In this document: piece by piece, positions 1 to 64,000 of the stretch | Layout: each line of letters begins with the position of its first letter | How positions within the stretch are numbered: position 1 is the stretch's first letter | Origin: Chloroflexaceae bacterium | GTDB lineage: Bacteria; Chloroflexota; Chloroflexia; Chloroflexales; Chloroflexaceae | Direction: 5' to 3' | Length of the DNA: 64,000 bases | NCBI GenBank assembly: GCA_025057155.1 | Contig: JANWYD010000001.1 | Coordinates: 271,113 to 335,112, forward strand | Program-made: the position numbers and the translations under genes | Notes under the pieces: model-generated | The model's database searches: none | The model's input: the letters and a program-made list of their open reading frames with translations, nothing else | Told to the model about the DNA's origin: nothing

Positions 1-237
1 AATGTCGTAGCCGATCACTTCCCCATCCCGCTCAAAGGCAAACGGGCGGAAGCCCACGTCGGTCGCCACCCGCAACGTCTCTCGACGTTGCATTGCTGTC
101 CAGACCGGGTCGAGGGGCGGCGCCCCCCGGGGGCCGCCTGCGGCGCTCCACGCCAGCAGCGCGTACAGCGCCAGCACGCCCAGGGCCATCCCGTCCACCA
201 GCGCATCACGCTGCCATCGAGGCGGGCGACTCATCAT
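1..237 (-). CDS. Extracellular solute-binding protein, family 3-like (partial, 3' end outside window)
   Basis: The reading frame opens at ATG 237 (a second ATG follows at 234) and runs off the left edge after 79 codons. AGGAA lies about 13 nt upstream of the start. The N-terminus has a short charged lead and a hydrophobic segment (residues ~17-31), consistent with an uncleaved or cleaved export signal. After a Pro/Gly-rich linker comes LRVATDVGFRPFAFERDG followed by GYDI. That is the classic opening of the family 3 periplasmic amino-acid-binding fold, in which the first beta strand is followed by the ligand loop. The likely role is ligand capture outside the membrane for an ABC importer or a sensor. 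Partner genes would lie left of the window. Confidence 0.7.
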   Translation of the reverse strand, partial: MMSRPPRWQRDALVDGMALGVLALYALLAWSAAGGPRGAPPLDPVWTAMQRRETLRVATDVGFRPFAFERDGEVIGYDI

Positions 238-272
238 ATTCTCATTATCGTTCCTTGATTCTCACAGATGGC

Positions 273-286
273 TGAAGTATACTTCA
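273..286. promoter_or_regulatory. Perfect 14-bp palindrome upstream of the binding-protein gene
   Basis: TGAAGTATACTTCA is a perfect dyad 36 bp upstream of the start of the solute-binding protein gene at 237. It contains TATACT on both strands, so it could overlap a -10 region or serve as an operator for a dimeric repressor. No regulator gene is visible next to it. The operator assignment is inference from symmetry and position only. Confidence 0.35.
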
Positions 287-460
287 CAGTAACAACCTTG
301 CTTCCGCGTAGTCCGGCACTACGCAGAAGAGGACTGAACTGCTCACCTGATCCCATCACGCGCGTAATCTGCACCGCCGCACCGGAGAAGCCTGTAAAGA
401 CGCTTCTTGAGTAGCAACATTCTCGTCTCTTTGCGGCGCTGCGCGAACAAGGGAACGTGC

Positions 461-1102
461 ATGGAAGAGCCTCGCGAGCAGCAACCCGTTGCAGCCCCGC
501 CCCACCCCGCCTCACTCTACGGTGACGGGCCGCCACCGGGGATGTACGTCGCAAGTCCCGCGCCCTCGGCGCCCGGCGTGGCCGCGCGGGTGGCGCGCTT
601 GCTCTTCCATCGCGCCTTCTGGTACGCTGAACAGCTCTGGCTGGTGGCCCGCCCGAATCTGGGCTGGATCATCCTCACCACCTTCCTCCTGGGCGTGATA
701 GGTTTCCTCAGCCTGTTGCTGATCCTGCCGCGGCTCACCCGTGAGCAGCCGGCGGATATCCGCGTCGCCTGGCTCCAGCCCGCCCCCGCGGTCGTGGATT
801 TCCTGCGCGGCCAGCAGACCTACGACGCCGATCTGATGTGGAACTCCTTCAGCCCCAGTTTCCAGGAGTCGTTGCAGGCGCGCGACTTCACGCGCGATGT
901 CCTGGCCGAACAGATGGAACAGGAACGGCGCAACGGGCAGCGCTACCGCAAGTTTGAGTACATTGGCGGCGTCAGGCTCCCCGATAACCAGGCGATGTAT
1001 TTTTACGTCGTGGAAGTGTCAGTTCCCCGGAGCGCTCGCACGCGCTCGATTTCCTTCGTCTTCACCGTGGACCGAGACGGCAAGATTGTCGCCATCGAGT
1101 AA
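461..1102 (+). CDS. Single-pass membrane protein with NTF2/DUF4864-like C-terminal domain
   Basis: This 213-residue protein starts at ATG 461, where AAGGGA sits about 6 nt upstream. The longer frame back to 407 adds only an unlikely N-terminus. Residues 1-40 are Pro/Ala-rich and probably disordered. One membrane span lies at about 67-91. The soluble C-terminal part (about 105-213) contains a helix-rich stretch then beta strands ending in VFTVDRDGKIVAIE, which resembles the small cone-shaped NTF2/DUF4864 fold. The family assignment is tentative. The gene lies 35 bp before the FtsH-like protease gene on the same strand, so the two are probably co-transcribed and the product could be an adaptor or accessory of that protease. 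Confidence 0.6.
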   Translation: MEEPREQQPVAAPPHPASLYGDGPPPGMYVASPAPSAPGVAARVARLLFHRAFWYAEQLWLVARPNLGWIILTTFLLGVIGFLSLLLILPRLTREQPADIRVAWLQPAPAVVDFLRGQQTYDADLMWNSFSPSFQESLQARDFTRDVLAEQMEQERRNGQRYRKFEYIGGVRLPDNQAMYFYVVEVSVPRSARTRSISFVFTVDRDGKIVAIE

Positions 1103-1137
1103 GCGCGCTGGCGCGTATCTGGAAGTGGAGAACACGC

Positions 1138-3096
1138 ATGGCCATTGAGCCCTACCGCCCCAACGACGCACAATACCGCGATGATTTCGATCGCGAGCTC
1201 GACAAGAAGCTGGATAAGCTCTTCTACCGCTGGCAGTGGAAGCTCTTCCGCTTCGTCCGCACGCTGATCTTCATTGCGATCGGGATCTGGCTGGCGACCA
1301 ACTTGCTGCCCCCGGTGTTCGAGACCATTCTGTCGGGCAACCTTGGCCCGATGATCCTGCAATTCATCCCTGTCGCTATTTACCTGTTCTTCTTCATTGG
1401 CTTTCAGTTCTTTCTCATGTACTACTTTATGGCCCGTACCCGCATCTACTGGGTAAAGCCAGGCGAGACGGGCATCAGTTTCAAGGACTACCGCGGCAAC
1501 CCCGAGGTGCTGGAGGCGGCGCGGCGGGTGGTGACGCTGCTGAAGGGGGCCAAGGAGTTCAAGAAGATGGGCGGCGAGGTGACCCGCGGCATTCTGCTGA
1601 TCGGGCCGCCCGGCACCGGCAAGAGCTACCTGGCGCAGGCCATTTCAACCGAGGCGGGGGTGCCCTTTGGCTATCTCAGCGCCCCATCGTTGCAGTCGGC
1701 CTGGATGGGGATGGGTAACATCAAGGTGATGAACCTGTACCGCAAGGCTCGTCGCTTCGCTCGCGAGTATGGGGCCTGCATTATCTTCATTGATGAAATT
1801 GACGCCATCGGCGGCGCCCGCTCGACCAGCCTGATGGGTACCGGCGCCGCCGGGATGGAGGGCGCCGCCGCTGGCGGTTTGCACAGGGTGGTGATGGGCA
1901 TCGGCGGCATCATGGGCGGCGGCAACGGCATTCTCAATGAACTGCTGCTGCAGATGGACCCGCCGCCCCAGGATAGCTGGTGGGGCAAGCTGTTGCGCAC
2001 CCTGCGGCTCCGCAGCGGCAAGCCCGATATGCCCCCCGTGCTCACGATGGCGGCCACCAACCTGGCCGAGACGCTCGACGCCGCCTTGCTCCGTCCGGGC
2101 CGCTTCGACCGCAAGATCGCCGTTGAACCGCCGGATGCCGATGGGCGCCGCGAGGTGATCGAGTACTACCTCAGCAAGGTCAAGCACGAGCCGATGCCCA
2201 TCGACCGCATGGTTTCCGATACCATCGGCTACACCCCGGTGGCGATCAAGTACTGCATCAACGAAGCTACCATTCACGCCCACTTCGACGGTCGCGCCGC
2301 CATCAACTACTGGGACTTCACCCGCGCCCGCGAGACCCACGAGTGGGGCCTGCGCCAGCCCATCCGCAGCATGTCCTATGAGGAGCGCCGCCGCATCGCC
2401 TACCACGAAGCCGGACATGCCTACGCCATGGTCAAGCTGCTCAAGAAGGAGCGGCTCACCAAAGTTACCATCGTGCGTCACGGCACCGCCCTCGGCTTTG
2501 CCGCATGGAAGCCGGAGGAAGAGATCCACACCCGGACCAAGGACGAGTTGCTTGACCGGATCAAGATCAGCCTGGCCAGCCGCGCTGCCGAGGAACTCTT
2601 CCTGGGCATTCAGATGAGCGGCGTGACCAGCGACCTGCAGAGCGCCACCGGCCTGGCGGCGATGATGGTCGGGGCCTACGGGATGGATGAGAGCTTCTTC
2701 TCCTACCTCACCTTTGGCATGCAGGGCCTGAACGCGCCGGACATTAAGCCGCGCATTGAGGCTATTCTGCAGGAGCAGTACCGCCAGGTGAAGAGCCTGC
2801 TCGAGAACAACCCCGAGGCGGTCATCGCCATTGCCGAGGCGCTTATCCTGCGCAACGAGTTGACCGACATTGACGTGAAGGAGATCCTTGATCGGGTTGA
2901 GGCCGAGCATCCCTTCACGCCGATCAGCGCCCGCAGGGAGCGCGCGGCCTTCGGTTTCGCTGCGGCTGCCCGCGCGCAGAGCAGCGGCGCTCTGGTGCGC
3001 CGGCGCCGCGAGGCGCGACCTGGCGCCCTGCCGGCGCCCGGCACGATTATCCTCGATGCCGAGCAGCGCCGCGACGAGAGTACAGGCGTCATCTGA
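1138..3096 (+). CDS. FtsH-like membrane AAA+ zinc metalloprotease (divergent)
   Basis: The 652-residue product has two N-terminal membrane spans (about 38-58 and 73-98). An AAA+ module follows, with Walker A GPPGTGKS (156-163), Walker B IIFIDEID with D219/E220, and sensor-1 ATN at 306-308. The LLRPGRFDR box that carries the arginine finger is present. The protease domain has the zinc site HEAGH (423-427) and the usual third acidic ligand in TSDLQSAT (D499). FtsH enzymes are membrane-anchored hexamers that unfold and degrade membrane and short-lived soluble proteins. Here about 40 extra residues, Gly/Ala-rich then basic, lie between Walker B and sensor-1. The periplasmic loop between the spans is only about 15 residues, against roughly 70 in typical FtsH. 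This is therefore probably a specialised paralogue, not the housekeeping copy. GGAG lies 8 nt before ATG 1138. Confidence 0.9.
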   Translation: MAIEPYRPNDAQYRDDFDRELDKKLDKLFYRWQWKLFRFVRTLIFIAIGIWLATNLLPPVFETILSGNLGPMILQFIPVAIYLFFFIGFQFFLMYYFMARTRIYWVKPGETGISFKDYRGNPEVLEAARRVVTLLKGAKEFKKMGGEVTRGILLIGPPGTGKSYLAQAISTEAGVPFGYLSAPSLQSAWMGMGNIKVMNLYRKARRFAREYGACIIFIDEIDAIGGARSTSLMGTGAAGMEGAAAGGLHRVVMGIGGIMGGGNGILNELLLQMDPPPQDSWWGKLLRTLRLRSGKPDMPPVLTMAATNLAETLDAALLRPGRFDRKIAVEPPDADGRREVIEYYLSKVKHEPMPIDRMVSDTIGYTPVAIKYCINEATIHAHFDGRAAINYWDFTRARETHEWGLRQPIRSMSYEERRRIAYHEAGHAYAMVKLLKKERLTKVTIVRHGTALGFAAWKPEEEIHTRTKDELLDRIKISLASRAAEELFLGIQMSGVTSDLQSATGLAAMMVGAYGMDESFFSYLTFGMQGLNAPDIKPRIEAILQEQYRQVKSLLENNPEAVIAIAEALILRNELTDIDVKEILDRVEAEHPFTPISARRERAAFGFAAAARAQSSGALVRRRREARPGALPAPGTIILDAEQRRDESTGVI

Positions 3097-3502
3097 TCCC
3101 CGTGCTGCCTGCCGGTTTCTCGGCATTTCCACGCCCGGCTCCTCTCCTTAACACGGGGAGGAACCGGGCGCCATCTCCTGACCGAAGAGGGTTGGGGAGG
3201 AAGTGGGGGTATAGCGAAAAACGTTGTTTACAAACTACTAAGGCCTGATCACTACAGAGAGCGCAGAGAGTTGCAGACGTCCATCCTCTGCGCTTCTCTG
3301 TGTCCTCTGCGGCAAGTCCGAACACGTTCCAGGCTGCCCCCCTCGGAACCGCGCCCTGCTTTTCGTTTCTGGCAATACCGGTATTGTAAGATAGCACTAC
3401 TGCTTTTGGAAGGGATTGCCCTTACGCGACCCGGAGGGTCACTCGAGAGCGTATCCCTCTGACTGCGCGTGTTCATACCAGCCTCAAACGGGAGTCTCCC
3501 AC
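3097..3502. other. Gene-free stretch with degenerate dispersed repeats
   Basis: No credible gene is seen. At 3150-3238 lies a GGGGAGG-rich segment that ends in GTTTACAAACTACTA, resembling the right end of the MITE-like elements at 11315 and 45808. At 3255-3315 is a run rich in GCAGAG/CTCTGCG words. Similar words recur at 41755-41830 and 50019-50035, so this is probably another dispersed intergenic repeat. Confidence 0.45.
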
Positions 3503-4465
3503 GTGGTCACGGAACTGGAAGCTGAAGTTGCGCGCCTGCGGCGCATGCTGGAACGGCGCGACGCGATCATCACCGCGCTCGCCGAGGTGGCGCGATTGTT
3601 GTCGGTTCATCTTGATCCCCGAACGCAGATGTCGCAGATGCTCGCCGTGCTGGGAGAGGCGGTCCAGGTCAGCCGGGCCTATATCTTCGTGGACCTCACG
3701 CCGGATGACGATCACGCCGTGATAAGCCAGGTGGCGGAGTGGGTGGCGCCGGGAATTACGCCGCAGATTGACAATCCCGAGTTGCAGAACCTGCCTTTCA
3801 CCGAGGCGGGCTTTGGGCGCTGGGAGCGCCTGCTGAAGCAGAACGGGGTCGTCTACGGCAGGGTGGCTGATTTTCCGGCTTCCGAGCAGAAGTTGCTGGA
3901 GGTGCAGGACATCCTTGCACTGGTCGCAGCGCCAATTTTCGTTGGGCAGCGCTGGTGGGGATTTGTGGGCTTTGACCACTGCACCGTGGCCCATAGCTGG
4001 GAGGCGGTCGAGGTAGAGGCCTTGCGCAGCGCGGCGGTGATGTTTGGCGCCGCGCTCTACCGCCGCGAGACGGAGGATCGCATGCTGGCGGCCCAGCGCG
4101 AGGCCCTGCGCGAATTGTCCACGCCACTCATACCAATCACCGATGACGTGGTGATTATGCCGCTGATCGGAGTGATTGACAGCAGCCGGGCGCACATGGT
4201 GATGGAGACCCTCCTCGATGGGGTGACGCGGCAGCAGGCCCGTCTGGTTATCCTGGACATCACCGGCGTTCCGGTGGTGGACAGTCAGGTGGCGCAGGCG
4301 TTGATCCAGGCGGCGCAGGCGGTGAAGCTGCTGGGCGCGCGGGTGATGCTCACCGGCATCCAGCCTCAGATCGCCCAGACGCTGGTGCATCTCGGCGTGG
4401 ATCTGAGCGGCATCCAGACCCAGAGCAGTTTGCAGGCGGGCATCGCAGTGGCGTTGCAGGGGTAG
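3503..4465 (+). CDS. GAF-STAS regulator, RsbR-like anti-anti-sigma/stressosome component
   Basis: The start chosen is GTG 3503, with GGGAG about 10 nt upstream. The open frame reaches back to 3416 but the extra residues look non-coding. The product is 320 residues. It has a short N-terminal coiled coil (about 1-25), a GAF-type sensor domain (about 30-195), and a C-terminal STAS domain (about 205-320) with LSTPLIPI and LDITGVPVVDSQVA. The latter are the conserved RsbR/RsbS strands that carry phosphorylatable Ser/Thr residues. Such proteins pass a signal detected by the N-terminal domain to a switch kinase and then to a PP2C phosphatase or sigma pathway. No RsbT/RsbU homologue is visible nearby, so the partners are unknown. 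Confidence 0.8.
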   Translation: MVTELEAEVARLRRMLERRDAIITALAEVARLLSVHLDPRTQMSQMLAVLGEAVQVSRAYIFVDLTPDDDHAVISQVAEWVAPGITPQIDNPELQNLPFTEAGFGRWERLLKQNGVVYGRVADFPASEQKLLEVQDILALVAAPIFVGQRWWGFVGFDHCTVAHSWEAVEVEALRSAAVMFGAALYRRETEDRMLAAQREALRELSTPLIPITDDVVIMPLIGVIDSSRAHMVMETLLDGVTRQQARLVILDITGVPVVDSQVAQALIQAAQAVKLLGARVMLTGIQPQIAQTLVHLGVDLSGIQTQSSLQAGIAVALQG

Positions 4466-4551
4466 AACTGCCCGGGCGGAGTGGCGCAGCGCCCCCGGTT
4501 CTGCGGGCGCAGTCTGAAGGGTTGCGCTTGCGGTCGCTGCATGGGGCGGCG

Positions 4552-5604
4552 TTACCACAGACGTCCCTGGATCGTCTCATCGGGGTCGGGAGGGGGCTGG
4601 CGCTCGACGTAGGGTGTGCCGAGGTGGGCGTAGGCCCGGCGCGTGGCGATGCGCCCGCGGGGGGTGCGTTGCAGGAAGCCCAGTTGCAGCAGGAACGGCT
4701 CGTAGACATCCTCGATGGCGTCCACTTCTTCCGCCAGGGCCGCCGCGAGGGTAGCAACCCCTACCGGGCCGCCGTTGAACAGGTCAATGATTGCCCGCAG
4801 CAGGCGGCGGTCGTTCTCATCGAGGCCAAGCTCATCCACTTCGAGCTGGCTCAGGGCGGCGCGGGCCACGGGCAGATCAATCGTCCCTTCGGCCACGACC
4901 TGGGCATAGTCGCGCACGCGCCGCAGCAGGCGGTTGGCGATCCGTGGCGTGCCACGGGCGCGCCGCCCCAGTTCGTAGGCGGCCTCGGGGCTGATCGCCA
5001 CTCCAAGGATGCGCGCCGAGCGCATCACGATGTCGCGCATGGCTTCGTCGGAGTAGAACTCCAGGCGGTGCGGGGCCACAAAGCGGTCGCGGAGGGGCGA
5101 GGTGAGCAGGGCCAGGCGGGTCGTCGCGCCGATGACGGTGAAGCGGGGCAGTTTCAAGCGCAGATTGCGCGCGCCGGGGCCCTTGCCGACGATGAGGTCG
5201 AGGGCAAAATCCTCCATTGCCGGGTAGAGCACTTCTTCCACAGCGCGGTTGAGGCGATGGACTTCATCAATAAATAGGATGTCGTTCTTCTGGAGGTTGG
5301 TAAGAATGGCGGCCAGATCGCCAGCGCGTTCGATGGCCGGGCCGCTGGTGACCTTGATGGCCACGCCCATCTCGTTGGCGATCACATTGGCCAGCGAGGT
5401 CTTCCCCAGGCCGGGGGGGCCGTAGAAGAGCGTATGGTCGAGAGGTTCGGCGCGGGCCTTTGCCGCAGCGATGGCAATACGCAGTTGGTCCACCACCTTC
5501 TCCTGGCCGATGAATTCAGCCAGGGTGCGCGGGCGCAGGCTCTTCTCGGCCTGAGGGTCGTCACCCGCGCGTTTGGGGCTGAGCAGGCGCTCGGTCTCGT
5601 CCAT
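4552..5604 (-). CDS. ruvB: Holliday junction branch-migration helicase RuvB
   Basis: The 350-residue length is normal for RuvB. It has the N-terminal [12 protein letters not shown] motif, Walker A GPPGLGKT (62-69), Walker [10 protein letters not shown], the sensor region GATTR and the C-terminal winged helix that grips DNA (about residues 260-340, with [10 protein letters not shown]). RuvB hexamers pump DNA through the RuvA-bound four-way junction during recombinational repair. ruvA and ruvC are not adjacent. GAGGA lies 6 nt before ATG 5604, and an extended -10 promoter lies just upstream. Confidence 0.97.
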
Positions 5605-5633
5605 GTATTCCTCGCACAGACGTTTCGCCGTGC

Positions 5634-5642
5634 ATTATAACA
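5634..5642 (-). promoter_or_regulatory. Extended -10 promoter for ruvB
   Basis: On the minus strand the sequence reads TGTTATAAT, a perfect extended -10 element. It would place the transcript start about 20 nt before the ruvB start codon. No good -35 hexamer is seen at 16-18 bp, which is tolerated when the TGn extension is present. Confidence 0.6.
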
Positions 5643-5696
5643 CGGCAAGAGCGGGGCGGCCCGTCTCGCCGTGCTCGACCGGGGCTTGAGGGAACC

Positions 5697-5769
5697 AAAA
5701 AATCCGGCAGGCGCGGCGCCTACAGTGAGCGACGGGGTCGCCGTCTCACGATGCCGCACCTGCCGGGTT
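5697..5769 (-). terminator. Intrinsic terminator after the CBS-domain gene
   Basis: On the minus strand, 33 nt after the stop codon of the CBS gene, the arms AACCCGGCAGG and CCTGCCGGATT pair. Further internal pairing (GTGAG / CTCAC and GCGAC / GTCGC) makes a long rod. The stem is followed immediately by TTTTTT (5702-5697). This is the clearest Rho-independent terminator of a convergent or tandem end in the window. Confidence 0.75.
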
Positions 5770-5801
5770 GTATTTTCCCGTAGCGATCCCCTCCTGTGGC
5801 G

Positions 5802-6206
5802 TCAGCGTTGCTCAACCGTTCGTCCTGCTGAAACGATCTCGGCGAGGGCGCGGAACATATCGCTCTCGGTGATAATGCCGACAATCAGCCCCTCATCATC
5901 AACCACTGGCAGACTGCCGATGCTATGATTGGCCATGAGCAACGCCGCTTCCTCGATCGGCGTATCTGGCTTTACCCGGAAAACATCACGCGACATCACC
6001 TCAGAGACCTCCATCCCCGCGTGGAGGTAACGTGAGGCTGCCAGCAGGAGATCACGCTCGGCGAGGATGCCTACCAGCCGGCCATTCGCATCGGTGACGG
6101 GAAGATGGCGGAGTCGGTGGTACTGCATGATGCCGAGCGCAGACAAGGCGCTCGACTCTGGTTCAATGGTTACCGGGTGGGCACTCATCCGATCGCGGAC
6201 CAGCAT
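5802..6206 (-). CDS. CBS-domain pair protein
   Basis: The 134-residue protein consists of two CBS motifs (about 8-60 and 72-126) and little else. Each has the pattern of a hydrophobic strand, then a G(I/L)L-type turn, then an (E/D)xDL helix start: GRLVGILAERDLL and GLIVGIITESDMF. CBS pairs bind adenine nucleotides and act as energy or ligand sensors, often for partner enzymes or channels. No partner domain is fused here. A strong AAAGGAG lies 7 nt before ATG 6206. Confidence 0.9.
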   Translation of the reverse strand: MLVRDRMSAHPVTIEPESSALSALGIMQYHRLRHLPVTDANGRLVGILAERDLLLAASRYLHAGMEVSEVMSRDVFRVKPDTPIEEAALLMANHSIGSLPVVDDEGLIVGIITESDMFRALAEIVSAGRTVEQR

Positions 6207-6551
6207 GGTCTCGCTCCTTTCTGGCGGAGCACACCGCCCGGCACAAAGGCGGCAATGCGTCCTGCCCTGCCTGTATCTCGCTCATCCATTTCTGTGCTCT
6301 TTTTCCATCCTACAGCCCGCCGGAGGTTTCAGGGAGAAGAAACGTTAAGCCTCTGTGGATATCTCTTACCGTTTGACTGCCCCGCGCGGCGCACCATCGT
6401 GGGGGCGATGCTGCCTGGTTGTCGGGAAGGAGGTAAGATCCTCACAAAGAACGATAGCCGCTGCGGGGGGGTGGAGTATGATTGACTCGCTTGCGTTCCG
6501 AGATCCCACACCTCACCCCTGTGAGGTCCGGGTTGCCCGTGGAGGTGTCGA
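6207..6551. other. Gene-free stretch between divergent genes
   Basis: This is the divergent intergenic region between the CBS gene and the efflux adaptor gene. Short open frames here have no recognisable family and no ribosome site. A single near-DnaA-box word (TGTGGATAT, 6354-6362) is the only motif noticed. Promoters for both flanking genes must lie here, but none is convincing by eye. Confidence 0.4.
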
Positions 6552-8036
6552 ATGATGCAGCCCGTCATTCGGTTGGGAGGCCTGGCAGGCATCGCGCTGT
6601 TGTTGTTGGGCGGATGTGCTGTGCCAGGGTCGTTCGCGCCGACCCCCACCCCCGTGCCCGAGGTTGAGAACGTGGCGCCGCGAGTGGTGGCCGATGGGCG
6701 GATCGTGCCGATACGTAGCGCTGAACTGCGCTTTCTGACCGCTGGCGTGGTCGAGGCGATCCTGGTAGAGGAAGGCCAGAGGGTGGCCGCTGGCGCGCCA
6801 CTGGCGCGGCTCGACGGCGCGGAGCTTGCCGTAGCGGTGGAACAGGCGCGCGCGGCGCTCGATGAGGCCCGTGCCCAGTACGACCTGCTGCGGGAGCCGG
6901 CTGACCCGGAGGCGGTTGCCGCCGCCGAGGCGCAGCTTGCCCAGGCCGAGGCCCTTGCCCGGCAGGCGCGCGGGCGGGTGACGTCCGCCGATATACGGGC
7001 TGCGCGCGACGAGCTGGCACAGGCGCGCGCCCTGCTGGCGCGGCTGCTCGCCGGGGCGCGGAGCACCGAGGCCGAGCAGGCCCGCGCTGCTCTGGCGCAG
7101 GCGGAGGCCAACCTGGAGGCTCAGCGGGCCACCCTGTCGGCAGCCAAACTCGCCGCCGAGACGCGCCTGAGCCAAGCCGCCAATGCCCTGCGTGACGCCC
7201 AGGACGCCTATTCGCGCATCTACTGGGAGAACGTTGAGCTGGAAAAACTGCGGAGTGAGTTGCCCCAGGCGCGCCGCGACGCCGAGGCCGCGGCGCGCCG
7301 CGCCGTCGAGAACGGGCAGGCCGCGCTGGCGCAGGCGCAGGTGGATCTGGAGCGCGCCCGTGAGGCCGAGCGCAGCGGCATCGCCGCCGCCGAGGCCCAG
7401 GTGCGCGAGGCCGCCGCGCGCCTGGAGCAGGTGCTGGCGGGAGCGGATGCCGACCAGATCGCGGCCGCCCGCGCCCGTGTCAGCGCTGCTGAGGCGGCCC
7501 TGGCGCGCCTCACTGGTGAGGCGCGCGCTGGCGAAGTGGCAGCGGCCGAAGCTGCTGTGGCCCAGGCCCGTGCGGCTCTGGAACAACTCACTACCCCGCC
7601 GCGCACGCCTGAACTGGCCGCCGCCGAGGCCCGCGTCCGCGCCGCTCAGGCCGCGCTACGCCAGGCCGAATTGACCCTCGAACGCGCGACCCTCGCCGCG
7701 CCCTTCGCCGGCACGGTGGTGCAGATCAACTTGAAAGTCGGCGAACAACCCTCGCCGAACGAGCCAGCCGTCGTTCTGGCCGATTTCAGCGCCTGGCGCG
7801 TTGAGACCAGCGATCTGACGGAGCTTGATGTGGTGAATGTGCGGGTCGGCGATCGGGTGACGCTTACGTTCGACGCTCTGCCCGATCTCACCCTGTCCGG
7901 TACGGTAACGAAGATGCAGGCCCTGGGCAAGACCTACCAGGGCGACGTGATCTACACCGTCACCGTTGAGCCGCAGCAGTGGGACGAGCGCCTGCGCTGG
8001 AACATGACCGCCACGGTGACCATTGAGGGTGAGTGA
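6552..8036 (+). CDS. Efflux adaptor lipoprotein, HlyD/MacA (membrane fusion) family
   Basis: The 494-residue product starts at ATG 6552 with GGAGGTG 4-6 nt upstream. A hydrophobic signal ends in a lipobox, LLLGGC, so the mature protein is probably lipid-anchored at Cys22. A biotinyl-lipoyl-like half (about 55-95, VEAILVEEGQRVAAGAPLARLDG) is followed by a very long Ala/Glu/Arg coiled coil (about 95-375). The second lipoyl half comes next (about 375-415, AAPFAGTVVQINLKVGE), then a beta-barrel region. The coiled coil, more than 250 residues, is longer than in MacA. It precedes a MacB-like permease and its ATPase on the same strand, so the three probably form one export machine. Confidence 0.9.
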   Translation: MMQPVIRLGGLAGIALLLLGGCAVPGSFAPTPTPVPEVENVAPRVVADGRIVPIRSAELRFLTAGVVEAILVEEGQRVAAGAPLARLDGAELAVAVEQARAALDEARAQYDLLREPADPEAVAAAEAQLAQAEALARQARGRVTSADIRAARDELAQARALLARLLAGARSTEAEQARAALAQAEANLEAQRATLSAAKLAAETRLSQAANALRDAQDAYSRIYWENVELEKLRSELPQARRDAEAAARRAVENGQAALAQAQVDLERAREAERSGIAAAEAQVREAAARLEQVLAGADADQIAAARARVSAAEAALARLTGEARAGEVAAAEAAVAQARAALEQLTTPPRTPELAAAEARVRAAQAALRQAELTLERATLAAPFAGTVVQINLKVGEQPSPNEPAVVLADFSAWRVETSDLTELDVVNVRVGDRVTLTFDALPDLTLSGTVTKMQALGKTYQGDVIYTVTVEPQQWDERLRWNMTATVTIEGE

Positions 8037-8082
8037 TCGGCCGCCGGGCGCGCCCGGTTGCCAGCGATCGGCGGAGCCGCTT

Positions 8083-10326
8083 ATGCTCAGCTTCAAGAAC
8101 CTCCTGCGCCGGAAGGTGCGTACCGCCCTGACCATCCTGGGAGTCGCCGTGGGCGTCGCGGCCGTGGTGGTGCTCTCGGCCTTTGGGGAGGGCATGGCCA
8201 GTGGGTTTGGCGCCGTGGGCGGCGGCGCCGACGCCGACCTGCTGGTGAGCCAGAAGGACGCGGTGATGATCATCGTCGGCGCGATTGACGAAGAGGTGGG
8301 CGCAGAGATCGCCGCCATGCGCGGCGTGGCCGAGGTCAGTGGCGCAGTGGTGGGCATCCTGCAACTGCCCGAGTCGCCATACTTCCTGGTGACCGGCGAG
8401 GACCCGCGCGGCTTCGGGATGCGCCGCTATCAGATCATCGCCGGGCGGCCCATCAGCGCGAAGCGCGAGGTGATGCTGGGCCGCAAGAGCGCCGAGAGCC
8501 TGAACAAGCGCGTTGGCGACAAATTCCGCATTAACGACATCAGCTACCATGTGGTTGGCATTTACGAGACGGGGTCGAGCTTCGAGGATAATGGGGCAGT
8601 GATCCACCTGGCCGATGCGCAGCGGGCATTCGACAAGCGTCGCCAGGTGAGCTACTTCAAGCTCAAGTTGCGCGATCCACGCGACCGGGAGGAGGTGCGG
8701 CGGGCGATTGAGAGCCGCTGGCCCACGCTGGCGGTCACCGCTTCGGGTGAGGCGACCGCCCAGGACGAACTGTTGGATATTTACCGCGCCATGGGCTGGG
8801 TGGTCGGGCTGTTCGCGATACTGGTCGGCGGCCTGGGGATGATGAATGCCCAGCTTATGAGCGTGTTTGAGCGCACCCGCGAGATCGGGGTGCTGCGGGC
8901 CATGGGCTGGCGGCGGCGGCGGGTTATGCAGCTCATTCTTGGCGAGGCGTTGCTGCTGGCCCTGGTGGGCGGGGGGTTGGGATTGCTGCTGAGCATCGCG
9001 ACGATTGGCCTGCTATCGCGTTCGGCGGCCCTGGGCGGGTTCCTCAGCGGCACAGTGGAACCGATTGGCTACATCCAGGCCCTGGTGATCGCTGGCGTGC
9101 TCGGCCTGGTTGGCGGTGGCTACCCGGCGTGGCGGGCCGCGCGTCTGGCGCCGGTGGAGGCGATGCGCGCCGAGAGCGGCGCCCCGGTGCGCTGGGGGCC
9201 GGTCGCCCGTATGCTCGCCCCGGTGATGCGCGGCCCGGCCCTGCGGAACCTGCTGCGGCGCCCCACGCGCAGCTTGATGACCATGATTGGCCTGGGTGTC
9301 GGCGTGGGGTTGATCGTGGCTCTCGCCGGCATCAGCGAGGGCTCGCGGCGGGCGATCACCCAGTTGCTGGCAGCCGGGCAGGCCGATCTCCTCGCCGAGC
9401 AGGCCGGGGCCTCTGATGTGATGTTCTCGGCGATTGACGAGCGGGTTGCCGAGCAACTGCGCGCCCATCCCGAGGTCAAGAGCGTCTCGCGGCTGATCTT
9501 CGGCACCAGCGCCGTGCCCGGGTTGCCGTTCTTTCTGGTCTACGGCGTTGATCCGCGCGAGAACTATCTGGCCCACTACCGGGTCAGCGAAGGCCGGACC
9601 ATTCAACGTCCCGGCGAGATGATCCTCGGGCGCATGGCGGCCAATAGCCTGGAGAAGGGCGTTGGCGACCAGCTGCGCGTTTCGGGGCAATCGTTTACCA
9701 TCGTTGGCATCTTCGAGACCGGTCTGGCCTACGAAGACACCGGCGCAGTGGTGCCGCTGAGGGACGCGCAGCGGCTCTTCGGCAAGCCCCGGCAGGTGTC
9801 TTTCCTGGGGATCACCCTGCACCATCCCGAGCGGGCCGCCGAGATCGCCAGGACGCTCGAAGAGCGATACCCGCAACTTATGGTGGCCCGCACTGCCGAC
9901 CTGACGCAACGGATGCAGGACTTTGCTACGATGGACGCCGTCTTCGGCGCCCTGATGGCGCTAATGATGCTGGTGGGCGGGATCGTGATCATGAACGTGA
10001 TGCTGATGAGCGTGTACGAACGCACCCAGGAGATCGGGGTGCTGCGCGCGGTTGGCTGGCGCGCGGGGCGGGTGCTGCGCATGATCCTGGCCGAGTCCTT
10101 TGCCCTCAGCCTGTTCAGCGCTGGAGCGGGGGTGCTGATCGGCATTGGCATCAATCAACTGGTGCGCCTGACGCCCGGTTTTGGCGAGTTGCTCAATGCC
10201 GCCTATGCTCCGGCCGATGTCGCGCGGGTCCTGGCGATGGCGTTGGGATTGGGGCTGGTGGGCGGCTCGCTGCCGGCGCTGCGGGCGGTGCGGCTGCGGC
10301 CGGTTGAGGCGTTGCATTATGAGTAG
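8083..10326 (+). CDS. ABC transporter permease with two tandem MacB/FtsX-like halves
   Basis: The start chosen is ATG 8083 (MLSFKNLLRRK), 46 nt after the adaptor stop, with GGAG 8-9 nt upstream. The frame back to 8023 would overlap the adaptor. The 747-residue protein is an internal duplication. Each half has one N-terminal span, a large extracytoplasmic MacB-PCD-like domain and three C-terminal spans of the FtsX type. Matching segments are FEDNGAVIHLADAQRAF in the first half and YEDTGAVVPLRDAQRLF in the second. Each half also has a RTREIGVLRAMGWR / RTQEIGVLRAVGWR coupling helix for the ATPase. A fused dimer could replace the usual permease homodimer. Substrate unknown. Confidence 0.92.
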   Translation: MLSFKNLLRRKVRTALTILGVAVGVAAVVVLSAFGEGMASGFGAVGGGADADLLVSQKDAVMIIVGAIDEEVGAEIAAMRGVAEVSGAVVGILQLPESPYFLVTGEDPRGFGMRRYQIIAGRPISAKREVMLGRKSAESLNKRVGDKFRINDISYHVVGIYETGSSFEDNGAVIHLADAQRAFDKRRQVSYFKLKLRDPRDREEVRRAIESRWPTLAVTASGEATAQDELLDIYRAMGWVVGLFAILVGGLGMMNAQLMSVFERTREIGVLRAMGWRRRRVMQLILGEALLLALVGGGLGLLLSIATIGLLSRSAALGGFLSGTVEPIGYIQALVIAGVLGLVGGGYPAWRAARLAPVEAMRAESGAPVRWGPVARMLAPVMRGPALRNLLRRPTRSLMTMIGLGVGVGLIVALAGISEGSRRAITQLLAAGQADLLAEQAGASDVMFSAIDERVAEQLRAHPEVKSVSRLIFGTSAVPGLPFFLVYGVDPRENYLAHYRVSEGRTIQRPGEMILGRMAANSLEKGVGDQLRVSGQSFTIVGIFETGLAYEDTGAVVPLRDAQRLFGKPRQVSFLGITLHHPERAAEIARTLEERYPQLMVARTADLTQRMQDFATMDAVFGALMALMMLVGGIVIMNVMLMSVYERTQEIGVLRAVGWRAGRVLRMILAESFALSLFSAGAGVLIGIGINQLVRLTPGFGELLNAAYAPADVARVLAMALGLGLVGGSLPALRAVRLRPVEALHYE

Positions 10327-10403
10327 TCGATGCGCCTTCTGCGCCCGTGGCTGGGGAAACCCGTTGATCTCCCCACTCTTCATATCAGAAGCAGGTGCGT
10401 GCT

Positions 10404-11258
10404 ATGGCTGAGCCAGTCATCGCGGCGGAAGCGCCGCAGTCCGAGACCAGCGAGGTTATCCTGGAGACCCGGGCGCTGACCCGTGTGTACGGAGAAAAGG
10501 TGCCGGTCAAGGCTCTCGACGGGGTGGATCTGCAGATACGGCGCGGCGAGGTGCTGGCGATTGTCGGTCCCTCTGGCTCGGGCAAGTCCACCCTGCTGAA
10601 CCTGATCGGGGCGCTCGACCGGCCCACCTCGGGCGAGGTGATTGTCAACGGGACGCCGCTGTCAAAGGTGCGTAACCTCGACCGCTTTCGCAGCCGCACC
10701 ATCGGCTTTATTTTCCAGAGCCACAACCTCTTGCCAACCCTGACGGCGCGGGAGAATGTCGAGGTGCCGATGTACGAACTGCCGCTGCGGCCGGGGCAGC
10801 GCCGCGCCCGCGCCACGGAGTTGCTGGGCCTGGTGGGTCTGGCCGGGCGCCGGGACCATCTGCCGAACCAGCTTTCGGGGGGCGAGCGCCAGCGGGTGGC
10901 GATCGCCCGCGCTCTGGCCAATGCGCCCTCGATTGTGCTCGCCGATGAGCCAACGGGCAACCTCGACAGCAAGAATACTGCCGACATCGTGGCCCTGCTG
11001 ACGCGCCTCAACCGTGAGCAGGGCGTAACGCTGGTGATTGTGACTCACAACACCGAGGTGGCCGCTGCCGCCCAGCGGGTGATCACCTTCCGCGACGGCA
11101 GAATCCTGCGCGATGTCTCAATGAGCAACGAGCTTGAGCGCGAGTTGCTGGAGTTGAAACGCTCGCCCCTGGGGCAGGCCATTCTCCGTGGCGATCATCT
11201 GCCCCCGGCGCTGGCCGAAGTGGCCCCCGTGCTGCACGATCTGCTGGAACGAGTGTAA
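10404..11258 (+). CDS. ABC transporter ATP-binding protein, MacB/LolD type
   Basis: The start is ATG 10404, 77 nt after the permease stop, with GCAGGTG 5 nt upstream. The 284-residue protein has Walker A GPSGSGKST, Q-loop FQSHNLLP, signature LSGGERQR, Walker B IVLADEPT and the switch histidine in THNTE. The LNLIGALDRPTSGEV segment is typical of the LolD/MacB/FtsE branch. A C-terminal extension of about 50 residues beyond the core is extra compared with LolD. It should energise the duplicated permease encoded upstream, together with the adaptor lipoprotein. Confidence 0.95.
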   Translation: MAEPVIAAEAPQSETSEVILETRALTRVYGEKVPVKALDGVDLQIRRGEVLAIVGPSGSGKSTLLNLIGALDRPTSGEVIVNGTPLSKVRNLDRFRSRTIGFIFQSHNLLPTLTARENVEVPMYELPLRPGQRRARATELLGLVGLAGRRDHLPNQLSGGERQRVAIARALANAPSIVLADEPTGNLDSKNTADIVALLTRLNREQGVTLVIVTHNTEVAAAAQRVITFRDGRILRDVSMSNELERELLELKRSPLGQAILRGDHLPPALAEVAPVLHDLLERV

Positions 11259-11314
11259 TGCGATTTTGGATTTTGAATTTTGAATTTTGGATTGGTGGGG
11301 GTCTAACGGTGATA
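11259..11314. repeat. TTTTGGATTTTGAATTTTG intergenic repeat
   Basis: Just after the ABC ATPase stop (11264-11293) is an AT-rich run of alternating GATTTTGG and GAATTTTG words. A shorter copy, CGATTTTGGATTG, sits after the phosphoribulokinase-like gene at 41674-41687. Both follow a stop codon, so this may be a dispersed 3'-flanking repeat. No function is inferred. Confidence 0.35.
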
Positions 11315-11457
11315 ATTAGTCTGTGAACGAAGTTTCCTTGCATTTTCGCCCCCCTCCCAACCTCCCCCTAACGGGGGGAGGCGCCGGACTCCCTCCCCCA
11401 GCAGGGGAGGGTTGGGAAGGGTGCAGAGGCGCCGAAAAACTTCGTTCACAGACTAAT
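11315..11457. repeat. MITE-like element with 21-bp perfect terminal inverted repeats
   Basis: The 21-bp ends at 11315-11335 and 11437-11457 are exact reverse complements and contain GTCTGTGAACGAAG. The 143-bp interior is Pyr/Pur-skewed (CCCCCTCCCAACC, then GGGGAGG words) and holds no gene. Related ends occur at 45808-46064 and a decayed right end at about 3220. The size, termini and multiple copies fit a non-autonomous transposable element. No transposase is visible in the window. Confidence 0.65.
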
Positions 11458-11494
11458 AATTACCTATGCATCAGTTCAACAGGAACGGGTGTAA

Positions 11495-11519
11495 AGCGCA
11501 CGACCCGGAAGGTTGCGCT
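11495..11519. repeat. REP-like palindrome (GCGCA...TGCGC family)
   Basis: The sequence AGCGCACGACCCGGAAGGTTGCGCT can fold on itself with a short CGGAA loop and one bulge. It belongs to the family of GCGCAACC / GGTTGCGC palindromes also seen at 25654, 34592, 41944, 44756 and 60804. It lies in the gene-free stretch between the ABC operon and the CobW gene. Confidence 0.45.
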
Positions 11520-11584
11520 GCGGCCTCAGCAGCCACTCCGGTCTACGGACTTGCTACACTAAATGTAGTCAGCGCACCGATCAC

Positions 11585-11616
11585 TTATCCACATTTTGTG
11601 GATGGAGTGTGGATAA
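11585..11616. promoter_or_regulatory. Cluster of DnaA boxes (two perfect, inverted, plus one degenerate)
   Basis: TTATCCACA at 11585-11593 is a perfect consensus DnaA box. TGTGGATAA at 11608-11616 is the same box on the other strand. TGTGGATGG at 11597-11605 is a two-mismatch copy. Three boxes in 32 bp is far from chance in GC-rich DNA. The function could be an origin, a DnaA-titration or reactivation site, or DnaA-regulated transcription. No dnaA, dnaN or parAB gene is nearby, and the flanking genes run towards the site from both sides, unlike the usual origin layout. Confidence 0.6.
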
Positions 11617-11625
11617 CACCTCAAT

Positions 11626-11668
11626 ATATAGGAGCCTCCTGGAATTATATCGCAGGAGGCCCCTATAT
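11626..11668. other. Strong 16-bp stem hairpin beside the DnaA boxes
   Basis: ATATAGGAGCCTCCTG (11626-11641) and CAGGAGGCCCCTATAT (11653-11668) pair over 16 bp with one mismatch around an 11-nt AT-rich loop. No T-run follows on either strand, so it is not a standard terminator. Its position 10 bp from the DnaA boxes suggests a structural part of the same site. Confidence 0.5.
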
Positions 11669-11868
11669 CTAGCAACACCAAACAGGCCGGGAACGCGGCC
11701 TGACGCTATGCTCATTTTGACACAGCAGGGTGATCCGGTGGTAAAGCGGAAGTAAAGGCTGCGCTAACCGCCGGGGTCAGTCTGATTATATGCGGGGGGG
11801 CATTACCGTTTCGTTGCCAGTTGTCGAGCATTGCAGCTTGACAGTTGCTCGCTGTCACCATTCTGTAT

Positions 11869-11929
11869 AGGTGTGGAGCTGTAGAACAGGAAAGTTGTTT
11901 TCCACCTCCACACCTCCACATCTCTACGG
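11869..11929. repeat. Inverted copies of the CTCCACAC repeat family
   Basis: AGGTGTGGAG at 11869-11878 is inverted relative to CTCCACACCT at 11906-11915, followed by one more partial unit. The same 8-bp word family forms the tandem array at 48803-48882 and decayed copies at 14125 and 36136. This copy abuts the 3' end of the CobW gene. Confidence 0.5.
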
Positions 11930-12886
11930 GTCAAACAGGGCGGCGTAGCGCGCCCGCCAGGCGACGGCGCGGACGGGGTCATCGGCGCAGGCGTCGAGGG
12001 TCGCGGCATACTGCTCCGCCCGGGCGTCAAGCGCCGGCCCCAGGAGGACGATCCGGTTCAGGGGCGTCAGCGGGGCGCGGGGGCGCAGAGGAGTAAAGCT
12101 CAGGCGCCCGCACACGAGCTGCACCTCGTCGGGCCAGGGGGCGTCGGTGCAGTGGACGATGCCCTTGGCGCGGAAGACGGCGGCGCCGAAGTCCCGCAGA
12201 GCCGCTTCGAGCGCCGCGCGCCGCAGGGGGATGTCGCTGCTCCACGACAGGCTGCTGAAGGCGTCCTGCCGCAGATGGTCGGGCCTGGGGGACGGATCAG
12301 CGTGGTCGAGGCGCGGGCCGAAGAGCAGATCGGGCGGAACCTGCCCGTAGCTTGCCGGAACGATCGCTGCGCGGGAATTGAGGGCGCGGAGGCGCTCCGT
12401 AACTGCAGCGCGTTCGGCGGCTGTAACCAGATCCACCTTGCTGACGATGATCAGATCAGCGGCGCGGAGTTGCCATTCGGCCACTGGCGAGGCGTTGAGG
12501 GCTGCCGCAAGGTTGGCGGCGTCGGCCACGGCCACGACCGCATCGAGCGGCAGTCCGGCGCTACGGGCGCGCCGGATGATCCCCCCTGGCTCGGCCAGGC
12601 CGGTGGTCTCGACCACGATGCAATCGGGGGCGTAATCGGCAAGTTCTTCGACGGCCAGCAAGAAGTCGCTGCCTGCTTCGCAGCATACGCAGCCGCCGGT
12701 CAGTTCGACGAGGGGCGCCGCGCCCGCCTGTTCGAGGATGCTCCCATCGAGGCCGATCTGCCCCAGTTCGTTGACCACCAGACCAGGCCGGCGCCCGCCT
12801 GCGCCGCGCTCCAGCAAGGCCCGTAGCAGGGTCGTCTTGCCGCTGCCCAGGAAGCCGGTGACGATGGTGAGGGGCGGGCTGGTCAT
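11924..12886 (-). CDS. CobW/P47K-family G3E GTPase (putative metallochaperone)
   Basis: The 320-residue protein opens with TIVTGFLGSGKTT, the CobW Walker A. It has the metal-binding GGCVCC motif (CxCC type) near residue 65, ETTGLAEP for the switch, and SKVDLV as the NKxD-like guanine motif. The C-terminal domain (about 215-320) is the CobW_C beta fold. Family members insert metals such as zinc, iron or cobalt into partner proteins. Its ATG overlaps the stop of the upstream lipoprotein gene (TAATG), so the two are translationally coupled. This suggests a shared role that remains unknown. Confidence 0.9.
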   Translation of the reverse strand: MTSPPLTIVTGFLGSGKTTLLRALLERGAGGRRPGLVVNELGQIGLDGSILEQAGAAPLVELTGGCVCCEAGSDFLLAVEELADYAPDCIVVETTGLAEPGGIIRRARSAGLPLDAVVAVADAANLAAALNASPVAEWQLRAADLIIVSKVDLVTAAERAAVTERLRALNSRAAIVPASYGQVPPDLLFGPRLDHADPSPRPDHLRQDAFSSLSWSSDIPLRRAALEAALRDFGAAVFRAKGIVHCTDAPWPDEVQLVCGRLSFTPLRPRAPLTPLNRIVLLGPALDARAEQYAATLDACADDPVRAVAWRARYAALFDP

Positions 12887-14025
12887 TAGAAGCGTCCCCC
12901 CTGCTCCGTGGCGTAGCCGGTCAGTTCGACATACCCGCTACCGGTGACCGGCCGGCCCTGGCGCGATCCCTGGATGCGCACCGCCCCCTCCCAGTACACG
13001 ACCGACACCGGCAGTTCCTGATTGGCCAGGCGCGGCTCAAGCTCCAGGCGCATATCCAGGGCGGGGATGCTCAGGCGCCAGCGGGCGGGGTAGAGCGCCT
13101 GCGAGGCCGGGCTACGCCAGGTTGCCAGCACCTCCAGTTGCACCCCGGCAGGGTCGAGGGGCGTGGTGCGGCCCGCCGGGTCAACCAGGCTGCCGAAGCT
13201 GTAACTGACCGCCGCAGGCGTGCGCACCTGGGCGTACATCAGGTCATAGCCATCATCGAGTTGCAGGCTGAACCAGTCCCAGCCGACGGCGCCGGCTTCG
13301 AGGGCGCTGGTGCCCCACTCGTGGTCCATCCAGCTCAACCCATTGACGGCGTGGGTCTGATCGCCCACACGGATCGTGCCCGTGGTGGCCATGCGGGTCA
13401 ACGAGTAGTAATACGAGGCGTTGCCGGGGGTTGGCCCCTTCTGGCTGAGGCCCTGATCGCCCTGGAGGGCGGGGGGCTTCAGACTCTCGAGGGTCAGATC
13501 GAGGGCCACCTCGCCCTCGGCGGCGCGCAGGCGCATGGTCATACCCTCGGGGCCGGAACCGTCGGCGGACCAGTCTTCGAGGAAGACGCGGAACGGCTCA
13601 CCCGAGGCGCCGGCGAGACCGGCGGCGCCTCGGCTGAAGCGCTCGTAGGCGTAGAAGCGCCCCCGGGCCACATCGCTCAGGGCCAGGTGGGCCATGTAGA
13701 CACTGGTTGCGCCCCAGGCCGACTCGCGGGCGACGGGCCGGGGAGTCAGCTCGCTGCGGAAGAAAGTCAACTGATAGCCGAACCGGCGCTCGCCAGCGGA
13801 GAGGTTGCCGGTGTAGTACCACCACTCGATCTGGTACTCCGGATGCGGGCCGTGGTCGCGCGGAAAGACGAAAGGGCGCGGCGCGAGGGCGCGGGCGAAG
13901 CCAGCGTCGCCGCTGCTGAGGGTTGCTGCGGCGTCAATGCGGGCGCGGATCTCGGGGCGTGCGGGGGCTGCGCATGCCGCCAGGAGCATAGTGGCAGCGA
14001 ACCAGCCCAACCAGCGTAGAAGCAT
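12886..14025 (-). CDS. Lipocalin-like lipoprotein, CrtC/AttH family
   Basis: The start chosen is ATG 14025, because it gives a clean lipoprotein signal with lipobox LLAAC. The frame reaching back to 14118 does not. The 379-residue product carries FPRDHGPHPEYQIEWWYYTG, the hallmark opening of the AttH/CrtC (carotenoid 1,2-hydratase) two-lipocalin fold. Further conserved pieces are SWMDHEWGT and DWFSLQLDDGYDLM. CrtC enzymes hydrate the end double bonds of acyclic carotenoids, while AttH proteins are of uncertain function. The lipid anchor suggests the outer leaflet or periplasm. The overlap with the CobW GTPase gene downstream hints at metal-dependent maturation, which is inference. Confidence 0.82.
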   Translation of the reverse strand: MLLRWLGWFAATMLLAACAAPARPEIRARIDAAATLSSGDAGFARALAPRPFVFPRDHGPHPEYQIEWWYYTGNLSAGERRFGYQLTFFRSELTPRPVARESAWGATSVYMAHLALSDVARGRFYAYERFSRGAAGLAGASGEPFRVFLEDWSADGSGPEGMTMRLRAAEGEVALDLTLESLKPPALQGDQGLSQKGPTPGNASYYYSLTRMATTGTIRVGDQTHAVNGLSWMDHEWGTSALEAGAVGWDWFSLQLDDGYDLMYAQVRTPAAVSYSFGSLVDPAGRTTPLDPAGVQLEVLATWRSPASQALYPARWRLSIPALDMRLELEPRLANQELPVSVVYWEGAVRIQGSRQGRPVTGSGYVELTGYATEQGGRF

Positions 14026-14124
14026 AACGTTTGCTGTCCTCTGAGCGGTACAGTATGTGTATGAGGCCCGTTTCAGATCGGGGCGTTGGAGCTTGAGAGT
14101 TGATCTACGGCGCCTCATAGCCAG

Positions 14125-14158
14125 TTTGTGGAAGTGTAGAGCTGTTGAGGTGTGGAGG
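14125..14158. repeat. Degenerate copy of the CTCCACAC repeat
   Basis: TTGTGGAAGTGTAGAG and GAGGTGTGGAGG are minus-orientation copies of the 8-bp family seen as an exact array at 48803-48882. It lies in the 248-bp divergent gap between the lipoprotein gene and the unknown gene at 14274. Confidence 0.4.
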
Positions 14159-14273
14159 CGAGGGCCAGACCGTCAATCCGCTTGCTCTCCAGTGCGAGCC
14201 GCCGTGTCTCACCGGATTGGCGCAACAGTCGCCAGCGCATCATAACCGTATTGTACCGGGATCTGGAGGCGCG

Positions 14274-14750
14274 ATGCAAACTGAACTGCCCGACGACGCC
14301 GCGCGGGTGCTGGTAGCGGTGGCGCCGCGCCCGCGCGACCTGGAACTGGCGCGCACAGCGGGGTGGTACCGTGTGCCGCTGGCGCGAGTGCCGCCGCGCT
14401 TTGCAGCCGACTATCTGGCATTTTACCAGACGGGCGCCTTCGGCGCCGAACGCTGGTCGGTGCGCTACTACGCGCCGGTGTTGCGCTACCATGTAACCAC
14501 ACGGCGGGAATTGTTGCCTGACGAACCGAACCACCCGCGCGCTGGCGAGCGCTACTATCGCGTGGACATCGGCCCGCTGGCGACGCTGCCGCTGCCGGTG
14601 CCCGCGGCGCGGCTGCGGCGAGTAGTGTTCATTCCTACCACCTTCGGGCAATTACGGCGCGCCCGCGACGTGCGCGAACTCTGGCGCCCCGACGAGGACG
14701 CCTGGCCTGGCGGCGAGGTGTGGGGCGCGGGCCTGGCCGGCAGGCGGTGA
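14274..14750 (+). CDS. Conserved-looking protein of unknown function
   Basis: The start chosen is ATG 14274, with GGAGG 5-6 nt upstream. The longer frame back to 14145 runs through the repeat region. The 158-residue product is soluble, Arg-rich and has no signal. It shows VLVAVAPRPRDLELARTAGW, then WYRVP, a central RYYAPV, and a beta-rich segment RVVFIPTTF. Codon use and ribosome site support a real gene. I do not recognise the family. A nucleic-acid or small-ligand role is possible from its charge but unsupported. Confidence 0.65.
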   Translation: MQTELPDDAARVLVAVAPRPRDLELARTAGWYRVPLARVPPRFAADYLAFYQTGAFGAERWSVRYYAPVLRYHVTTRRELLPDEPNHPRAGERYYRVDIGPLATLPLPVPAARLRRVVFIPTTFGQLRRARDVRELWRPDEDAWPGGEVWGAGLAGRR

Positions 14751-14951
14751 CCGGCGGCGCACCGGCAGCCTGGCGTTCGAGCGCGTCTCGGAGAGCGGCC
14801 TCGGCGCTTGTGGCGCTTTCCAGGACAGGGGTATGGACACAGGGAGGGCCCGTGTTCATATTTGCAAAAGATCTGGTCCTCCAGGGCCTTCCATGTTCGC
14901 CCTGACCGTGTTATTATATCAGCCAAGATTAGTACAAATTAGGGGGCGCCT

Positions 14952-15734
14952 ATGATCACGCCAGGAACGACCGACTATGACGACGCTCATGCGCTCGCGC
15001 GCATCCTCGCCGACGACGTGGTGTGGGGGCTGGTGAAAAACCTCGCCGCCAGCGATGCCCACCTCCAGGATCTGCAGGCCCGTCTCGGGGTCCAGCAGGA
15101 GGTGCTGGAGGAGCGGCTCCAGCAGCTTGAGCAACTGGGACTGGTAAGCAGCCGGATCAGCGACGCCAATGCCAGCGTGCGCTACTACCGGCTCCAGGTT
15201 GACCGGCTGCGCGCGGTGATAGAGCAGGTTGTCAGCGCGCTGCACCCCTCGCTGCGCCTCGCCCCTGAGCCTGAACCTCCGCCGGCCGAGCCAGCCCGGC
15301 CGCGGGTGCTCTTTCTCTGCACCGAGAACAGCGCCCGTTCGCAGCTTGCCGAGGTGCTGATGCGCCAGCTCAGCCACGGCGCCGTGGAGGCTTACAGCGC
15401 CGGCACCCGGCCACGAACGGTCAATCCGCTGGTGGCGGAAATCCTCGGTGAGGCGGCGCAGGGTCTTCGTTCAAAACACATTGATGAGTTTCAGGGGCAG
15501 CATTTTGACTATGTGGTGACCGTCTGCGATCGCGCCCGTGAAGCCTGTCCAAGTTTTGCCGGCGCCGAGAGGCAGATCCACTGGTCCATTCCCGATCCAG
15601 CGGCAGTTGAGAGTGAAGAGGCTCGTCTGCGGGCATTTTCAGCTACCGCCTGTGAATTGACGCAACGCATCCGCTATTTGCTGACGTTCATCGAGGCCCG
15701 GCAACGGGCCGCGCGGGCCGTGGCGGTGAGCTAG
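14952..15734 (+). CDS. ArsR-type HTH fused to thioredoxin-type arsenate reductase / LMW phosphatase
   Basis: The 260-residue fusion has an N-terminal winged-helix domain (about 15-90, with LQARLGVQQEVLEERLQQLE as the recognition region). A Pro-rich linker and a low-molecular-weight phosphatase domain (about 118-255) follow. The catalytic loop is CTENSAR (CX5R, C123). Two further cysteines seven residues apart (C192, C199) match the redox triad of thioredoxin-coupled ArsC. DPA near residue 218 supplies the acid. The enzyme should reduce arsenate to arsenite while the HTH half could bind its own promoter. No arsB or acr3 pump is adjacent, so detoxification would need a pump elsewhere. Confidence 0.85.
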   Translation: MITPGTTDYDDAHALARILADDVVWGLVKNLAASDAHLQDLQARLGVQQEVLEERLQQLEQLGLVSSRISDANASVRYYRLQVDRLRAVIEQVVSALHPSLRLAPEPEPPPAEPARPRVLFLCTENSARSQLAEVLMRQLSHGAVEAYSAGTRPRTVNPLVAEILGEAAQGLRSKHIDEFQGQHFDYVVTVCDRAREACPSFAGAERQIHWSIPDPAAVESEEARLRAFSATACELTQRIRYLLTFIEARQRAARAVAVS

Positions 15735-15909
15735 AGCACGGACCGGAATCCTTGATCCGCTGAGGACACTGAGCTGTGTGGCTTGCCAGGCTTGCGCCGC
15801 CAGTGTTGCGAGTCAACCTTTCCGAGAAACGCTATAGAGCGATTGGGGATCTCCGGGAGGGGAGCGGGGAAACTGGTTTCCCCGCTCCCCTTCGTGGTAT
15901 GCTAGAGAC

Positions 15910-16611
15910 ATGCGCCTCTTGCCTCTTCGCGCCTTTCCCGCGCCGCCTATGCACGCCGTGATTGTCGCCAATGCGCCGACGTTTCGAGCAGCGCCGTTCC
16001 GGGATCTCCTGGCGCGCGCCGATCTGGTAATCGCCGCTGATGGCGGCGGCAATGCGCTGTTTGCCGCCGGTATCACCCCCAATCTGGTGATCGGCGATCT
16101 GGATTCACTGACCGCCGAGGCGGCGGAGGCGTTCGCCGCCGCCGGAGCGACGTTTCTGCGCTATCCAATTGAGAAAAACGAAACTGATCTGGAGCTGGCC
16201 CTGCTGGCCGCGGCGGCGCGTCAGGCCGACAGGATTGACGTGCTGGGGGCCATCGGCGGGCGCTGGGATCAGGGGCTGTCGAACGTGGCGCTGCTGGCGC
16301 TCCCCGAGCTAGCGGGACGCCGGGTGCGGCTGCTCGACGTTGACCAGGAGGCCTATCTGGCCCGTGGCGAGACGTTAATCAACGGCGCGGTAGGGGACAC
16401 GATCTCGCTGTTGCCGCTTGGCGGCCCGGCGCGCGGAGTGACCACGCGCGGCCTGTACTATGCGCTGGAGGACGAGGAGTTGCGGTTCGAGCGCTCACGC
16501 GGCATCAGTAACGTGATCGCGCAGACGCCCGCCGCGGTGCTGGTGCGCGAGGGCATGCTGCTGGTGGTGCGCGTGTGGCGGCGCGAAGCGGATCAGATCT
16601 GGTCGAGGTAA
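15910..16611 (+). CDS. Thiamine pyrophosphokinase
   Basis: The 233-residue protein matches the TPK fold: [19 protein letters not shown] (Mg/ATP aspartates), [10 protein letters not shown] and [17 protein letters not shown]. It transfers pyrophosphate from ATP to thiamine to make TDP. The last motif normally ends GGRxDH; here the His is Gln, a mild deviation. The start may be ATG 15910 or ATG 15949 (MHAVIVANA), and neither has a strong ribosome site. The second start begins right at the first beta strand as in many homologues. The gene converges on the sigma factor gene, with ends overlapping by 19 bp. Confidence 0.88.
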
Positions 16612-17789
16612 TCCTTCAGCAGCTTGCCCAGGCGCGGATGGCGGAGCTTGCGCAGGGCCTTGACCTCGATCTGGCGCACGCGCTCGCGCGTCACGCCGAA
16701 GGCGCGACCGACTTCTTCGAGGGTGCGGGGCTGCCCATCGGCGAGGCCGTAGCGCAGCTCCAGCACGCGCCGTTCGCGCTCGGTGAGCTGATCGAGGGCG
16801 GCGGCGATCTGCTGGCGCAGCATGCCGCTGGCAGCGGCATCATCGGCGTCGAGGGCGTGGGGGTCAGGAATAAAGTCAGCCAGCGTACTATCAGCCTCTT
16901 CGCCGACGGGAGTGGCGAGTGAAACCGGGTCCTGCGCGGTGCGGCGCAATTCGCGGAGCTTCTCCTCGCTCATATTGAGGAACTGGGCCAGTTCGCTATC
17001 ATTCGGCTCGCGTCCGAGGTTCTGGGTCAACTGACGGCGGGCGGCCTGAATGCGGTTGAGCGTTTCGCCGAGGTGCACGGGGAGGCGCACCAGGCGCGAC
17101 TGGTCAGCAAGGGCGCGCGAGAGAGCCTGTTTGATCCACCAGGTGGCATAGGTGGAAAACTTGAAGCCCTTATCGTGGTCAAACTTCTCGATGGCGCGGA
17201 GCAGGCCGAGGCTGCCTTCCTGGATCAGATCCAGCAGCGGCAGGCCGCGGTCGCGGTAGCGTTTGGCGATGCTCACCACCAGACGCAGATTAGCGGCGGC
17301 CATCTGCTGGCGGGCTTCCTCGCCAGCGGCAATCAGCCGGCGGAGCTCCGCGGCCCGCGGGCTATCCGGCGGGACGGTTTTCAACTCAGCCCGGGCCTTC
17401 TGGCCGCGCTCGATCTGCTGGGCGAGGCGTTTCTCCTGCTCGGCGGTGAGCAACGGCACCTGACCGATCTCGCGCAGGTAGAGCCGCACACTGTCGCCCA
17501 GCAGCGCATCGGAGAGTTCCTCGTCAAGATCAATGACCGATGTGCTGCCTGGCTCCTCTTCGACAAGCTGCTCATCGGCCGGTTCGCGCACGGGCACGCC
17601 GGCCTCGGCGAGGGCGGCGTAGACCGCGTCAATGGCCTCAGCGGCTGATTCTTCGGGCGCCGGCACGATCTGCAGCAATTCATCAAGGGTGACGTAGCCC
17701 CGCTGCCTACCCTGGGCGATGAGCGCCTGAATATCGGAGGGATTGACGATGGCGGTCGGGCGCGCGGTTTCGGGTGGCGTCTGAGACAT
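16593..17789 (-). CDS. rpoD: Primary RNA polymerase sigma factor (RpoD/SigA group)
   Basis: The start chosen is ATG 17789, which puts AAGGAA 7 nt upstream; ATG 17795 is the alternative. The 398-residue product has region 1.2 ([16 protein letters not shown]), regions 2.1-2.4 ([12 protein letters not shown], then [18 protein letters not shown], then [13 protein letters not shown]) and region 3. Region 4 has the [26 protein letters not shown]. The complete region set and the 2.4 sequence make it a group 1 or close group 2 factor, which recognises TTGACA/TATAAT promoters like those found in this window. Region 1.1 is short and acidic. A group 2 paralogue cannot be excluded. Confidence 0.93.
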
Positions 17790-17929
17790 AGACATTTCCT
17801 TGGAAGGGCCTGGCGCCAATAGCGTCTCCTGAGATTATCGCCTCTTCCCTGATACGGGTCGCGCAGGGGCGGCCCGGCAACGGGAAGCGGCAACGTTGGC
17901 ACGCATGACCGGTGTGGTGTATGACATAT

Positions 17930-17938
17930 ATTGTAGCA
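17930..17938 (-). promoter_or_regulatory. Possible extended -10 promoter of the sigma factor gene
   Basis: On the minus strand TGCTACAAT (extended -10) lies about 140 bp upstream of the start at 17789. No clear -35 hexamer is seen. The rest of 17820-18145 holds no gene, only an 8-bp inverted repeat (TGTCGCTT / AAGCGACA, 18091-18127) after the PtsI-like gene. Confidence 0.4.
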
Positions 17939-18145
17939 CATCCGCCTGACAGGCGTTGGAGGGCTTATATCATTTCGGATGGCGCACGATGAATTGCCGT
18001 CTATGGCCCCCCATGAGACCTGGCGGTGATAGCCTGACCGCATTCAACAGGAACTGGTACAAGAGACCGGTTTCGCCGGGCTGCTTTGTACGTGTCGCTT
18101 GAGAGGGAATTCAACGTGAAGCGACAGGGTAATTCCGACCAGGGA

Positions 18146-19843
18146 TTATAGCGTATCGCGCAGGATCGCGCGAACCTGTTCCGGGCCTTCAGCGGCGAGG
18201 GCGCGCTCAGCCAGACTGCAGGCGGCGCGGGCGTCGGTAGTGGTGATGGCGGCGCGCACCCGTTCCAGGGCTGCCGGGGCGCAGGTCAATTCATCGGCCC
18301 CCAGGCCAATCAATAGCGCGGTCACCTGGGGATCGCCGCTGAGTTCGCCGCAGATGCTGGCGGGGCGGCCGTGCTGGTGAGCAGCCTCGCAGGCCATGCG
18401 GATCAGGCGCAACACGGCGGGGTCGAGCGGCTGGTAGAGATCGGCCAGGCGGTGGTTTCCCCGGTCGCAGGCGAGGGTATACTGGGCGAGATCGTTGGTG
18501 CCCAGGCTGAAGAACGCCGCCTCCCGGGCCAGGTGGGTGGCGTTGAGCGCGGCGGCAGGCACTTCGATCATCACTCCCAGCGGGATGCTCGGAGCAAACG
18601 AACGCCCGGCGGCGACGAGCTGGTTCCGCGCCTGCTCAAGCAGGGCCCGGGCGCGCCGCACTTCGGCGATAGTAGTGACCATGGGCAGCATCATGCGTAT
18701 GTCGTGCGTGGCCCGCGCGCGCAGCAGGGCGCGAAGCTGGGGCAGGAAGATCTCCGGGCGGCTCAGGCAGATGCGGATACCGCGCGATCCAAGGAACGGA
18801 TTGTCCTCGCGGGGCAGGGGCACGCCCGGCAGGCGCTTATCGCCGCCAACATCGAGGGTGCGCACGGTGATCGGCACGCCGGGTATGGCCTCAGCCACCG
18901 CCTGGTAGAGGGCCACCTGCTCTTCCTCGTCGGGCAAATCGGAGCGTTCGAGAAAGAGCCATTCGGTGCGCAGCAGCCCGATGCCCTCGGCGCCCTCGGC
19001 GCAGGCCTGGCGCGCCTCGTCCGGTGAGGCGACGGTGGCCAGCAGGCGGATGCGCCGCCCATCGCGCGTGGTGACCGGATCGCGCGCGGTGACGCTACGC
19101 GCGGCTCGGTCGCATGGACGGGAACGCAGGCGGGCCGGGTGATCGGCAGGCGGATCGAGCGTCACGAGGCCATGGTCGCCGTCGAGGGCGATGGTGCGGG
19201 CGCTGGACGCCGCAACGAGGATTTCGTCGCCGAGGCCGACGACGGCGGGGATGCCCAGGCTACGGGCGATAATGCTAGCGTGAGAGGTGATGCCGCCAGC
19301 GGCGAGCGCAATGCCGCGCAACAGATTACGAGGAGCACCAGCGAGATCGGCAGGGTCAAGATCGCGAGCCACGACGATGGAAGGGGTCGCCAGGCGCTGC
19401 CCGAGGCTGCCGGCGCCGGTCAGCGCGCGCCAGACCTGCACAGCCACGGCGCGCACATCGGCGGCCCGGGCGCTGAGGTAGGCGTCGTCAAGATGTTCAA
19501 GTTCGAGGGCCTGTTCTTCAGCGGCGGTGATAATCGCATCGGCGGCTGCCCGGCCCAGTTCGGTGACCAGGGCGAGGGCGCGTTCGCGCAGCGCAGGGTC
19601 GTTGAGCAGCAGCCGGTGGGCAGCGAAGATCGCCGCGCTTTCAGTCTGGCCCGCCGCGCGCGAGGCAGCCTCGTGGGCCGCAATGGCAGCGTCGGTTTCA
19701 GTCAGGGCGCGAATGAGCCGGCTTCGTTCGATCACCGGATCGGCAATCGTTCCAGGACGGGCGGGCGTGGCCTGGTAGACCAGCGCTGCGCCAAATGCCA
19801 GCCCCGGCGCGGCGGGAAGACCGGAGAAGCTGCGGGCGGTCAT
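18146..19843 (-). CDS. ptsI: Phosphoenolpyruvate-protein phosphotransferase (enzyme I)
   Basis: The 565-residue protein has the full EI layout. An N-terminal HPr-binding helical part comes first, then the swivelling phosphohistidine domain GGITSHASIIARSLGIPA (His188). The C-terminal PEP-binding TIM barrel has GIGLLRTEWLF, GGDKRLPG, SRGIRICL, MIEVPAA and FFSLGTNDLAQYTLA. The catalytic-site segment reads SICGELSGD in place of the common CGEMAGD. EI takes phosphate from PEP to HPr at the head of the PTS. No HPr, EII or HPr kinase gene is seen here, so the pathway output (sugar uptake or regulation) is open. Confidence 0.9.
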   Translation of the reverse strand: MTARSFSGLPAAPGLAFGAALVYQATPARPGTIADPVIERSRLIRALTETDAAIAAHEAASRAAGQTESAAIFAAHRLLLNDPALRERALALVTELGRAAADAIITAAEEQALELEHLDDAYLSARAADVRAVAVQVWRALTGAGSLGQRLATPSIVVARDLDPADLAGAPRNLLRGIALAAGGITSHASIIARSLGIPAVVGLGDEILVAASSARTIALDGDHGLVTLDPPADHPARLRSRPCDRAARSVTARDPVTTRDGRRIRLLATVASPDEARQACAEGAEGIGLLRTEWLFLERSDLPDEEEQVALYQAVAEAIPGVPITVRTLDVGGDKRLPGVPLPREDNPFLGSRGIRICLSRPEIFLPQLRALLRARATHDIRMMLPMVTTIAEVRRARALLEQARNQLVAAGRSFAPSIPLGVMIEVPAAALNATHLAREAAFFSLGTNDLAQYTLACDRGNHRLADLYQPLDPAVLRLIRMACEAAHQHGRPASICGELSGDPQVTALLIGLGADELTCAPAALERVRAAITTTDARAACSLAERALAAEGPEQVRAILRDTL

Positions 19844-19885
19844 AGTAAGGGGTTTTCCTTAACCTTGCCTCGATCAGACAGGGCC

Positions 19886-19914
19886 GGCAGGGCGACCTGA
19901 AAGGTCGCCCTGCC
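19886..19914. terminator. 13-bp perfect hairpin between the acyl-CoA dehydrogenase and PtsI-like genes
   Basis: GGCAGGGCGACCT and AGGTCGCCCTGCC form a perfect 13-bp stem with a 3-nt GAA loop directly at the stop codon of the acyl-CoA dehydrogenase gene. No T-run follows on the minus strand. It may end or stabilise the upstream transcript, or may be one of the REP-like palindromes, which share the tight GAA loop. Confidence 0.5.
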
Positions 19915-21059
19915 TAGCGGAAGCCCAGCACCCCGTGGGAGATCACGTTCCGCAGGATCTCCGAGGTGCCCTCGCCGATGGTCAACAGACGCGTATCGCG
20001 GTACATGCGCTCGACGGGGAACTCCTGGCTGTAGCCGTAGCCACCGAAGATCTGGATGGCGTCGCGGCAGATCTTCTCCGACACCTCGGAGGCGTAGAGC
20101 TTGGCGATCGCGGCTTCGCGATGGAAATGGCGGTGCTGGTCCTTGAGCCAGGCGGCCTTGTAGACATACAGCCGGGCGGTTTCGATGCCGACTTCCATAT
20201 CGGCAATCATGTTCGAAACGGACTGGTGCATGCCAATGGGCTTGCCGAAGGCCTCGCGTTCACGGGCGTAGCGCACGGCGGCCTCGTAGGCTCCCTGGGC
20301 CAGGCCCACGGCCATGGCGCCGATGCTAATGCGCCCGCCGTCCAGCACGCGCAGGAACTGCACAAAGCCGTGACCGCGCTCGCCGAGCATGTTCTCCTTC
20401 GGCACGCGCACATTTTCGAGCATCACCGCAGTGGAGATCGAGCCGCGCAGACCCATCTTGGGCTCGTGCTTGCCGAAGCTGAGGCCCGGCGTGCCGCGGG
20501 GGATGATAAACGCCGAGATGCCCTTCTTGCCTCGCTCGGGATCGGTAACAGCGGTGATGATTAAATGGCCGGCGACGGGGGCATTGGTGATCCACATCTT
20601 CTGGCCGTTGATCACCCACTCGTTGCCTTCGAGCACTGCCCGGGTGCGAGTGGCCCCGGCGTCGGAGCCGGCGTGGGGTTCGGTGAGACCGAAGGCGCCA
20701 AGGTATTCGCCCCGCGCCGCGGGCACGAGGAACTTGCGTTTCTGCTCTTCGGTGCCGAACATAAAGATCGGCGCCGAGCCCAGGCCCATATGCGCGGCGT
20801 AGGCCAGGGCGGTGGAGCCGCACACGCGGGCCACTTCTTCCACAGCGATGGCGGCGCTGACAGTGTCGGCGCCCGCGCCGCCGTACTCTTCAGGGAAGGG
20901 CAGGCCCATCAGGCCCAGTTTACCCATCTTCTCGAAGGTCTCGGCGGGGAACTCGCCCGTCTCATCAACATGGCGCGCCCGGGGGGCGATCTCTTTCTCG
21001 GCGAATTCACGCACGGTCTGGCGGATCAGTTCCTGCTCGCGGGTCAGATCAAAGTGCAT
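19914..21059 (-). CDS. Acyl-CoA dehydrogenase
   Basis: The start chosen is ATG 21059 (MHFDLTREQELIRQTVREF), with GGGAG about 11 nt upstream. The 50 extra residues of the longer frame are not family-like. The 381-residue length is standard for the short/medium-chain branch. It has EYGGAGADTVS, the FAD/substrate strands GAFGLTEPHAGSDAG and KMWITNAPVAGHLI, and the signature FGGYGYSQEFPVERMYRDTR. IGEGTSEI carries the probable catalytic glutamate. It oxidises an acyl-CoA to the 2-enoyl-CoA and passes electrons to ETF. Substrate could be butyryl- or a branched-chain acyl-CoA; the sequence alone does not decide. No ETF genes are adjacent. Confidence 0.92.
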   Translation of the reverse strand: MHFDLTREQELIRQTVREFAEKEIAPRARHVDETGEFPAETFEKMGKLGLMGLPFPEEYGGAGADTVSAAIAVEEVARVCGSTALAYAAHMGLGSAPIFMFGTEEQKRKFLVPAARGEYLGAFGLTEPHAGSDAGATRTRAVLEGNEWVINGQKMWITNAPVAGHLIITAVTDPERGKKGISAFIIPRGTPGLSFGKHEPKMGLRGSISTAVMLENVRVPKENMLGERGHGFVQFLRVLDGGRISIGAMAVGLAQGAYEAAVRYAREREAFGKPIGMHQSVSNMIADMEVGIETARLYVYKAAWLKDQHRHFHREAAIAKLYASEVSEKICRDAIQIFGGYGYSQEFPVERMYRDTRLLTIGEGTSEILRNVISHGVLGFR

Positions 21060-21165
21060 ACCTGGTTGCTCCCTTGCACCAAATGGCGACCTCGATGGGG
21101 CTGGCCGGGGTTCGCGGGCGCTGCCCTCCCGGTTGAGGGGGAGGCCATCGTCCGGCGCGCCCCGG

Positions 21166-22308
21166 TCATTCAAAATGCAGTATCTCCACTCCTTCCATTG
21201 TTTCAGCAATCAGATTGTCAACTACCGCCTTGAGGTCATTGGTCTCGGCGAAGACGCGCAGTTGCCGGTCGGCGCTGCTGCCCTCATCGGCTATCTTTAA
21301 CAGGTACTCAACCTCGCGACGTGAGCCGAGCATATCTACCACGTCATCCACCAGGGCGACCATCTCGTGCACGAGGGCCTTCGTCTCGACTTCGGCGCGC
21401 TTGCCGAAATCAATCAGCTTGCCTTCGAGACCCCAGCGCTGGGCGCGCCACTTGTTCTCGTTGATCAGCGCGCGCCGGTAGACGCGGAAGGTGGTGTTCT
21501 CCTCGAACATGCGGTAGAACTTGACGATGAGCGCCTGCATCATGGCGGCCAGGGCCAGGCACTCCTCCAGGCGCGTGGCCATATCGCAGACGCGGAACTC
21601 CAGCGTGCCGAAGAAGGGGTGGGGCCGCAGGTCCCACCAGATTTTCTTGCCGTTATCAATGCAATTGGTGGAGACCAGCAACTGCACGTAGCGCTCAAAC
21701 TCGGCGGCGGAGTGGAAGGTGGGCGGGGTGCCGGTTCGGGGAAAGCCGCTGAAGACCACGCTGCGGTAGGACTTGAAGCCGGTCTTGCGCCCCATCCAGA
21801 AGGGGGAGGAGGTGGAGAGGGCCAGCAGGTGCGGCCCGATGTAGCGGGCCACGTTCATCAGTTCAACGGCGACCTCATTGTTAGGCATGCCGATGTGGCA
21901 GTGCATGCCAAAAATCAGCAATTGCAGGGCCGCGTCCTGCATTTCGCCCACCACGGCGTGGTAACGTTCGTGGGGGAAGATATCCTGGGTCATCCAGGAG
22001 GAGAAAGGATGCGTTCCGGCGGCGGCGATCTTCAACCCGTGGCGAGCGGCCAGTCCGGCAATTGTGCCGCGCAGGTGGCGGATCTCGGCGCGGGCCTCGG
22101 AGATGGTGCGGCAGGGGCGCGTTCCCACTTCCACGATGCTCTGGTGCATCTCCGGCTTGATCTGCTCGCGCAGAATGGTGCGCCCTGGTTCGAGGATCTG
22201 CGTAACATACGAGCGCAGCTCGCGAGTTTCTGGATCGACGATCTGGTACTCTTCCTCGATCCCCAGGGTAAACGCAAAGTCGGGGTCCATGGGGTTATAA
22301 ACGCTCAT
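21166..22308 (-). CDS. Carboxylate-amine ligase, YbdK/GCS2 family
   Basis: The start chosen is ATG 22308, with AAGGAG 7-8 nt upstream. The 380-residue product has FTLGIEEEYQIVDPETREL at its start, HQSIVEVGTRPC, GTHPFSSW, FGMHCHIGM and a C-terminal FRVCDMATRLEE / RWGLEGKLIDFG region. These are the hallmarks of the GCS2 family of ATP-dependent glutamate-cysteine-ligase-like enzymes. YbdK makes gamma-glutamylcysteine weakly in vitro; in vivo substrates are uncertain. It precedes the acyl-CoA dehydrogenase gene by about 105 bp on the same strand but no functional link is obvious. Confidence 0.85.
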   Translation of the reverse strand: MSVYNPMDPDFAFTLGIEEEYQIVDPETRELRSYVTQILEPGRTILREQIKPEMHQSIVEVGTRPCRTISEARAEIRHLRGTIAGLAARHGLKIAAAGTHPFSSWMTQDIFPHERYHAVVGEMQDAALQLLIFGMHCHIGMPNNEVAVELMNVARYIGPHLLALSTSSPFWMGRKTGFKSYRSVVFSGFPRTGTPPTFHSAAEFERYVQLLVSTNCIDNGKKIWWDLRPHPFFGTLEFRVCDMATRLEECLALAAMMQALIVKFYRMFEENTTFRVYRRALINENKWRAQRWGLEGKLIDFGKRAEVETKALVHEMVALVDDVVDMLGSRREVEYLLKIADEGSSADRQLRVFAETNDLKAVVDNLIAETMEGVEILHFE

Positions 22309-22335
22309 GTGCCGCTCCTTGCGCCTTGCCGCGCT

Positions 22336-22606
22336 GGGTGTGACGAAACGTCTTGCACGCTCCCCTTCGCCCGGCGGCTTATTACGCATTAAATCCGGTA
22401 TAGCCCGCGCAGGCGGGCTTCGCAGCTACCGGGCGAATACCGGTTTATATTCTTAATCTTCATAAGCCGCGGGCTAACGTCCTGCGAAGTCGGCCTGCGT
22501 CGGCTTCAGCAGGCTACGCAGGCAGCCTTCGCAATGCCAGCCGGAGCCTTCAGGCTCCCGGCGGGCCGGTGGGCCGCGGCACGTGCAGAACGTTTCGTCA
22601 CACCCC
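22336..22606. repeat. 271-bp segment bounded by 24-bp inverted repeats
   Basis: GGGTGTGACGAAACGTC...GCACG (22336-22359) reappears inverted at 22582-22606 with two mismatches. The enclosed DNA has nested hairpins such as AGCCCGCGCAGGCGGGCT, and CCGGTAT words inverted across about 60 bp. It contains no gene. It may be a small mobile remnant or a structured intergenic repeat. The whole gap 22309-22730 shows no coding potential. Confidence 0.5.
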
Positions 22607-22730
22607 GCCGCGCTCCGGTTGCCGATCTTGCTGTGTTGTGTATTATACACGCACCTGCGGCGCGCAAGGCCCGTATTGAGGTTTTCCGGAAGGGCTGCAC
22701 CCCTGAGCCTCTGGTGAGACGGGCACGATC

Positions 22731-24659
22731 TCATGACCGCAGGGGCGATTGGCGGTCGCCAGTGCGCTGGCGCCAGCGCTCGCGCAGGTAGGCCAGCCCA
22801 TTGCGCTGGTACACGAGCCATTCCACCACCAGTACAATCAGCGCGATCAGCGCCACCAGGCGCCAGAACTCCTGCCGGCTGTCGCGCTCGCGGGAGACGG
22901 TGCTGCTGGCGCCGCTGGTCTGGGGGATGGTCAGGTCGCGCTGGGTGGCAATGCGCGACTCGCCAGGAGCGAAGAGGTTGACGGCGTAGCGATGGCGCCC
23001 GACCAGAGTGGCGCCGGCAAACTCTTCGATGGTGTAGACGCCCAGAGCGTCGGTATCGGCGTAGATGGCCTGGCCGGCCTGGATCTGCACCTCGCCGCTG
23101 CGGGAACTGACGGTGCGCCCGTCGGGGCGCGTCACACGCACTTCGGTGATCGCCGCGTCCACCTGGCGGCTAAGCGGTTGGCCCGGCGCGAGCTGGGCCG
23201 CCTCGGCCCCGCTGCCGGGGGCGAGGAAGTTCATCAGATTGGAGAGCAGCAGGGGAAAGGCGATCTGCAAGGGCAGGTCGGATTCGTGCAGGTCGAAGCT
23301 CAGCACTGCCAGCCGCCGCCCTTCGCGCTCGCCGACCACCAGTAGCGGCCCGCCATCACTGTTGACCACCACGCGGCCCCAGTTGCCCGGCACGATCCGG
23401 GCAGCCTTGAGCACGCTCACCTCGCTCAGGCTCACATTACGCAGAATAGGGTCCTCACCGCTGGCCGGACGCACCTGTGGGAACTCGATGGTTCCGGTGA
23501 CCGAGAAGTAGGCCGTGGAGCGGAGCGGATTGATGAACAGCAGGTTGCCCGGCGGCAACTCCGGGGGCGTCACGCCATCAAGAATGGTAACCGGCACCTG
23601 GGCGACGGTTTCGGTGAAGGTGGTGGTGGCGGCAGGGACGGAGACCACCTTGAGGCCGGGCAACAGGCTCAGCCCGGTTTCCAGGAAGCGATTGCCCGCC
23701 GTTACCAGGCGCACGGTGGCAGCTTCGGTGGCCGGGCTGACGGCAAAGGCGCGGTCATCGGCGGGCATGGCGTCGGCGCCGTTGAGCCGGGCCTCAACCA
23801 CTTCTACCTGAGGGGGAAGTTCGATGATCAGGCTCTGCTCGCGGCCGGCTTCGATAGTAAGGTTATAGGCGTTGAAAATGGCGCCGTCGAGGTAGAGATC
23901 CAGGCGGCGCGTGGCGCCGGCCTGGCCGTAGTTGGCAACCTGCACGAAGAGCGTTTGCCCATTTGTGCCGGGCTGGAGGCCGATGGCGCTCACAGCCATA
24001 TTCTCGGTGTCCCGTCCGATTGGGAAATAGCTGACGCGTGCCGGCACGCGCAGATTATCCGGCAAGATTACATTGCCATCGGAGATAATTGCCACCTCGC
24101 TATCTTCTTCACGGGCGGCGAGGGCGGCAGCGAGGGTCAGGGCCTGGGAGAGGTCGGAGCCGCCGCCGTTGGAGAGCTGGATCTGCTCAACGGCGCGCCG
24201 CAGTTCGCGCCGGTCGGAGGTGGCGGCGGCGGGGACTTCCATGCGCCCGCCGGCAGCGATTACGGTGGCGCGTCCGCCATCGGGCAGTTGATCGATCAAC
24301 TGGTAGGCGCGTTCCCTGGCGGCGTGCAGGCGCGTGGGCGGCTCGTCGGTGGCGCCCATGCTGGCCGAGTGGTCAATGATGAGGATCAGATTGCGCCCGC
24401 TGATGCCCTGGGCCGCCAGGTAGGGCCGGGCCAGAGCGAAGACCAGCAGCAGCATGAGCAGGAGTTGGAGCAGCAGCAGCAGGTTGCGGCGTAATTTTTG
24501 CCACGGGGCGTTGGCCTCCACATCGCGCACCATGCGCTGCCAGAGGAACGTCGAGGAGACGGTGCGCTCCTCGCGGCGCAGCTTCAGCAGGTACATCGCC
24601 ACGATGGCCGGGCCGACAATGGCTGCGGCCAGCAGGGCGAGGGGGGTGATCAGGGACAT
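22731..24659 (-). CDS. BatA-like membrane protein with von Willebrand factor A domain
   Basis: The start chosen is ATG 24659 (MSLITPLALLAA), with GGAAA 8 nt upstream. The 642-residue protein has the BatA N-terminus with two membrane spans (about 2-24, and 57-78). A vWA domain then carries the MIDAS motif DHSASMG (DxSxS) and GGGSDLSQAL. A long beta-rich region follows, similar to the extracellular half of aerotolerance-type proteins, then a last span near the C-terminus (about 610-630). The vWA domain should bind a metal-dependent partner. It is the last gene of the MoxR/DUF58/BatA cluster, whose members usually act together in envelope maturation or stress tolerance. Confidence 0.86.
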   Translation of the reverse strand: MSLITPLALLAAAIVGPAIVAMYLLKLRREERTVSSTFLWQRMVRDVEANAPWQKLRRNLLLLLQLLLMLLLVFALARPYLAAQGISGRNLILIIDHSASMGATDEPPTRLHAARERAYQLIDQLPDGGRATVIAAGGRMEVPAAATSDRRELRRAVEQIQLSNGGGSDLSQALTLAAALAAREEDSEVAIISDGNVILPDNLRVPARVSYFPIGRDTENMAVSAIGLQPGTNGQTLFVQVANYGQAGATRRLDLYLDGAIFNAYNLTIEAGREQSLIIELPPQVEVVEARLNGADAMPADDRAFAVSPATEAATVRLVTAGNRFLETGLSLLPGLKVVSVPAATTTFTETVAQVPVTILDGVTPPELPPGNLLFINPLRSTAYFSVTGTIEFPQVRPASGEDPILRNVSLSEVSVLKAARIVPGNWGRVVVNSDGGPLLVVGEREGRRLAVLSFDLHESDLPLQIAFPLLLSNLMNFLAPGSGAEAAQLAPGQPLSRQVDAAITEVRVTRPDGRTVSSRSGEVQIQAGQAIYADTDALGVYTIEEFAGATLVGRHRYAVNLFAPGESRIATQRDLTIPQTSGASSTVSRERDSRQEFWRLVALIALIVLVVEWLVYQRNGLAYLRERWRQRTGDRQSPLRS

Positions 24660-24679
24660 AGAACGTTTCCGGCTTGTAA

Positions 24680-25573
24680 TCAACGCAACACGCCACGGCG
24701 GCGCATACGTCCCAGTACGAACTCTTCGACCGGCACGCCGGTGTCAACCGGCACGTAGATGATCCCGCGGCCGTTGCAAAAACTCTCAATCTCGCCGCGC
24801 CAGGCGGCCAGGTGCTGTTTGTAGCGGCGCATGAGGTCCAGATTGGCGCTAATCTCCACGGGGGCGCCGCTCTCAACGTCAATCAATTTAAGATCGCCTT
24901 CGAGATCGGGGTCGAGTTCCTGGGGGGCCAGGATGTGCATAACGGTGATCTCGAAGGGCCGTGAGGCCAGAGTGCTCAGGGCGTCCTTCCAGCCAGGATC
25001 GAGCAGGTCGGAGCACAGCAGGAGCGGACCGGCGGTGCGGGCCGACTGAATATAGCGATGGCAGGCGCGCGCCAGGTCGCCCTGTTTGCCGGGTTGCAGG
25101 CGCTGCAGAAAAGCGAAGAGCGGCACGGCGCCGCGTTTACCGCGCACGCCGGGGAGTTGCAGGTTGCCCGGCCCGGCGCCGAAGGCGGTGACGCTGACAC
25201 GGTCGAGGTTGGAGAGGGCGATGTAGCCGTAAGCCGCGGCGAGTTGCCGGGCGTAGTGCAACTTGTTGGGCGCGCCCCAATCCATTGAGGCGCTGGTATC
25301 CACCAGCAGATGGATGTTGAGCTCCTCTTCGGCGACGAAGAGCTTCAGGTAGAAGCGTTCGGCGCGGGCGTAGAGGTTCCAGTCAATCTGGCGGATGTCA
25401 TCGCCCGGAGCATAAGGGCGAAAGTCGGCGAACTCCACCGACGAGCCGCGGCGGGGGCTGCGCCGCTCGCCCTGGATGTCACCGGCCATTGGCCGGCGCA
25501 GTACCAGGGCCAGGCGATCAAGCTGCCGCAAGAACGCCGAATCGAGCAGAGGTTCGCTTGCGCGTTCAGTCAC
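24680..25573 (-). CDS. DUF58 domain protein
   Basis: The 297-residue protein starts at GTG 25573. It carries the DUF58 core RRGSSVEFADFRPYAPGDDIRQIDWN, followed by a vWA-like segment with LLVDTSASMDWG (MIDAS-type DxSxS). DUF58 proteins nearly always accompany MoxR ATPases, as here, and are thought to be partners or clients in the assembly of surface complexes. The gene ends 21 bp before the BatA-like gene starts, so the two are surely co-transcribed. Confidence 0.92.
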   Translation of the reverse strand: MTERASEPLLDSAFLRQLDRLALVLRRPMAGDIQGERRSPRRGSSVEFADFRPYAPGDDIRQIDWNLYARAERFYLKLFVAEEELNIHLLVDTSASMDWGAPNKLHYARQLAAAYGYIALSNLDRVSVTAFGAGPGNLQLPGVRGKRGAVPLFAFLQRLQPGKQGDLARACHRYIQSARTAGPLLLCSDLLDPGWKDALSTLASRPFEITVMHILAPQELDPDLEGDLKLIDVESGAPVEISANLDLMRRYKQHLAAWRGEIESFCNGRGIIYVPVDTGVPVEEFVLGRMRRRGVLR

Positions 25574-25653
25574 GCCGGGCCTGCCTTTAGAGCCTATCCG
25601 AATAAGCAGGTCGTTCCATTACGTTGCGGGAGTGCCCTGCTCTTCCGGACTCG

Positions 25654-25678
25654 GCGCGCAACCCGAAGGGTTGCGCGC
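25654..25678. repeat. REP-like palindrome with GAA loop
   Basis: GCGCGCAACCC and GGGTTGCGCGC pair perfectly over 11 bp with a 3-nt GAA loop. It lies between the MoxR and DUF58 genes inside an apparent operon, where it could stabilise or separate mRNA segments. It is the cleanest member of the GCGCAACC palindrome family. Confidence 0.6.
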
Positions 25679-25729
25679 ACTGTCCTTTTCCGAACTGGCA
25701 GGGGTTGTGGAAGCCACCAGGTTCTGGTG

Positions 25730-26749
25730 TCATCCCTCTTCCTTCACCGCCTCAAGCACGCCCTTGACAACCTCATCGGGCGAAATGCCTTCAGCCTGGG
25801 CCTCGAAGTTCAGCACGACGCGATGGCGCAGCGCGGGCAGGGCGGCGGCCTTGAGGTCGGCGAAGGCCACGTTGTAACGCCCGTCGAGCAGGGCGAGGAT
25901 CTTGCCGGCCAGGATCAACGCCTGCATGCCGCGGGGCGAGGCGCCGTAGCGCACATACTGTTTCGTGATCGCCGGGGCCTCGCGCGCTTCAGGGTGGGTG
26001 GCGCTGATCAGGCGCGCGGCGTAGGCCAGCACGTGGCTGGCGATGGGCACGGTGCGCGCCAGGTTCTGCATAGCCAGGATGAGCGGCCCGTTGGCGACGT
26101 GCCGGATCACCGGCTTGTAGGACCCCGTGGTGCGCTGGGCGATCTCGACCAGTTCGGCGGCGGTGGGAAAGGCGACGTTGATCTTGAAGAAAAAGCGGTC
26201 GAGCTGGGCCTCAGGCAGCGGGTACGTGCCCTCCATTTCCAGCGGGTTCTGGGTGGCAAGCACGAAGAAGGGCTGCTCGAGCTTATGGATCGTCTTGGCG
26301 ACGGAGACAGTGCGTTCCTGCATCGCCTCCAGCAGCGCCGACTGTGTCTTGGGCGTGGCGCGATTGATCTCATCGGCGAGGACCATATTGGCGAAGATCG
26401 GGCCGGGTTCAAAGCGAAAGTTCTTGCGCCCGTGTTCATCTTCGCTGATCAGGGTGGTGCCGATGATGTCAGCCGGCATCAAGTCGGGCGTGAACTGAAT
26501 GCGCGAGAAGCTGCAATCAATCACGTCGGCCAGGGTGCGCACCAGGGTGGTCTTGGCGAGGCCGGGCACGCCTTCGAGAAGGGCGTTGCCGCCGGCGAGC
26601 AGGGTGACGATCACCTGTCGGATCAGGTCGCGCTGGCCAACGATCACATTGGCCACTTCGGCCTCGATCATCTGCGCGCGCTGGCGAAACTCGTCAGGGC
26701 TGATGCCGGGGGTTGCCGGTTCAGGCTGAGAAGGCGTAGAGGTGGTCAT
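25730..26749 (-). CDS. MoxR-family AAA+ ATPase
   Basis: The start chosen is ATG 26749, with AGGACC upstream; the extra 16 residues of the longer frame are not family-like. The 339-residue protein has the MoxR markers: VIVGQRDLIRQ, Walker A GVPGLAKT, FTPDLMPADIIGT, Walker B VLADEINRATPKTQSALLEAM, the sensor FVLATQNPLE and TYPLPEAQLDRF. MoxR chaperone-like ATPases remodel or insert metals into vWA-domain partners, here likely the DUF58 and BatA-like products encoded just downstream. Confidence 0.95.
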   Translation of the reverse strand: MTTSTPSQPEPATPGISPDEFRQRAQMIEAEVANVIVGQRDLIRQVIVTLLAGGNALLEGVPGLAKTTLVRTLADVIDCSFSRIQFTPDLMPADIIGTTLISEDEHGRKNFRFEPGPIFANMVLADEINRATPKTQSALLEAMQERTVSVAKTIHKLEQPFFVLATQNPLEMEGTYPLPEAQLDRFFFKINVAFPTAAELVEIAQRTTGSYKPVIRHVANGPLILAMQNLARTVPIASHVLAYAARLISATHPEAREAPAITKQYVRYGASPRGMQALILAGKILALLDGRYNVAFADLKAAALPALRHRVVLNFEAQAEGISPDEVVKGVLEAVKEEG

Positions 26750-26881
26750 GGATGGTCCTGTATGCAGGTTAAAAACAGCTTCCACACGGCTCTTCATCCC
26801 GTGTCGGTTGGAGGGGTATAGGGCAACCTGGTTGCCCCATACCTCTGCTCAGCGCAAGACGGCGCCCTTTGCGCGAAGGGC

Positions 26882-28555
26882 CTACGGTTCCAGCCGGCTG
26901 AAATAATCGCGCACATAGTCCTTCAGATGTGGCGGGATATAGCCCCGGTCGAGAGCCTCGCTGGCCGTCCTGGCGTACTGCGGGTACACCTGTTCATACG
27001 GCACCATCGAGGGGTTGCTCGCTCCAGGCTGTGCGGCCTGGCCTTGCTGGATCTGGCTGGAACCGCCCTGACCCTGCTGGCCCTGAACAAACTCAGGCGT
27101 GCCCGGCTGGCCCGAAGGCCGGTAGGGTTGATAAATCAGGTCGCTGCTGCCGGTGCCACTGCCCTGCTGGCTGGCGGGCCGATTCGGATCCACATTGCCG
27201 CTGGCGTTGCTCTGGCCCTGGCCCAGATGGGGCGCATTCGCGCCGCCGCCGCCCTGCTGACCCTGGTTCTGCTGGCCTTGCTGCCCCTGGCCCTGCCCCT
27301 GGCCCTGCTGCCCTGGCTGGCCTTGCTGCCCCTGGCCCTGCTGCCCCTGCTGGGCTTGCTGGCCCTGCCCCTGGCCCTGGCCCTGCTGGGCTTGCTGGCC
27401 CTGGCTCTGGCCCTGCTGGCCGGCGCGGGCAATCTGCTCACGGGCGTTCTGCAGCTCGGCGAGCGACTGCTGAGTGCTTTGCTGGCCGGCCAGATTGCTC
27501 TGCGCTTCACGCACCTGCTGGGCGGCCTGCTGGAGTTGCTGGGCGGCCTGGCGGGTGTCGCCCTGTCGCAGCGCGCTGGCGGCGTTCTGGAGGCTCTGCG
27601 CCGTCCGTGGTTCGCTGGCGGCCATCTGGGCGGCCTGCTGAGCCAGTTGCTCGGCAAGTTGCTGGCGTTCAGACTCCGAGAGCTGGTCGAGCTGGCGGGC
27701 CAGTTGTTCCAGTTGATCGGCCGCCTGCTGGATATCCGGGCGCTGGCTCGCCGGTCGCCCGGAGAGGGCCTCCAGGTTGCGAGCCATCTGCTCAAGGGCG
27801 GCGCGCCGGGCGTCGGTATTGGGGTCGAGCTCCTGGCGCAGGCGCGCCTCGGCTGCCGAGAGGTCGGCCAGGGCCTCCTGGCGTTCGCCGGGGTTGCGGC
27901 GCAGCTGCTCCTGGAGGGCCTGAAGCTCCTTGAGCAGGCGTTCGCGGTCTTCGGCGCCGAGTTGCCGATCCTCTTGGATCTGGCGTTCCAGCTCCGCCAA
28001 CCGGTCAGCGGCTTCCGCCAGCGCCTCGCGGACGGCGCGCTGCTCGGCAAGCACCCGATCCTGGGGATTAGGGATCACGAACAGTGACAAAGCGGTAAGG
28101 ATCAGGGGCAGAACGGCCCATCCCAGCCGCTGGCGATCAAAGCGCAGCGGCAGCATGGCAGGTTTAAGCCGACCGGCGACGGCGCCTGCGTCGGCCTGCT
28201 GGCGCTCGCAAAGGGGTTCGCGGGCTTCGCGCTCGTGCAGTTCCAGGGCCGTGGAGAGCCGTTCGCGCAGGCCGAGTTGCAGATCCACGCGCCGGGCTAC
28301 GCGCATAGGGGTGAGGGGACGGAAGAGGGCGTACCCGATGATCACCAGCAGCCAGAGCAGGAGGGGCGACGCGACCCAGCCTTCTAGATGCTCAATGGGT
28401 CTCAGGCGGCCAGCGAGGGCTGCCAGCGTAGTCGCAGCAGCAGCAATCCACAGCGTGCGGCTGGCGAACAGCACGGTATCACTAATGCGCAGCCGCCGGC
28501 CCAGGGGCCGAAGCTGGCGCCGGAGCAGATCGTAGGATGTAAGGGAGTGGGCCAT
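26882..28555 (-). CDS. Membrane protein with long coiled coil and Gln/Gly-rich tract (DUF4175-like)
   Basis: The 557-residue protein has two or three N-terminal spans (about 29-48, 60-80 and 145-162). A long coiled coil follows (about 170-375, ERQIQEDRQLGAEDRERLL). A low-complexity tract of about 60 residues is made almost only of Gln and Gly (about 378-440), then Pro/Gly/Ser-rich linker. The conserved tail LDRGYIPPHLKDYVRDYF is the end typical of large proteins encoded beside MoxR and DUF58. The Q/G tract is reflected in a repetitive CTGGCC/CTGCTG DNA stretch and could vary in length. It probably heads the MoxR-DUF58-BatA operon. Confidence 0.75.
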   Translation of the reverse strand: MAHSLTSYDLLRRQLRPLGRRLRISDTVLFASRTLWIAAAATTLAALAGRLRPIEHLEGWVASPLLLWLLVIIGYALFRPLTPMRVARRVDLQLGLRERLSTALELHEREAREPLCERQQADAGAVAGRLKPAMLPLRFDRQRLGWAVLPLILTALSLFVIPNPQDRVLAEQRAVREALAEAADRLAELERQIQEDRQLGAEDRERLLKELQALQEQLRRNPGERQEALADLSAAEARLRQELDPNTDARRAALEQMARNLEALSGRPASQRPDIQQAADQLEQLARQLDQLSESERQQLAEQLAQQAAQMAASEPRTAQSLQNAASALRQGDTRQAAQQLQQAAQQVREAQSNLAGQQSTQQSLAELQNAREQIARAGQQGQSQGQQAQQGQGQGQGQQAQQGQQGQGQQGQPGQQGQGQGQGQQGQQNQGQQGGGGANAPHLGQGQSNASGNVDPNRPASQQGSGTGSSDLIYQPYRPSGQPGTPEFVQGQQGQGGSSQIQQGQAAQPGASNPSMVPYEQVYPQYARTASEALDRGYIPPHLKDYVRDYFSRLEP

Positions 28556-28715
28556 GGTGCACCTGTGCGGAGGGCATTGTCCTCGACGAAACCCGGCGTG
28601 CGGCTAATTGCTGGCTCGAGGAAGGCGGGGCGACCGGGGTTTCGCAGCTCCTGCCCGCAGGGGAGCCTCATCCTGCCGGAACGCAACCGGATAACCCGGG
28701 TGTCCGAACAGGCGC

Positions 28716-29153
28716 TCAGCCTTCTCTCCGCCAGATGTGCTTCTCCACGATCTGCCGGGTCAGACCGCCGTGCTCCCAGACCTCCACCACTCGCTCGCTG
28801 ACGATGGTCACCGCGTTGCCGAGAGGAGTTGCAGGCGTCGCGGCCTCTGGTTGAGGCGCCGCTTTTTGGAGGGCGGTGATGGCATCGCCGGCAAGGGCGG
28901 CAAGATCGCCGCGTTCGGCGCGGCGTCGAAGCCAGGCGATGCCGGCCTCGGCGGCCACGGCGGCGAGGCCCAGAGCAACGGCCCTGGTAACCTGTTTCAC
29001 CTGGGCCAGCGGGATGCTCTGGCCGGCGATCATAATCGCGCCTTCATCGCGACGGACGAGATCATGCCGATCCAGCGCGGCGCCACAGGCGCCGCAGAAG
29101 CGGTTCTCGATGGGGTTGCCATGCTGACACGCGGGGCAGATACGCTCCACCAT
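28716..29153 (-). CDS. Zinc-ribbon membrane-associated protein of unknown function
   Basis: The start chosen is ATG 29153, with CAGGAG 8 nt upstream; the frame back to 29435 crosses the promoter. The 145-residue protein opens with a zinc ribbon, CPACQHGNPIENRFCGACG. A hydrophobic segment comes next (about 55-75), which could anchor it. The C-terminal part ends in VVEVWEHGGLTRQIVEKHIW. It lies upstream of the MoxR cluster in the same orientation, about 160 bp apart, and could be its first gene. No established function. Confidence 0.65.
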   Translation of the reverse strand: MVERICPACQHGNPIENRFCGACGAALDRHDLVRRDEGAIMIAGQSIPLAQVKQVTRAVALGLAAVAAEAGIAWLRRRAERGDLAALAGDAITALQKAAPQPEAATPATPLGNAVTIVSERVVEVWEHGGLTRQIVEKHIWRREG

Positions 29154-29200
29154 AACAGGCTCCTGACCTTGGGGCACAACAATGATCGTATGCTGCAGGC

Positions 29201-29230
29201 AGTATAGCATTGCGCAAGGGCGCGGCGCAA
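29201..29230 (-). promoter_or_regulatory. Promoter for the zinc-ribbon gene (and maybe the MoxR cluster)
   Basis: On the minus strand TTGCGC (29230-29225), an 18-bp spacer and TATACT (29206-29201) preceded by TG form an extended -10 promoter about 48 bp upstream of the ATG at 29153. The remaining DNA to 29732 shows no further gene. Confidence 0.6.
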
Positions 29231-29732
29231 ATTGGCTGCCGGGCAAAATGGACGCAATCAGGCACAGAGCTGCCCCGGCCAGGGAGGATCGGGGCTTGGG
29301 GGCGGGGCGGTTGACGTTAGAGGGGCTGACCGTGAGCGATGCTAAGCTCGCCGGATCGTCGAGGGGCGAGGTGACGAAGAGCCGCCACTGGTCTAGAAGG
29401 ACATTGTCGTGCTGTCTTACCGGATGGTATAGCAAGTGTTTCGGCAGACGATGCGCAGCGCGGAGGTGTGTTGTTTAATCGTGGTGTTGTTGAGGAACGA
29501 AGGTGTATGCCATTCGCACGGGGCCGCAACGTGGTTGCCGGGGTCTTGAAACAGTAGTTCCGCCTGCCTGACGCCTCTGGCGTCGCCATCGAGCCTGGCG
29601 CTGACGATGCGCTTCTCCTGGCCACGCCGGTGGCGGTCAACCGGTTATGTTACAACGCGGGTCCGGCGCCTGCGCAGTCGAGCGGCAAAAAGCACGAGGA
29701 GCAATGACCATACCGGTTTGCCAGGAGGTCAC

Positions 29733-31439
29733 GTGTCACATGTTACTAGAGCCACTCCCCGCCGTCTGGCGCCGCCCCGTTTCCTGCAGGCTGTGCGTGG
29801 CGTATCTGCCGGCAGCCTGTCGCGCGAGATACTCGCTGGCGTCACCCTCGCGGCGCTGATGATCCCGCTGAACATCGGCTACGCTCAGGTGGCCGGCCTC
29901 CCGCCTATTGTTGGCCTTCACGCTGCCATCCTGCCCGCGATCGTCTGGGCCTTGACCTGCCACACCCGCCACGTGGTCGCCAGCCCCGACGCGGCCATCG
30001 CGGCGATGATCATTGCTCTGGTAAGCCCGTTTGCCGCGCCCGATGAGCCGCGGTACGCGCAGTTGGTTTTCGCCCAGGCCCTCATCTGCGGGTTGATCTT
30101 TGTCGCCTTCTGGGCCTTCCGGCTTGGCTTCCTGGCTAATTTCCTCTCCCACGCTGTACTGGTCGGCTTCATTACCGGCCTCGGTGTCGAGGTTCTCTTC
30201 AGCCAGATCCGCAAGATTATGGGGGTCTCAGTGGAGGCCGAGGGCTTTTTCCGTGAGGCCTGGGCCACGCTGCTGGCCATCCCTGAAGCGAGCCTCTGGA
30301 GCGTTGTGATCGGCGTGGGTACGATTATCGTGATTCGAGCGCTGCAGCGCGTTGCGCCGAAGCTGCCCGGAGCGCTCATTGGCCTGGTGCTGGCGACTAT
30401 CCTTGTGTCTGTGCTCGGTCTCGACCAGCGCGGGGTGAGTGTGCTCGGAGCCGTCCCCTCCGGCCTGTCCACCTTCGCCCTGCCCAATGTAAAATGGGCC
30501 GATTACCTGGCTCTGTTCCCCGGAGCGCTGGCTCTGGCCGCGGTCACCCTGGCCGAGGCGCCCCTGATCGCCCGGCGCTACGCCGAGAAGTATGGTGAAC
30601 CGCTGGACGTTGATCAGGACCTCTTCGCCTTCGGCGCCGCCAACGCGGCGGCAGGTCTCTTTGGCGGCTTCTCGGTGGGTTCAAGCGCGTCGCGAACAGC
30701 GGCAATGGATAGCGTCGGCGCCCGCACCCAGATCCCCAGCCTGGTGGCAGGCGTAGTCGTGGCGGTGATCCTGCTCTTCTTTACCGACCTGCTGGCCTTG
30801 CTGCCCAACGCCGCCCTTGCCGGCATCGTCGCCAACGCCGTGGTCAAGCTGATCGAGGTGGATGAGTTCCGCGAATTGAGGCGGGTGCGCCGCTCGGAGT
30901 TCTGGGTCGCGGCGTTCGCCTGCGTCGCGGTGCTAGTCCTCGGCGCTCTCCAGGGGGTGATCATCGCCTTTGTGCTCTCGCTAATCGACCTGATCTGGCG
31001 GGCATCGCAGCCCCATACGGCGGTGCTGGTCGAGCAGCCGGATGGTCAGAGCTTCGAGGCGCCGGAAGGCGCCCCGGTCCAGACGACCCGACCCGGGCTG
31101 ATCATCTACCGCTTTAGTGCGCCGCTCTATTTTGCCAACGCTGGCCGCTTTCAGGATGAGGTTAAATCCCTTGCGGCAAACGCCGCGCCGCCGGTGCGCT
31201 GGTTCGTGCTTGACGCGGCGGCAATAAGCGACATTGATACGACCGGCGCCCGCGCTCTGGCCCAGACCATCACGGCCCTGAAAGCCCAGGGGATCACGTT
31301 CGCAATCAGCCGAGCCAGGACGCCGGTCCCCGATCTGCTCGAGCGCTATGAACTGCTCGAGCAGATCGGGAAGGAACGGCTCTTCGTGACCAATCGCGCA
31401 GCGGTGAGAGCCTTCGAACAGGTCGCTGGCGCGCAGTAA
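29733..31439 (+). CDS. SulP-family anion transporter with C-terminal STAS domain
   Basis: The start chosen is GTG 29733, with AGGAGG just upstream; the open frame reaches back to 29607 without support. The 568-residue protein begins its membrane domain with LAGVTLAALMIPLNIGYAQVAGLPPIVGLHA, close to the SulP signature. It has about 10-12 spans to residue ~430. The C-terminal STAS domain (about 450-560, FVLDAAAISDIDTTGARAL) shows the regulatory fold. SulP proteins move sulfate, bicarbonate or related anions. Bicarbonate would fit an autotroph but the substrate cannot be read from sequence. Confidence 0.92.
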   Translation: MSHVTRATPRRLAPPRFLQAVRGVSAGSLSREILAGVTLAALMIPLNIGYAQVAGLPPIVGLHAAILPAIVWALTCHTRHVVASPDAAIAAMIIALVSPFAAPDEPRYAQLVFAQALICGLIFVAFWAFRLGFLANFLSHAVLVGFITGLGVEVLFSQIRKIMGVSVEAEGFFREAWATLLAIPEASLWSVVIGVGTIIVIRALQRVAPKLPGALIGLVLATILVSVLGLDQRGVSVLGAVPSGLSTFALPNVKWADYLALFPGALALAAVTLAEAPLIARRYAEKYGEPLDVDQDLFAFGAANAAAGLFGGFSVGSSASRTAAMDSVGARTQIPSLVAGVVVAVILLFFTDLLALLPNAALAGIVANAVVKLIEVDEFRELRRVRRSEFWVAAFACVAVLVLGALQGVIIAFVLSLIDLIWRASQPHTAVLVEQPDGQSFEAPEGAPVQTTRPGLIIYRFSAPLYFANAGRFQDEVKSLAANAAPPVRWFVLDAAAISDIDTTGARALAQTITALKAQGITFAISRARTPVPDLLERYELLEQIGKERLFVTNRAAVRAFEQVAGAQ

Positions 31440-31739
31440 CGTTCGCTCTCCTGGAAGCGAGGGTGGCTTGCCCTCAAACACTGACAGGATTGGAACGTTC
31501 TCGCTCTCAGGTCTGTGCGTTTACCCCGACGCTGAACGCTTACGTTGATGGCTGTAAGAGCCGGGCCAGGGCCAGCGCCAGCAGCGTCCGGCCGGCGTGC
31601 GGATAGTGTGCTACCGCGCGGTCGCGAGGCTGTTGAAGTCGGGCGCAAGATGGGTGCGAGGGCCACGTCCAGTTCCGAGGCGTTGGTGGGCCCCGGCGTC
31701 TCTAGACCGCATCTTGTCTCGCCGATGTCGGCATATCGG
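31440..31739. other. Gene-free stretch at a convergent gene end
   Basis: The 300 bp between the stop codons of the SulP gene and the AI-2E-type permease gene show no credible open frame. I see no intrinsic terminator with a T-run on either strand and no repeat shared with other gaps in the window. Confidence 0.4.
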
Positions 31740-32789
31740 CTACGGCTTGTCCGCGGTCTCTTCCCCGCTCGGCTCGGGTATGAGGGTTTTGGCGAGCCAG
31801 CGCGTGTGCTCGTAGCTGTCGAGCGCCAGCAGTATCAGCAGCGTGAGGAAGACAGACAGCAGAGCTCCCGGCGCACCGAGCAGGCCCAGCCATACGAAGA
31901 ACGAGAGGAAGACCACCGTGGCCGGCAGGTTCAGGCCCTTGCCGACCATGCGTGGGAAAATAATGTTCTCCAGCACGATGTTGATCACTGTGATCCCTGC
32001 CACAACCAGGATGGCGCGGCCCGGGCCATGCTCGGCCAGGGCCAGGATGGTTGGCGGGATGGAGGCGACAAAGATGCCGACATAGGGGACGTAGCTAAGG
32101 AAGAACATCAACGCTCCCCACAGGAGCGCATAGTCAACGCCAAGCGCAAGCAGGGCGAGCGCGAAGCCCACGCCGGTCATCGCATTCAGATAGGTGCGCA
32201 GGCCGAAGTAGCGCACGATGAACGGGCTAACGGACCGGAACCTGGTAATGAGGGGGTTCGTGCTGCCAAGAGCTCGACTGGCTCGATCGAACATGGCCGG
32301 CCCCTCAACCAGGAGGAAGATGACCAGGAGCAGCACGTAGAACGATGAAGCCAGGAATCCGGCGATGCTGGCAATGATTCCGGCGAGGATTCGCCCGAGA
32401 GCCTCAGCGTTCAACGCAGCCTGCGCGGCCCGATCAGCGAACGACAGACCGAGCTTGCCCAGCCGGTCACGGAAGGCCTGTGACTGCGACGCGATCTGGT
32501 CCTGGTAGACGTTGAGCCTGGCGACAATCTCGCCAAGTGACACACCGACGAGCAGCGCGAGCCCCGCCACGATTGCGGCCAGCCCAATGGCGATGATCGT
32601 CAGGGCGACTGACGACGCGAGGCCCCGCCCCATGAGCCAGACCCTGATTGGGTGACAGAGCAGGGCAAAGAAGACCGCCAGCATCACGAAGCCCAGGATG
32701 GAGGAAGCCAGATACACACCGCCGAATAGCACCGCGACGGCGGCAGCCGTCATCAGACCGCGACCCGTGGATTGTTGGTTGCTGACCAT
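31740..32789 (-). CDS. AI-2E/TqsA/PerM-family membrane transporter
   Basis: The start chosen is ATG 32789, with GGAGCC about 9 nt upstream. The 349-residue protein has the typical layout of the family. Paired N-terminal spans are followed by a soluble helical region with DRLGKLGL and a long C-terminal membrane half. The conserved segments are GALMFFLSYVPYVGIFVASIPP and NIIFPRMVGKGLNLPATVVF. The latter (NxxxPRxMG) is the family hallmark. Members export AI-2, ions or small osmolytes; the true substrate is often unknown. It sits just downstream of tatC, but with its own ribosome site. Confidence 0.88.
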   Translation of the reverse strand: MVSNQQSTGRGLMTAAAVAVLFGGVYLASSILGFVMLAVFFALLCHPIRVWLMGRGLASSVALTIIAIGLAAIVAGLALLVGVSLGEIVARLNVYQDQIASQSQAFRDRLGKLGLSFADRAAQAALNAEALGRILAGIIASIAGFLASSFYVLLLVIFLLVEGPAMFDRASRALGSTNPLITRFRSVSPFIVRYFGLRTYLNAMTGVGFALALLALGVDYALLWGALMFFLSYVPYVGIFVASIPPTILALAEHGPGRAILVVAGITVINIVLENIIFPRMVGKGLNLPATVVFLSFFVWLGLLGAPGALLSVFLTLLILLALDSYEHTRWLAKTLIPEPSGEETADKP

Positions 32790-32855
32790 AAAAAGGCTCC
32801 GAAGAACCCGGTTCGTTGTCAACCCTGATCACTGCCACCCTTTTCCGACAACCTC

Positions 32856-33641
32856 TCAGGACCGTTCGGGCACGAAGCGGGCCAGGATGACACCGACTTC
32901 ATAGAGCAGATACATGGGGAGAGCCAGGAGGATCAGGTTGATGGGATCGCCAGTGGGGGTAATCAGGGCAGCGATGATGACTACGGCAACAATGGCAAAG
33001 CGCCGGTACTTGCGGAGCTGGGCAGCGGTGACCACGCCCATGAAAGCCAGCACGTAGATGATCACCGGCAGTTCAAAGACAATGCCATTGATCAGCAGCA
33101 ACAGGGTGATGGTGCTGAGAAAGTTTGCCAGGGAAGGCTGAGTCTGTATCAGTTCAGAGGAAGAGAAGCCAATTAGAAAGCGGATGGCGGTGGGTACGGT
33201 AATGAACCAGCCAAAAGCCAGCCCAGCCAGAAAGAAGAACGTCACGAAGGGCAGGGCGGTGAAGAGCACGCGCCGCTCTTTGTACGTCAGGCCGGGAACG
33301 ATAAAGGCCAGCAACTGGTAGACGATCACCGGCATGCCGATGATGACCCCTATTGCGAGAGCCACGGTCATATAGCTGGTAAAGGTCTCGGCGGTGCCGA
33401 CGGCCTGCACCGGGGCATAGCGTTCATTAATCGGCGCGAAGGTGGCGATGAGGATGTCAACCAGGCGCACCGGGCCTTCAGGCAGGACCATAATCACGCC
33501 GATGACCAGGCCGACGATGACGCCGATGGCGGCCCGCATCAACCGCGCGCGCAGTTCGACCAGGTGTTCGATGAGGGTCATGCTATGACCTTCATCAGAT
33601 CCCGGCGAATTGGGAGTAGAACGAAGTTTCTCGGCAGTCAC
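32856..33641 (-). CDS. tatC: Sec-independent protein translocase TatC
   Basis: The 261-residue protein has the six-span TatC layout and its conserved pieces: the N-terminal MTLIEHLVELRARLMRA, the FTSYMTVALAIGVIIGMPVIVYQL segment and GIVFELPVIIYVLAFMGVV. TatC binds twin-arginine signals and forms the core of the folded-protein translocase. The GTG start at 33641 overlaps the stop of the upstream TatA/B gene by 4 bp, so the pair is translationally coupled. A downstream ATG (33581, MTLIEHL) is an alternative start that matches the common N-terminus. Confidence 0.95.
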   Translation of the reverse strand: MTAEKLRSTPNSPGSDEGHSMTLIEHLVELRARLMRAAIGVIVGLVIGVIMVLPEGPVRLVDILIATFAPINERYAPVQAVGTAETFTSYMTVALAIGVIIGMPVIVYQLLAFIVPGLTYKERRVLFTALPFVTFFFLAGLAFGWFITVPTAIRFLIGFSSSELIQTQPSLANFLSTITLLLLINGIVFELPVIIYVLAFMGVVTAAQLRKYRRFAIVAVVIIAALITPTGDPINLILLALPMYLLYEVGVILARFVPERS

Positions 33642-34510
33642 CGCGACACAGTCTCCTGAGAATGCTCCCTGTTCGGGCGCCAGTCTACGTCAATGACGCC
33701 ACGCTCGCGCAATTCGCCGACCAGCGCTCGCAGTTCGCTGCTGAGGGCCTGGATCTGGCACAGCAGTTCGTCGCGTTCGTGGTTGGAGAGGGAGGCAGCC
33801 GGCGTCTCGGGTTGGGCGTCGGTCGGCGACCCATTCGACGCTGGCGGGTCATCATCATAGTCAGGCGGATCGTGCAGGCGCGCACGGCGCTCAGCGAGGT
33901 GCCGGGCCCGTTCGTCTACCGGTTGCAGTACACCGGTCGGCTCGGCGCCGGGGATACGATTGGGGCTTGTCGTGGCCGGCACCGTGTGAGGGGCGGGTTG
34001 AGGCGTCAGGGCAGGCGAGTTGGCGACGTGCTCGCCCGCGTCCGCGAGGGTCGCGGGAGGGGCGGCATCATCGGGCGCAGCGGGCGAAGCCGGGGCTTTG
34101 GCGAGGCCGCCGTTGTCCGACGCCGGTATGGACCCTTCAGTCGCTCCGGCATCCTCTGGTGGGGCGGCAGCGGCTGGTGAAGGCTGCGCGGACTGCTGGG
34201 GATGGGCGTCGGGTCGCAGATTGAGCATAGGCTCAATCTGGCCGCGGAGCGCCTCAACGTCGCGCGATACGTCGAGCTGGTTACGGGTGCGGATCAATTC
34301 GTCGCGGAGCGTGGCGATCTCACGTTCGAACTCGCTACGAATGTCGTTGATCAGGCGCAATTCGGGCGATTGCTGCTGCCAGGCGAGGAAACGCGCAACT
34401 TGCTTGCCGACGAAGCGCCCCACCTCGGGCAGCCGTTCCGGCCCGAAGACGACCAGCGCCAGCGCGGCGATCAGCAAGAACTCAAAGATGTGGATGTTGA
34501 AAATCTCCAT
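33638..34510 (-). CDS. tatB: TatA/TatB-type twin-arginine translocase subunit with long C-terminal tail
   Basis: The start chosen is ATG 34510 (MEIFNIHIFEFLLIAALAL), with GGGA upstream. The 290-residue protein has a short N-terminal span, the FGPERLPEVGRFVGK hinge and an amphipathic helix, then a charged coiled coil (about 45-100). A Pro/Ala-rich tail of about 150 residues is followed by a final helical segment. The long tail is more TatB-like than TatA-like. A separate TatA is not visible, so this protein might serve both roles or a second copy lies elsewhere. Confidence 0.85.
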   Translation of the reverse strand: MEIFNIHIFEFLLIAALALVVFGPERLPEVGRFVGKQVARFLAWQQQSPELRLINDIRSEFEREIATLRDELIRTRNQLDVSRDVEALRGQIEPMLNLRPDAHPQQSAQPSPAAAAPPEDAGATEGSIPASDNGGLAKAPASPAAPDDAAPPATLADAGEHVANSPALTPQPAPHTVPATTSPNRIPGAEPTGVLQPVDERARHLAERRARLHDPPDYDDDPPASNGSPTDAQPETPAASLSNHERDELLCQIQALSSELRALVGELRERGVIDVDWRPNREHSQETVSR

Positions 34511-34591
34511 TCCGTTCCCGGCGGTGTAGCTATGCGCCCTTTTCATCTTACCACGTTCCGGCGCATCGTGCGCAGCCCTTCGCGGCCGCCT

Positions 34592-34614
34592 GGCGCAACC
34601 TGGAGGGTTGCGCC
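34592..34614. repeat. REP-like palindrome
   Basis: GGCGCAACC and GGTTGCGCC pair over 9 bp around TGGAG. It is in the 322-bp divergent gap between the tat operon and the ECF sigma gene, which otherwise shows no gene. The element belongs to the GCGCAACC family. Confidence 0.55.
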
Positions 34615-34832
34615 GGGGAAACCTTCGTTTCCCACACCCCTGCGAACTTTGCCGTCAGACCTAGCCCTTAGGCTAGGAATGGCTTATCCCCAGGAAGAGC
34701 CACTCTTCCGCTTTTACCTGATATCCTGTTAGCGATAGGTAGAGCACGACCGCAGGCGCATATTTCATTCTCGGCCCCTGGAATGATGAGTCACCTCCGG
34801 CTCCTGCGGTTCAACTAAGGCAAGGAACCACC

Positions 34833-35504
34833 GTGACCGTTTTGTATCCGCCTTCGGTCTTGAAATGTCCCTCGTTGATCGAGGTAGGCGAAAACGATTG
34901 TCTGGACACCTCGGTTGCGATGGGGGCAGCGCAGGCGACCGCCGAGGCGCCGGCTTCGGAAGAGCCCTCACTTGCGCTCGACCCGGCGCTGCTGCCGGAT
35001 TTTGACGAGCTGGTCCAGCGATACCAGCGGCAGGTGCTGGTTATTGCCTACCGGATTCTGGGCAACTGGCAGGATGCTGAGGATCTGGCGCAGGAGGCCT
35101 TGCTCAAGGCCTACCTGCGGCTGGGCGATCTGGTCAACCCGGCCTCGCTCGGCGCGTGGCTGCGCCGGCTGACGGTGAACGCATGTCTCGACGCCCTGGC
35201 GCGGCAGCAACGCCGGCCAGCTACGGTTTCGTTGACCGCCTCGGAGGACCATGAGGCGCCCGTGCCCGAGCGCTTCCTGGCAGTGGCCTCGGCCGAAGAA
35301 GCGGCGGTGCGCGCTGAGGAGTGGCGCGACCTGCGCGCCACGCTATTGCGTCTGGAACCGGGAGCGCGCGAGGCGCTGGTGTTGCGCGAGATCTACGGCT
35401 ATTCCTACGCTGAGATCGCCGGTATGCTCGACCTGGGCCTGAGCGCCGTGAAGATGCGAGTGCACCGCGCCAGGCATGCCGTGCAGCGCGCGCTAAACGA
35501 GTAA
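34833..35504 (+). CDS. ECF-type RNA polymerase sigma factor
   Basis: The 223-residue protein starts at GTG 34833, with AAGGAACCACC just before it. A poorly conserved N-terminal 55 residues precede sigma region 2 (FDELVQRYQRQVLVIAYRILGNWQDAEDLAQEALLKAY) and region 4 (LRLEPGAREALVLREIYGYSYAEIAGMLDLGLSAVKMRVHRAR). ECF sigma factors switch regulons in response to envelope or other stress and usually have a co-transcribed anti-sigma. None is present here: the next gene, aat, is convergent and ends 20 bp away. Control may be through the N-terminal extension or a distant partner. Confidence 0.92.
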   Translation: MTVLYPPSVLKCPSLIEVGENDCLDTSVAMGAAQATAEAPASEEPSLALDPALLPDFDELVQRYQRQVLVIAYRILGNWQDAEDLAQEALLKAYLRLGDLVNPASLGAWLRRLTVNACLDALARQQRRPATVSLTASEDHEAPVPERFLAVASAEEAAVRAEEWRDLRATLLRLEPGAREALVLREIYGYSYAEIAGMLDLGLSAVKMRVHRARHAVQRALNE

Positions 35505-35524
35505 GGGGACCCTCCAGGTTGCGC

Positions 35525-36118
35525 TCATGGTTCTATCGGAAACCTCGCCGGCACGCGCAGCGCGGCGCGCAACCGGCGGTGGTACTCGGCGCGCGAGATC
35601 TCGATGGCCCCGAACTGGCGCAAGTGGTCGCTCCCAAGATACTGTGAGTCGAGCAGCACGAAGCCCCCGCGCCGCAGGCGTTCCACCAGGTGTACCAGGG
35701 CGACCTTGCTGGCGTCGCGCTCGCGATGGAACATGCTCTCGCCAGCGAAGAGTCCTCCCAGGGCCACCCCGTACAGCCCGCCAACCAGTTGACCCTCGCG
35801 CCAGCATTCGACGCTATGGGCGTAGCCGAGTCGATGCAGAGCCACGTAGGCGCCGATCATCTCCTCGGAGATCCAGGTCGTCTCGCGCCCCCGACCGGGA
35901 GCAGCGCAGCCGCGCATAACCTCCTCAAAGGCGGTGTCGTAGCGCACCTCGAAGCGCCCGCTGCGCACGGTGCGCAACAAACGTCTTGGAACGTGAAATG
36001 CATCAAGGGGGATGATGGCGCGGATGGTCGGTTCGTACCAGCCGATGCTGCCGTCGTCCTCAGCCATCGGGAAGATGCCCTGCGCGTAGGCTGCGATCAG
36101 CAGTTCAGGAGTAAGCAT
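35525..36118 (-). CDS. aat: Leucyl/phenylalanyl-tRNA-protein transferase
   Basis: The 197-residue protein opens with [25 protein letters not shown] and contains the family pieces [42 protein letters not shown] and [19 protein letters not shown]. The last is the aminoacyl-tRNA pocket. The enzyme adds Leu or Phe to proteins with basic N-termini, marking them for ClpS/ClpAP degradation by the N-end rule. Length is slightly below E. coli Aat, as in many non-proteobacterial versions. The gene is convergent with the ECF sigma gene. Confidence 0.95.
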
Positions 36119-36135
36119 CGTGCGAATGCGTCTGG

Positions 36136-36184
36136 CCCTCCACTGCTACACCTCCACACCTCCATACCTCCGCGCCTCCACCTC
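36136..36184. repeat. Degenerate CTCCACAC tandem
   Basis: Five or six imperfect units (CTCCACTG, CTACAC, CTCCACAC, CTCCATAC, CTCCGCGC, CTCCAC) fill most of the 78-bp gap between aat and the membrane protein gene. They are in the same orientation as the perfect array at 48803-48882. Confidence 0.5.
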
Positions 36185-36196
36185 TCGCGGCGCGCC

Positions 36197-36898
36197 TCAG
36201 GCGCCCAGTCGTCTGAGGCCGTTGGTGATGATCTGCCCGGCCCAGGCCAGCAGCAGCAGCGTGCTGAACAGACCGGCCAGAACAATCCAGGGCTGTCCAT
36301 CGAGCAGCAGCGCGATCCACAGCGGCGCGCCGAGCAAGCCGTGCACCAGCAGGCTCAACAGCAGAGGTGCGGGCAGGATGACCAGGAGCATGCTTGGCCA
36401 TGTGCTGCGATGGTTCAGCAGCACCACGTAAAGGAGACCATAGGCGATCAGCGCCGACATAATCGCCGCCAGCAGGGGCGCGGAGAAGCCCAGTGGCAGG
36501 CGAACCGTGCTGTAGGCCCAGATGTTTGCCCGTAATCCGAAGCTCTCAATCAGCAGATAGTAGAGCAGGAGCGCCATGTACGTTATAACGCCGGTGATCA
36601 CTGTCGGAAACCACCAGCGGGTCATGTAAAGATAGTACACCACCAGCGCTGGCAGCGGGTAGTACCAGCCCGCGCCGATCACCACCGGCAGCGGCACTGA
36701 CTGGCCTAACAAGGTCTGCACAATGGTCAGATTAAGATCATAGTTGATCCCGTAGAGCACGCGCCAGAGCGGCGAGACCAGGCTGCTGATGTGTCCTGCC
36801 GCCAGGGTGATGAGGTAGACAGGCGTGCCATCGCTCCATGCCAGGTAAGCTGCCAGGCTGTAGCAGAGGATCAGCAGGAGCGTCGTGGCCAGTTCCAT
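36197..36898 (-). CDS. Polytopic membrane protein of unknown function
   Basis: The 233-residue protein is almost entirely hydrophobic, with about seven predicted spans and short loops. It has no N-terminal cleavable signal, and a helical hairpin near the end (LLLAWAGQIITNGLRRL). Aromatic clusters (YYPLPALVVYYLYMTRWW) sit at membrane edges. I do not recognise the family. Its neighbours, aat and purL, give no clear hint. It starts at ATG 36898 without an obvious ribosome site, only 38 bp after the end of purL on the same strand. Confidence 0.6.
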   Translation of the reverse strand: MELATTLLLILCYSLAAYLAWSDGTPVYLITLAAGHISSLVSPLWRVLYGINYDLNLTIVQTLLGQSVPLPVVIGAGWYYPLPALVVYYLYMTRWWFPTVITGVITYMALLLYYLLIESFGLRANIWAYSTVRLPLGFSAPLLAAIMSALIAYGLLYVVLLNHRSTWPSMLLVILPAPLLLSLLVHGLLGAPLWIALLLDGQPWIVLAGLFSTLLLLAWAGQIITNGLRRLGA

Positions 36899-36936
36899 AG
36901 GTTATACCATCAATGCCTTTGTTAGCGGTGCGTCGC

Positions 36937-39900
36937 TTACAGGTCTATTCCATCCAGGCCGCTCTTCCAGTGCGTGCGGAGGGTGGCGACGTCAAGGGCG
37001 AGCACCGTGGTTTCGGCGGTGCGGATCAGCAAGGTTGGCGCTACCGTCACCGTGCCCAGGCGGTTGAGGATCACACCGTCCAGTGCTGCCTCAAAGGCGC
37101 TGGCATCGTCCGGGCGCACTTCCACCAGGAAGCGGCTGGGAGTTTCGCTGAACAGGGCCGTGAGGGTATCTTGAGCCACGGCGTCGAGACGCAGATCCAG
37201 CCCCAGGTTGCCGGCGATCACCATCTCGGCAGCGGCGACGGCCAGGCCACCCTCACTTAGATCGTGGCAGGCCTGTACCAGACCGGCACTCATTGCCCGG
37301 TGCAGAGCGGTGAAGGTGTGCGGGGCAGCAGCCAGGTCCACGCGGGGCAGGCGAGAAGCGCCGGGCAGGTCCGTGCCGATAATGGCGGCCAGGTGGCTGC
37401 CGAGCAGGTCGGGGCCGGTCGCGCCAACCAGGTAGAGCAGATCGCCCGGCGCCTTGAGGTCCATAGTCACGCAGCGGGTCACGTCGGGCACATAGGCCAG
37501 GGCCGAGATCAGCAGCGTGGGCGGGATGGCGATACGCCGGCCTTCGACGTCCCGGTACTCATTGTTCAGACTGTCTTTGCCCGAAATGAAGGGCGTGCCA
37601 AAGGCGACAGCGGCATCGTAGCACCCCGCGGCGGCGCGCACCAGGCCGGCCATGCGGTCAGGCAAGCGCGGGTCGCCCCAGCAGAAGTTGTCGAGAATGG
37701 CGGTGCGCTGAGGATCTCCGCCCACGGCCACAACGTTGCGCATAGCCTCGTCCACGGCGGCAAGGGCCATCCAGTAAGGGTCCACGCGCCCGTAGCGAGG
37801 ATTGATGCCGCAGCCGAGAGCCAGGCCCGCCAGGGTGTGGGGCAGGGGCTGCAACACGGCGGCGTCACCGGGACCATCGAGGGCTGCGCCGACGAAGGGC
37901 TTGATCACTGTGGCCCCGCGCACTTCATGGTCGTAGGTGCGCACGATGCGCTCCTTCGAGGCAATGTTGGGATGCGCCAGCAGGCGCAGCAGCGCCTCTG
38001 CGGGCGGCGGCAGGGCGCCTGCCGGCTGCGCGGGGACCTGAGGCTCGGGTTGCCACAACGCCTCGAGGACGCGCTGCGGTCGCCCGCGGTGCAGAAACTC
38101 CATATCCAGATTGACGACCAGCGCGCCCTGATTCGTCACATGCAGGCGCCCATCATTGGTAAACTCGCCAATGACGCTGGCCTCCACATCTTCGCTCGCG
38201 CAGAGGTCGAGGAACGCCTCCAGATTGGCCGGCGGCACGGCGAGTACCATGCGCTCCTGCGCTTCGGAGAGCCAGACCTCCCAGGGTTGCAGGCCGGCAT
38301 ACTTGCGCGGCACGCGGCTGAGTTCCACGCTGGCCCCGCACTCGGCGCCCATCTCGCCCACGGCGGAGGAGAGGCCCCCCGCGCCGCAGTCGGTAATTGC
38401 CGAGTAGAGACGCGCGTCGCGGGCCTGCAACAGGACATCGAGCAATTTCTTCTCGGTGATCGGGTCGCCAATCTGTACGGCGCTGCCGACGGTCACCGCC
38501 GTCTGCTGGGTGAGTTCAACACTGCTGAAGGTAGCCCCGTGAATGCCATCGCGCCCGGTGCGCCCGCCGACGAGCACAATCGCGTCGCCGGGGCTGACGT
38601 TGCGCGGGTGCAGGCCGCGGGGGGCGATGCCGAGGGTGCCGCAGTACACCAGGGGATTGGCGGTGTAGCCGGGGTCGAAGAGCACCGCGCCGTTGACGGT
38701 GGGGATGCCGAGCTTGTTGCCGTAATCGCGCACGCCTGCCACTACGCTGCTGGCGACCCGAGCGGGGTGCAGCACGCCGGGCGGCAGCGCTGTGGCCGGT
38801 GTGTCGGGCATGCCGAAGCACAGGATGTCGGTATTGGCGATCGGCTCGGCGCTGACGCCCAGCACGTCGCGGATCACGCCGCCTACGCCGGTGTTAGCCC
38901 CGCCGAACGGCTCCAGCGCGCTGGGGTGATTATGGGTTTCGACCTTGAACGAAACCTCGTAGTCTTCGTCAAAGGCAATGATGCCGGCATTATCCACGAA
39001 CGCCGAGAGCACCCAATCATCGGTCAGCGGCGCCTGGTCGGTGGCGCTGCCACCGTGGCGACGGGCGAGCACTTCGCCTGTAGCGGCCATCAGGAAGGTG
39101 CGGATCAGGCTGTCAATTTCGACCGGACCATGCTCCAGGCGGTGCAGCATCGGGTACAGCGCAGCGTCAGGCAGATCCGCTGCGGTGCTGGTGGAACGAT
39201 ACCGCACGCGCGCCTTGAAGCTCTTATGCGAGCAGTGCTCGCTCCAGGTCTGGGCGAGGGTTTCGAGTTCGCCATCGGTGGGATCGCGCCCGAGGGCGGT
39301 AAAGTAGGCCCGAATGGCGCGCATCTCGTCGAGGTCCAGGGCCAGCACGCCCTCCTGGCTGATGCGCAGCAGCGCGGCATCGTCGGCCTCGCGGAGGGGC
39401 GCGCTGGCAATAACCGGGCGGCCCTCTTCGGGTACGGTCGCCAGCAAGTCATAGAAGGCCAGCCGCTCGTCGAGACGCGTGCCGGGCGCGTAGGTGAAGG
39501 TGGTTTGTATCAGGTCATTCGCCAGATCGGCGGCGCGAGCAACGGGGTCGGTGTCCGGGGGAAGCAGGTAGCGGCGCAGGGTGCGCGCCATGGCGAGGCC
39601 GGGCGTCTCCAGGCGTCGGGCGCCTTCGAGGACCATCTCGCCCTCGTTATCGGTAACGCCAGGTCGGTAAGCGATTTCGAGCACCCAGGCGGCGGAAGGC
39701 GGCATTTCGACGGCCAGCGAGGGGCGATCAAGGCGCGTCCAGCGGGCCGTCTGCACAACGGGGTCGTGCAGCAATGTCGCCGTAAGGTACGCTACGGTCT
39801 CATCGCCGAGATCCGGGCCAGCGAGCAAGTAGAGCAGATGAACCGTCTCACTCTGGGGAGCGGTTTCACGCGGCGCAACCGTAACCAGAAACTGAGGCAT
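36937..39900 (-). CDS. purL: Phosphoribosylformylglycinamidine synthase, PurS-PurL fusion
   Basis: The 987-residue protein fuses a PurS-like N-terminal domain (about 1-170) to the PurL catalytic body. The latter has EHCSHKSF, KVETHNHPSALEPFGGANTGVGGVIRD, DCGAGGLSSAVGEMG, SGKDSLNNEY and CHDLSEGGLAVAAAEM. It converts FGAR to FGAM with ammonia from glutamine. The glutaminase PurQ domain of the long enzyme is absent, so a separate PurQ is expected elsewhere. AAGGAAAG lies upstream of ATG 39900. The opposite strand has a 935-codon open frame that is only a GC-content shadow. Confidence 0.93.
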   Translation of the reverse strand: MPQFLVTVAPRETAPQSETVHLLYLLAGPDLGDETVAYLTATLLHDPVVQTARWTRLDRPSLAVEMPPSAAWVLEIAYRPGVTDNEGEMVLEGARRLETPGLAMARTLRRYLLPPDTDPVARAADLANDLIQTTFTYAPGTRLDERLAFYDLLATVPEEGRPVIASAPLREADDAALLRISQEGVLALDLDEMRAIRAYFTALGRDPTDGELETLAQTWSEHCSHKSFKARVRYRSTSTAADLPDAALYPMLHRLEHGPVEIDSLIRTFLMAATGEVLARRHGGSATDQAPLTDDWVLSAFVDNAGIIAFDEDYEVSFKVETHNHPSALEPFGGANTGVGGVIRDVLGVSAEPIANTDILCFGMPDTPATALPPGVLHPARVASSVVAGVRDYGNKLGIPTVNGAVLFDPGYTANPLVYCGTLGIAPRGLHPRNVSPGDAIVLVGGRTGRDGIHGATFSSVELTQQTAVTVGSAVQIGDPITEKKLLDVLLQARDARLYSAITDCGAGGLSSAVGEMGAECGASVELSRVPRKYAGLQPWEVWLSEAQERMVLAVPPANLEAFLDLCASEDVEASVIGEFTNDGRLHVTNQGALVVNLDMEFLHRGRPQRVLEALWQPEPQVPAQPAGALPPPAEALLRLLAHPNIASKERIVRTYDHEVRGATVIKPFVGAALDGPGDAAVLQPLPHTLAGLALGCGINPRYGRVDPYWMALAAVDEAMRNVVAVGGDPQRTAILDNFCWGDPRLPDRMAGLVRAAAGCYDAAVAFGTPFISGKDSLNNEYRDVEGRRIAIPPTLLISALAYVPDVTRCVTMDLKAPGDLLYLVGATGPDLLGSHLAAIIGTDLPGASRLPRVDLAAAPHTFTALHRAMSAGLVQACHDLSEGGLAVAAAEMVIAGNLGLDLRLDAVAQDTLTALFSETPSRFLVEVRPDDASAFEAALDGVILNRLGTVTVAPTLLIRTAETTVLALDVATLRTHWKSGLDGIDL

Positions 39901-39985
39901 CGCGCTTTCCTTTGCTGCGTATCAGCGCCCGATTGTAGCTTATCAGCGCGGGGCGCGTCAAGGCGCGGCGCTGGCCCGGCAGGGT

Positions 39986-40014
39986 TCGAGGCGGCCCGCC
40001 GGGCCGCCTCGAAC
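39986..40014. repeat. 13-bp perfect hairpin in a divergent promoter region
   Basis: TTCGAGGCGGCCC and GGGCCGCCTCGAA pair perfectly around a GCC loop between divergent purL and transaldolase genes. Because both genes point away, it cannot be a terminator for either. It may be a cruciform, a protein-binding site or a REP-like element. Confidence 0.55.
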
Positions 40015-40036
40015 TCCACATTTCGCGCTTCGCTAT

Positions 40037-40044
40037 GCTATAAT
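40037..40044 (+). promoter_or_regulatory. Extended -10 promoter for the transaldolase operon
   Basis: TGCTATAAT (starting at 40036-40037) is a perfect extended -10 about 45 bp before ATG 40090. No consensus -35 lies at the right distance, as with several other promoters in this window. Confidence 0.6.
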
Positions 40045-40089
40045 GCCTGCGGTTCCCGGGCCGGTTTGTGACGGTTGAGGAGGCGATGC

Positions 40090-40737
40090 ATGCAACTCTA
40101 TCTAGACACGGCGAACCTCGACGAAATCCGTGAGGCGGCCACGTGGGGCGTGTTGAGCGGCGTTACGACCAATCCGACCCTGATCGCCCGTGAGAAGGGC
40201 GCCGATTTTAAAGCGACAATCACCGAGATCGCCGAACTGGTAGACGGTCCCATCAGCGCCGAGACGATCTCGCTCGATGCTGCCGGTATGGTGCAGGAGG
40301 GCATTGAGTACGCCTCCTGGCATCCGAATGTGATCATCAAGGTGCCCAGCACCACCGAGGGGTTGAAAGCGGTCACGCAACTGGCTCGTCGCGGCATTCG
40401 CTGCAACGTGACCCTGTGTTTTAACGCTGTGCAGGCCCTGATGGCTGCTCGCGCGGGGGCGTTTATTGTCAGTCCCTTCGTGGGCCGCGTTGATGACACA
40501 GGGGTGGACGGCATGCAGCTCATCCGCGAGATCAGCCAGATCTACCGCCAGGACTCGGAGATCAAGACCAGGATTCTCGCCGCCTCGATTCGCCACCCGC
40601 GCCACATCGTCGAGTCGGCCCTCGCCGGGGCCCACATCGCCACCTGTCCCTTCAAGGTGTTGCAGCAGGCGATGCGGCATCCTCTTACCGACCGGGGAAT
40701 CGAGCAGTTCCTGGCCGACTGGCGTTCGCGGAGTTGA
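40090..40737 (+). CDS. Transaldolase / fructose-6-phosphate aldolase-like (small TalC type)
   Basis: The start chosen is ATG 40090 ([16 protein letters not shown]), with GAGGAGG 7 nt upstream. The 215-residue size and the motifs [13 protein letters not shown], the Schiff-base lysine strand NVIIKVPST and CNVTLCFN identify the short transaldolase family (TalC/Fsa). It exchanges C3 units between sugar phosphates in the non-oxidative pentose phosphate or Calvin cycle. It is followed at once by a phosphoribulokinase-like gene, which supports a link with pentose phosphate flow. The small family also includes fructose-6-phosphate aldolases, which cannot be excluded. Confidence 0.93.
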
Positions 40738-40751
40738 GGGCCGGACAGATA

Positions 40752-41672
40752 ATGGAGAGTCGACGACCACTCATGCTCGGTCTGGTGGGCGACAGCGCCT
40801 CGGGCAAGACGACCCTGGTGCGGGGAGTGGTGCGCATTCTGGGCCATAACGGCGTCACCCCGATCTGTCTCGATGACTACCAGCGCTACTCGCGCGAGGA
40901 GCGCAACGCGCGCAACCTGACCGATGCCGACCCCCAGGCTAACGACCTGGAGTTGATGGTTGAGCATCTGCGAGCGCTCCGGGCTGGCGGGCAGATCAGC
41001 AAACCCGTCTATGATCACCGCACCGGCTCGCTGCGCGATCCTGAACTGGTCGTCGCCACCGGTCTGGTTATTGCCTACGGGATGCTAACCCTGACGCCGC
41101 CAGAGGCCCTCGATCTCTTTGACCTGACGATCTACCTTGATCCTGATGAGTCGCTGCGGCGCGCCTGGCGTCTGGAGCGTGACGTGCGCGAACGGGGGTA
41201 CAGCCCCGCCGAGGTGGTGGCCCGCGAGCCGGCCCGCGAACGCGACGCGGCCCGCTTTATCCGCTGCCAGCGACCTCTGGCCTCAACTGTGCTCCGCGTG
41301 CGTCCGGCGGCGGCAGGTCCAGCGGGGGCGCTTGACACGGAGTTGATCATCCGTCACGGGGTACAGGCGCATCCCCTCGACCCGATTTGCGCCGACCTGG
41401 CTGCCGCTTCTTACGCCGGCCTGCGGATCGAGCGTGACATTATTGATGAAGATGGCCGCGAGGGTGACCGGATCACGATTGAGTCCACGCTTACGCCTGC
41501 TGCGGCCGCAAGCGTGGCCGATCTGGTCTGGAGCCATCTGCCTGGCACGGCGCGCGTGCCGCTGGAGCAGATCGGTCAGACCCGCGCCGGTTCAACCGCT
41601 CATCATGACCCTGCCCTGGCCCTGGTGCAACTCTTCATCGTTGGCGGGCTGGTGCGGACCCGAGGCCTGTAA
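40752..41672 (+). CDS. Phosphoribulokinase/uridine-kinase-like P-loop kinase
   Basis: The start chosen is ATG 40752, 14 nt after the transaldolase stop; TTG 40734 and ATG 40773 are alternatives. The 306-residue protein has Walker A GDSASGKTTL, DDYQRYSREERNARNLTDADP and KPVYDHRTG. The LDP...LERDVRERGYSPAEVVA and FIRCQRPLASTVLRVRP segments follow. These match class II (plant/cyanobacterial) phosphoribulokinase along most of its length. The strand that usually reads V(I)VEGL with an acidic residue reads VVATGL here, so catalysis or substrate may differ. If functional on ribulose 5-phosphate, it would feed RuBisCO; no RuBisCO gene is in the window. Confidence 0.8.
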   Translation: MESRRPLMLGLVGDSASGKTTLVRGVVRILGHNGVTPICLDDYQRYSREERNARNLTDADPQANDLELMVEHLRALRAGGQISKPVYDHRTGSLRDPELVVATGLVIAYGMLTLTPPEALDLFDLTIYLDPDESLRRAWRLERDVRERGYSPAEVVAREPARERDAARFIRCQRPLASTVLRVRPAAAGPAGALDTELIIRHGVQAHPLDPICADLAAASYAGLRIERDIIDEDGREGDRITIESTLTPAAAASVADLVWSHLPGTARVPLEQIGQTRAGSTAHHDPALALVQLFIVGGLVRTRGL

Positions 41673-42027
41673 TACGATTTTGGATTGCCGGATCTGGCGT
41701 CTGAACAAGATCTGGCGGCGGCGATTGGCCAACCGGGGTATATGTTCCGATTTACCGCGGAGCGCGCAGAGAAAACGGAGAGGATGAGCTTTTTGAAGCC
41801 CTTTGCGCCCCTCAACGTCCTCTGAGGTGCGAACGTACGCGGTAGATGTGAACACTCTCCAACCGGGACGCGGGCCGTTCCCGACCACATAACCGGCGGG
41901 CAGCCCGCAGGGTTGAGTTGCTGTCCTTGCCCGGCTGAAGGGTGGCGCAACCCTCAGGGGGCGCAACTCTCAGGGTTGCGCCCCAGACACAGCTCAGATC
42001 CCCTTACAGCACACAGCTCAGACCCCC
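41673..42027. other. Gene-free stretch between convergent genes, rich in repeats
   Basis: No gene is seen. Moving right, it holds the GATTTTGGATTG word after the kinase stop, a GCAGAG-type dispersed repeat (about 41755-41830), overlapping REP-like palindromes (41944-41984) and one and a half copies of a 24-bp direct repeat running into the metK 3' end. No classic T-run terminator is found for either gene. Confidence 0.5.
41944..41984. repeat. Overlapping REP-like palindromes with alternative folds
   Basis: GGCGCAACCCT (41944-41954) pairs with AGGGTTGCGCC (41972-41982). Alternatively GGGGCGCAAC (41958-41967) pairs with GTTGCGCCCC (41975-41984). The two folds exclude each other. It is the most complex member of the GCGCAACC family, located after metK. 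Confidence 0.55.
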
Positions 42028-42034
42028 TTACAGC
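41987..42034. repeat. 24-bp tandem direct repeat spanning the metK stop codon
   Basis: Two 24-bp units beginning ACACAGCTCAGA (41987-42010 and 42011-42034) differ at one base. The second unit contains the metK stop codon and the last codons, so the first looks like a recent small duplication of the gene's 3' end. Confidence 0.6.
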
Positions 42035-43242
42035 CCCGCGGCCCGGCGCAACGCCTCGACCTTATCGGTGCGCTCCCAGGGCACGTCAATGTCAGTGCGC
42101 CCGAAGTGGCCCCCGGCTGCTGTCTGGCGGTAGATGGGCCGGCGCAGGTCCAGGTCACGGATAATTGCTCCGGGTCGTAGATCGAAGACCTCATTGACGG
42201 CCTTGAGGATCACCTCATCGGCGACCTTGCCGGTGCCGAAGGTCTCGACGCTTAATGAGAGGGGGCGGGCCACGCCAATAGCGTAGCTCACCTGGAGTTC
42301 GACCCGATCGGCCAGGCCGGCGGCGACGATGTTCTTGGCGACCCAGCGGCAGGCATAGGCGGCGCTGCGGTCCACCTTGCTGGGGTCCTTGCCGCTGAAG
42401 GCCCCACCGCCGTGGCGAGCCACTCCGCCGTAGGTATCAACCACAATCTTGCGCCCGGTCAGTCCCGTATCGCCCATCGGACCGCCGACGACGAACCGGC
42501 CGGTAGGATTGACAAAAATCTTGGTCTGGGTATCGAACCACTCTGGCGGCACCTCAGCCTTGATCACATGCTCGATCATATCGGCGCGGATCTGTTCCTG
42601 GGAAACGTGGGGAGCGTGCTGGGTGCTGATCAGGACCGTGTCAACGCGCACCGGCTTGCCATAGCTGTACTCGACGGTAACCTGACTCTTGGCGTCGGGG
42701 CGCAGGTAGGGCAGGTCGCCGGTGCGCCGCACTTTCTCCAGGCGGCGAATCAACCGGTGCGCCAGGGCGATCGAAGCGGGCATTAACTCGGGGGTTTCGT
42801 TGCAGGCAAAGCCAAACATCATCCCCTGATCGCCCGCGCCAATTGCTTCCACCTCGGCCTCAGTCATCTCGCCTGTCCTGGCCTCCAGGGCCTTATCTAC
42901 CCCCATCGCAATATCGGGCGACTGGCCATGAATGGCCACCAGCACGCCGCAGGTGTCGGCGTCGAAGCCATACTCGGCGCTGGTGTAGCCGATCTCTTTA
43001 ACCGTGCGCCGCACAATCTCTTCGATCGGAATATAGCCCTTCTCGTAGGTGATCTCACCGAGCACCACAATCAGGCCGGTGGTGGTAGCGGTCTCACAGG
43101 CCACGCGAGCGCGCGGATCGTGGGTCAGGAACGCGTCGAGGATGGCATCGCTGATCTGGTCGCACATCTTGTCGGGGTGCCCGCTGCTCACACTTTCGCT
43201 GGTGAAGTAGAAGCGGGGCGAGGTCATGAATGTGTTGGCCAT
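42028..43242 (-). CDS. metK: S-adenosylmethionine synthetase
   Basis: The 404-residue protein has all MetK signatures: [22 protein letters not shown], the ATP hexapeptide [15 protein letters not shown], and [16 protein letters not shown] near the C-terminal half. It makes SAM from methionine and ATP. The start has AGGAAGAGG upstream. It is the last gene of an apparent minus-strand run of kinase-like, ahcY and metK genes, but is separated from ahcY by 208 bp containing several small hairpins (for example GAGGGCTTTGCCCTC). It may therefore be partly independent. Confidence 0.98.
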
Positions 43243-43450
43243 GGTCCTCTTCCTTCATTGCTTGTGTTCTACCGGGTTCTTGCAGCGCCTACAGGGATGA
43301 TGAGTATCCGCGTTCCTGGGAGGGCTTTGCCCTCACACCCCCTTCCGTTGGGGAGAAAGGCACGAGAGGATAACCGGGAGGGCCTGGCCCTCCAGCTCTT
43401 ACCTTCCGGGAAGGAGGAACAACAGCATTCCCGGGCGGGTGCGGCCCTCA

Positions 43451-44776
<1,326 letters not shown>

Positions 44777-44804
<28 letters not shown>

Positions 44805-45769
44805 GTGCCGCTGCTCAGGGCTTCGGCGGGCAGGTTGTGGCCGAAGGCCCGGCGGTAACGCTCGGCAAACTCGGCCCGGCTGTAGGCATGTTCCTGGCAG
44901 CCGCGATGCTCAATGGCATAGGCGGCGGCCAGGGCGGCGATGCGCCCGGTAACTTCAAGCGGCAGGTCGCGGGCAATGCCAAAGGCCAGGCCGGCCAGAT
45001 AGGCGTCACCGGCGCCGGTGGGATCCTTCACCTCGGCGACAGGGGCGACAGGAATACGGGCGGCCAGGCGGCCCTCGGTATAGATCAGCGAGCCCTGTTC
45101 GCCGCGCGTGACCACTGTGAGGGGTGTGGCGGCGATCAGTTCCTCTTCGCTGATGCCAAGTTTCCGAGCCATCATCCCGAACTCATAGTCATTGCCCACC
45201 AGCACCCGCGCGCCGCGCAGGCCGACTTCCAGGTGATGCGCCGTCAGGCGCGGGGCCTGCTTGCCCGGGTCGAAGATGTAGGGCACGCCCAGTTGCTGGC
45301 ACTCGACACTGAAGCGCTCGATGGCCTCGGGGCTGGTCGGCGAGATCAGCACCAGATCATCGCTGACCAGGCCGCGGTCGCTCAAGGAGCGGTGATGGTC
45401 ATGGCTCATCGCGCCCGCGTAGAAAGCGACGATCTGGTTGTTGGCGCGGTCGGTGTTGATGAAGCAGGAGGAGGTAAACTCATGCTCAATGACCGTGATG
45501 CCGCTGATATCCACTCCCTGCTGCTCCAACCAGCGCCCATAGTCCGCGAAGTCGTGACCAACCGTGCCCACAATCAAGGGGCGCTCGCCGAGCAGGGTCA
45601 GGTTATAGGCGATGTTTCCGGCTACACCCCCGCGCATTTTGCGCATCGAATCGACCAGGAAGCTGACGGAGAGCATATGGGCCTTCTCCATCAGCATATG
45701 ATCACGAAAATAGCCCGGAAAGTCCATAATGTAGTCGAAGGCCAGCGAGCCGGTTACAACAATCCGCAC
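44777..45769 (-). CDS. PfkB/ribokinase-family kinase, probably adenosine kinase
   Basis: The start chosen is GTG 45769, with AGGAG 9-10 nt upstream; the longer frame extends into a repeat. The 330-residue protein has the PfkB signatures: GGVAGNIAYNLTLLGERPL near the N-terminus and the catalytic/anion-hole motif DPTGAGDAYLAGL. Its place directly before ahcY, with the gap holding small palindromes, points to phosphorylation of the adenosine that AhcY releases. The family alone does not prove the substrate, and ribokinase-like alternatives remain. Confidence 0.8.
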
Positions 45770-45807
45770 GGTCGGGTCTCCTCTATGTAATTGAATTATG
45801 CTAAGAG

Positions 45808-46064
45808 GTCTGTAAACAAGGTCTTTCCCTAAATCCTCTCCCCCTCCCCGACCCTCCCTCACCAGGGGAGGGTGTCCGGCTCATCCTCCAACGTGGGAGA
45901 CCGGGAGGGGGCGGAAAGGCCAGGAAACTTACTCGTCTGTAAATTAAGTCTTTCGCTACACCCTCACCCTCTCCCCAACCCTCCCCCAGTGGGGAGGGAG
46001 GCCAGCTCCTCCAATGGGGGAGGCCGGAAGGGGACGGAAATGCCAGGAAACTTGCTTTACAGAC
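45808..46064. repeat. Two adjacent MITE-like elements
   Basis: Left ends GTCTGTAAAC (45808) and GTCTGTAAATTAAG (45935) are direct copies. The right end GGAAACTTGCTTTACAGAC (46046-46064) is their inverse. The interiors repeat CCCTCACC/GGGGAGG words. The arrangement looks like one truncated element followed by one complete element (130 bp). They fill most of the 465-bp gap upstream of the kinase gene, which has no other feature except scattered GGTTGC words. Confidence 0.6.
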
Positions 46065-46234
46065 TACTACGCCCGCCCAGAATAAAATCGGATAAACCGG
46101 TTATCCGAATGGATCCACGTTGTGCACTGGCAAGCCCTGTTCCCCGACTGGCAAGGAACGAGGGTGTTTCTGAGAGGACGCAACCTTCCCAGACACTCCC
46201 ATTCGTGAGGGGCAACCCGGTTTCCCCCATGCCC

Positions 46235-47293
46235 CTACGACGACGGGCGCAGCGGTTCGGCGACGGGTCGAGGCGCCTGAACGAGGCCAAAATGGGCCTG
46301 CGCCGCCGCGGCGATCGCCGCGCAGAGTGTTGCAGCGCGCGCCGCCTGGTCAGCGGGCAGATGGCTCAGGGTGCTACAGGTGCTGACCAGGGAGCGGCTG
46401 GCGATGGCTTCTGCGGGCGTTCCGCTTGCCGTGGCCACCTGCGTGATGGCCCCAATGAAGCGTTGCGTCAGGAGGCCCTGCCACTGCTCGACCAGCTCGG
46501 GTATTTCCGCGGGCACGACGCCCCATCCCAGGGCCCCGCCACGCTCGAGGAACTGACCAATCGCCTTCGCCGCCTGCACCAGTTCGGCTTCGCGTCTGAC
46601 AGCATCAAAGAAAATCAGGTCGGCGGGAAGTTCAAGCAGGTCGGCCCAGCGCATATTTCCCGCAACGCATAGACCGCGCCAGCCGGGGAGTTCGGCCAGG
46701 GTGCGCGCCAGGAGATCGGCCCCTTCGTCCCAATCCAGCGGGCAGAATGGTGAGTACACGGCTTCAAGGAACGTTTCGTCAAGGCATAGCAGCGGCGCGG
46801 CGCCGGTCATGGCGATCTGCTCGTAGAGCCAGCGCGCCCGCAGGGCCACGTGCTGGCCCAGGGCCTCGCGCAGGGCCGGATCGTAGGCCAGAGGGCGCTC
46901 GTGCTCGTCCACGCTCAACAGCGACAGACTGATCGGCCCGGTTACCTCGACCTTCACGATGCGCGGGCGGGCAGGTTCGAGCGGTCGCACCTGTTCCAGC
47001 AAGGCGGCCTGGTACTCGGCAGGGGGTGCCCCGACGGAGCGTTCACCGCGCAGGTAGGCGAGCGCCAGGCGGTCGAGGCCTCGCTCGGCGCCCCTGAGTT
47101 GCACGACAGCTCGATAGGTTTCACCAACGAAGGTCAGACCGGGAAAGCCGGCCAGGGAAAGCGCGAAGGGGTTGGCGTGTGTTCCGCGCTGGCCCAGCGT
47201 AACGATGGCGGTCGTCCCGGCGGGGGAGGGACCGGCAGAGGGCAAACCGGCCCGAGGCGCCGGCAGACAGGCGGGAACAAAGGTTTGCGCCAT
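46235..47293 (-). CDS. MetE C-terminal-like / UROD-superfamily methyltransferase
   Basis: The start chosen is ATG 47293; the longer frame would overlap mtnA. The 352-residue protein has the TIM-barrel look of the cobalamin-independent methionine synthase catalytic half: TLGQRGTHANPF near the start, KVEVTGPISLSL, LLCLDETFLEAVYSP and GALGWGVVPAE. Of the MetE zinc ligands, a Cys in GLCVAGN and a late Cys in VSTCSTLSH are kept. The preceding His is not seen and the Glu position may be Asp. It follows mtnA by 61 bp and should share its SAM-I control, so a role in methionine formation is likely, with an unknown methyl donor. Confidence 0.65.
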   Translation of the reverse strand: MAQTFVPACLPAPRAGLPSAGPSPAGTTAIVTLGQRGTHANPFALSLAGFPGLTFVGETYRAVVQLRGAERGLDRLALAYLRGERSVGAPPAEYQAALLEQVRPLEPARPRIVKVEVTGPISLSLLSVDEHERPLAYDPALREALGQHVALRARWLYEQIAMTGAAPLLCLDETFLEAVYSPFCPLDWDEGADLLARTLAELPGWRGLCVAGNMRWADLLELPADLIFFDAVRREAELVQAAKAIGQFLERGGALGWGVVPAEIPELVEQWQGLLTQRFIGAITQVATASGTPAEAIASRSLVSTCSTLSHLPADQAARAATLCAAIAAAAQAHFGLVQAPRPVAEPLRPSS

Positions 47294-47354
47294 AGCTGCT
47301 CGATTGGTTGCGAAAACCGCGGGACGTAAGGCATACTCGGCCGCAGGCGCCCGG

Positions 47355-48407
47355 CTACCGCATCTCTCTAACAACGCGGCGCAGACCGTCGCCAAACGGC
47401 GGATGGACGACACCCCGTTCGGTGATGATTGCCGTAATCAACTCATTGGGTGTAACGTCAAAGGCGGGGTTGGCTGCCCGCACATTGGCCGGCGCGACCA
47501 GCCGGTCACCGCAGTGGGTGACCTCTGTTTCGGGACGTTCTTCGATCGGGATCTGATCGCCGTGGTCGAGTGAAAGATCGATGGTTGATGATGGCGCGGC
47601 GACGAAGAAGGGCAGGCCATGGGCGCGCGCAAGCACGGCGAGGCTATAGGTGCCGATCTTGTTAGCCGTATCGCCATTGGCCACGATGCGGTCGGCGCCG
47701 ACGATCACGCAATCCACGCGCCCGCAGCGCATCATGTAGCCGGCCATGTTGTCGGTGATCAGGGTCAGGGGGATACCCGCCTGCTGCAACTCCCAGGCCG
47801 TGAGGCGGGCGCCCTGAAGGAAGGGGCGCGTCTCGTCCACGAAGACGTGGATCGGGCGGCCCTGGGCAAAGGCGGTACGAATAGGGGCCAGGGCCGTGCC
47901 GTAGCCGGCGGTGGCCAGCCCCCCTGCGTTGCAGTGGGTGAGCACATGACCTCGCGCAGGGATCAGGGGCGCCCCGTGGTCGCCAATCGCGTGGCACATA
48001 GCCAGGTCCTCGGCCAGAATGGCATGGGCTTCGTCCAGCACCGCGGCGCGTATCGCCCCCGGCCCCTCGGGGGCGCTGGCCCGGGCTCGCTCGAGCACGC
48101 GGCGCGTGGCCCAGGCCAGGTTGACCGCGGTCGGTCGCTGCGCGTCCAGGGTGGCCTTCGCCGCCTCCAGTTCAGCGATGAGGTCGCTCACTGAAACTGC
48201 CTGACTGCACCGGGCCGCCAGGGCCATGCCGTAGGCAGCGGTGCACCCGATGGCCGGCGCGCCGCGCACCACCATCGCCTTGATCGCCCACGCCACCGTC
48301 GCCACATCCTCGCAGCGTACCGTTTCCTGCACGTGGGGAAGACGGCGCTGATCGATCAGGCAGACCGCCCCTTCCTCCCACCAGACTGTTCGCAGTTCTT
48401 CGGCCAT
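47355..48407 (-). CDS. mtnA: Methylthioribose-1-phosphate isomerase
   Basis: The start chosen is ATG 48407, 5' to a conventional MtnA N-terminus (LRTVWWEEGAVCLIDQRRLP); the longer frame runs back through the riboswitch. The 350-residue protein has RGAPAIGCTAAYG, THCNAGGLATAGYGTA with the catalytic Cys, and the GADRIVANGDTANKIGTY segment with the catalytic Asp. It isomerises 5-methylthioribose 1-phosphate to the ribulose form in methionine salvage. No mtnK, mtnB or mtnP gene is seen nearby. Transcription is under the SAM-I riboswitch and terminator that occupy the 5' leader. Confidence 0.96.
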   Translation of the reverse strand: MAEELRTVWWEEGAVCLIDQRRLPHVQETVRCEDVATVAWAIKAMVVRGAPAIGCTAAYGMALAARCSQAVSVSDLIAELEAAKATLDAQRPTAVNLAWATRRVLERARASAPEGPGAIRAAVLDEAHAILAEDLAMCHAIGDHGAPLIPARGHVLTHCNAGGLATAGYGTALAPIRTAFAQGRPIHVFVDETRPFLQGARLTAWELQQAGIPLTLITDNMAGYMMRCGRVDCVIVGADRIVANGDTANKIGTYSLAVLARAHGLPFFVAAPSSTIDLSLDHGDQIPIEERPETEVTHCGDRLVAPANVRAANPAFDVTPNELITAIITERGVVHPPFGDGLRRVVREMR

Positions 48408-48412
48408 ATTGT

Positions 48413-48440
48413 AAGAAAAGCCTCTCGCGCGGCGAGAGGC
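48413..48440 (-). terminator. Intrinsic terminator of the SAM-I expression platform
   Basis: On the minus strand GCCTCTCGC, a CGC loop and GCGAGAGGC form a perfect 9-bp stem, followed by TTTTCTT. It ends 6 nt before the mtnA start codon. Its left arm (CCTCTC) can also pair with GAGAGG at the 3' end of the aptamer's P1 helix, giving an antiterminator when SAM is absent. Confidence 0.9.
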
Positions 48441-48451
48441 TGGATGCGTTC

Positions 48452-48588
48452 CTCTCATCTTTCGGCGAACGCGCGCGCCCCGCCGCTGGAATTGGCACCG
48501 TTCCGCATTGCGGCCGTGGCTATCGCCGTGCCGCTGCAGAGGTTGCCGGGCTTCATCGGGCCAGTCCCTCAGCCCCTCTGGATGAGCG
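48452..48588 (-). promoter_or_regulatory. SAM-I riboswitch (S-box) aptamer
   Basis: The minus-strand RNA has all S-box hallmarks in order: P1 5' strand CTCATC (48586-48581), GAGGGACTGGCCC, the invariant GATGAAGCCCGGCAACC, then GGTGCCAATTCC, then GAAAGATGAGAG. The final GATGAG (48459-48454) closes P1. The element binds S-adenosylmethionine. With a terminator directly downstream and mtnA as the first gene, it should act as a transcriptional off-switch. The match covers every conserved core segment, so the call is very secure even without a covariance search. Confidence 0.97.
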
Positions 48589-48633
48589 CTATGGAGTTCG
48601 ATGGGCCGGTTGAACCCCTCCGAACGATGCGCG

Positions 48634-48662
48634 ATTATAACATGCCCGTCTGTCTGTGACAA
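48634..48662 (-). promoter_or_regulatory. Promoter of the SAM-I/mtnA operon
   Basis: TTGTCA (48662-48657), a 17-bp spacer and TATAAT (48639-48634), preceded by TGT, form the best promoter in the window on the minus strand. Transcription would start near 48627, about 40 nt before the aptamer. Confidence 0.85.
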
Positions 48663-48741
48663 TACCAGGAGGGTGCGGGCAAGGTAACGGTCTTGTTATA
48701 TTGAGCGCAGACAACTGTCGTGGCTCCGCTGTTCCCGGCTA

Positions 48742-48882
48742 TGTGGAGGTGTGGAGGTGAAATTTCAGAGGTTTCGCCCTCCCCGACCCTCCCGTTCACC
48801 TGCTCCACACCTCCACACCTCCACACCTCCACACCTCCACACCTCCACACCTCCACACCTCCACACCTCCACACCTCCACAC
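48742..48882. repeat. 8-bp tandem array CTCCACAC x10 with an inverted partner
   Basis: Ten exact CTCCACAC units occupy 48803-48882, followed by two decayed ones (TTCTACAC, CCCTACAG). An inverted short copy, TGTGGAGGTGTGGAGGTG, lies at 48742-48759. It sits between the mtnA promoter and the 3' end of truB. Such an array is prone to slippage and should vary in length between strains. Confidence 0.85.
48803..48882. repeat. Exact ten-copy core of the 8-bp array
   Basis: Ten consecutive identical CTCCACAC units, the only perfect tandem microsatellite-like array of this size in the window. It is useful as a strain-typing locus and marks where the dispersed 8-bp family has expanded. Confidence 0.9.
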
Positions 48883-48962
48883 TTCTACACCCCTACAGAC
48901 CGGTTACGTGGAGCTGTACAGGGGGCGGCCATGAAGCCGGAACGCCGATTGTGAACCATGCC

Positions 48963-49838
48963 TCAGGGGAAGAACACCTTCTCCGGGCGCCAGTGGTCGC
49001 CGCTGCGGCGCAGAACGGCCAGCAGCGCGCCGTCGGGCCCGTGGGCGCGCGCCCATTCTCCGTCGAGGGCCGGCAGGTCCACAGGTAGGCCATTTGCCAC
49101 GCGACGGGCCTGCCCGGCGTCGAGGGTGACGGCGGGCCAGCCGGCGACAGCGGTTTCGGGGGGGAGCAGGGCCGCGACAAGGTTTGCCGGATCGGCGCTG
49201 AGGATGTCGAGGGCGAGGGCCGTATCGAGGTGGAACGGGCCAACGAAGGTGCGCCGGAGCGCCGCCAGGTGTGCGCCGCAGCCCAGGGCCGCTCCAATGT
49301 CGCGCGCCAGGCTGCGGATGTAGGCCCCCTTGCCGCACTCCACCACGATACGCAGCGTGTCGGGACCGGCGCGCTCCCAGTCGAAGCGATAGATGACCAC
49401 GGGACGTGGCGGCAACTCGGGGGCCGCGCCGGCGCGCGCCAGGTCGTAGAGCCGGCGACCCTGGTAGTGCAGGGCGGCGTAGGCTGGCGGTATCTGGAGG
49501 ATGTCGCCTCGCAGCGACGCAATGGCCGCCTCGATCGCCGCGTCATCGAGGGGGGGCACAGGGCGGGTCGCCAGGACCTCGCCCGCGGCGTCGTCGGTTG
49601 TCGTGGTCACCCCCAGGCGTACCAGACCCACGTAGCCCTTGCGCGCGTCGGTCAGGTACTCGATCAGGCGTGTGGCGTGGCCCAGTGCTACGGGCAACAC
49701 CCCGGTCGCCATGGGGTCGAGCGTGCCGGCGTGCCCGACGCGGGCAGAGTGGCCCGCGATGCGCCGGACGCGCGCCACGACGTCGTGGGAGGTCAGGCCG
49801 GCGGGTTTGTTAATGTTGAGAAAGCCGTGGAGGGTCAT
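48963..49838 (-). CDS. truB: tRNA pseudouridine(55) synthase TruB
   Basis: The 291-residue protein has GFLNINKPAGLTSHDVV, the catalytic Asp motif VGHAGTLDPMATGVLP, RKGYVGLVRLGVTTTTDDAAG, PPAYAALHYQGRRLY and GAYIRSLARDIG, all TruB marks. It isomerises U55 in the T-arm of tRNAs. In most bacteria truB follows rbfA and nrnA; here it is cut off from nrnA by about 2.2 kb of plus-strand accessory DNA. The start has only a weak AGG upstream, as expected if it was once translated as part of the operon. Confidence 0.97.
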   Translation of the reverse strand: MTLHGFLNINKPAGLTSHDVVARVRRIAGHSARVGHAGTLDPMATGVLPVALGHATRLIEYLTDARKGYVGLVRLGVTTTTDDAAGEVLATRPVPPLDDAAIEAAIASLRGDILQIPPAYAALHYQGRRLYDLARAGAAPELPPRPVVIYRFDWERAGPDTLRIVVECGKGAYIRSLARDIGAALGCGAHLAALRRTFVGPFHLDTALALDILSADPANLVAALLPPETAVAGWPAVTLDAGQARRVANGLPVDLPALDGEWARAHGPDGALLAVLRRSGDHWRPEKVFFP

Positions 49839-50095
49839 AGCCTGGAACGCGCCCGAGCAGGGAGGGTATAGCCTGATTTTGCCATTGATCCATGTGGGGC
49901 AAACCGGCTTTTCCTATGCTAACGAGGCCCTTATGGATTTTACCATCAAAATATAGTGCTTTGAAAACCGTCATGTCTCTTGCCTGGAAGTCTTCTGATC
50001 CGCTAGAATCAGCACATATTTCCTCTGCGGTCCTCTACCGGCTACCGCCGTGGCTGTTCGGCGCGGCAGCAATCTTCACACCAGGACCAAGCGCG

Positions 50096-50590
50096 ATGAG
50101 CGACGATCTGCTCGCCCGTCTACAGGCCCTCCTGCCCGAAGAGCGGGCCAGTCTGCTGGCCCGGCTCGACGACGGCGCGCCGGGGCTGCCCGGCCAGGGC
50201 GCTTCCGCCCCGAACGGCCGGGTCACCGGCGAAGTTGCCGGGCGCCCCGATGGTGCGCTGGATGAGCTCCTCGCCCGCCTTACGGCTCTCCCCGCCCACG
50301 AGCGGGCCAGCCTGCGCTCCCGGCTCGCCAACGACGCCTCCGGGCCGCCTGGTGAACCCGCTGCCGATCCCGATGCTCGAAGCGTTACCATCGCCACGGG
50401 TGATATTGTCGGGCGCGATGTCAAAAAGATCCAGGTCTCGGCGCCGCCCGGCGACGCCGCCGGCCCGGACGCGCAGACCGGCGGCGTCGCCATTGGCGAC
50501 GTGGCCGGGCGCGATGTGAAGAGGATCGAGGTCAAGGCGCCAGTGCGGGGCCCGGTCATACTCGAACCCAAAGGGCCGGTTCATGTTTAA
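50096..50590 (+). CDS. Small protein with repeated helical and GD(I/V)-(V/A)GRDVK motifs, unknown function
   Basis: The start chosen is ATG 50096, with AGGA about 11 nt upstream. The frame reaches back to 49892 but the extra residues are not convincing. The 164-residue product has two similar helical segments (LLARLQALLPEERASLLARL and LLARLTALPAHERASLRSRL). Two copies of a short strand motif follow (TGDIVGRDVKKIQV and IGDVAGRDVKRIEV). Such GDxxGRD strands occur in linker regions of Chloroflexota and cyanobacterial conflict-type (STAND, TIR, caspase) proteins; that link is from memory of family appearance, not a search. Its stop codon (TAA 50588) is followed in the same frame by more open sequence, so it may be the 5' part of the broken gene that follows. 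Confidence 0.5.
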   Translation: MSDDLLARLQALLPEERASLLARLDDGAPGLPGQGASAPNGRVTGEVAGRPDGALDELLARLTALPAHERASLRSRLANDASGPPGEPAADPDARSVTIATGDIVGRDVKKIQVSAPPGDAAGPDAQTGGVAIGDVAGRDVKRIEVKAPVRGPVILEPKGPVHV

Positions 50591-50626
50591 ACCTTCGACG
50601 ACCATCGCCAGCGGGTCGCGGCCTAC

Positions 50627-52040
50627 GTGGCGCTTCTGAGACAGCTCGCCGCCGGCGCCCTGCCTCCGGCCTCGCTGCTCTTCCCGTCGCCTGTGGATGA
50701 GGCGCGCTTCAGGCGCGCGCGACTGCCGATGGCTCAGTCGCTGCTCCAGTACTGGCTCCCGGCGCCGCCGGAGGAAGAGGCGTATGCCGAGGCGCTGCGG
50801 CGGACAGCGGTCGCCTGCCTGCTGCTCCCGCTGGTTACCCTGCTGGACAACCGGCTGCCATTCGACCCGCGCCAAGGGCTGGTCGTGCCGCCGTTGCCCG
50901 GGCTATCGGACCTGATAGCGGCGACGCGCCGCATCTGCGCCACGGCGCCGTTCGCTATGGGAGAGGAGCAGACGCAACGCAGGATGCAGGCGATCAAAGC
51001 GCTGGAGAAGGCGCTGGCCGACCCGCGCTACGGCGAGGAATGCTGCCGGCTCCTCGCCGATCTGGCCGAAACCCCGGCTGGCAAGCACACCCTTGCAGAG
51101 GCGCTGATCGCCTACGAGCGCCGGCGCCCGAATCAGCCGCTTCCGCCAGCCATCCACGTGATCGCCGCGGGCGCGCCTGGCGGCGCGGCGGGCAGCGGCC
51201 TGGCGCTGCTGGTCTACGATTATCTGCGCCGGGGCGTGGAGAGCGAATCGGCCCCTCCCGGCGCAGCATCCGAGCGCCCCCGCCCGGCGGCCTTTGATCG
51301 CGCCATGATCCCCTGCGATCCCGGGGCGTGGAGGGCCGAACTGCGCCGGCGCAACGAACACTTCGGAGCGCCGCAGGGCTATTCTGCTACCTGCCCAGCG
51401 GGACCTACCGCATTGGCGGGTGGGAGCAGGGGCAGCCAGCGACGAGGTTCAGGCTCATCGCCTTCTGGATCGCCTGCGCGCCCATCACCAATGCCCAGTA
51501 CCGGGCCTCTGTCGAGGCCGGCGGCTACCGCCAGCGCCGGTGGTGGACGCCGAATGGCTGGAAGTGGAAGCAAGAATGGAAGCGCGAGCAACCCTCGTAG
51601 TCGGACTACTCCCGGTACAATGCCCCCGACCAGCCGGCGCTTGTGAACTGGTACGAGGCAAGCGCTTTCTGCGCCTGGCTCACGGCGCAGTCCACGATGC
51701 GCTGCCGGCGGGCCATGCGCTGCGCCTGCCCACTGCGGCCGAGTGGGAGGTCGCCGCGGCCTGGGACGGAGGGGGTGGGTACCGTGTCTACCCCTGGGGC
51801 GACGCCCCGCCAACCCCGGAGCGGGCCATCTTCGGGGACAGCAGGCGGGAGCGCCCGACGCCGGTGGGCGGTTGCCCGGCGGGCGCGGCGGCCTGCGGGG
51901 CGCTGGATATGGCCGGTAACGTCCGGAGGGCCGCCGGGCGGGGGGCCGGCCGCGCCCGTCGCATCCGCCGCCGCCCGGAACGGCGCATCCGCCCCGGCGG
52001 GGCTGGCGGGGCGTTGCCCGGGATGTTGCGTCTCTTCTAG
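50627..52040 (+). pseudogene. Broken gene ending in an FGE-sulfatase (formylglycine-generating-enzyme-like) domain
   Basis: An open frame from 50627 encodes a helical region (PRYGEECCRLLADLAE, then RRPNQPLPPAIHVI). It then loses a base near 51381, after which the next frame reads CYLPSGTYRIGGWEQ, FWIACAPITNAQYRA and WTPNGWKWKQEWKREQPS. A TAG at 51598-51600 replaces an expected Tyr codon, and the same frame resumes with RYNAPDQPALVNWYEASAFCAWL. A second base is missing near 51690; the third frame continues LRLPTAAEWEVAAAWDGGGG and YPWGDAPPTPERAIF up to ALDMAGNV. The expected WEWTAS...GG(S/G)W end is destroyed. At least four lesions make this a clear pseudogene. It overlaps the nrnA 3' end by 4 bp. 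Confidence 0.88.
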
Positions 52041-53026
52041 CCCAGACTCGCCCGCAGCAAGGGCAGCACGGTGGCCCGGGCCTCCTCCAGGCCCATGTGG
52101 AGCGTGGCCCCGGCGGCCTGGGCGTGGCCCCCACCTCCCAGGCGCTGGGCGATCGCCGAGACATCAATGTCGGGCGTGGAGCGCAGGCTGAGTTTGACTG
52201 TGGCGGCGTCGCGCTCCTTGAACAGGGCGCAGACCCGCACGCCGTCAATGCGCTGCATACGCATAATCGTATCATCAGTCGCCTCGTCGCCAGCCCCGGT
52301 GGCGGCCAGGTGTGCCAGGGTCACACTGGCCCAGGCCAGCGGCCCTTCGCGGCGCATGTCGCTGAGGACCAGGGCGGTCAGGCGCATGGTGCTCTCAGGG
52401 ATGCTGAAGTAGACCGCGGTGATCACCGCGCGCAGGTCGGCGCCGCTGGCGAGGATGTCGGCGGCGGTACGCAGGGTCTGCGGCGAGGTGCTGCTGGTCT
52501 GAAAGCTCTGGGTGTCGGTGGTGAGGCCGAGGTAGAGGCAGGTGGCGGCTTCGGGGCCGACCGGCAGCGCCATAGCCCGCAGGAGGCGGAAGAGCAGATC
52601 GGCGGTGGAGGCCGCCCGCGGGTCAATCAGGTTCAGCGAGCCGCCGCCATTGTTGGTCACATGGTGGTCAGTGATCAGCAGCGGCCGTGTAAGCAACTCG
52701 GCCAGGTAGGCGTCGGCAATCGGGCCGACGCGCTGCGGAGCGGCGGTGTCGAGCATCCAGGTTAGATCGGCGGCGGGCAGCGCATCGCCGGGACGGAAGA
52801 CCTGGAGCCACTCGACGCCGGGGAGGCGCAGGCAGTAGGAGGGCGCAGGCGAGGAGAGCAGGCAGAACGGTTCCTTGCCGATGGCGCGCAGGGCGTGAGC
52901 TGCGCCGAGCATGGACCCGACCGCGTCGCCGTCGGGGTTGACGTGGGTCAGCAGCAGGATGCGCCGGGCCGGGGCGATCTGCGCCTGGAACAGCGGCGCG
53001 GCAACTTCAGGGTCGGTGTAGATCAT
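52037..53026 (-). CDS. nrnA: Bifunctional oligoribonuclease / PAP phosphatase NrnA (DHH family)
   Basis: The 329-residue protein has THVNPDGDAVGSMLG, the DHH motif ITDHHVTNNG, and the C-terminal DHHA1 glycine motif GGGGHAQAAGATL. It degrades nano-RNAs and may dephosphorylate 3'-phosphoadenosine 5'-phosphate. This is the usual neighbour of rbfA and truB in Gram-positive and Chloroflexota operons. Its 3' end now abuts the accessory insertion instead of truB. Confidence 0.93.
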   Translation of the reverse strand: MIYTDPEVAAPLFQAQIAPARRILLLTHVNPDGDAVGSMLGAAHALRAIGKEPFCLLSSPAPSYCLRLPGVEWLQVFRPGDALPAADLTWMLDTAAPQRVGPIADAYLAELLTRPLLITDHHVTNNGGGSLNLIDPRAASTADLLFRLLRAMALPVGPEAATCLYLGLTTDTQSFQTSSTSPQTLRTAADILASGADLRAVITAVYFSIPESTMRLTALVLSDMRREGPLAWASVTLAHLAATGAGDEATDDTIMRMQRIDGVRVCALFKERDAATVKLSLRSTPDIDVSAIAQRLGGGGHAQAAGATLHMGLEEARATVLPLLRASLG

Positions 53027-53126
53027 GGGATTCTAGAAAATCTGTCTCCAGGGCGCACATGGGAGAGGTCCTGGGAGGGCGAAGCCCTTCCAGAACCTCC
53101 CGTTCGCGAGCTTGCCTGACGCTCCG

Positions 53127-53732
53127 CTACCCGTCTTTTATCAGCCGATATACCGTATGCCCGGAGCGTTTCTTGATCTCCTTGAGCTTAAGATTGTGCC
53201 GCGGCCCCAGGCGCGGGATCAGGTGGTTTAGCCCGCTGACCACCACGAACCAGTACTCGCCGCCGGGCCGCAGGTGTTCCAGAGGGGTGAGCACAAACTC
53301 CTGCTCGATCGCCAGGTCGCCGATCTTGGCAGGAACATTCGAGGCGATCAGATCATACGGCCCCGGAGGAACCATCTCCATTCCCACGCTGCCGACTACG
53401 GTGGCGTTGGCGACTCCGTTGAGCACGAGATTGTGCCGGGCGTAGCGCACGGCGAGCAGATCCTTGTCGGCCAGCACCACCGTGGCTTCGGGGTAGCGGC
53501 GCGCCAGGGCGATGCCGATCACTCCGATGCCGCAACCGAGGTCGAGGATGCGGGTGGGCGGCTCAGACGGCTCGATGGTCCGCAAAAGCAAATCGGTACC
53601 CTCGTCAACCTGAAACGACGAGAACAACGTATGTCCAACGTCGAAGACAAACTGCTGACCGCGTAGCGTATAAGGGATGCGCTTTTTATAGTAGGCGTCC
53701 GGTCCGTCCATAGGGTTGAGCAGGGACGGCAT
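53127..53732 (-). CDS. Class I SAM-dependent methyltransferase, RsmC-like
   Basis: The start chosen is ATG 53732. The 201-residue protein has YYKKRIPYTLRGQQFVFDVGHTLFSSFQVDEGTDLLLRTI, the MTS-type opening. The SAM site ILDLGCGIGVIGIALARRYPE and the acidic loop LADKDLLAVRYARHN follow. RsmC-type rRNA G-methylases have an NPPF/Y catalytic motif; here the position reads SNVPAK, so the target base or even the reaction may differ. It sits between rbfA and nrnA, so a translation-related RNA target is likely. Confidence 0.85.
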   Translation of the reverse strand: MPSLLNPMDGPDAYYKKRIPYTLRGQQFVFDVGHTLFSSFQVDEGTDLLLRTIEPSEPPTRILDLGCGIGVIGIALARRYPEATVVLADKDLLAVRYARHNLVLNGVANATVVGSVGMEMVPPGPYDLIASNVPAKIGDLAIEQEFVLTPLEHLRPGGEYWFVVVSGLNHLIPRLGPRHNLKLKEIKKRSGHTVYRLIKDG

Positions 53733-53849
53733 GGAGGATTGTTCTCTCCCCAACCCTCTCCTGCTGGGGAAAGAAGTTAGACGTCTCCCCCGCCGGGGTA
53801 GGTTAGGAGGGGGGCGAAATTGCTGAAAACGCATGCAACGACGCGCGGC

Positions 53850-54260
53850 TCACTCCCCTGAGCGTTTCCCTTCATCGAGAAGATCTTCGTCGAGTTTAGG
53901 CGGATTGGCCTTGCGCTCCTCTTCCACCTGGCGCAGCAGTTCCTGAATATGCAGGCTGTACTCGAGCGACGTATCGTGGATGAAACGGAGTTCGGGGATG
54001 AAGCGCATATGGCTCATCTCCTCGGCCACGCGCTTGCGAATGAAGCCCTTTGCGCGTTCGAGGCCCTCCAGCGTCTCGGCCTGCTGCGCGGGATCGCCCA
54101 TAATCGAGACGCGCACTTTAGCGTGTTGCAGATCCGCGCTGACTTCCACCCCGGTAACGGTGGCGAAGCCGATGCGCGGATCTTTCAGTTCATACTGGAT
54201 GACTTCGCCGATGATCTGCTGCATGGTATCGGCGATCTGCTGGAGGCGCTGCTTCGACAT
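53850..54260 (-). CDS. rbfA: Ribosome-binding factor A
   Basis: The start chosen is ATG 54260, only 1 nt after the infB stop codon (TAAC-ATG), so translation is coupled. The 136-residue protein has the KH-fold marks [39 protein letters not shown] and [15 protein letters not shown]. It helps 30S maturation, especially at low temperature. Its place after infB is the usual one. Confidence 0.95.
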
Positions 54261-54261
54261 G

Positions 54262-56346
54262 TTAGAAACTGCCCTCGACCCGTTCCTGGCGGTAGAACTC
54301 CATCGTATCACCTACCTGCACATCGGTAAAGCCCTCGACGACCAGACCGCACTCGTAGCCCGCGGTAACCTCGCGCACATCGTCCTTGAAGCGCTTCAGG
54401 CTACTGATCTTGCCGTCGTGGATCACCGCGCCATTGCGCAGCACGCGCACGCGCTGCCCGGTGCGGGTGATCTTGCCATCGCTGACATACAGGCCAGCGA
54501 CGATCTCGCGAGTGGGCAGGCGGAAGATATTGCGCACCTCGGCGTAGCCCTCGACCACTTCCTTGAAGGTCGGCGCGAGCATGCCGCTAATGGCCTTCTT
54601 AATATCATCGGTCAGTTGGTAGATGATATTGTAGAAGCGAATGTCAATCCCCTGCTGTTCGGCGGCGCGGCGGGCAGCCGGATCGGGCCGGGCATTAAAG
54701 CCGATGATGATCGCCTGTGAGGCGGCGGCCAGATTGACGTCACCCTCGGTAATCGCCCCGGTACCCTTGTGGATTACCTTGATCTGCACCTCGCTCTGCG
54801 CCTCGTTCAACTGGTTGAACTGGTGCTCGATTGCCCCGATGGACCCCTGTACGTCAGCTTTGAGGATGACATTGAGCTCCTTCACCTGGCCCTGCTGCAC
54901 CTTGCTAAACAGGTCTTCGAGGCTCGTGCCGCGCGCGGCGGTCGCCATAGCTTCCAGGCGGGTCTGGCGAGTGCGCTGGAGGGCTATCTCGCGCGCCACA
55001 GCCAGGTCGTCCATCACCTGAAGGATGTCGCCGGCCTGGGGCACACCCTCGAGGCCGAGGATCTCCACCGGGGTGGATGGCTCGGCGAAGCGCAGGCGCT
55101 TGCCGCTATCGTTGAACATGGACTTGATCTTGCCGGCGACCCCGCCCACGAGCACATTATCTTCAGGGCGCAGGGTGCCGTTCTGTATCAGCACCGTGGC
55201 CACCGGACCGCGGTTCTTGTCAAGCTCGGCCTCGATAATCGTGCCGACGGCGGGCGCGTTCGGATTGGCCTTGAGTTCGAGCATATCAGCGACGAGGAGG
55301 ATCATCTCCAGCAGGCCATCAATATTGATCTTGGCCCGCGCAGAAACCTCGACGCAGGGCACGTCGCCGCCGAACTCCTCAACAATCACGTCCTCAGCCG
55401 CCAGTTGCTCTTTGATGCGCGCGGGGTTGGCGGTTGGCAGGTCGATCTTGTTGATAGCCACGATCATGGGCACGCCGGCCGCCTTAACGTGGGCGATGGC
55501 CTCGCGGGTCTGAGGCATCACGCCATCATCGGCGGCCACCACCAGCACAACGATATCGGTCACCTGGGCGCCACGGGCGCGCATCGCGGTAAAGGCTTCG
55601 TGGCCGGGCGTATCCAGGAAGGTGATCTTGCGATGGTTAATCTCAATCTGATACGCGCCGATGTGCTGGGTAATGCCGCCGGCCTCGCCTTCGGCCACGC
55701 GGGTGGAACGAATGGCGTCGAGCAATTTAGTTTTGCCGTGGTCAACGTGACCCATGATCGTTACCACCGGAGGCCGAGGCCGCATATCGCGAGGATCTTG
55801 TTTGGCCAGAACATCCTTGACATTCTCCACCACGGTCGCCAGTTCCTCCGGCACCTTCTCAACCGTCTCGATGGAGAAATCAGCGGCGATCAAGGCGGCG
55901 GTCTCATAGTCAATCTGCTGGTTGATGTTAGCCAGCACGCCGCCTTTGAGCAGAGCCTTGAGGATTTCCGAGGCGCCGATGCCGGTGGCTTCAGAGAACT
56001 CGCGCACGGTCATGACGCTCGGTAGTTCCACCGGGCCACGGGGCCGCGCGGCGACTGCGGGGCCGGGGCGAGCCGCGGGAGCGGGCCGGCTCGAGCGGGC
56101 CGGACGGACGCCAATAGCAGTGTCGCGCTCTTCGGGCAGGCGGCGCCCGCCATTGCGATTTCCGCCGCCGGAGCGCCCGCTGCCGCCGGAGCGCCCGCCG
56201 CTGGAGCGTCCGCCGCCGCCGCTGGAGCGCCCGCCGCCGCTGCTGGAGCGCCCGCCGCTACTGGAGCGTCCGCCGCCGCCGGAGCGCCCGCCGCTGCCGC
56301 CGCTGCGTGAACTCATATGTAGGTGATGGCGAGCATCTTCTTTCAT
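54262..56346 (-). CDS. infB: Translation initiation factor IF-2
   Basis: The start chosen is ATG 56346, with AAAGGAAAA 6-8 nt upstream. The 694-residue protein has a Gly/Ser/Arg-rich N-terminus (about 10-65, RSSSGG units) instead of the long charged domain of E. coli. The IF2_N helix ([23 protein letters not shown]) and the G domain ([41 protein letters not shown]) follow, with the C1/C2 domains that bind initiator tRNA at the end. The Ser/Gly tract corresponds to a GCC/GCCGCC-rich repetitive DNA stretch at 56155-56310. It delivers fMet-tRNA to the 30S subunit. Confidence 0.97.
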
Positions 56347-56597
56347 TTCGTTTTCCTTTCTGCCCGGCGACACGGCGCGGCACTGCGCGGAGCGTCTTCG
56401 CGGGCGCAAAGAGCATTTCGGTTGTTGGGGCGCAGGCTTGTTCGAACCCGCCAGGCACGGGAGACGTGCAGATGTTTGCGGGCGAGCGTCACCCCCTCCG
56501 ACCCTTCCGGGCGGCTGCGCCGAGGTTATTAGGTGTCCAGCAGGAGGCGACGGGAGGAAGCCCGGCCCTCCCCGACCCCCGGATGCTCACCTCAGGC

Positions 56598-56921
56598 TCA
56601 CGCCGACGACTCCGGCGGCGTCAACTGGCGTCCAAAAGCCAGTATTGCATCCCGATCATCGGGATGGAGTTGTTCCAGCCGCAGGGCCCGTTCCAGGGCC
56701 CGGCGCTTGATCGCCGTCGTCCAGCAGGTCGGATCGTAGCAGAGATACGCGCCGCGCCCCGCGCGCTTGCCGGTCGGATCCACGCTCACCCGACCCTCAG
56801 CGTCGCGCACCAGGCGGATCAGGCCGCGCTTGGCCTCGGTACGGCGACAGGCGACGCAGGTGCGCTGCGGAACATGCTTCGGTTTCGGCAGGGACCGGGG
56901 ATGTCTCGCACCCGTGCCCAT
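56598..56921 (-). CDS. ylxR: YlxR (RnpM-like) RNA-binding protein, DUF448
   Basis: The 107-residue protein has the family core PQRTCVACRRTEAKRGLIRLV and GRVSVDPTGKRAGRGAYLCYDPTCW. YlxR homologues bind RNA and in some Firmicutes modulate RNase P. It lies 11 bp after nusA and about 250 bp before infB, the normal position. The four Cys residues could hold a metal. Confidence 0.93.
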   Translation of the reverse strand: MGTGARHPRSLPKPKHVPQRTCVACRRTEAKRGLIRLVRDAEGRVSVDPTGKRAGRGAYLCYDPTCWTTAIKRRALERALRLEQLHPDDRDAILAFGRQLTPPESSA

Positions 56922-56932
56922 AGCGCTCCATC

Positions 56933-58252
56933 CTACTCTTCTTCGTCGGTTTCGTTGCCTTCAACGAGGATGTAGGATGCAATCAACTTATCGTTGAAGT
57001 AGATGTACAACTTCTGCGACGTCGCCCGCAGTTGCACCGTCTCGCCGATCAGGTCATTACCGAGGGGCCCGTAGCGCGCGCGCTGGTACACCACCGTGCC
57101 ATCGGGGCGCACCTTACGCGTCTCGACCCTGGCGGAGGCTAGTTCGACCTCCGTCTGCAATTGTTCGGCCTCGGCATAGCCGCGAGCCTCGGCAGCGGCC
57201 CGTTCTTCCTCCAGCAAGGCGGTGGCGCTCTTGATGTCAATGCGCCAGCCGGTCAGTTTGGCAGCGAGGCGCACGTTCTGGCCCTCTTTGCCGATCGCCA
57301 GCGAGAGTTGCTTGTCAGGCACAATCACCAGAGCGGTGTGCTCGTCCTCATTGAGGTGCACTTCGACCACCTGCGCCGGAGAGAGGGCATTGGCGATAAA
57401 CTCCTTCGGGTCAGGCGACCACTGGACCACATCAATCTTCTCGCCGTTCAATTCATTAACGATGTTCTGGATGCGGATCCCGCGCATCCCGACGCAGGAG
57501 CCGACGGGATCGATCCCCTCCTGGCGCGCGGCGACGGCCACCTTGGTGCGCAGGCCCGGTTCGCGGGCGATGGACTTAATCTCCACCGTGCCGTTATAAA
57601 TCTCCGGCACCTCCATTTCAAAGAGGCGCAGGATCAGGTTCTTATGGGTGCGCGAGACGATCAGGCGCGGCCCGCGGTCTTCCTTGCGGATCTCCATCAG
57701 GTAGACCTTGAGGCGCTGGCCGTGGTAGTAGCGATCGTTCTCGACCTGCTCCTTCGGCGGCAGAATCGCCTCAGCCTTGCCCATTTCAAGGATGACGTTG
57801 CCCTTGGCCATGCGCTGCACGGTGGCGGTGATTAACTCGCCCTCACGGTTCATATACTCGCCATAGACGTGCTCGCGCTCAACCTCTTTAATGCCCTGAA
57901 GCACCACCTGCTTGGCCGTCTGCGCGGCGATGCGCCCGAAGTCATTGGGCGTGCTCTCGACCATGATCGTCTCACCGAGTTGCGCGTCAGGCTTGTACTT
58001 GAGGGCCTCGGAGAGTTCGATCTCGAAGCGCTCGTCGAGGACCTCATCAACCACCTGCTTCTCGGCGAAGACGCGCGCCTGGCCGGTGAGCGGATCGAGG
58101 CGCACGGTCACCTCCATCGGCGGCGGATTATTGCCGAGGGTGCGCTTATAGGCCGTGATGAGCGCCTTCTCCATCACGTCAATGATCGCCTCTTTCGGGA
58201 TGCCACGCTCCGCGGCGATCTGCGAAATAGCGGCGTAAAAATCACTCTTCAT
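56933..58252 (-). CDS. nusA: Transcription termination/antitermination factor NusA
   Basis: The 439-residue protein begins [36 protein letters not shown]. It has an S1 domain (about 140-205, VGTVQ-like strand [20 protein letters not shown]), two KH domains with GVRGxRIQ-type loops ([29 protein letters not shown] and [23 protein letters not shown]), and an extra C-terminal tail of about 90 residues. It modulates pausing, termination and antitermination. rimP does not precede it. A terminator-like hairpin lies 19 nt before ATG 58252, which suggests autoregulation by attenuation. Confidence 0.96.
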
Positions 58253-58270
58253 GGCACGCTCGTTTTACAA

Positions 58271-58298
58271 TAAGAAAAGTGGGGGCTACCCACTTCTC
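58271..58298 (-). terminator. Attenuator-like hairpin in the nusA leader
   Basis: On the minus strand GAGAAGTGGG (58298-58289) pairs with CCCACTTTTC (58283-58274), ten pairs including one G-U, with a 5-nt loop. TTATTG follows. It lies about 220 nt into the transcript from the promoter at 58516-58544 and just before nusA. NusA itself stimulates pausing at such hairpins, so the leader could sense NusA level. The rest of the leader (58299-58509) has a repeated CGCCGGAC word but matches no riboswitch I know. Confidence 0.6.
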
Positions 58299-58515
58299 AC
58301 AGCGTCCGGCGCAGACCATATGTCCGGCGTTTCTGCGGCGCAGCGGCCCGTCCTGGCCCGACCGCGACACACATTACACCAGGAGGCGTGCTTACCGACG
58401 GTTCATCGCAGGTGTCCCTGAGTCGTCTGGAGAATGAACAGCCGTGCCGTTCGCGTGAATCCTGACAGCTCGACGCGGAGCATTGCACCGCCATCCGAGC
58501 TTTGCTGACGTAGAC

Positions 58516-58544
58516 AGTATAGCATTTTCGGATTCCGTTTGCAA
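58516..58544 (-). promoter_or_regulatory. Promoter of the nusA operon
   Basis: TTGCAA (58544-58539), a 17-bp spacer and TATACT (58521-58516), with TGC before it, form an extended -10 promoter on the minus strand. It would give a leader of about 255 nt before the nusA start. Confidence 0.75.
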
Positions 58545-58587
58545 ATGATTCGCAGGCGCGGAGTGCGACGCCTGTGCCGGGCAAAAA

Positions 58588-58596
58588 TGGTACAAT
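58588..58596 (+). promoter_or_regulatory. Extended -10 promoter for the pyruvate dehydrogenase operon
   Basis: TGGTACAAT (58588-58596) is an extended -10 about 115 bp before the E1 alpha start. No clear -35 is seen. It is divergent from the nusA promoter 44 bp away. Confidence 0.5.
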
Positions 58597-58709
58597 AGCT
58601 GGGCTGCAATCTCGGCGTGCAACCCGCCGCCCACGCAACCCGGCGAGGCCCAACCTGGAGGATTGCGCATCAAGCATCAAGGGCGGCCGGTTATGGTCAC
58701 ATACAAGCA

Positions 58710-59675
58710 ATGGAGCTTTCCGCAGAACTGCTAACCCGGGCGCACTACTGGATGCGCCTGACTCGCGCCCTGGACGAGCGGGGCGCCTTCCTGCACAAGC
58801 AGAGCAAGATCGTCGGCGGCTACTTTTCACAGATCGGGCACGAAGCCATCAGCGTCGCCGCGGGACTGGCCCTTGGCCCCGACGATGTGGCGGCGCCGAT
58901 GCACCGCGATCTTGGCACGTACCTGGTGCGCGGGCTGCATCCGCGCCGCATTCTGGCGCAATTCCTCGGGCGGGCGACGGGCGTCAGTCGCGGGCGCGAC
59001 GCCAATCTGCACGGCATGGGCGACCTGAGTCTGGGTCTTATCGGGTTCATCAGCCATCTGCCGGCTTCCACCGGGGTGATTGCCGGCGTGGCCCACGCCT
59101 TCAAGCTCAAGGGCGAGCCGCGGGTGGCGATGGCCTTCTTTGGCGATGGGGGCGCCAGCCAGGGTCTGGCCCACGAAGCCCTGAACTGGGCGTCAGTTTT
59201 CCAACTGCCGATGGTGGTCATCTGCGAGAACAACCAGTACGCCTATTCCACCCCCCTGGCGCGCCAGATGCGCATCGAGCATATCGCCCACCGCGCCGCG
59301 GGCTATGGGATGCCTGGCGTCATCGTGGACGGCAACGATTTCTGCGCGGTGTACCGGGCCGCCAGCGAAGCGGTGGAACGGGCGCGGGCCGGCGGCGGCC
59401 CGACCCTGATCGAGTGCAAGACCATGCGTATGCGCGGCCATGCTATCCACGACAATATGGCCTACGTGCCGAAGGAACTGCTGGAAACCTGGGCCCAACG
59501 CGATCCGATCGCGCGCCTGGAGTCCCTGCTTCGTGAGCGAGGGTTGCTCGATGACGCCGGTCTCGCCGCCCTTCTCGAACGCATTGATCGTGAACTGGAC
59601 GAGGCTCAGGCGTATGCTGAAGCCAGTCCCTACCCCGATCCGTCCGAGGTGACGCAGGGGGTGTATGCGGGGTGA
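58710..59675 (+). CDS. pdhA: Pyruvate (or 2-oxo acid) dehydrogenase E1 component, alpha subunit
   Basis: The start chosen is ATG 58710 (MELSAELLTRAHYWMRLTRALDERG); the open frame runs back to 58617 through non-family residues. The 321-residue protein has the ThDP-binding motif GDGGASQGLAHEALNWA ending in NN (ICENN), MHRDLGTYLVRG and the RGRDANLHGMGDLS segment of the phosphorylation-loop region. It decarboxylates the oxo acid with the beta subunit encoded next. The E2 and E3 genes are not in the window, so pyruvate versus branched-chain or acetoin substrate is not settled. Confidence 0.9.
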   Translation: MELSAELLTRAHYWMRLTRALDERGAFLHKQSKIVGGYFSQIGHEAISVAAGLALGPDDVAAPMHRDLGTYLVRGLHPRRILAQFLGRATGVSRGRDANLHGMGDLSLGLIGFISHLPASTGVIAGVAHAFKLKGEPRVAMAFFGDGGASQGLAHEALNWASVFQLPMVVICENNQYAYSTPLARQMRIEHIAHRAAGYGMPGVIVDGNDFCAVYRAASEAVERARAGGGPTLIECKTMRMRGHAIHDNMAYVPKELLETWAQRDPIARLESLLRERGLLDDAGLAALLERIDRELDEAQAYAEASPYPDPSEVTQGVYAG

Positions 59676-59702
59676 GGGTGCGCCCCGTTAGAGGAAAGAC
59701 CG

Positions 59703-60752
59703 ATGACCTGGGATGCCAATCTCCACGCCAGCGTCACTACGCTCGCCGACGCGGGCGACGCATCTGCGGACGCCGCCCGCGAACTGACGTACCTCGAGGC
59801 CATTCGTGAGGCGCTGCGCTACGAACTGCAGCGCGATCCGGCCGTGCTGCTCATGGGTGAAGACATTGGCGTCTATGGCGGCGCTTTCAAAGTGACCCAG
59901 GGGTTGATCGAGGAGTTCGGCGAGCAGCGGGTGATTGACACTCCAATGACCGAACTGGCGATGATCTACGCGGCTATCGGCATGAGCTTCCAGGGCTTTC
60001 GCCCGGTGGTGGAGATGCAGTTCGCCGACTTTATCTCCACCGGCTTCGATGCCATCGTGCAGTTCGCCGCCACCAACCACTACCGCTGGGGACAGCCGGT
60101 GCCGATTACCATCCGCGCGCCGGGCGCCGGCGGTCTGCGCGCCGGTCCCTTCCACTCGCAGAGCAATGAGGCCTGGTTCGTGCACACGCCGGGGTTGAAG
60201 GTGGTCGCGCCCGCCACCCCCGCCGACGCCTGGGGCCTGCTGGTCAGCGCCATCCGCGATCCCAACCCGGTGATCTACTACGAGACGAAGTATCTCTACC
60301 GTTCCCTCAAGGGGCCGGTGGCCGGCGGCGAGGCGGGCCTGACGCCGATCGGCCAGGCGGTGCTGCGCCGGGAGGGTGAGGAGTTGTCAATCATTACCTA
60401 CGGCGCGATGGTGCACGAGGCCATGGCCGTTGCCGCAGACCTGGAGCGCGCCGGGCATAGCATCGAGGTGCTCGATTTACGGACGCTCAAACCTCTTGAT
60501 GAGGCGGCCATTCTGGCCACTGCCCGCAAGACCGGCAAGGTGCTCATCGTTCACGAAGCCAACCGCACCTGCGGCGTGGGCGGCGAAGTGGCGGCGCTGA
60601 TCGCCGAGTACGCCTTCGAGTATCTCGACGGCCCGATCACCCGTGTGGCCGCTCCCGATACGCCCGTGCCCTACAGCCCGTCGCTGGAGGACGCCCATCG
60701 TCCCGATGCCGCGAAGATCCGTGCCGCGGCGCAACGGTTACTCGAGTTTTGA
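59703..60752 (+). CDS. pdhB: Pyruvate (or 2-oxo acid) dehydrogenase E1 component, beta subunit
   Basis: The 349-residue protein starts at ATG 59703, 27 nt after the alpha subunit, with GAGGAAAGACC upstream. It has an N-terminal extension of about 27 residues, then TYLEAIREALRYELQRDPAVLLMGEDIGVYGGAF, RVIDTPMTELAMIYAAIGMSF and the transketolase C-domain HEANRTCGVGGEVAALI. With the alpha subunit it forms the heterotetrameric E1 that starts the oxo acid dehydrogenase reaction. Confidence 0.93.
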   Translation: MTWDANLHASVTTLADAGDASADAARELTYLEAIREALRYELQRDPAVLLMGEDIGVYGGAFKVTQGLIEEFGEQRVIDTPMTELAMIYAAIGMSFQGFRPVVEMQFADFISTGFDAIVQFAATNHYRWGQPVPITIRAPGAGGLRAGPFHSQSNEAWFVHTPGLKVVAPATPADAWGLLVSAIRDPNPVIYYETKYLYRSLKGPVAGGEAGLTPIGQAVLRREGEELSIITYGAMVHEAMAVAADLERAGHSIEVLDLRTLKPLDEAAILATARKTGKVLIVHEANRTCGVGGEVAALIAEYAFEYLDGPITRVAAPDTPVPYSPSLEDAHRPDAAKIRAAAQRLLEF

Positions 60753-60803
60753 GGTGAGGCCCGCAGAACCCCTGGTCTCTGAGCCCCCGCTGGTAGGAAG
60801 CAC

Positions 60804-60831
60804 GGTAGCGCAACCCTCCGGGTTGCGTACC
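60804..60831. repeat. REP-like palindrome between pdhB and the P450 gene
   Basis: GGTAGCGCAACC (60804-60815) and GGTTGCGTACC (60821-60831) pair around CTCCG. It is a GCGCAACC-family member in a 121-bp gap, and could separate the P450 mRNA from the dehydrogenase mRNA. Confidence 0.55.
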
Positions 60832-60873
60832 CGGGGCAAGCAGGTTGCCCTCTATCACCAGACAGGCAGCGCC

Positions 60874-62220
60874 ATGACCCGGCACATTTCCTCGACCCCC
60901 AGGAGGCGCCGTTCCCTGCCCGGGGCGACGCTTCTGGCCTTTCAGCGCGATCCAATCGGCTTTGTGAGCGCGATGGCCGCTGAGTACGGCGACATTGCCC
61001 GCTTCCAGCTCGGCTCGCAACCCACGGTGCTCCTCAGCAACCCCGACCACATTCGCGATGTGCTGGTCGCCAACAGCAGGATCTTCGCCAAAGGGCGGGC
61101 GTTGCAGCGCGCCGGGCGGCTGCTCGGCGAAGGGTTGCTCACCAGCGAAGGGGAGGTTCACCGCCGCCAGCGCCGCCTGGTGGCCCCGGCGTTCCATCGC
61201 CAGCGCATCGCGGCCTACGGCGAACGCATGGCCTGCCTTGCCGAGGCCTACCAGGCCCGCTGGCAGCCCGGCCAGACAGTGGACATGGCCGCGGAAATGA
61301 TGCGCCTGACCCTGCGCATCGCCGGTGACACTCTGTTCGGGGCCGACACCGACGCCGCGGCGGCCGAGGTGGCCGCGGCAATGCACGACCTGCTGGAGTT
61401 GTTCTCGCTCGTGCCATTGCCCTTCAGCGAGACGCTTGAACGGCTGCCCTTGCCATCTGTCCGGCGCTTTCATGCCGCCCGCGAACGTCTCGACCAGATC
61501 ATCTACGATCTCATTGCTCGCCGGCGCGCCTCTGGCGAGGATCGCGGCGATCTGCTCTCGCTGCTGCTGGCCGCTCGCGATGTCGAGGGCGATGGCAGCG
61601 GCATGAGCGACAGGCAGGTGCGTGATGAGGCTCTGACCATTTTCCTCGCCGGTCATGAGACCACGGCCAATGCTCTGGCCTGGACGTTCTACCTGCTCTC
61701 CCAGCATCCCGAAGTGGCCGCGCGGCTCCGCGCCGAACTCGATGCCGCTCTGGGCGGGTGCGCGCCTACCGTCGCCGATCTGCCGCGTCTGGGCTATGCC
61801 GAAATGGTCTTCGCTGAAGCGCTGCGCCTGTATCCGCCAGCCTGGATCATCGGCCGGCGCGCCCTGCAACCCTTCAGCCTGGGTGGCGAATGGTTCCCTG
61901 CCGGAACGATCGTGCTTATGAGCCAGTGGGTGGTCCATCACGATCCGCGTCACTACCCCGATCCGTACCGCTTTGACCCGGAACGTTTCCGCCCTGAAGC
62001 CCGCGCCGCGCGGCACAAGTTTGCCTATTTTCCTTTTGGTGGCGGGCCGCGGATCTGTATCGGCGAAGCCTTTGCCTGGATGGAAGGCACGCTCGTGCTG
62101 GCGAGCCTGGCGCGGCGCTGGCAACCGGCGCTTCTGCCCGGCCATCTCGTTGCGCTACAGCCGACCATTACCCTGCGACCGCGCCACGGGCTGCGGATGC
62201 GTCTGGATGCACGGCGCTGA
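60874..62220 (+). CDS. Cytochrome P450
   Basis: The start chosen is ATG 60874; the open frame extends back into pdhB without support. The 448-residue protein has the I-helix oxygen motif AGHETTANAL, the K-helix ExxR (EALR), the PERFRPE segment and the heme loop FPFGGGPRICIG with its cysteine ligand. It has no membrane anchor, so it is a soluble class I-type or CYP102-like single-domain enzyme needing a ferredoxin or flavodoxin partner. LLTSEGEVHRRQRRLVAPAFH is typical of the fatty-acid/terpenoid-type bacterial P450s. No reductase gene is adjacent. Confidence 0.95.
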   Translation: MTRHISSTPRRRRSLPGATLLAFQRDPIGFVSAMAAEYGDIARFQLGSQPTVLLSNPDHIRDVLVANSRIFAKGRALQRAGRLLGEGLLTSEGEVHRRQRRLVAPAFHRQRIAAYGERMACLAEAYQARWQPGQTVDMAAEMMRLTLRIAGDTLFGADTDAAAAEVAAAMHDLLELFSLVPLPFSETLERLPLPSVRRFHAARERLDQIIYDLIARRRASGEDRGDLLSLLLAARDVEGDGSGMSDRQVRDEALTIFLAGHETTANALAWTFYLLSQHPEVAARLRAELDAALGGCAPTVADLPRLGYAEMVFAEALRLYPPAWIIGRRALQPFSLGGEWFPAGTIVLMSQWVVHHDPRHYPDPYRFDPERFRPEARAARHKFAYFPFGGGPRICIGEAFAWMEGTLVLASLARRWQPALLPGHLVALQPTITLRPRHGLRMRLDARR

Positions 62221-62395
62221 TGCAACGTTCAGGGCACGCTTCGAACCCCGGCGAGAACGTCTCGTCGGGCGGCCAGGCTGCCCCCGACCCTGCCGCTGGA
62301 GACGGGCTTTGTATCAGCCCGGCCTTGATATCCTGCCAGCGGGCAGCATATGATATGATGAAAATGTTGGAAGTAATCTGGCGGTAAAAAAGGAT

Positions 62396-63421
62396 ATGAC
62401 CGACACACGTGTCTCCCGCGCCCGGCCCGATGCCTACGCCGCCGCCTACGAGGGCGCCGCGCTCTACGACAGCTCCGCCCGTGGCCGGATCTGGATGCGC
62501 GATCGCGACCGCGCTGCGCTGTTGCACCGGCTCTCGACCAACCATATCGAGCGGCTCAAACCCGGCGAAGGGACGGAGACGGTGCTGACTACGCCGATTG
62601 GTCGCATTATTGACCTGCTCGATGTGTACTGCCTGGAGGAAGCGTTGTTGCTGGTCGCCAGTCCCGGGCAGGGCGCAACGATCCTTGGGTATCTACGGAA
62701 GAACATTTTTTTTAACGACCGGGTGAAGGTGGAAGACGCCGGCGCCGCGCTTGGGGAGTTGACGCTGTACGGCCCGCGCGCCGCGGTGCTGCTGGCCGAC
62801 CTGGGCATAGTCGCCGCCGCAGAACTGCCGGCCCGCGGCATCGCCACTGCCGCCTGGCAGGACGCACCGCTCTACGTGGCCGGAGCAGCGCCCATTGGCG
62901 CGAGCGGCTATCGCCTGATCGCCTCTCCCTCGACCCTGGAGCGCCTTGGCCCTGCCTTACGCGAGGCGGGCGCTGTGCGGCTTGATGCGCCCACCTACGA
63001 CGTGCTCCGTGTTGAACACGGCTATGGGGCCTTCGGGCGCGAGTTGTCGCAGGAGTACATCCCGCTGGAGGCCGGCCTGTGGAGTGCGGTGAGCTTCAAT
63101 AAGGGCTGTTACGTGGGTCAGGAGATTATCGCGCGCATGGAGAGCCGTGGCCGGCTCGCCAAGCAGTTGCGGGGTCTGCGCTTCGCGGCGCTACCTGAAT
63201 TGCCCGCTGAGGCCGCTATGCCCCTGGCGCGACTCGATGCTGAGGGGAAAGAGGCTGGCGATCTGACCAGCCTGGTTGAGTCCCCGCGCTACGGGCTGAT
63301 CGGGCTTGGCTATGTGCGCACGGCCCATGCCGCTCCCGGTACGGTTCTGCATGTCGCCAGTGCTTGCGTCGAAGTGGTGGAGTTGCCCTTCGGCGACGTT
63401 GGCGCGCCGCGCGATGCATGA
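62396..63421 (+). CDS. YgfZ/GcvT-type folate-binding protein
   Basis: The 341-residue protein starts at ATG 62396, with AAAAAAGGAT just before it. It has ALYDSSARGRIWM and LLHRLSTNHIERLKPGEG at the start, as in GcvT and YgfZ. The YgfZ motif KGCYVGQEIIARMESRG (K-G-C-Y-x-G-Q) is present. YgfZ proteins help iron-sulfur enzymes using tetrahydrofolate; GcvT members of the glycine cleavage system lack this Cys motif. The former is favoured. An extended -10-like word (TGATATGAT, 62351-62359) lies upstream. Confidence 0.88.
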   Translation: MTDTRVSRARPDAYAAAYEGAALYDSSARGRIWMRDRDRAALLHRLSTNHIERLKPGEGTETVLTTPIGRIIDLLDVYCLEEALLLVASPGQGATILGYLRKNIFFNDRVKVEDAGAALGELTLYGPRAAVLLADLGIVAAAELPARGIATAAWQDAPLYVAGAAPIGASGYRLIASPSTLERLGPALREAGAVRLDAPTYDVLRVEHGYGAFGRELSQEYIPLEAGLWSAVSFNKGCYVGQEIIARMESRGRLAKQLRGLRFAALPELPAEAAMPLARLDAEGKEAGDLTSLVESPRYGLIGLGYVRTAHAAPGTVLHVASACVEVVELPFGDVGAPRDA

Positions 63422-63659
63422 TTCAGGATGCCGGGGAAAGCGGGTTTCGCCACGTCCCCGCCCGGCGTATGTCCAGGCGCCGGGGAGGCCGAAAAGCCAG
63501 GGCCAGAACGTCCCACGTCCCTGACAGACAGGACGGGAGTTGCGGGTCGCAATCCTGTGGTTGCGCCTGGCAGCAACTAGCCTTCTGGTGCGTCTGCCGG
63601 CAGTCGAACGGCCTTCCGGCATCTTTCCAGTATCCCATACCAACACGCGGGGACAGGCT

Positions 63660-64000
63660 ATGCGACGGTCCACTGCCAGGCAAGCACAGGCGCTCAAACT
63701 CGAGCAGCAGCGTGGTGCGCTGCGCTCTCAGCGTGAGCGTGATGCGCGACTGCTCGATGCGCTGGTCGCCATCAGTCTGGCCGCCCGTGAACGTCCTGGT
63801 TTCCGCGCCATCATTGAGACCGTTCAGCGTGAACTGACCCGAGTCTTTGCTTTCGACGTCTTCTATCTGGCCTGCTGTGATGAGCGCCGACAGCGGCTGG
63901 CCTGCGCCCTCCTGTGTGATGAGGATGGCAGTGAGTTTATCGAAGATGTCGAGTACGACCGGCTCACCGGGGCCGTCATCCGCACCCGGCAACCCCTGCT
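63660..64000 (+). CDS. GAF-domain signalling protein (partial, 3' end outside window)
   Basis: The frame opens at ATG 63660, with GGACAGG about 6 nt upstream, and stays open to the window end (113 codons). The start is basic and helical (LEQQRGALRSQRERDARLLD, a coiled coil). A GAF-like domain begins at about residue 40: RAIIETVQRELTRVFAFDVFYLACCD. A sensor kinase, GGDEF or phosphatase output domain would lie beyond the edge. Confidence 0.7.
   Translation, partial: MRRSTARQAQALKLEQQRGALRSQRERDARLLDALVAISLAARERPGFRAIIETVQRELTRVFAFDVFYLACCDERRQRLACALLCDEDGSEFIEDVEYDRLTGAVIRTRQPL

Follow-up and report, generated by a model that had tools for sequence, protein, structure and literature searches.

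The minus strand of the window (the whole 64-kb stretch of DNA that was analysed) carries a full-length SAM-I riboswitch in front of mtnA, a gene whose product is predicted to have the fold of the MetE catalytic domain, a kinase gene, ahcY and metK. This arrangement is best explained, with a probability of roughly 0.78, by standard SAM-I attenuation of a SAM-cycle operon that includes an inserted, zinc-less paralogue of the methionine synthase MesB. At high SAM, the aptamer would bind its ligand and fold, helix P1 would hold the GAGAGG segment and the terminator would form, halting transcription before mtnA. At low SAM, GAGAGG would instead pair with CCUCUC and block the terminator, and mtnA, the MetE-fold gene, the kinase gene, ahcY and metK would be read. 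The products would handle the by-products of SAM, namely MTA (MtnA) and SAH (AhcY and the kinase), and MetK would remake SAM itself. The MesB paralogue, which has lost its zinc site, probably entered the operon in an ancestor of the Chloroflexales; it would most likely serve SAM/MTA/SAH recycling, either as a repurposed enzyme or as a ligand-binding accessory protein. The riboswitch alone is routine, and the surprise lies in the conserved extra paralogue. The features are listed below with their window positions and the evidence for each.

48634..48662, minus strand: sigma-70-like promoter, TTGTCA-17-TATAAT with extended -10 TG (consensus scan, 11/12)
48452..48588, minus strand: SAM-I (S-box) riboswitch aptamer, full length (RF00162; same place in relatives)
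48419..48441, minus strand: intrinsic terminator hairpin, 10 bp, 3-nt loop, U-rich tail (hairpin scan and relatives)
47355..48407, minus strand: mtnA, S-methyl-5-thioribose-1-phosphate isomerase (TIGR00512, 442 bits, cut-off 279)
46235..47293, minus strand: predicted MesB/MetE-fold protein, 352 aa, without zinc ligands (model, ligand loss, order-wide conservation)
46088..46108, minus strand: weak terminator-like hairpin in the gap that separates the MetE-fold gene from the kinase gene (hairpin scan)
44777..45769, minus strand: PfkB-family kinase (PF00294, 129.6 bits; kept between the MetE-fold gene and ahcY)
43451..44713, minus strand: ahcY, adenosylhomocysteinase (TIGR00936, 640 bits, over cut-off)
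42028..43242, minus strand: metK, SAM synthetase (TIGR01034, 591 bits, over cut-off)

The SAM-I leader

The promoter, S-box core segments and downstream mtnA proposed by the sequence-only reading were all recovered on the minus strand, the core segments lying within 48662-48404. The promoter (48662-48634) matches the consensus at 11 of 12 positions with an additional upstream TG, and is the best of 6 sites within 9 kb, a stretch in which shuffled sequences give 1.6. The search with the Rfam model RF00162, which had been suggested as a check, returned a significant match at 48588-48452 covering the complete model (positions 1-108) with 80.8 bits and an E-value of 1.9e-17, compared to a gathering score of 44.4 bits, and this was the sole SAM match inside the window. 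The aptamer departs from the model by an insertion in one variable stem only, with no difference in mechanism, and the leader shares with other SAM-I (S-box) elements the full-length aptamer, the terminator/antiterminator layout and the methionine/SAM genes downstream. The riboswitch itself is thus of an ordinary, already known kind.

The terminator with its TTTTCTT tail was present as described from the letters, except that the stem comprises 10 bp rather than 9 and the tail stops 5 nt, not six, ahead of the mtnA start codon (ATG 48407). Its U tract is short. Since no enrichment was found for terminator-like sites in general (7 compared to 5.1 in shuffled sequences), the weight of this terminator comes from its position and from the same arrangement in relatives. 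The 5' arm of the terminator contains CCUCUC, the complement of the GAGAGG at the 3' end of helix P1, and the two segments could form an antiterminator in which, as in textbook SAM-I leaders, the last strand of the aptamer pairs with the terminator arm; judged by this complementarity, the predicted expression platform is exclusive with P1. When the leader was folded without constraint, both P1 and the terminator were obtained (-98.9 kcal/mol), forcing the antiterminator cost about 6 kcal/mol, and P1 was gone from the predicted fold once the transcript was cut before the 3' arm of the terminator. The GAGAGG/CCUCUC layout, followed by a hairpin with a U-rich tail, is present in most relatives read; Chloroflexus leaders have a poor U tract, and three loci (L084, L100 and L173) show weak or different pairing. 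Termination in vivo would follow from this layout, and because AGAGG, the sole Shine-Dalgarno-like stretch seen near the mtnA start, sits inside the 3' arm of the terminator, an extra translational effect is also possible.

Two further repeats were noted in the window. An 8-bp tandem repeat (CTCCACAC) occupies positions 48803-48897, about 140 bp ahead of the promoter that precedes the riboswitch, and a match to CRISPR-DR28 of Rfam (38.2 bits), comprising one repeat only, lies at 22401-22424 on the minus strand.

Operon genes and the reach of control

The start of the MetE-fold gene is probably ATG 47293 and not GTG 47413, the latter falling inside mtnA. The PfkB-family kinase is probably an adenosine kinase, judged by its neighbourhood. 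In relatives, the intergenic gaps of the operon shrink to a few bases or to overlaps, and ahcY and metK there likely belong to one operon, and one transcript, with the riboswitch. In the window, the MetE-fold gene is separated from the kinase gene by 465 bp that include the weak hairpin (8-bp stem) followed by TTTTATT, and this gap with its terminator-like hairpin renders the control of ahcY and metK uncertain. The same gap harbours two diverged copies of an approximately 125-bp repeat starting GTCTGTAAA (45808-46056). It is therefore conceivable, with odds that are appreciable yet short of even, that in this species the riboswitch controls mtnA and the MetE-fold gene only, the kinase-ahcY-metK part being transcribed separately behind the repeat-bearing gap. 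Against such a split, the corresponding gap spans about 30 to 140 bp in three of the four close sisters and shrinks to near zero in others, and a consensus scan found no minus-strand sigma-70-like site within the 465 bp. The sister sequences read contain neither the hairpin nor the repeat in this form. Read-through of the gap into kinase-ahcY-metK seems likely on this evidence.

Conservation of the operon in Chloroflexales

The coupling of mtnA to the MetE-like gene, proposed for this lineage from the single sequence, extends over the whole order. The MetE-fold protein was found in 58 of 61 genomes, and its gene adjoins mtnA on the same strand in 54, that is, in 54 of the 55 informative genomes; among the four exceptions, three represent contig ends and are uninformative, and one (G040) is a true separation, in which the MetE-fold gene stays with kinase-ahcY-metK and mtnA is found elsewhere, beside a gene for a RuBisCO-like protein. 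The three genomes without the protein (G043, G059 and the low-completeness G020) say nothing about the pairing, since the orthologous kinase is absent as well and the operon is missing from their assemblies. Where contigs allow, the order mtnA, MetE-fold gene, kinase gene, ahcY, metK is kept in members of all four Chloroflexales families sampled. Named matches among the relatives belong to Chloroflexus, Chloroploca, Viridilinea and Oscillochloris, which places the window in an uncultured Chloroflexales bacterium, and in Chloroflexus mtnA and the MetE-fold gene overlap by 4 bp. An extra Chloroflexus gene between the kinase gene and ahcY was considered as a candidate mtnP and rejected, its translation resembling a Gfo/Idh-type oxidoreductase.

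At least 36 genomes have a SAM-I leader ahead of the operon: 35 were detected by script, and in one more (G003) the leader and the start of mtnA lie on another contig. In several relatives, among them the Roseiflexus-like group and L073/L075, no such leader was detected ahead of mtnA, and a search of the leaderless loci did not reveal a sub-threshold SAM riboswitch either, so that SAM control of the operon is not universal. In genome G316 (L173), from outside the order, the SAM-I leader and mtnA are followed by about 330 bp of non-coding DNA and then by the kinase gene, ahcY and metK, with no MetE-fold gene. Insertion of the MetE-fold gene into an older SAM-I operon is consequently the simplest reading and a probable one. 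In G316, a TPP riboswitch (L173 5017-5130, minus strand) is oriented divergently from the SAM-I leader.

The MetE-fold protein is related to MesB

Sequence searches of Pfam, NCBIfam and PDB with the MetE-fold protein gave no match, and Meth_synt_2 (PF01717) was detected neither in this protein nor in 25 relatives nor elsewhere in its own genome. An AlphaFold2 model built from 22 natural sequences (pLDDT 83.5) compares with MesD (3rpd) at Z 23.2, with MetE (3l7r) at Z 22.7 and with UROD at about 20, and the modelled structure accordingly places the protein in the MetE catalytic-domain fold, with MetE and MesD somewhat above UROD. A profile of the operon family matches MesB-like proteins of other Chloroflexota, mostly with 210-290 bits, and in a phylogenetic tree the family forms one group separate from MesB (support 90/82). 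Hence the designation "MetE-like" in the sequence-only reading is borne out as far as predicted fold and profile kinship to MesB are concerned; in function, the protein is probably not a MetE. Open frames of about 700 aa, which raised the possibility of a MetE-fold fusion, were dismissed, as the MetE-fold frames read there have a length of about 345-350 aa.

The ligand positions tested correspond to His641, Cys643, Glu665/Asp and Cys726 in E. coli numbering. According to alignment, the MesB-like proteins of other Chloroflexota carry the zinc ligands (HCC, FDAY, SCGL), whereas the window protein, aligned with MesB by MAFFT, has C209, A211, D230 and S307 at these positions. The His/Cys/Cys set occurs in 12 of 12 MesB proteins and in none of the 39 operon members examined, and most MesB-invariant residues are lost in the operon family. 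At the ligand positions, the Roseiflexus-like protein has Y, C, D, Q, and one Chloroflexus protein has F, S, H, G. The same YCDQ and FSHG replacements were described by Price et al. 2021 in Chloroflexales MesB-like proteins, for which another function was proposed (PMC7857596), and comparison of the sequences indicates that the operon family is the clade set aside in that study.

It is very improbable that the protein works as a true folate-independent methionine synthase like MesB, by which the operon would make methionine directly. The protein does share the fold, MesB is its nearest characterised relative, and the DEP motif and the Asp ligand are kept in many family-1 members. However, the His/Cys/Cys set of zinc ligands is lost in all members examined, and the genome encodes MetH under a SAM-I leader of its own; Price et al. 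2021 concluded likewise for the Chloroflexus and Roseiflexus homologues (PMC7857596). The core methionine synthase MesB of Dehalococcoides (PMC7005905, PMC7857596) has the same single-domain MetE fold and is the nearest protein by profile and tree, but it possesses the zinc ligands and stands in a Wood-Ljungdahl gene context, whereas the operon protein lacks them and is encoded beside mtnA, ahcY and metK. In comparisons of same-genus relatives and two more distant ones, the MetE-fold gene showed dN/dS values of 0.20-0.41, about 2- to 8-fold above those of its neighbours (0.03-0.17), and is therefore under purifying selection yet fast-evolving. A MesB-like paralogue with apparently intact zinc ligands (HCC, FDAY, TCGL) was observed in the same genome (L155, G000:C3:64545-65501).

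SAM riboswitch regulons of Chloroflexi have already been surveyed in a general way (PMC3766115). No paper joining SAM riboswitch, mtnA, ahcY and metK in Chloroflexi was found in the literature search, and the main text of Price et al. 2021 contains no mention of mtnA or of a SAM riboswitch (PMC7857596). The operon thus adds to this clade a genomic context that was not found in the literature searched, placing zinc-less MesB-like proteins left without function in 2021 beside MtnA, adenosine recycling and SAM synthesis.

Methionine metabolism and the fate of MTA

The genome carries three SAM-I leaders, located before the mtnA operon, before metY-metX (genes named from their translations) and directly before metH. 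The latter two point to a coherent methionine/SAM regulon, and the presence of metH shows that a B12-dependent methionine synthase is available to the cell. MTAP (mtnP) and MtnA exceed their cut-offs in 56 of 61 genomes each, the genome under study included, while neither the dehydratase MtnB nor the dioxygenase MtnD exceeded the curated cut-off in any of the 61. Because of the latter result, the term "methionine salvage" used in the sequence-only reading is doubtful, although its first two genes, mtnP and mtnA, are present. In Bacillus subtilis, mtnKA is under S-box control. A SAM-I leader ahead of mtnA is common to both systems; here, in contrast, mtnA heads the MetE-fold gene, the kinase gene, ahcY and metK, and mtnB and mtnD were not found. 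The order as a whole appears able to make 5-methylthioribulose-1-phosphate (MTRu-1-P) through MtnP and MtnA while lacking the known genes that return this compound to methionine.

Other outlets were considered. RuBisCO-like proteins, seen as weak matches distinct from true RuBisCO, occur in 3 of 61 genomes only, and the isoprenoid shunt was rejected as a general route on this count. Many genomes, though not all, encode class II aldolases related to MtnB, so that a DHAP-shunt route is possible in some. According to a review, a pathway ending at MTRu-1-P looks metabolically impossible, the compound being so reactive (PMC6302742). Together with the near-universal mtnP and mtnA and the location of the gene directly after mtnA in 54 of the 55 informative genomes, these observations could be taken to mean that the MetE-fold protein is a new enzyme consuming the MtnA product in place of the MtnB/C/D route. 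This seems unlikely: in G040 the gene stays with kinase-ahcY-metK and not with mtnA, strict conservation is seen at few pocket positions, unusually for an enzyme, and the operon of the outside genome does without the MetE-fold gene. Cys9 and Glu173 stand out as conserved candidate residues of the pocket. The broader proposal that the zinc-less paralogue, having been inserted at the Chloroflexales root into the older SAM-I operon, acquired a new function in catalysis or regulation, which might be the step lacking after MtnA, is a tentative one with rather low odds.

Some gene clusters of the relatives deserve mention in their own right. In G040 (L107 4511-8714), an mtnA of another type is followed by two transketolase halves and the RuBisCO-like protein, which suggests an isoprenoid-shunt-like route for MTA. 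Two further loci (G049:C239:11301-14361 and G059:C4:6816-10463) combine an MtnA-like protein, two MTAP-like proteins and a class II aldolase, and resemble a DHAP-shunt cassette.

What the first reader, a model, noticed from the sequence alone, without database searches (positions are those of the whole stretch)
49839..52040. Accessory plus-strand island interrupting the nusA-infB-rbfA-nrnA-truB operon
Every other gene from 48.9 to 58.3 kb is minus strand and in the expected order, but about 2.2 kb between nrnA and truB is plus-strand accessory DNA with a decayed gene. Insertion into a translation operon is unusual because it separates truB from its promoter and converges transcription on nrnA.
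Basis: partly seen in the sequence, partly recalled or inferred. Interest (0 to 1): 0.6.

Follow-up and report, generated by a model that had tools for sequence, protein, structure and literature searches.

The report
Dead immune-sensor gene inside translation operon
The extra DNA between two housekeeping genes is the broken remnant of one bacterial immune-sensor-type gene that is present, in different states of decay, in sister species but absent from this spot in most other relatives; it is a clear case of gene decay rather than a new system.

Summary
Between nrnA (52037-53026, minus) and truB (48963-49838, minus) lies a 2.2 kb plus-strand segment carrying one broken gene. It encodes an FGE-sulfatase (C-type-lectin-fold) protein with GDxxGRDV linker motifs, disabled by an in-frame TAA, a TAG, two frameshifts and loss of the C-terminal part of the FGE domain. 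In 61 genomes of the order, nrnA and truB share a contig in 50, always on one strand, and 47 of those 50 have 308 bp or less between them. The three exceptions (413, 742, 2201 bp) are all in this genus; the 413 and 742 bp copies are relics of the same gene with different deletions. No intact copy was found at this site. An intact 613-aa homologue in Candidatus Chloroploca mongolica has a C-terminal region matched by a template repeat (12 of 16 differences at template adenines), so the family is a target of diversity-generating retroelements. Such FGE/NACHT sensors are already described. The segment is a genus-level insertion of a known kind of conflict-system sensor, now decaying. truB and nrnA remain under purifying selection (dN/dS 0.08-0.19). 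The promoter-separation and transcription claims are untested. Interest is low to modest.

The parts
49839..50095 (.). AT-richer leader between truB and the broken gene; divergent promoter-like sites (49980-50009 plus; 49979-49950 and 49965-49937 minus); its part up to 49998 is shared at about 90% with G003; dispersed repeat copy at 49894-49914
50096..50587 (+). N-terminal part of the broken gene: an internally repeated segment (50102-50207 / 50261-50366, 71% identical) and two GDxxGRDVK linker motifs (50399, 50495); ends at in-frame TAA 50588-50590
50591..51375 (+). Middle region, about 240 aa, no Pfam family, 39% identical to the intact 613-aa homologue of G022; same frame as the N-terminal part; ends at a frameshift near 51340-51390
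51376..51923 (+). FGE-sulfatase (C-type-lectin fold) domain remnant in two frames with TAG at 51598-51600 and a frameshift near 51687; truncated after ...CGALDMAGNV, so the region where related proteins carry the retroelement's variable repeat is gone
51924..52036 (.). GC-rich repeat-like filler replacing the gene's C-terminal end up to the nrnA stop codon; 87% copies only at the same locus in G003
52037..53026 (-). nrnA (DHH/DHHA1 phosphoesterase), intact
48963..49838 (-). truB, intact

Best explanation
The segment is the pseudogene of a single accessory gene of about 620 codons (N-terminal part with GDxxGRDV linkers, a middle part without known family, C-terminal FGE/C-type-lectin domain). 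It belongs to a family whose intact members are targets of diversity-generating retroelements (DGRs) and act, by published proposal, as antigen sensors of NACHT/STAND conflict systems. It entered between nrnA and truB in the ancestor of at least three species of this genus. It then lost its use and is being removed by independent internal deletions, which stop at the two flanking genes because those remain under selection. It encodes no working product. truB is presumably expressed from its own promoter or by read-through. Shown: gene identity, lesions, relatives, distribution, and the DGR signature of the intact homologue. Inferred: single insertion, ancestral function, present transcription.
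For: FGE hits in two frames with stops. Intact homologue in G022, 613 aa, tblastn E 2.6e-66 over the N-terminal linker, middle and FGE parts. nrnA-truB gap 308 bp or less in 47 of 50 same-contig genomes; 413, 742 and 2201 bp only in G002, G003 and G000, one genus. G003 lacks about 49999-50610 and 50696-51695; G002 lacks about 49887-51727 but keeps FGE sequence up to the nrnA stop codon, with its own TAG. DGR signature in the intact homologue: 7 related C-terminal copies in its genome, one (L186) an A-rich template; 12 of 16 differences fall on template adenines, with an RT gene about 1.9 kb from it. The island FGE falls in one clade with those DGR targets, support 98/97. dN/dS of truB 0.17-0.19 and of nrnA 0.08-0.17.
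Against: The window copy has lost the variable-region end, so its own DGR-target status rests on homology only. The G002 relic aligns to the start of the variable-region end of two related genes (scores 64 and 62) but not to the template itself (18; shuffles mean 20, largest 34). N-terminal similarity to the intact homologue is weak and gapped. Most relatives are metagenome assemblies, so single frameshifts could be errors, though not the large deletions. No mobile element or target duplication explains how it entered.
Confidence: 0.86

Rival explanations
1. The gene order with an FGE gene between nrnA and truB is ancestral and most relatives lost it.
For: All five members of the genus have DNA other than truB after nrnA.
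Against: 47 of the 50 same-contig genomes, across four families, have 308 bp or less there; losing it cleanly in every other lineage would need many parallel events.
Confidence: 0.05
2. The pieces are still translated as short proteins, or joined by programmed frameshifting or read-through, so the locus is functional.
For: The N-terminal and middle parts are long open frames and a plus-strand promoter-like site lies upstream.
Against: Two stops, two frameshifts and loss of the FGE C-terminal part; sister species G002 and G003 have deleted most of the gene, each differently.
Confidence: 0.06
3. Two separate insertions at the same place: the island-type gene in G000/G002/G003 and a different NACHT-FGE gene in G004, making the nrnA 3' end a preferred site for such genes in this genus. 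This concerns how the site was used and is compatible with the pseudogene reading.
For: G004 carries a NACHT-FGE gene plus a small gene directly after nrnA. Its NACHT part has at best 39% identity in the other four genus members, and its FGE groups with a G014 gene, not the island (90/89).
Against: The island branch is poorly resolved inside the clade; an ancestral tandem pair with differential loss fits equally; the G004 contig ends before truB.
Confidence: 0.4

Closest known systems
DGR-diversified FGE/C-lectin antigen-sensor genes of multicellular bacteria (Dore et al. 2024, PMC10907252; abstract and passages seen)
   Same: C-terminal FGE domain; the intact homologue's end is matched by an adenine-rich template; sister genes carry NACHT; the paper names filamentous chloroflexi among hosts and cites Chloroploca genomes
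   Different: The window copy lacks the variable region and NACHT and is broken; its closest intact homologue has FGE without a NACHT hit
FGS-domain effectors of NTP-dependent conflict systems (Kaur et al. 2020, PMC7159879; passages seen)
   Same: FGE/FGS C-type-lectin domain behind variable N-terminal parts; link to DGRs and multicellular habit
   Different: No vWA, MoxR or VMAP partner was found in the segment
Pseudogenes of accessory genes in bacterial operons (general knowledge, recalled)
   Same: Nonsense mutations, frameshifts and nested deletions that stop at selected neighbours
   Different: Nothing categorical

Membership tests
FGE-sulfatase domain (PF03781) | Match above the curated cut-off of 23.3 bits | tested here: met
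   43.5 and 34.4 bits for two pieces; 55.6 and 41.8 bits in the genome scan
FGE-sulfatase domain (PF03781) | Complete domain | tested here: not met
   Profile positions 8-109 and 110-186 of 255 only, in two frames
DGR variable protein | C-terminal variable region matching a template repeat, with differences at template adenines | tested here: not met
   Region absent in the window copy; met in the intact homologue of G022 (12 of 16 differences at adenines)
DGR variable protein | DGR reverse transcriptase and template in the same genome | tested here: met
   Own genome contig C3: RT, template and a NACHT-FGE target, 14 of 18 differences at template adenines; not shown to act on this gene
NACHT/STAND-FGE sensor | NACHT or other STAND NTPase domain between N-terminus and FGE | tested here: not met
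   No NACHT in the window pieces or in the 613-aa homologue; NACHT present in the paralogues at C8, C20 and the G004 site
Transposon or genomic island | Integrase/transposase gene or flanking duplication | tested here: not met
   No such gene among the ORFs tested in 49839-52040; no direct repeat linking the two edges among the 20 of 30 families shown

The most novel reading that the evidence does not exclude
In this genus the 3' end of nrnA, inside the nusA-infB operon, is a recurrent landing place for retroelement-diversified immune-sensor genes (two different FGE genes in four species), which has repeatedly uncoupled truB from the operon.
Probability: 0.2. Interest if true: 0.45.

Novelty: new member of a known kind. 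Interest (0 to 1): 0.24.

Why it matters
It gives a three-species series of one accessory conflict-type gene being eroded between two selected genes. It also ties an FGE protein without NACHT to the DGR-diversified sensors of filamentous Chloroflexota, and shows that this translation operon tolerates being split. It does not open a new question by itself.

Tried and rejected
Ancestral layout: rejected on the gap table. Chance ORFs: rejected. Mobile element: no transposase or integrase seen, no edge repeats among those shown. Target-site duplication: the empty sites of other genera are too diverged and the edges too eroded to call (that script handled only loci with nrnA on the plus strand correctly, because loci matching on the minus strand kept contig orientation, so only those rows were read). 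Template match of the G002 relic to the G022 template: not above shuffles. A template for the G004-site gene in G004: none found, the query hit only itself. PADLOC: no model for the two island pieces given or the 613-aa homologue. Literature: the library was searched for DGR with FGE and NACHT, Chloroflexi with DGR and conflict systems, DGR with Chloroploca, DGR pseudogenes, and the operon gene names. In those listings I saw no paper on an FGE gene between nrnA and truB; only PMC10907252 and PMC7159879 were opened (abstract and passages; passages only).

Rows dropped: alignments of 60 bp or less and loci L080-L083 were not printed; domains under about 150 aa, hits above 1e-8 and identical rows were left out; stop codons and gapped codons were skipped. 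The gap table uses match edges, so gaps are good to a few bases; truB of G006, G009, G013 and G020 was pieced from two matches, and truB of G027 is only a 40-residue match at a contig end. The nine genomes with the genes on different contigs and the two without a truB match cannot speak for or against contiguity unless flanks are read; I read flanks for G001 and G004 only (G015 was fetched and aligned but not studied further).

Full report
What is there. The window lies in contig C1 of a 5.1 Mb genome. By its relatives (Chloroflexaceae and Chloroflexales metagenome assemblies, Candidatus Chloroploca, Oscillochloris) it is a Chloroflexota of the Chloroflexales type. On the minus strand run nusA, infB, rbfA, an RsmC-like methyltransferase gene, nrnA and truB. 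Between the nrnA stop (52037) and the truB start (49838) are 2198 bases. They hold one plus-strand gene in pieces: an N-terminal part from an ATG at 50096 with an internal repeat and two GDxxGRDVK motifs, a middle part of about 240 aa in the same frame, and an FGE-sulfatase domain in the two other frames.

It is broken. Against the intact 613-aa homologue of Candidatus Chloroploca mongolica (G022, L098:475-2316; name by matching contig length) the copy shows an in-frame TAA at 50588-50590, a frameshift near 51340-51390, TAG at 51598-51600, a frameshift near 51687, and no homologous sequence after 51923. The FGE profile is covered only for positions 8-186 of 255. A GC-rich block fills 51924-52036.

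It is specific to the genus. I searched 61 genomes of the order, the window's own included, with NrnA and TruB. NrnA matched in 61 of 61 and TruB in 59 of 61. In 50 genomes both lie on one contig, always on the same strand. The distance is 308 bp or less in 47 of those 50, and 413, 742 and 2201 bp in G002, G003 and the window's genome, all of one genus. In the other 9 of 59 they lie on different contigs. For two of these, the remaining genus members, I read the flanks. G004 has a different, also broken, NACHT-FGE gene and a small gene after nrnA, with truB on another contig beside mtnA. G001 has what by eye are a lipoprotein gene and transporter genes after nrnA (no family search done).

It is decaying separately in each species. 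G003 keeps the leader up to 49998 at about 90% identity but lacks about 49999-50610 and 50696-51695. G002 lacks about 49887-51727 but keeps FGE sequence running right up to the nrnA stop codon, with its own TAG where the homologue has Trp. Deletions thus stop at the neighbours. Those neighbours are conserved: pairwise dN/dS of G000 against G003, G002 and G004 is 0.18, 0.19 and 0.17 for truB, and 0.08, 0.17 and 0.17 for nrnA.

What the gene was. The last 166 bases of the intact homologue have seven related copies elsewhere in its genome at 81-86% identity. One of them, L186, is adenine-rich: 87 of the 116 mismatches between it and the other seven rows lie on its adenines, and 12 of 16 in the direct comparison with the homologue. 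It lies about 1.9 kb from a reverse transcriptase gene that follows a NACHT-FGE gene. That is the signature of a diversity-generating retroelement with the homologue as a remote target. The window's own genome has another such cassette on C3: a NACHT-FGE target, RT and template, with 14 of 18 differences at template adenines. Near it is a caspase-domain protein carrying the same GDxxGRD linker as the island. In a tree of 31 FGE domains the island falls in one clade with the retroelement targets, support 98/97. Dore et al. 2024 (PMC10907252; abstract and passages) propose that such proteins are antigen sensors of conflict systems and name filamentous chloroflexi among the hosts. Kaur et al. 2020 (PMC7159879; passages) describe the FGE/FGS domain behind variable N-terminal parts in such proteins.

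Results against this reading. The window copy has no variable region, so it cannot itself be tested as a retroelement target. The G002 relic resembles the variable-region end of two related genes (alignment scores 64 and 62) but does not match the template above shuffles. No template was found for the G004 gene. The own genome's C8 paralogue was not searched for a template. The island's position inside its clade is unresolved. PADLOC has no model for it.

Insertion and decay are supported. Loss of the truB promoter is not shown: promoter-like sites exist on both strands in 49937-50009 (3 found in the scanned 3.6 kb, 0.2 expected), but only transcript data can decide. Convergent transcription onto nrnA needs an active plus-strand promoter, which is also unknown.

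Verdict. This is an ordinary evolutionary remnant of an interesting but known kind of gene, in an unusual place. Its novelty lies in the place and in the well-resolved decay series.

Noticed in passing
L094 (own genome C3:283000-295000), 3957-11793 minus: A diversity-generating retroelement cassette: NACHT-FGE target, RT, template repeat, and near it a caspase-domain protein sharing the GDxxGRD linker.
   Followed up: partly
L071 (G004 C132), 4515-8290 minus: A different NACHT-FGE gene with one in-frame stop and one frameshift directly after nrnA in a sister species, whose truB lies on another contig beside mtnA.
   Followed up: partly
window 48803-48897: Tandem 8-base repeat (CTCCACAC) between mtnA and truB.
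   Followed up: no
window 49894-49914, 46207-46230, 63433-63453: Dispersed GTGGGGnAAnCC-type repeat, 4 matches against 0.16 expected in the window; one copy sits at the truB edge of the island.
   Followed up: no
window 51924-52036; L069 1686-2002: GC-rich repeat block beside nrnA, present in more than one partial copy at the same locus in G003, together with a near-palindrome (GAGACGGCCCGGCGGGCCGTCTC).
   Followed up: partly
L188 (G022 C133): Chloroploca mongolica retroelement locus with two FGE target genes (at least one with NACHT), RT and template; four further related C-terminal copies on other contigs of that genome besides the homologue used here.
   Followed up: partly
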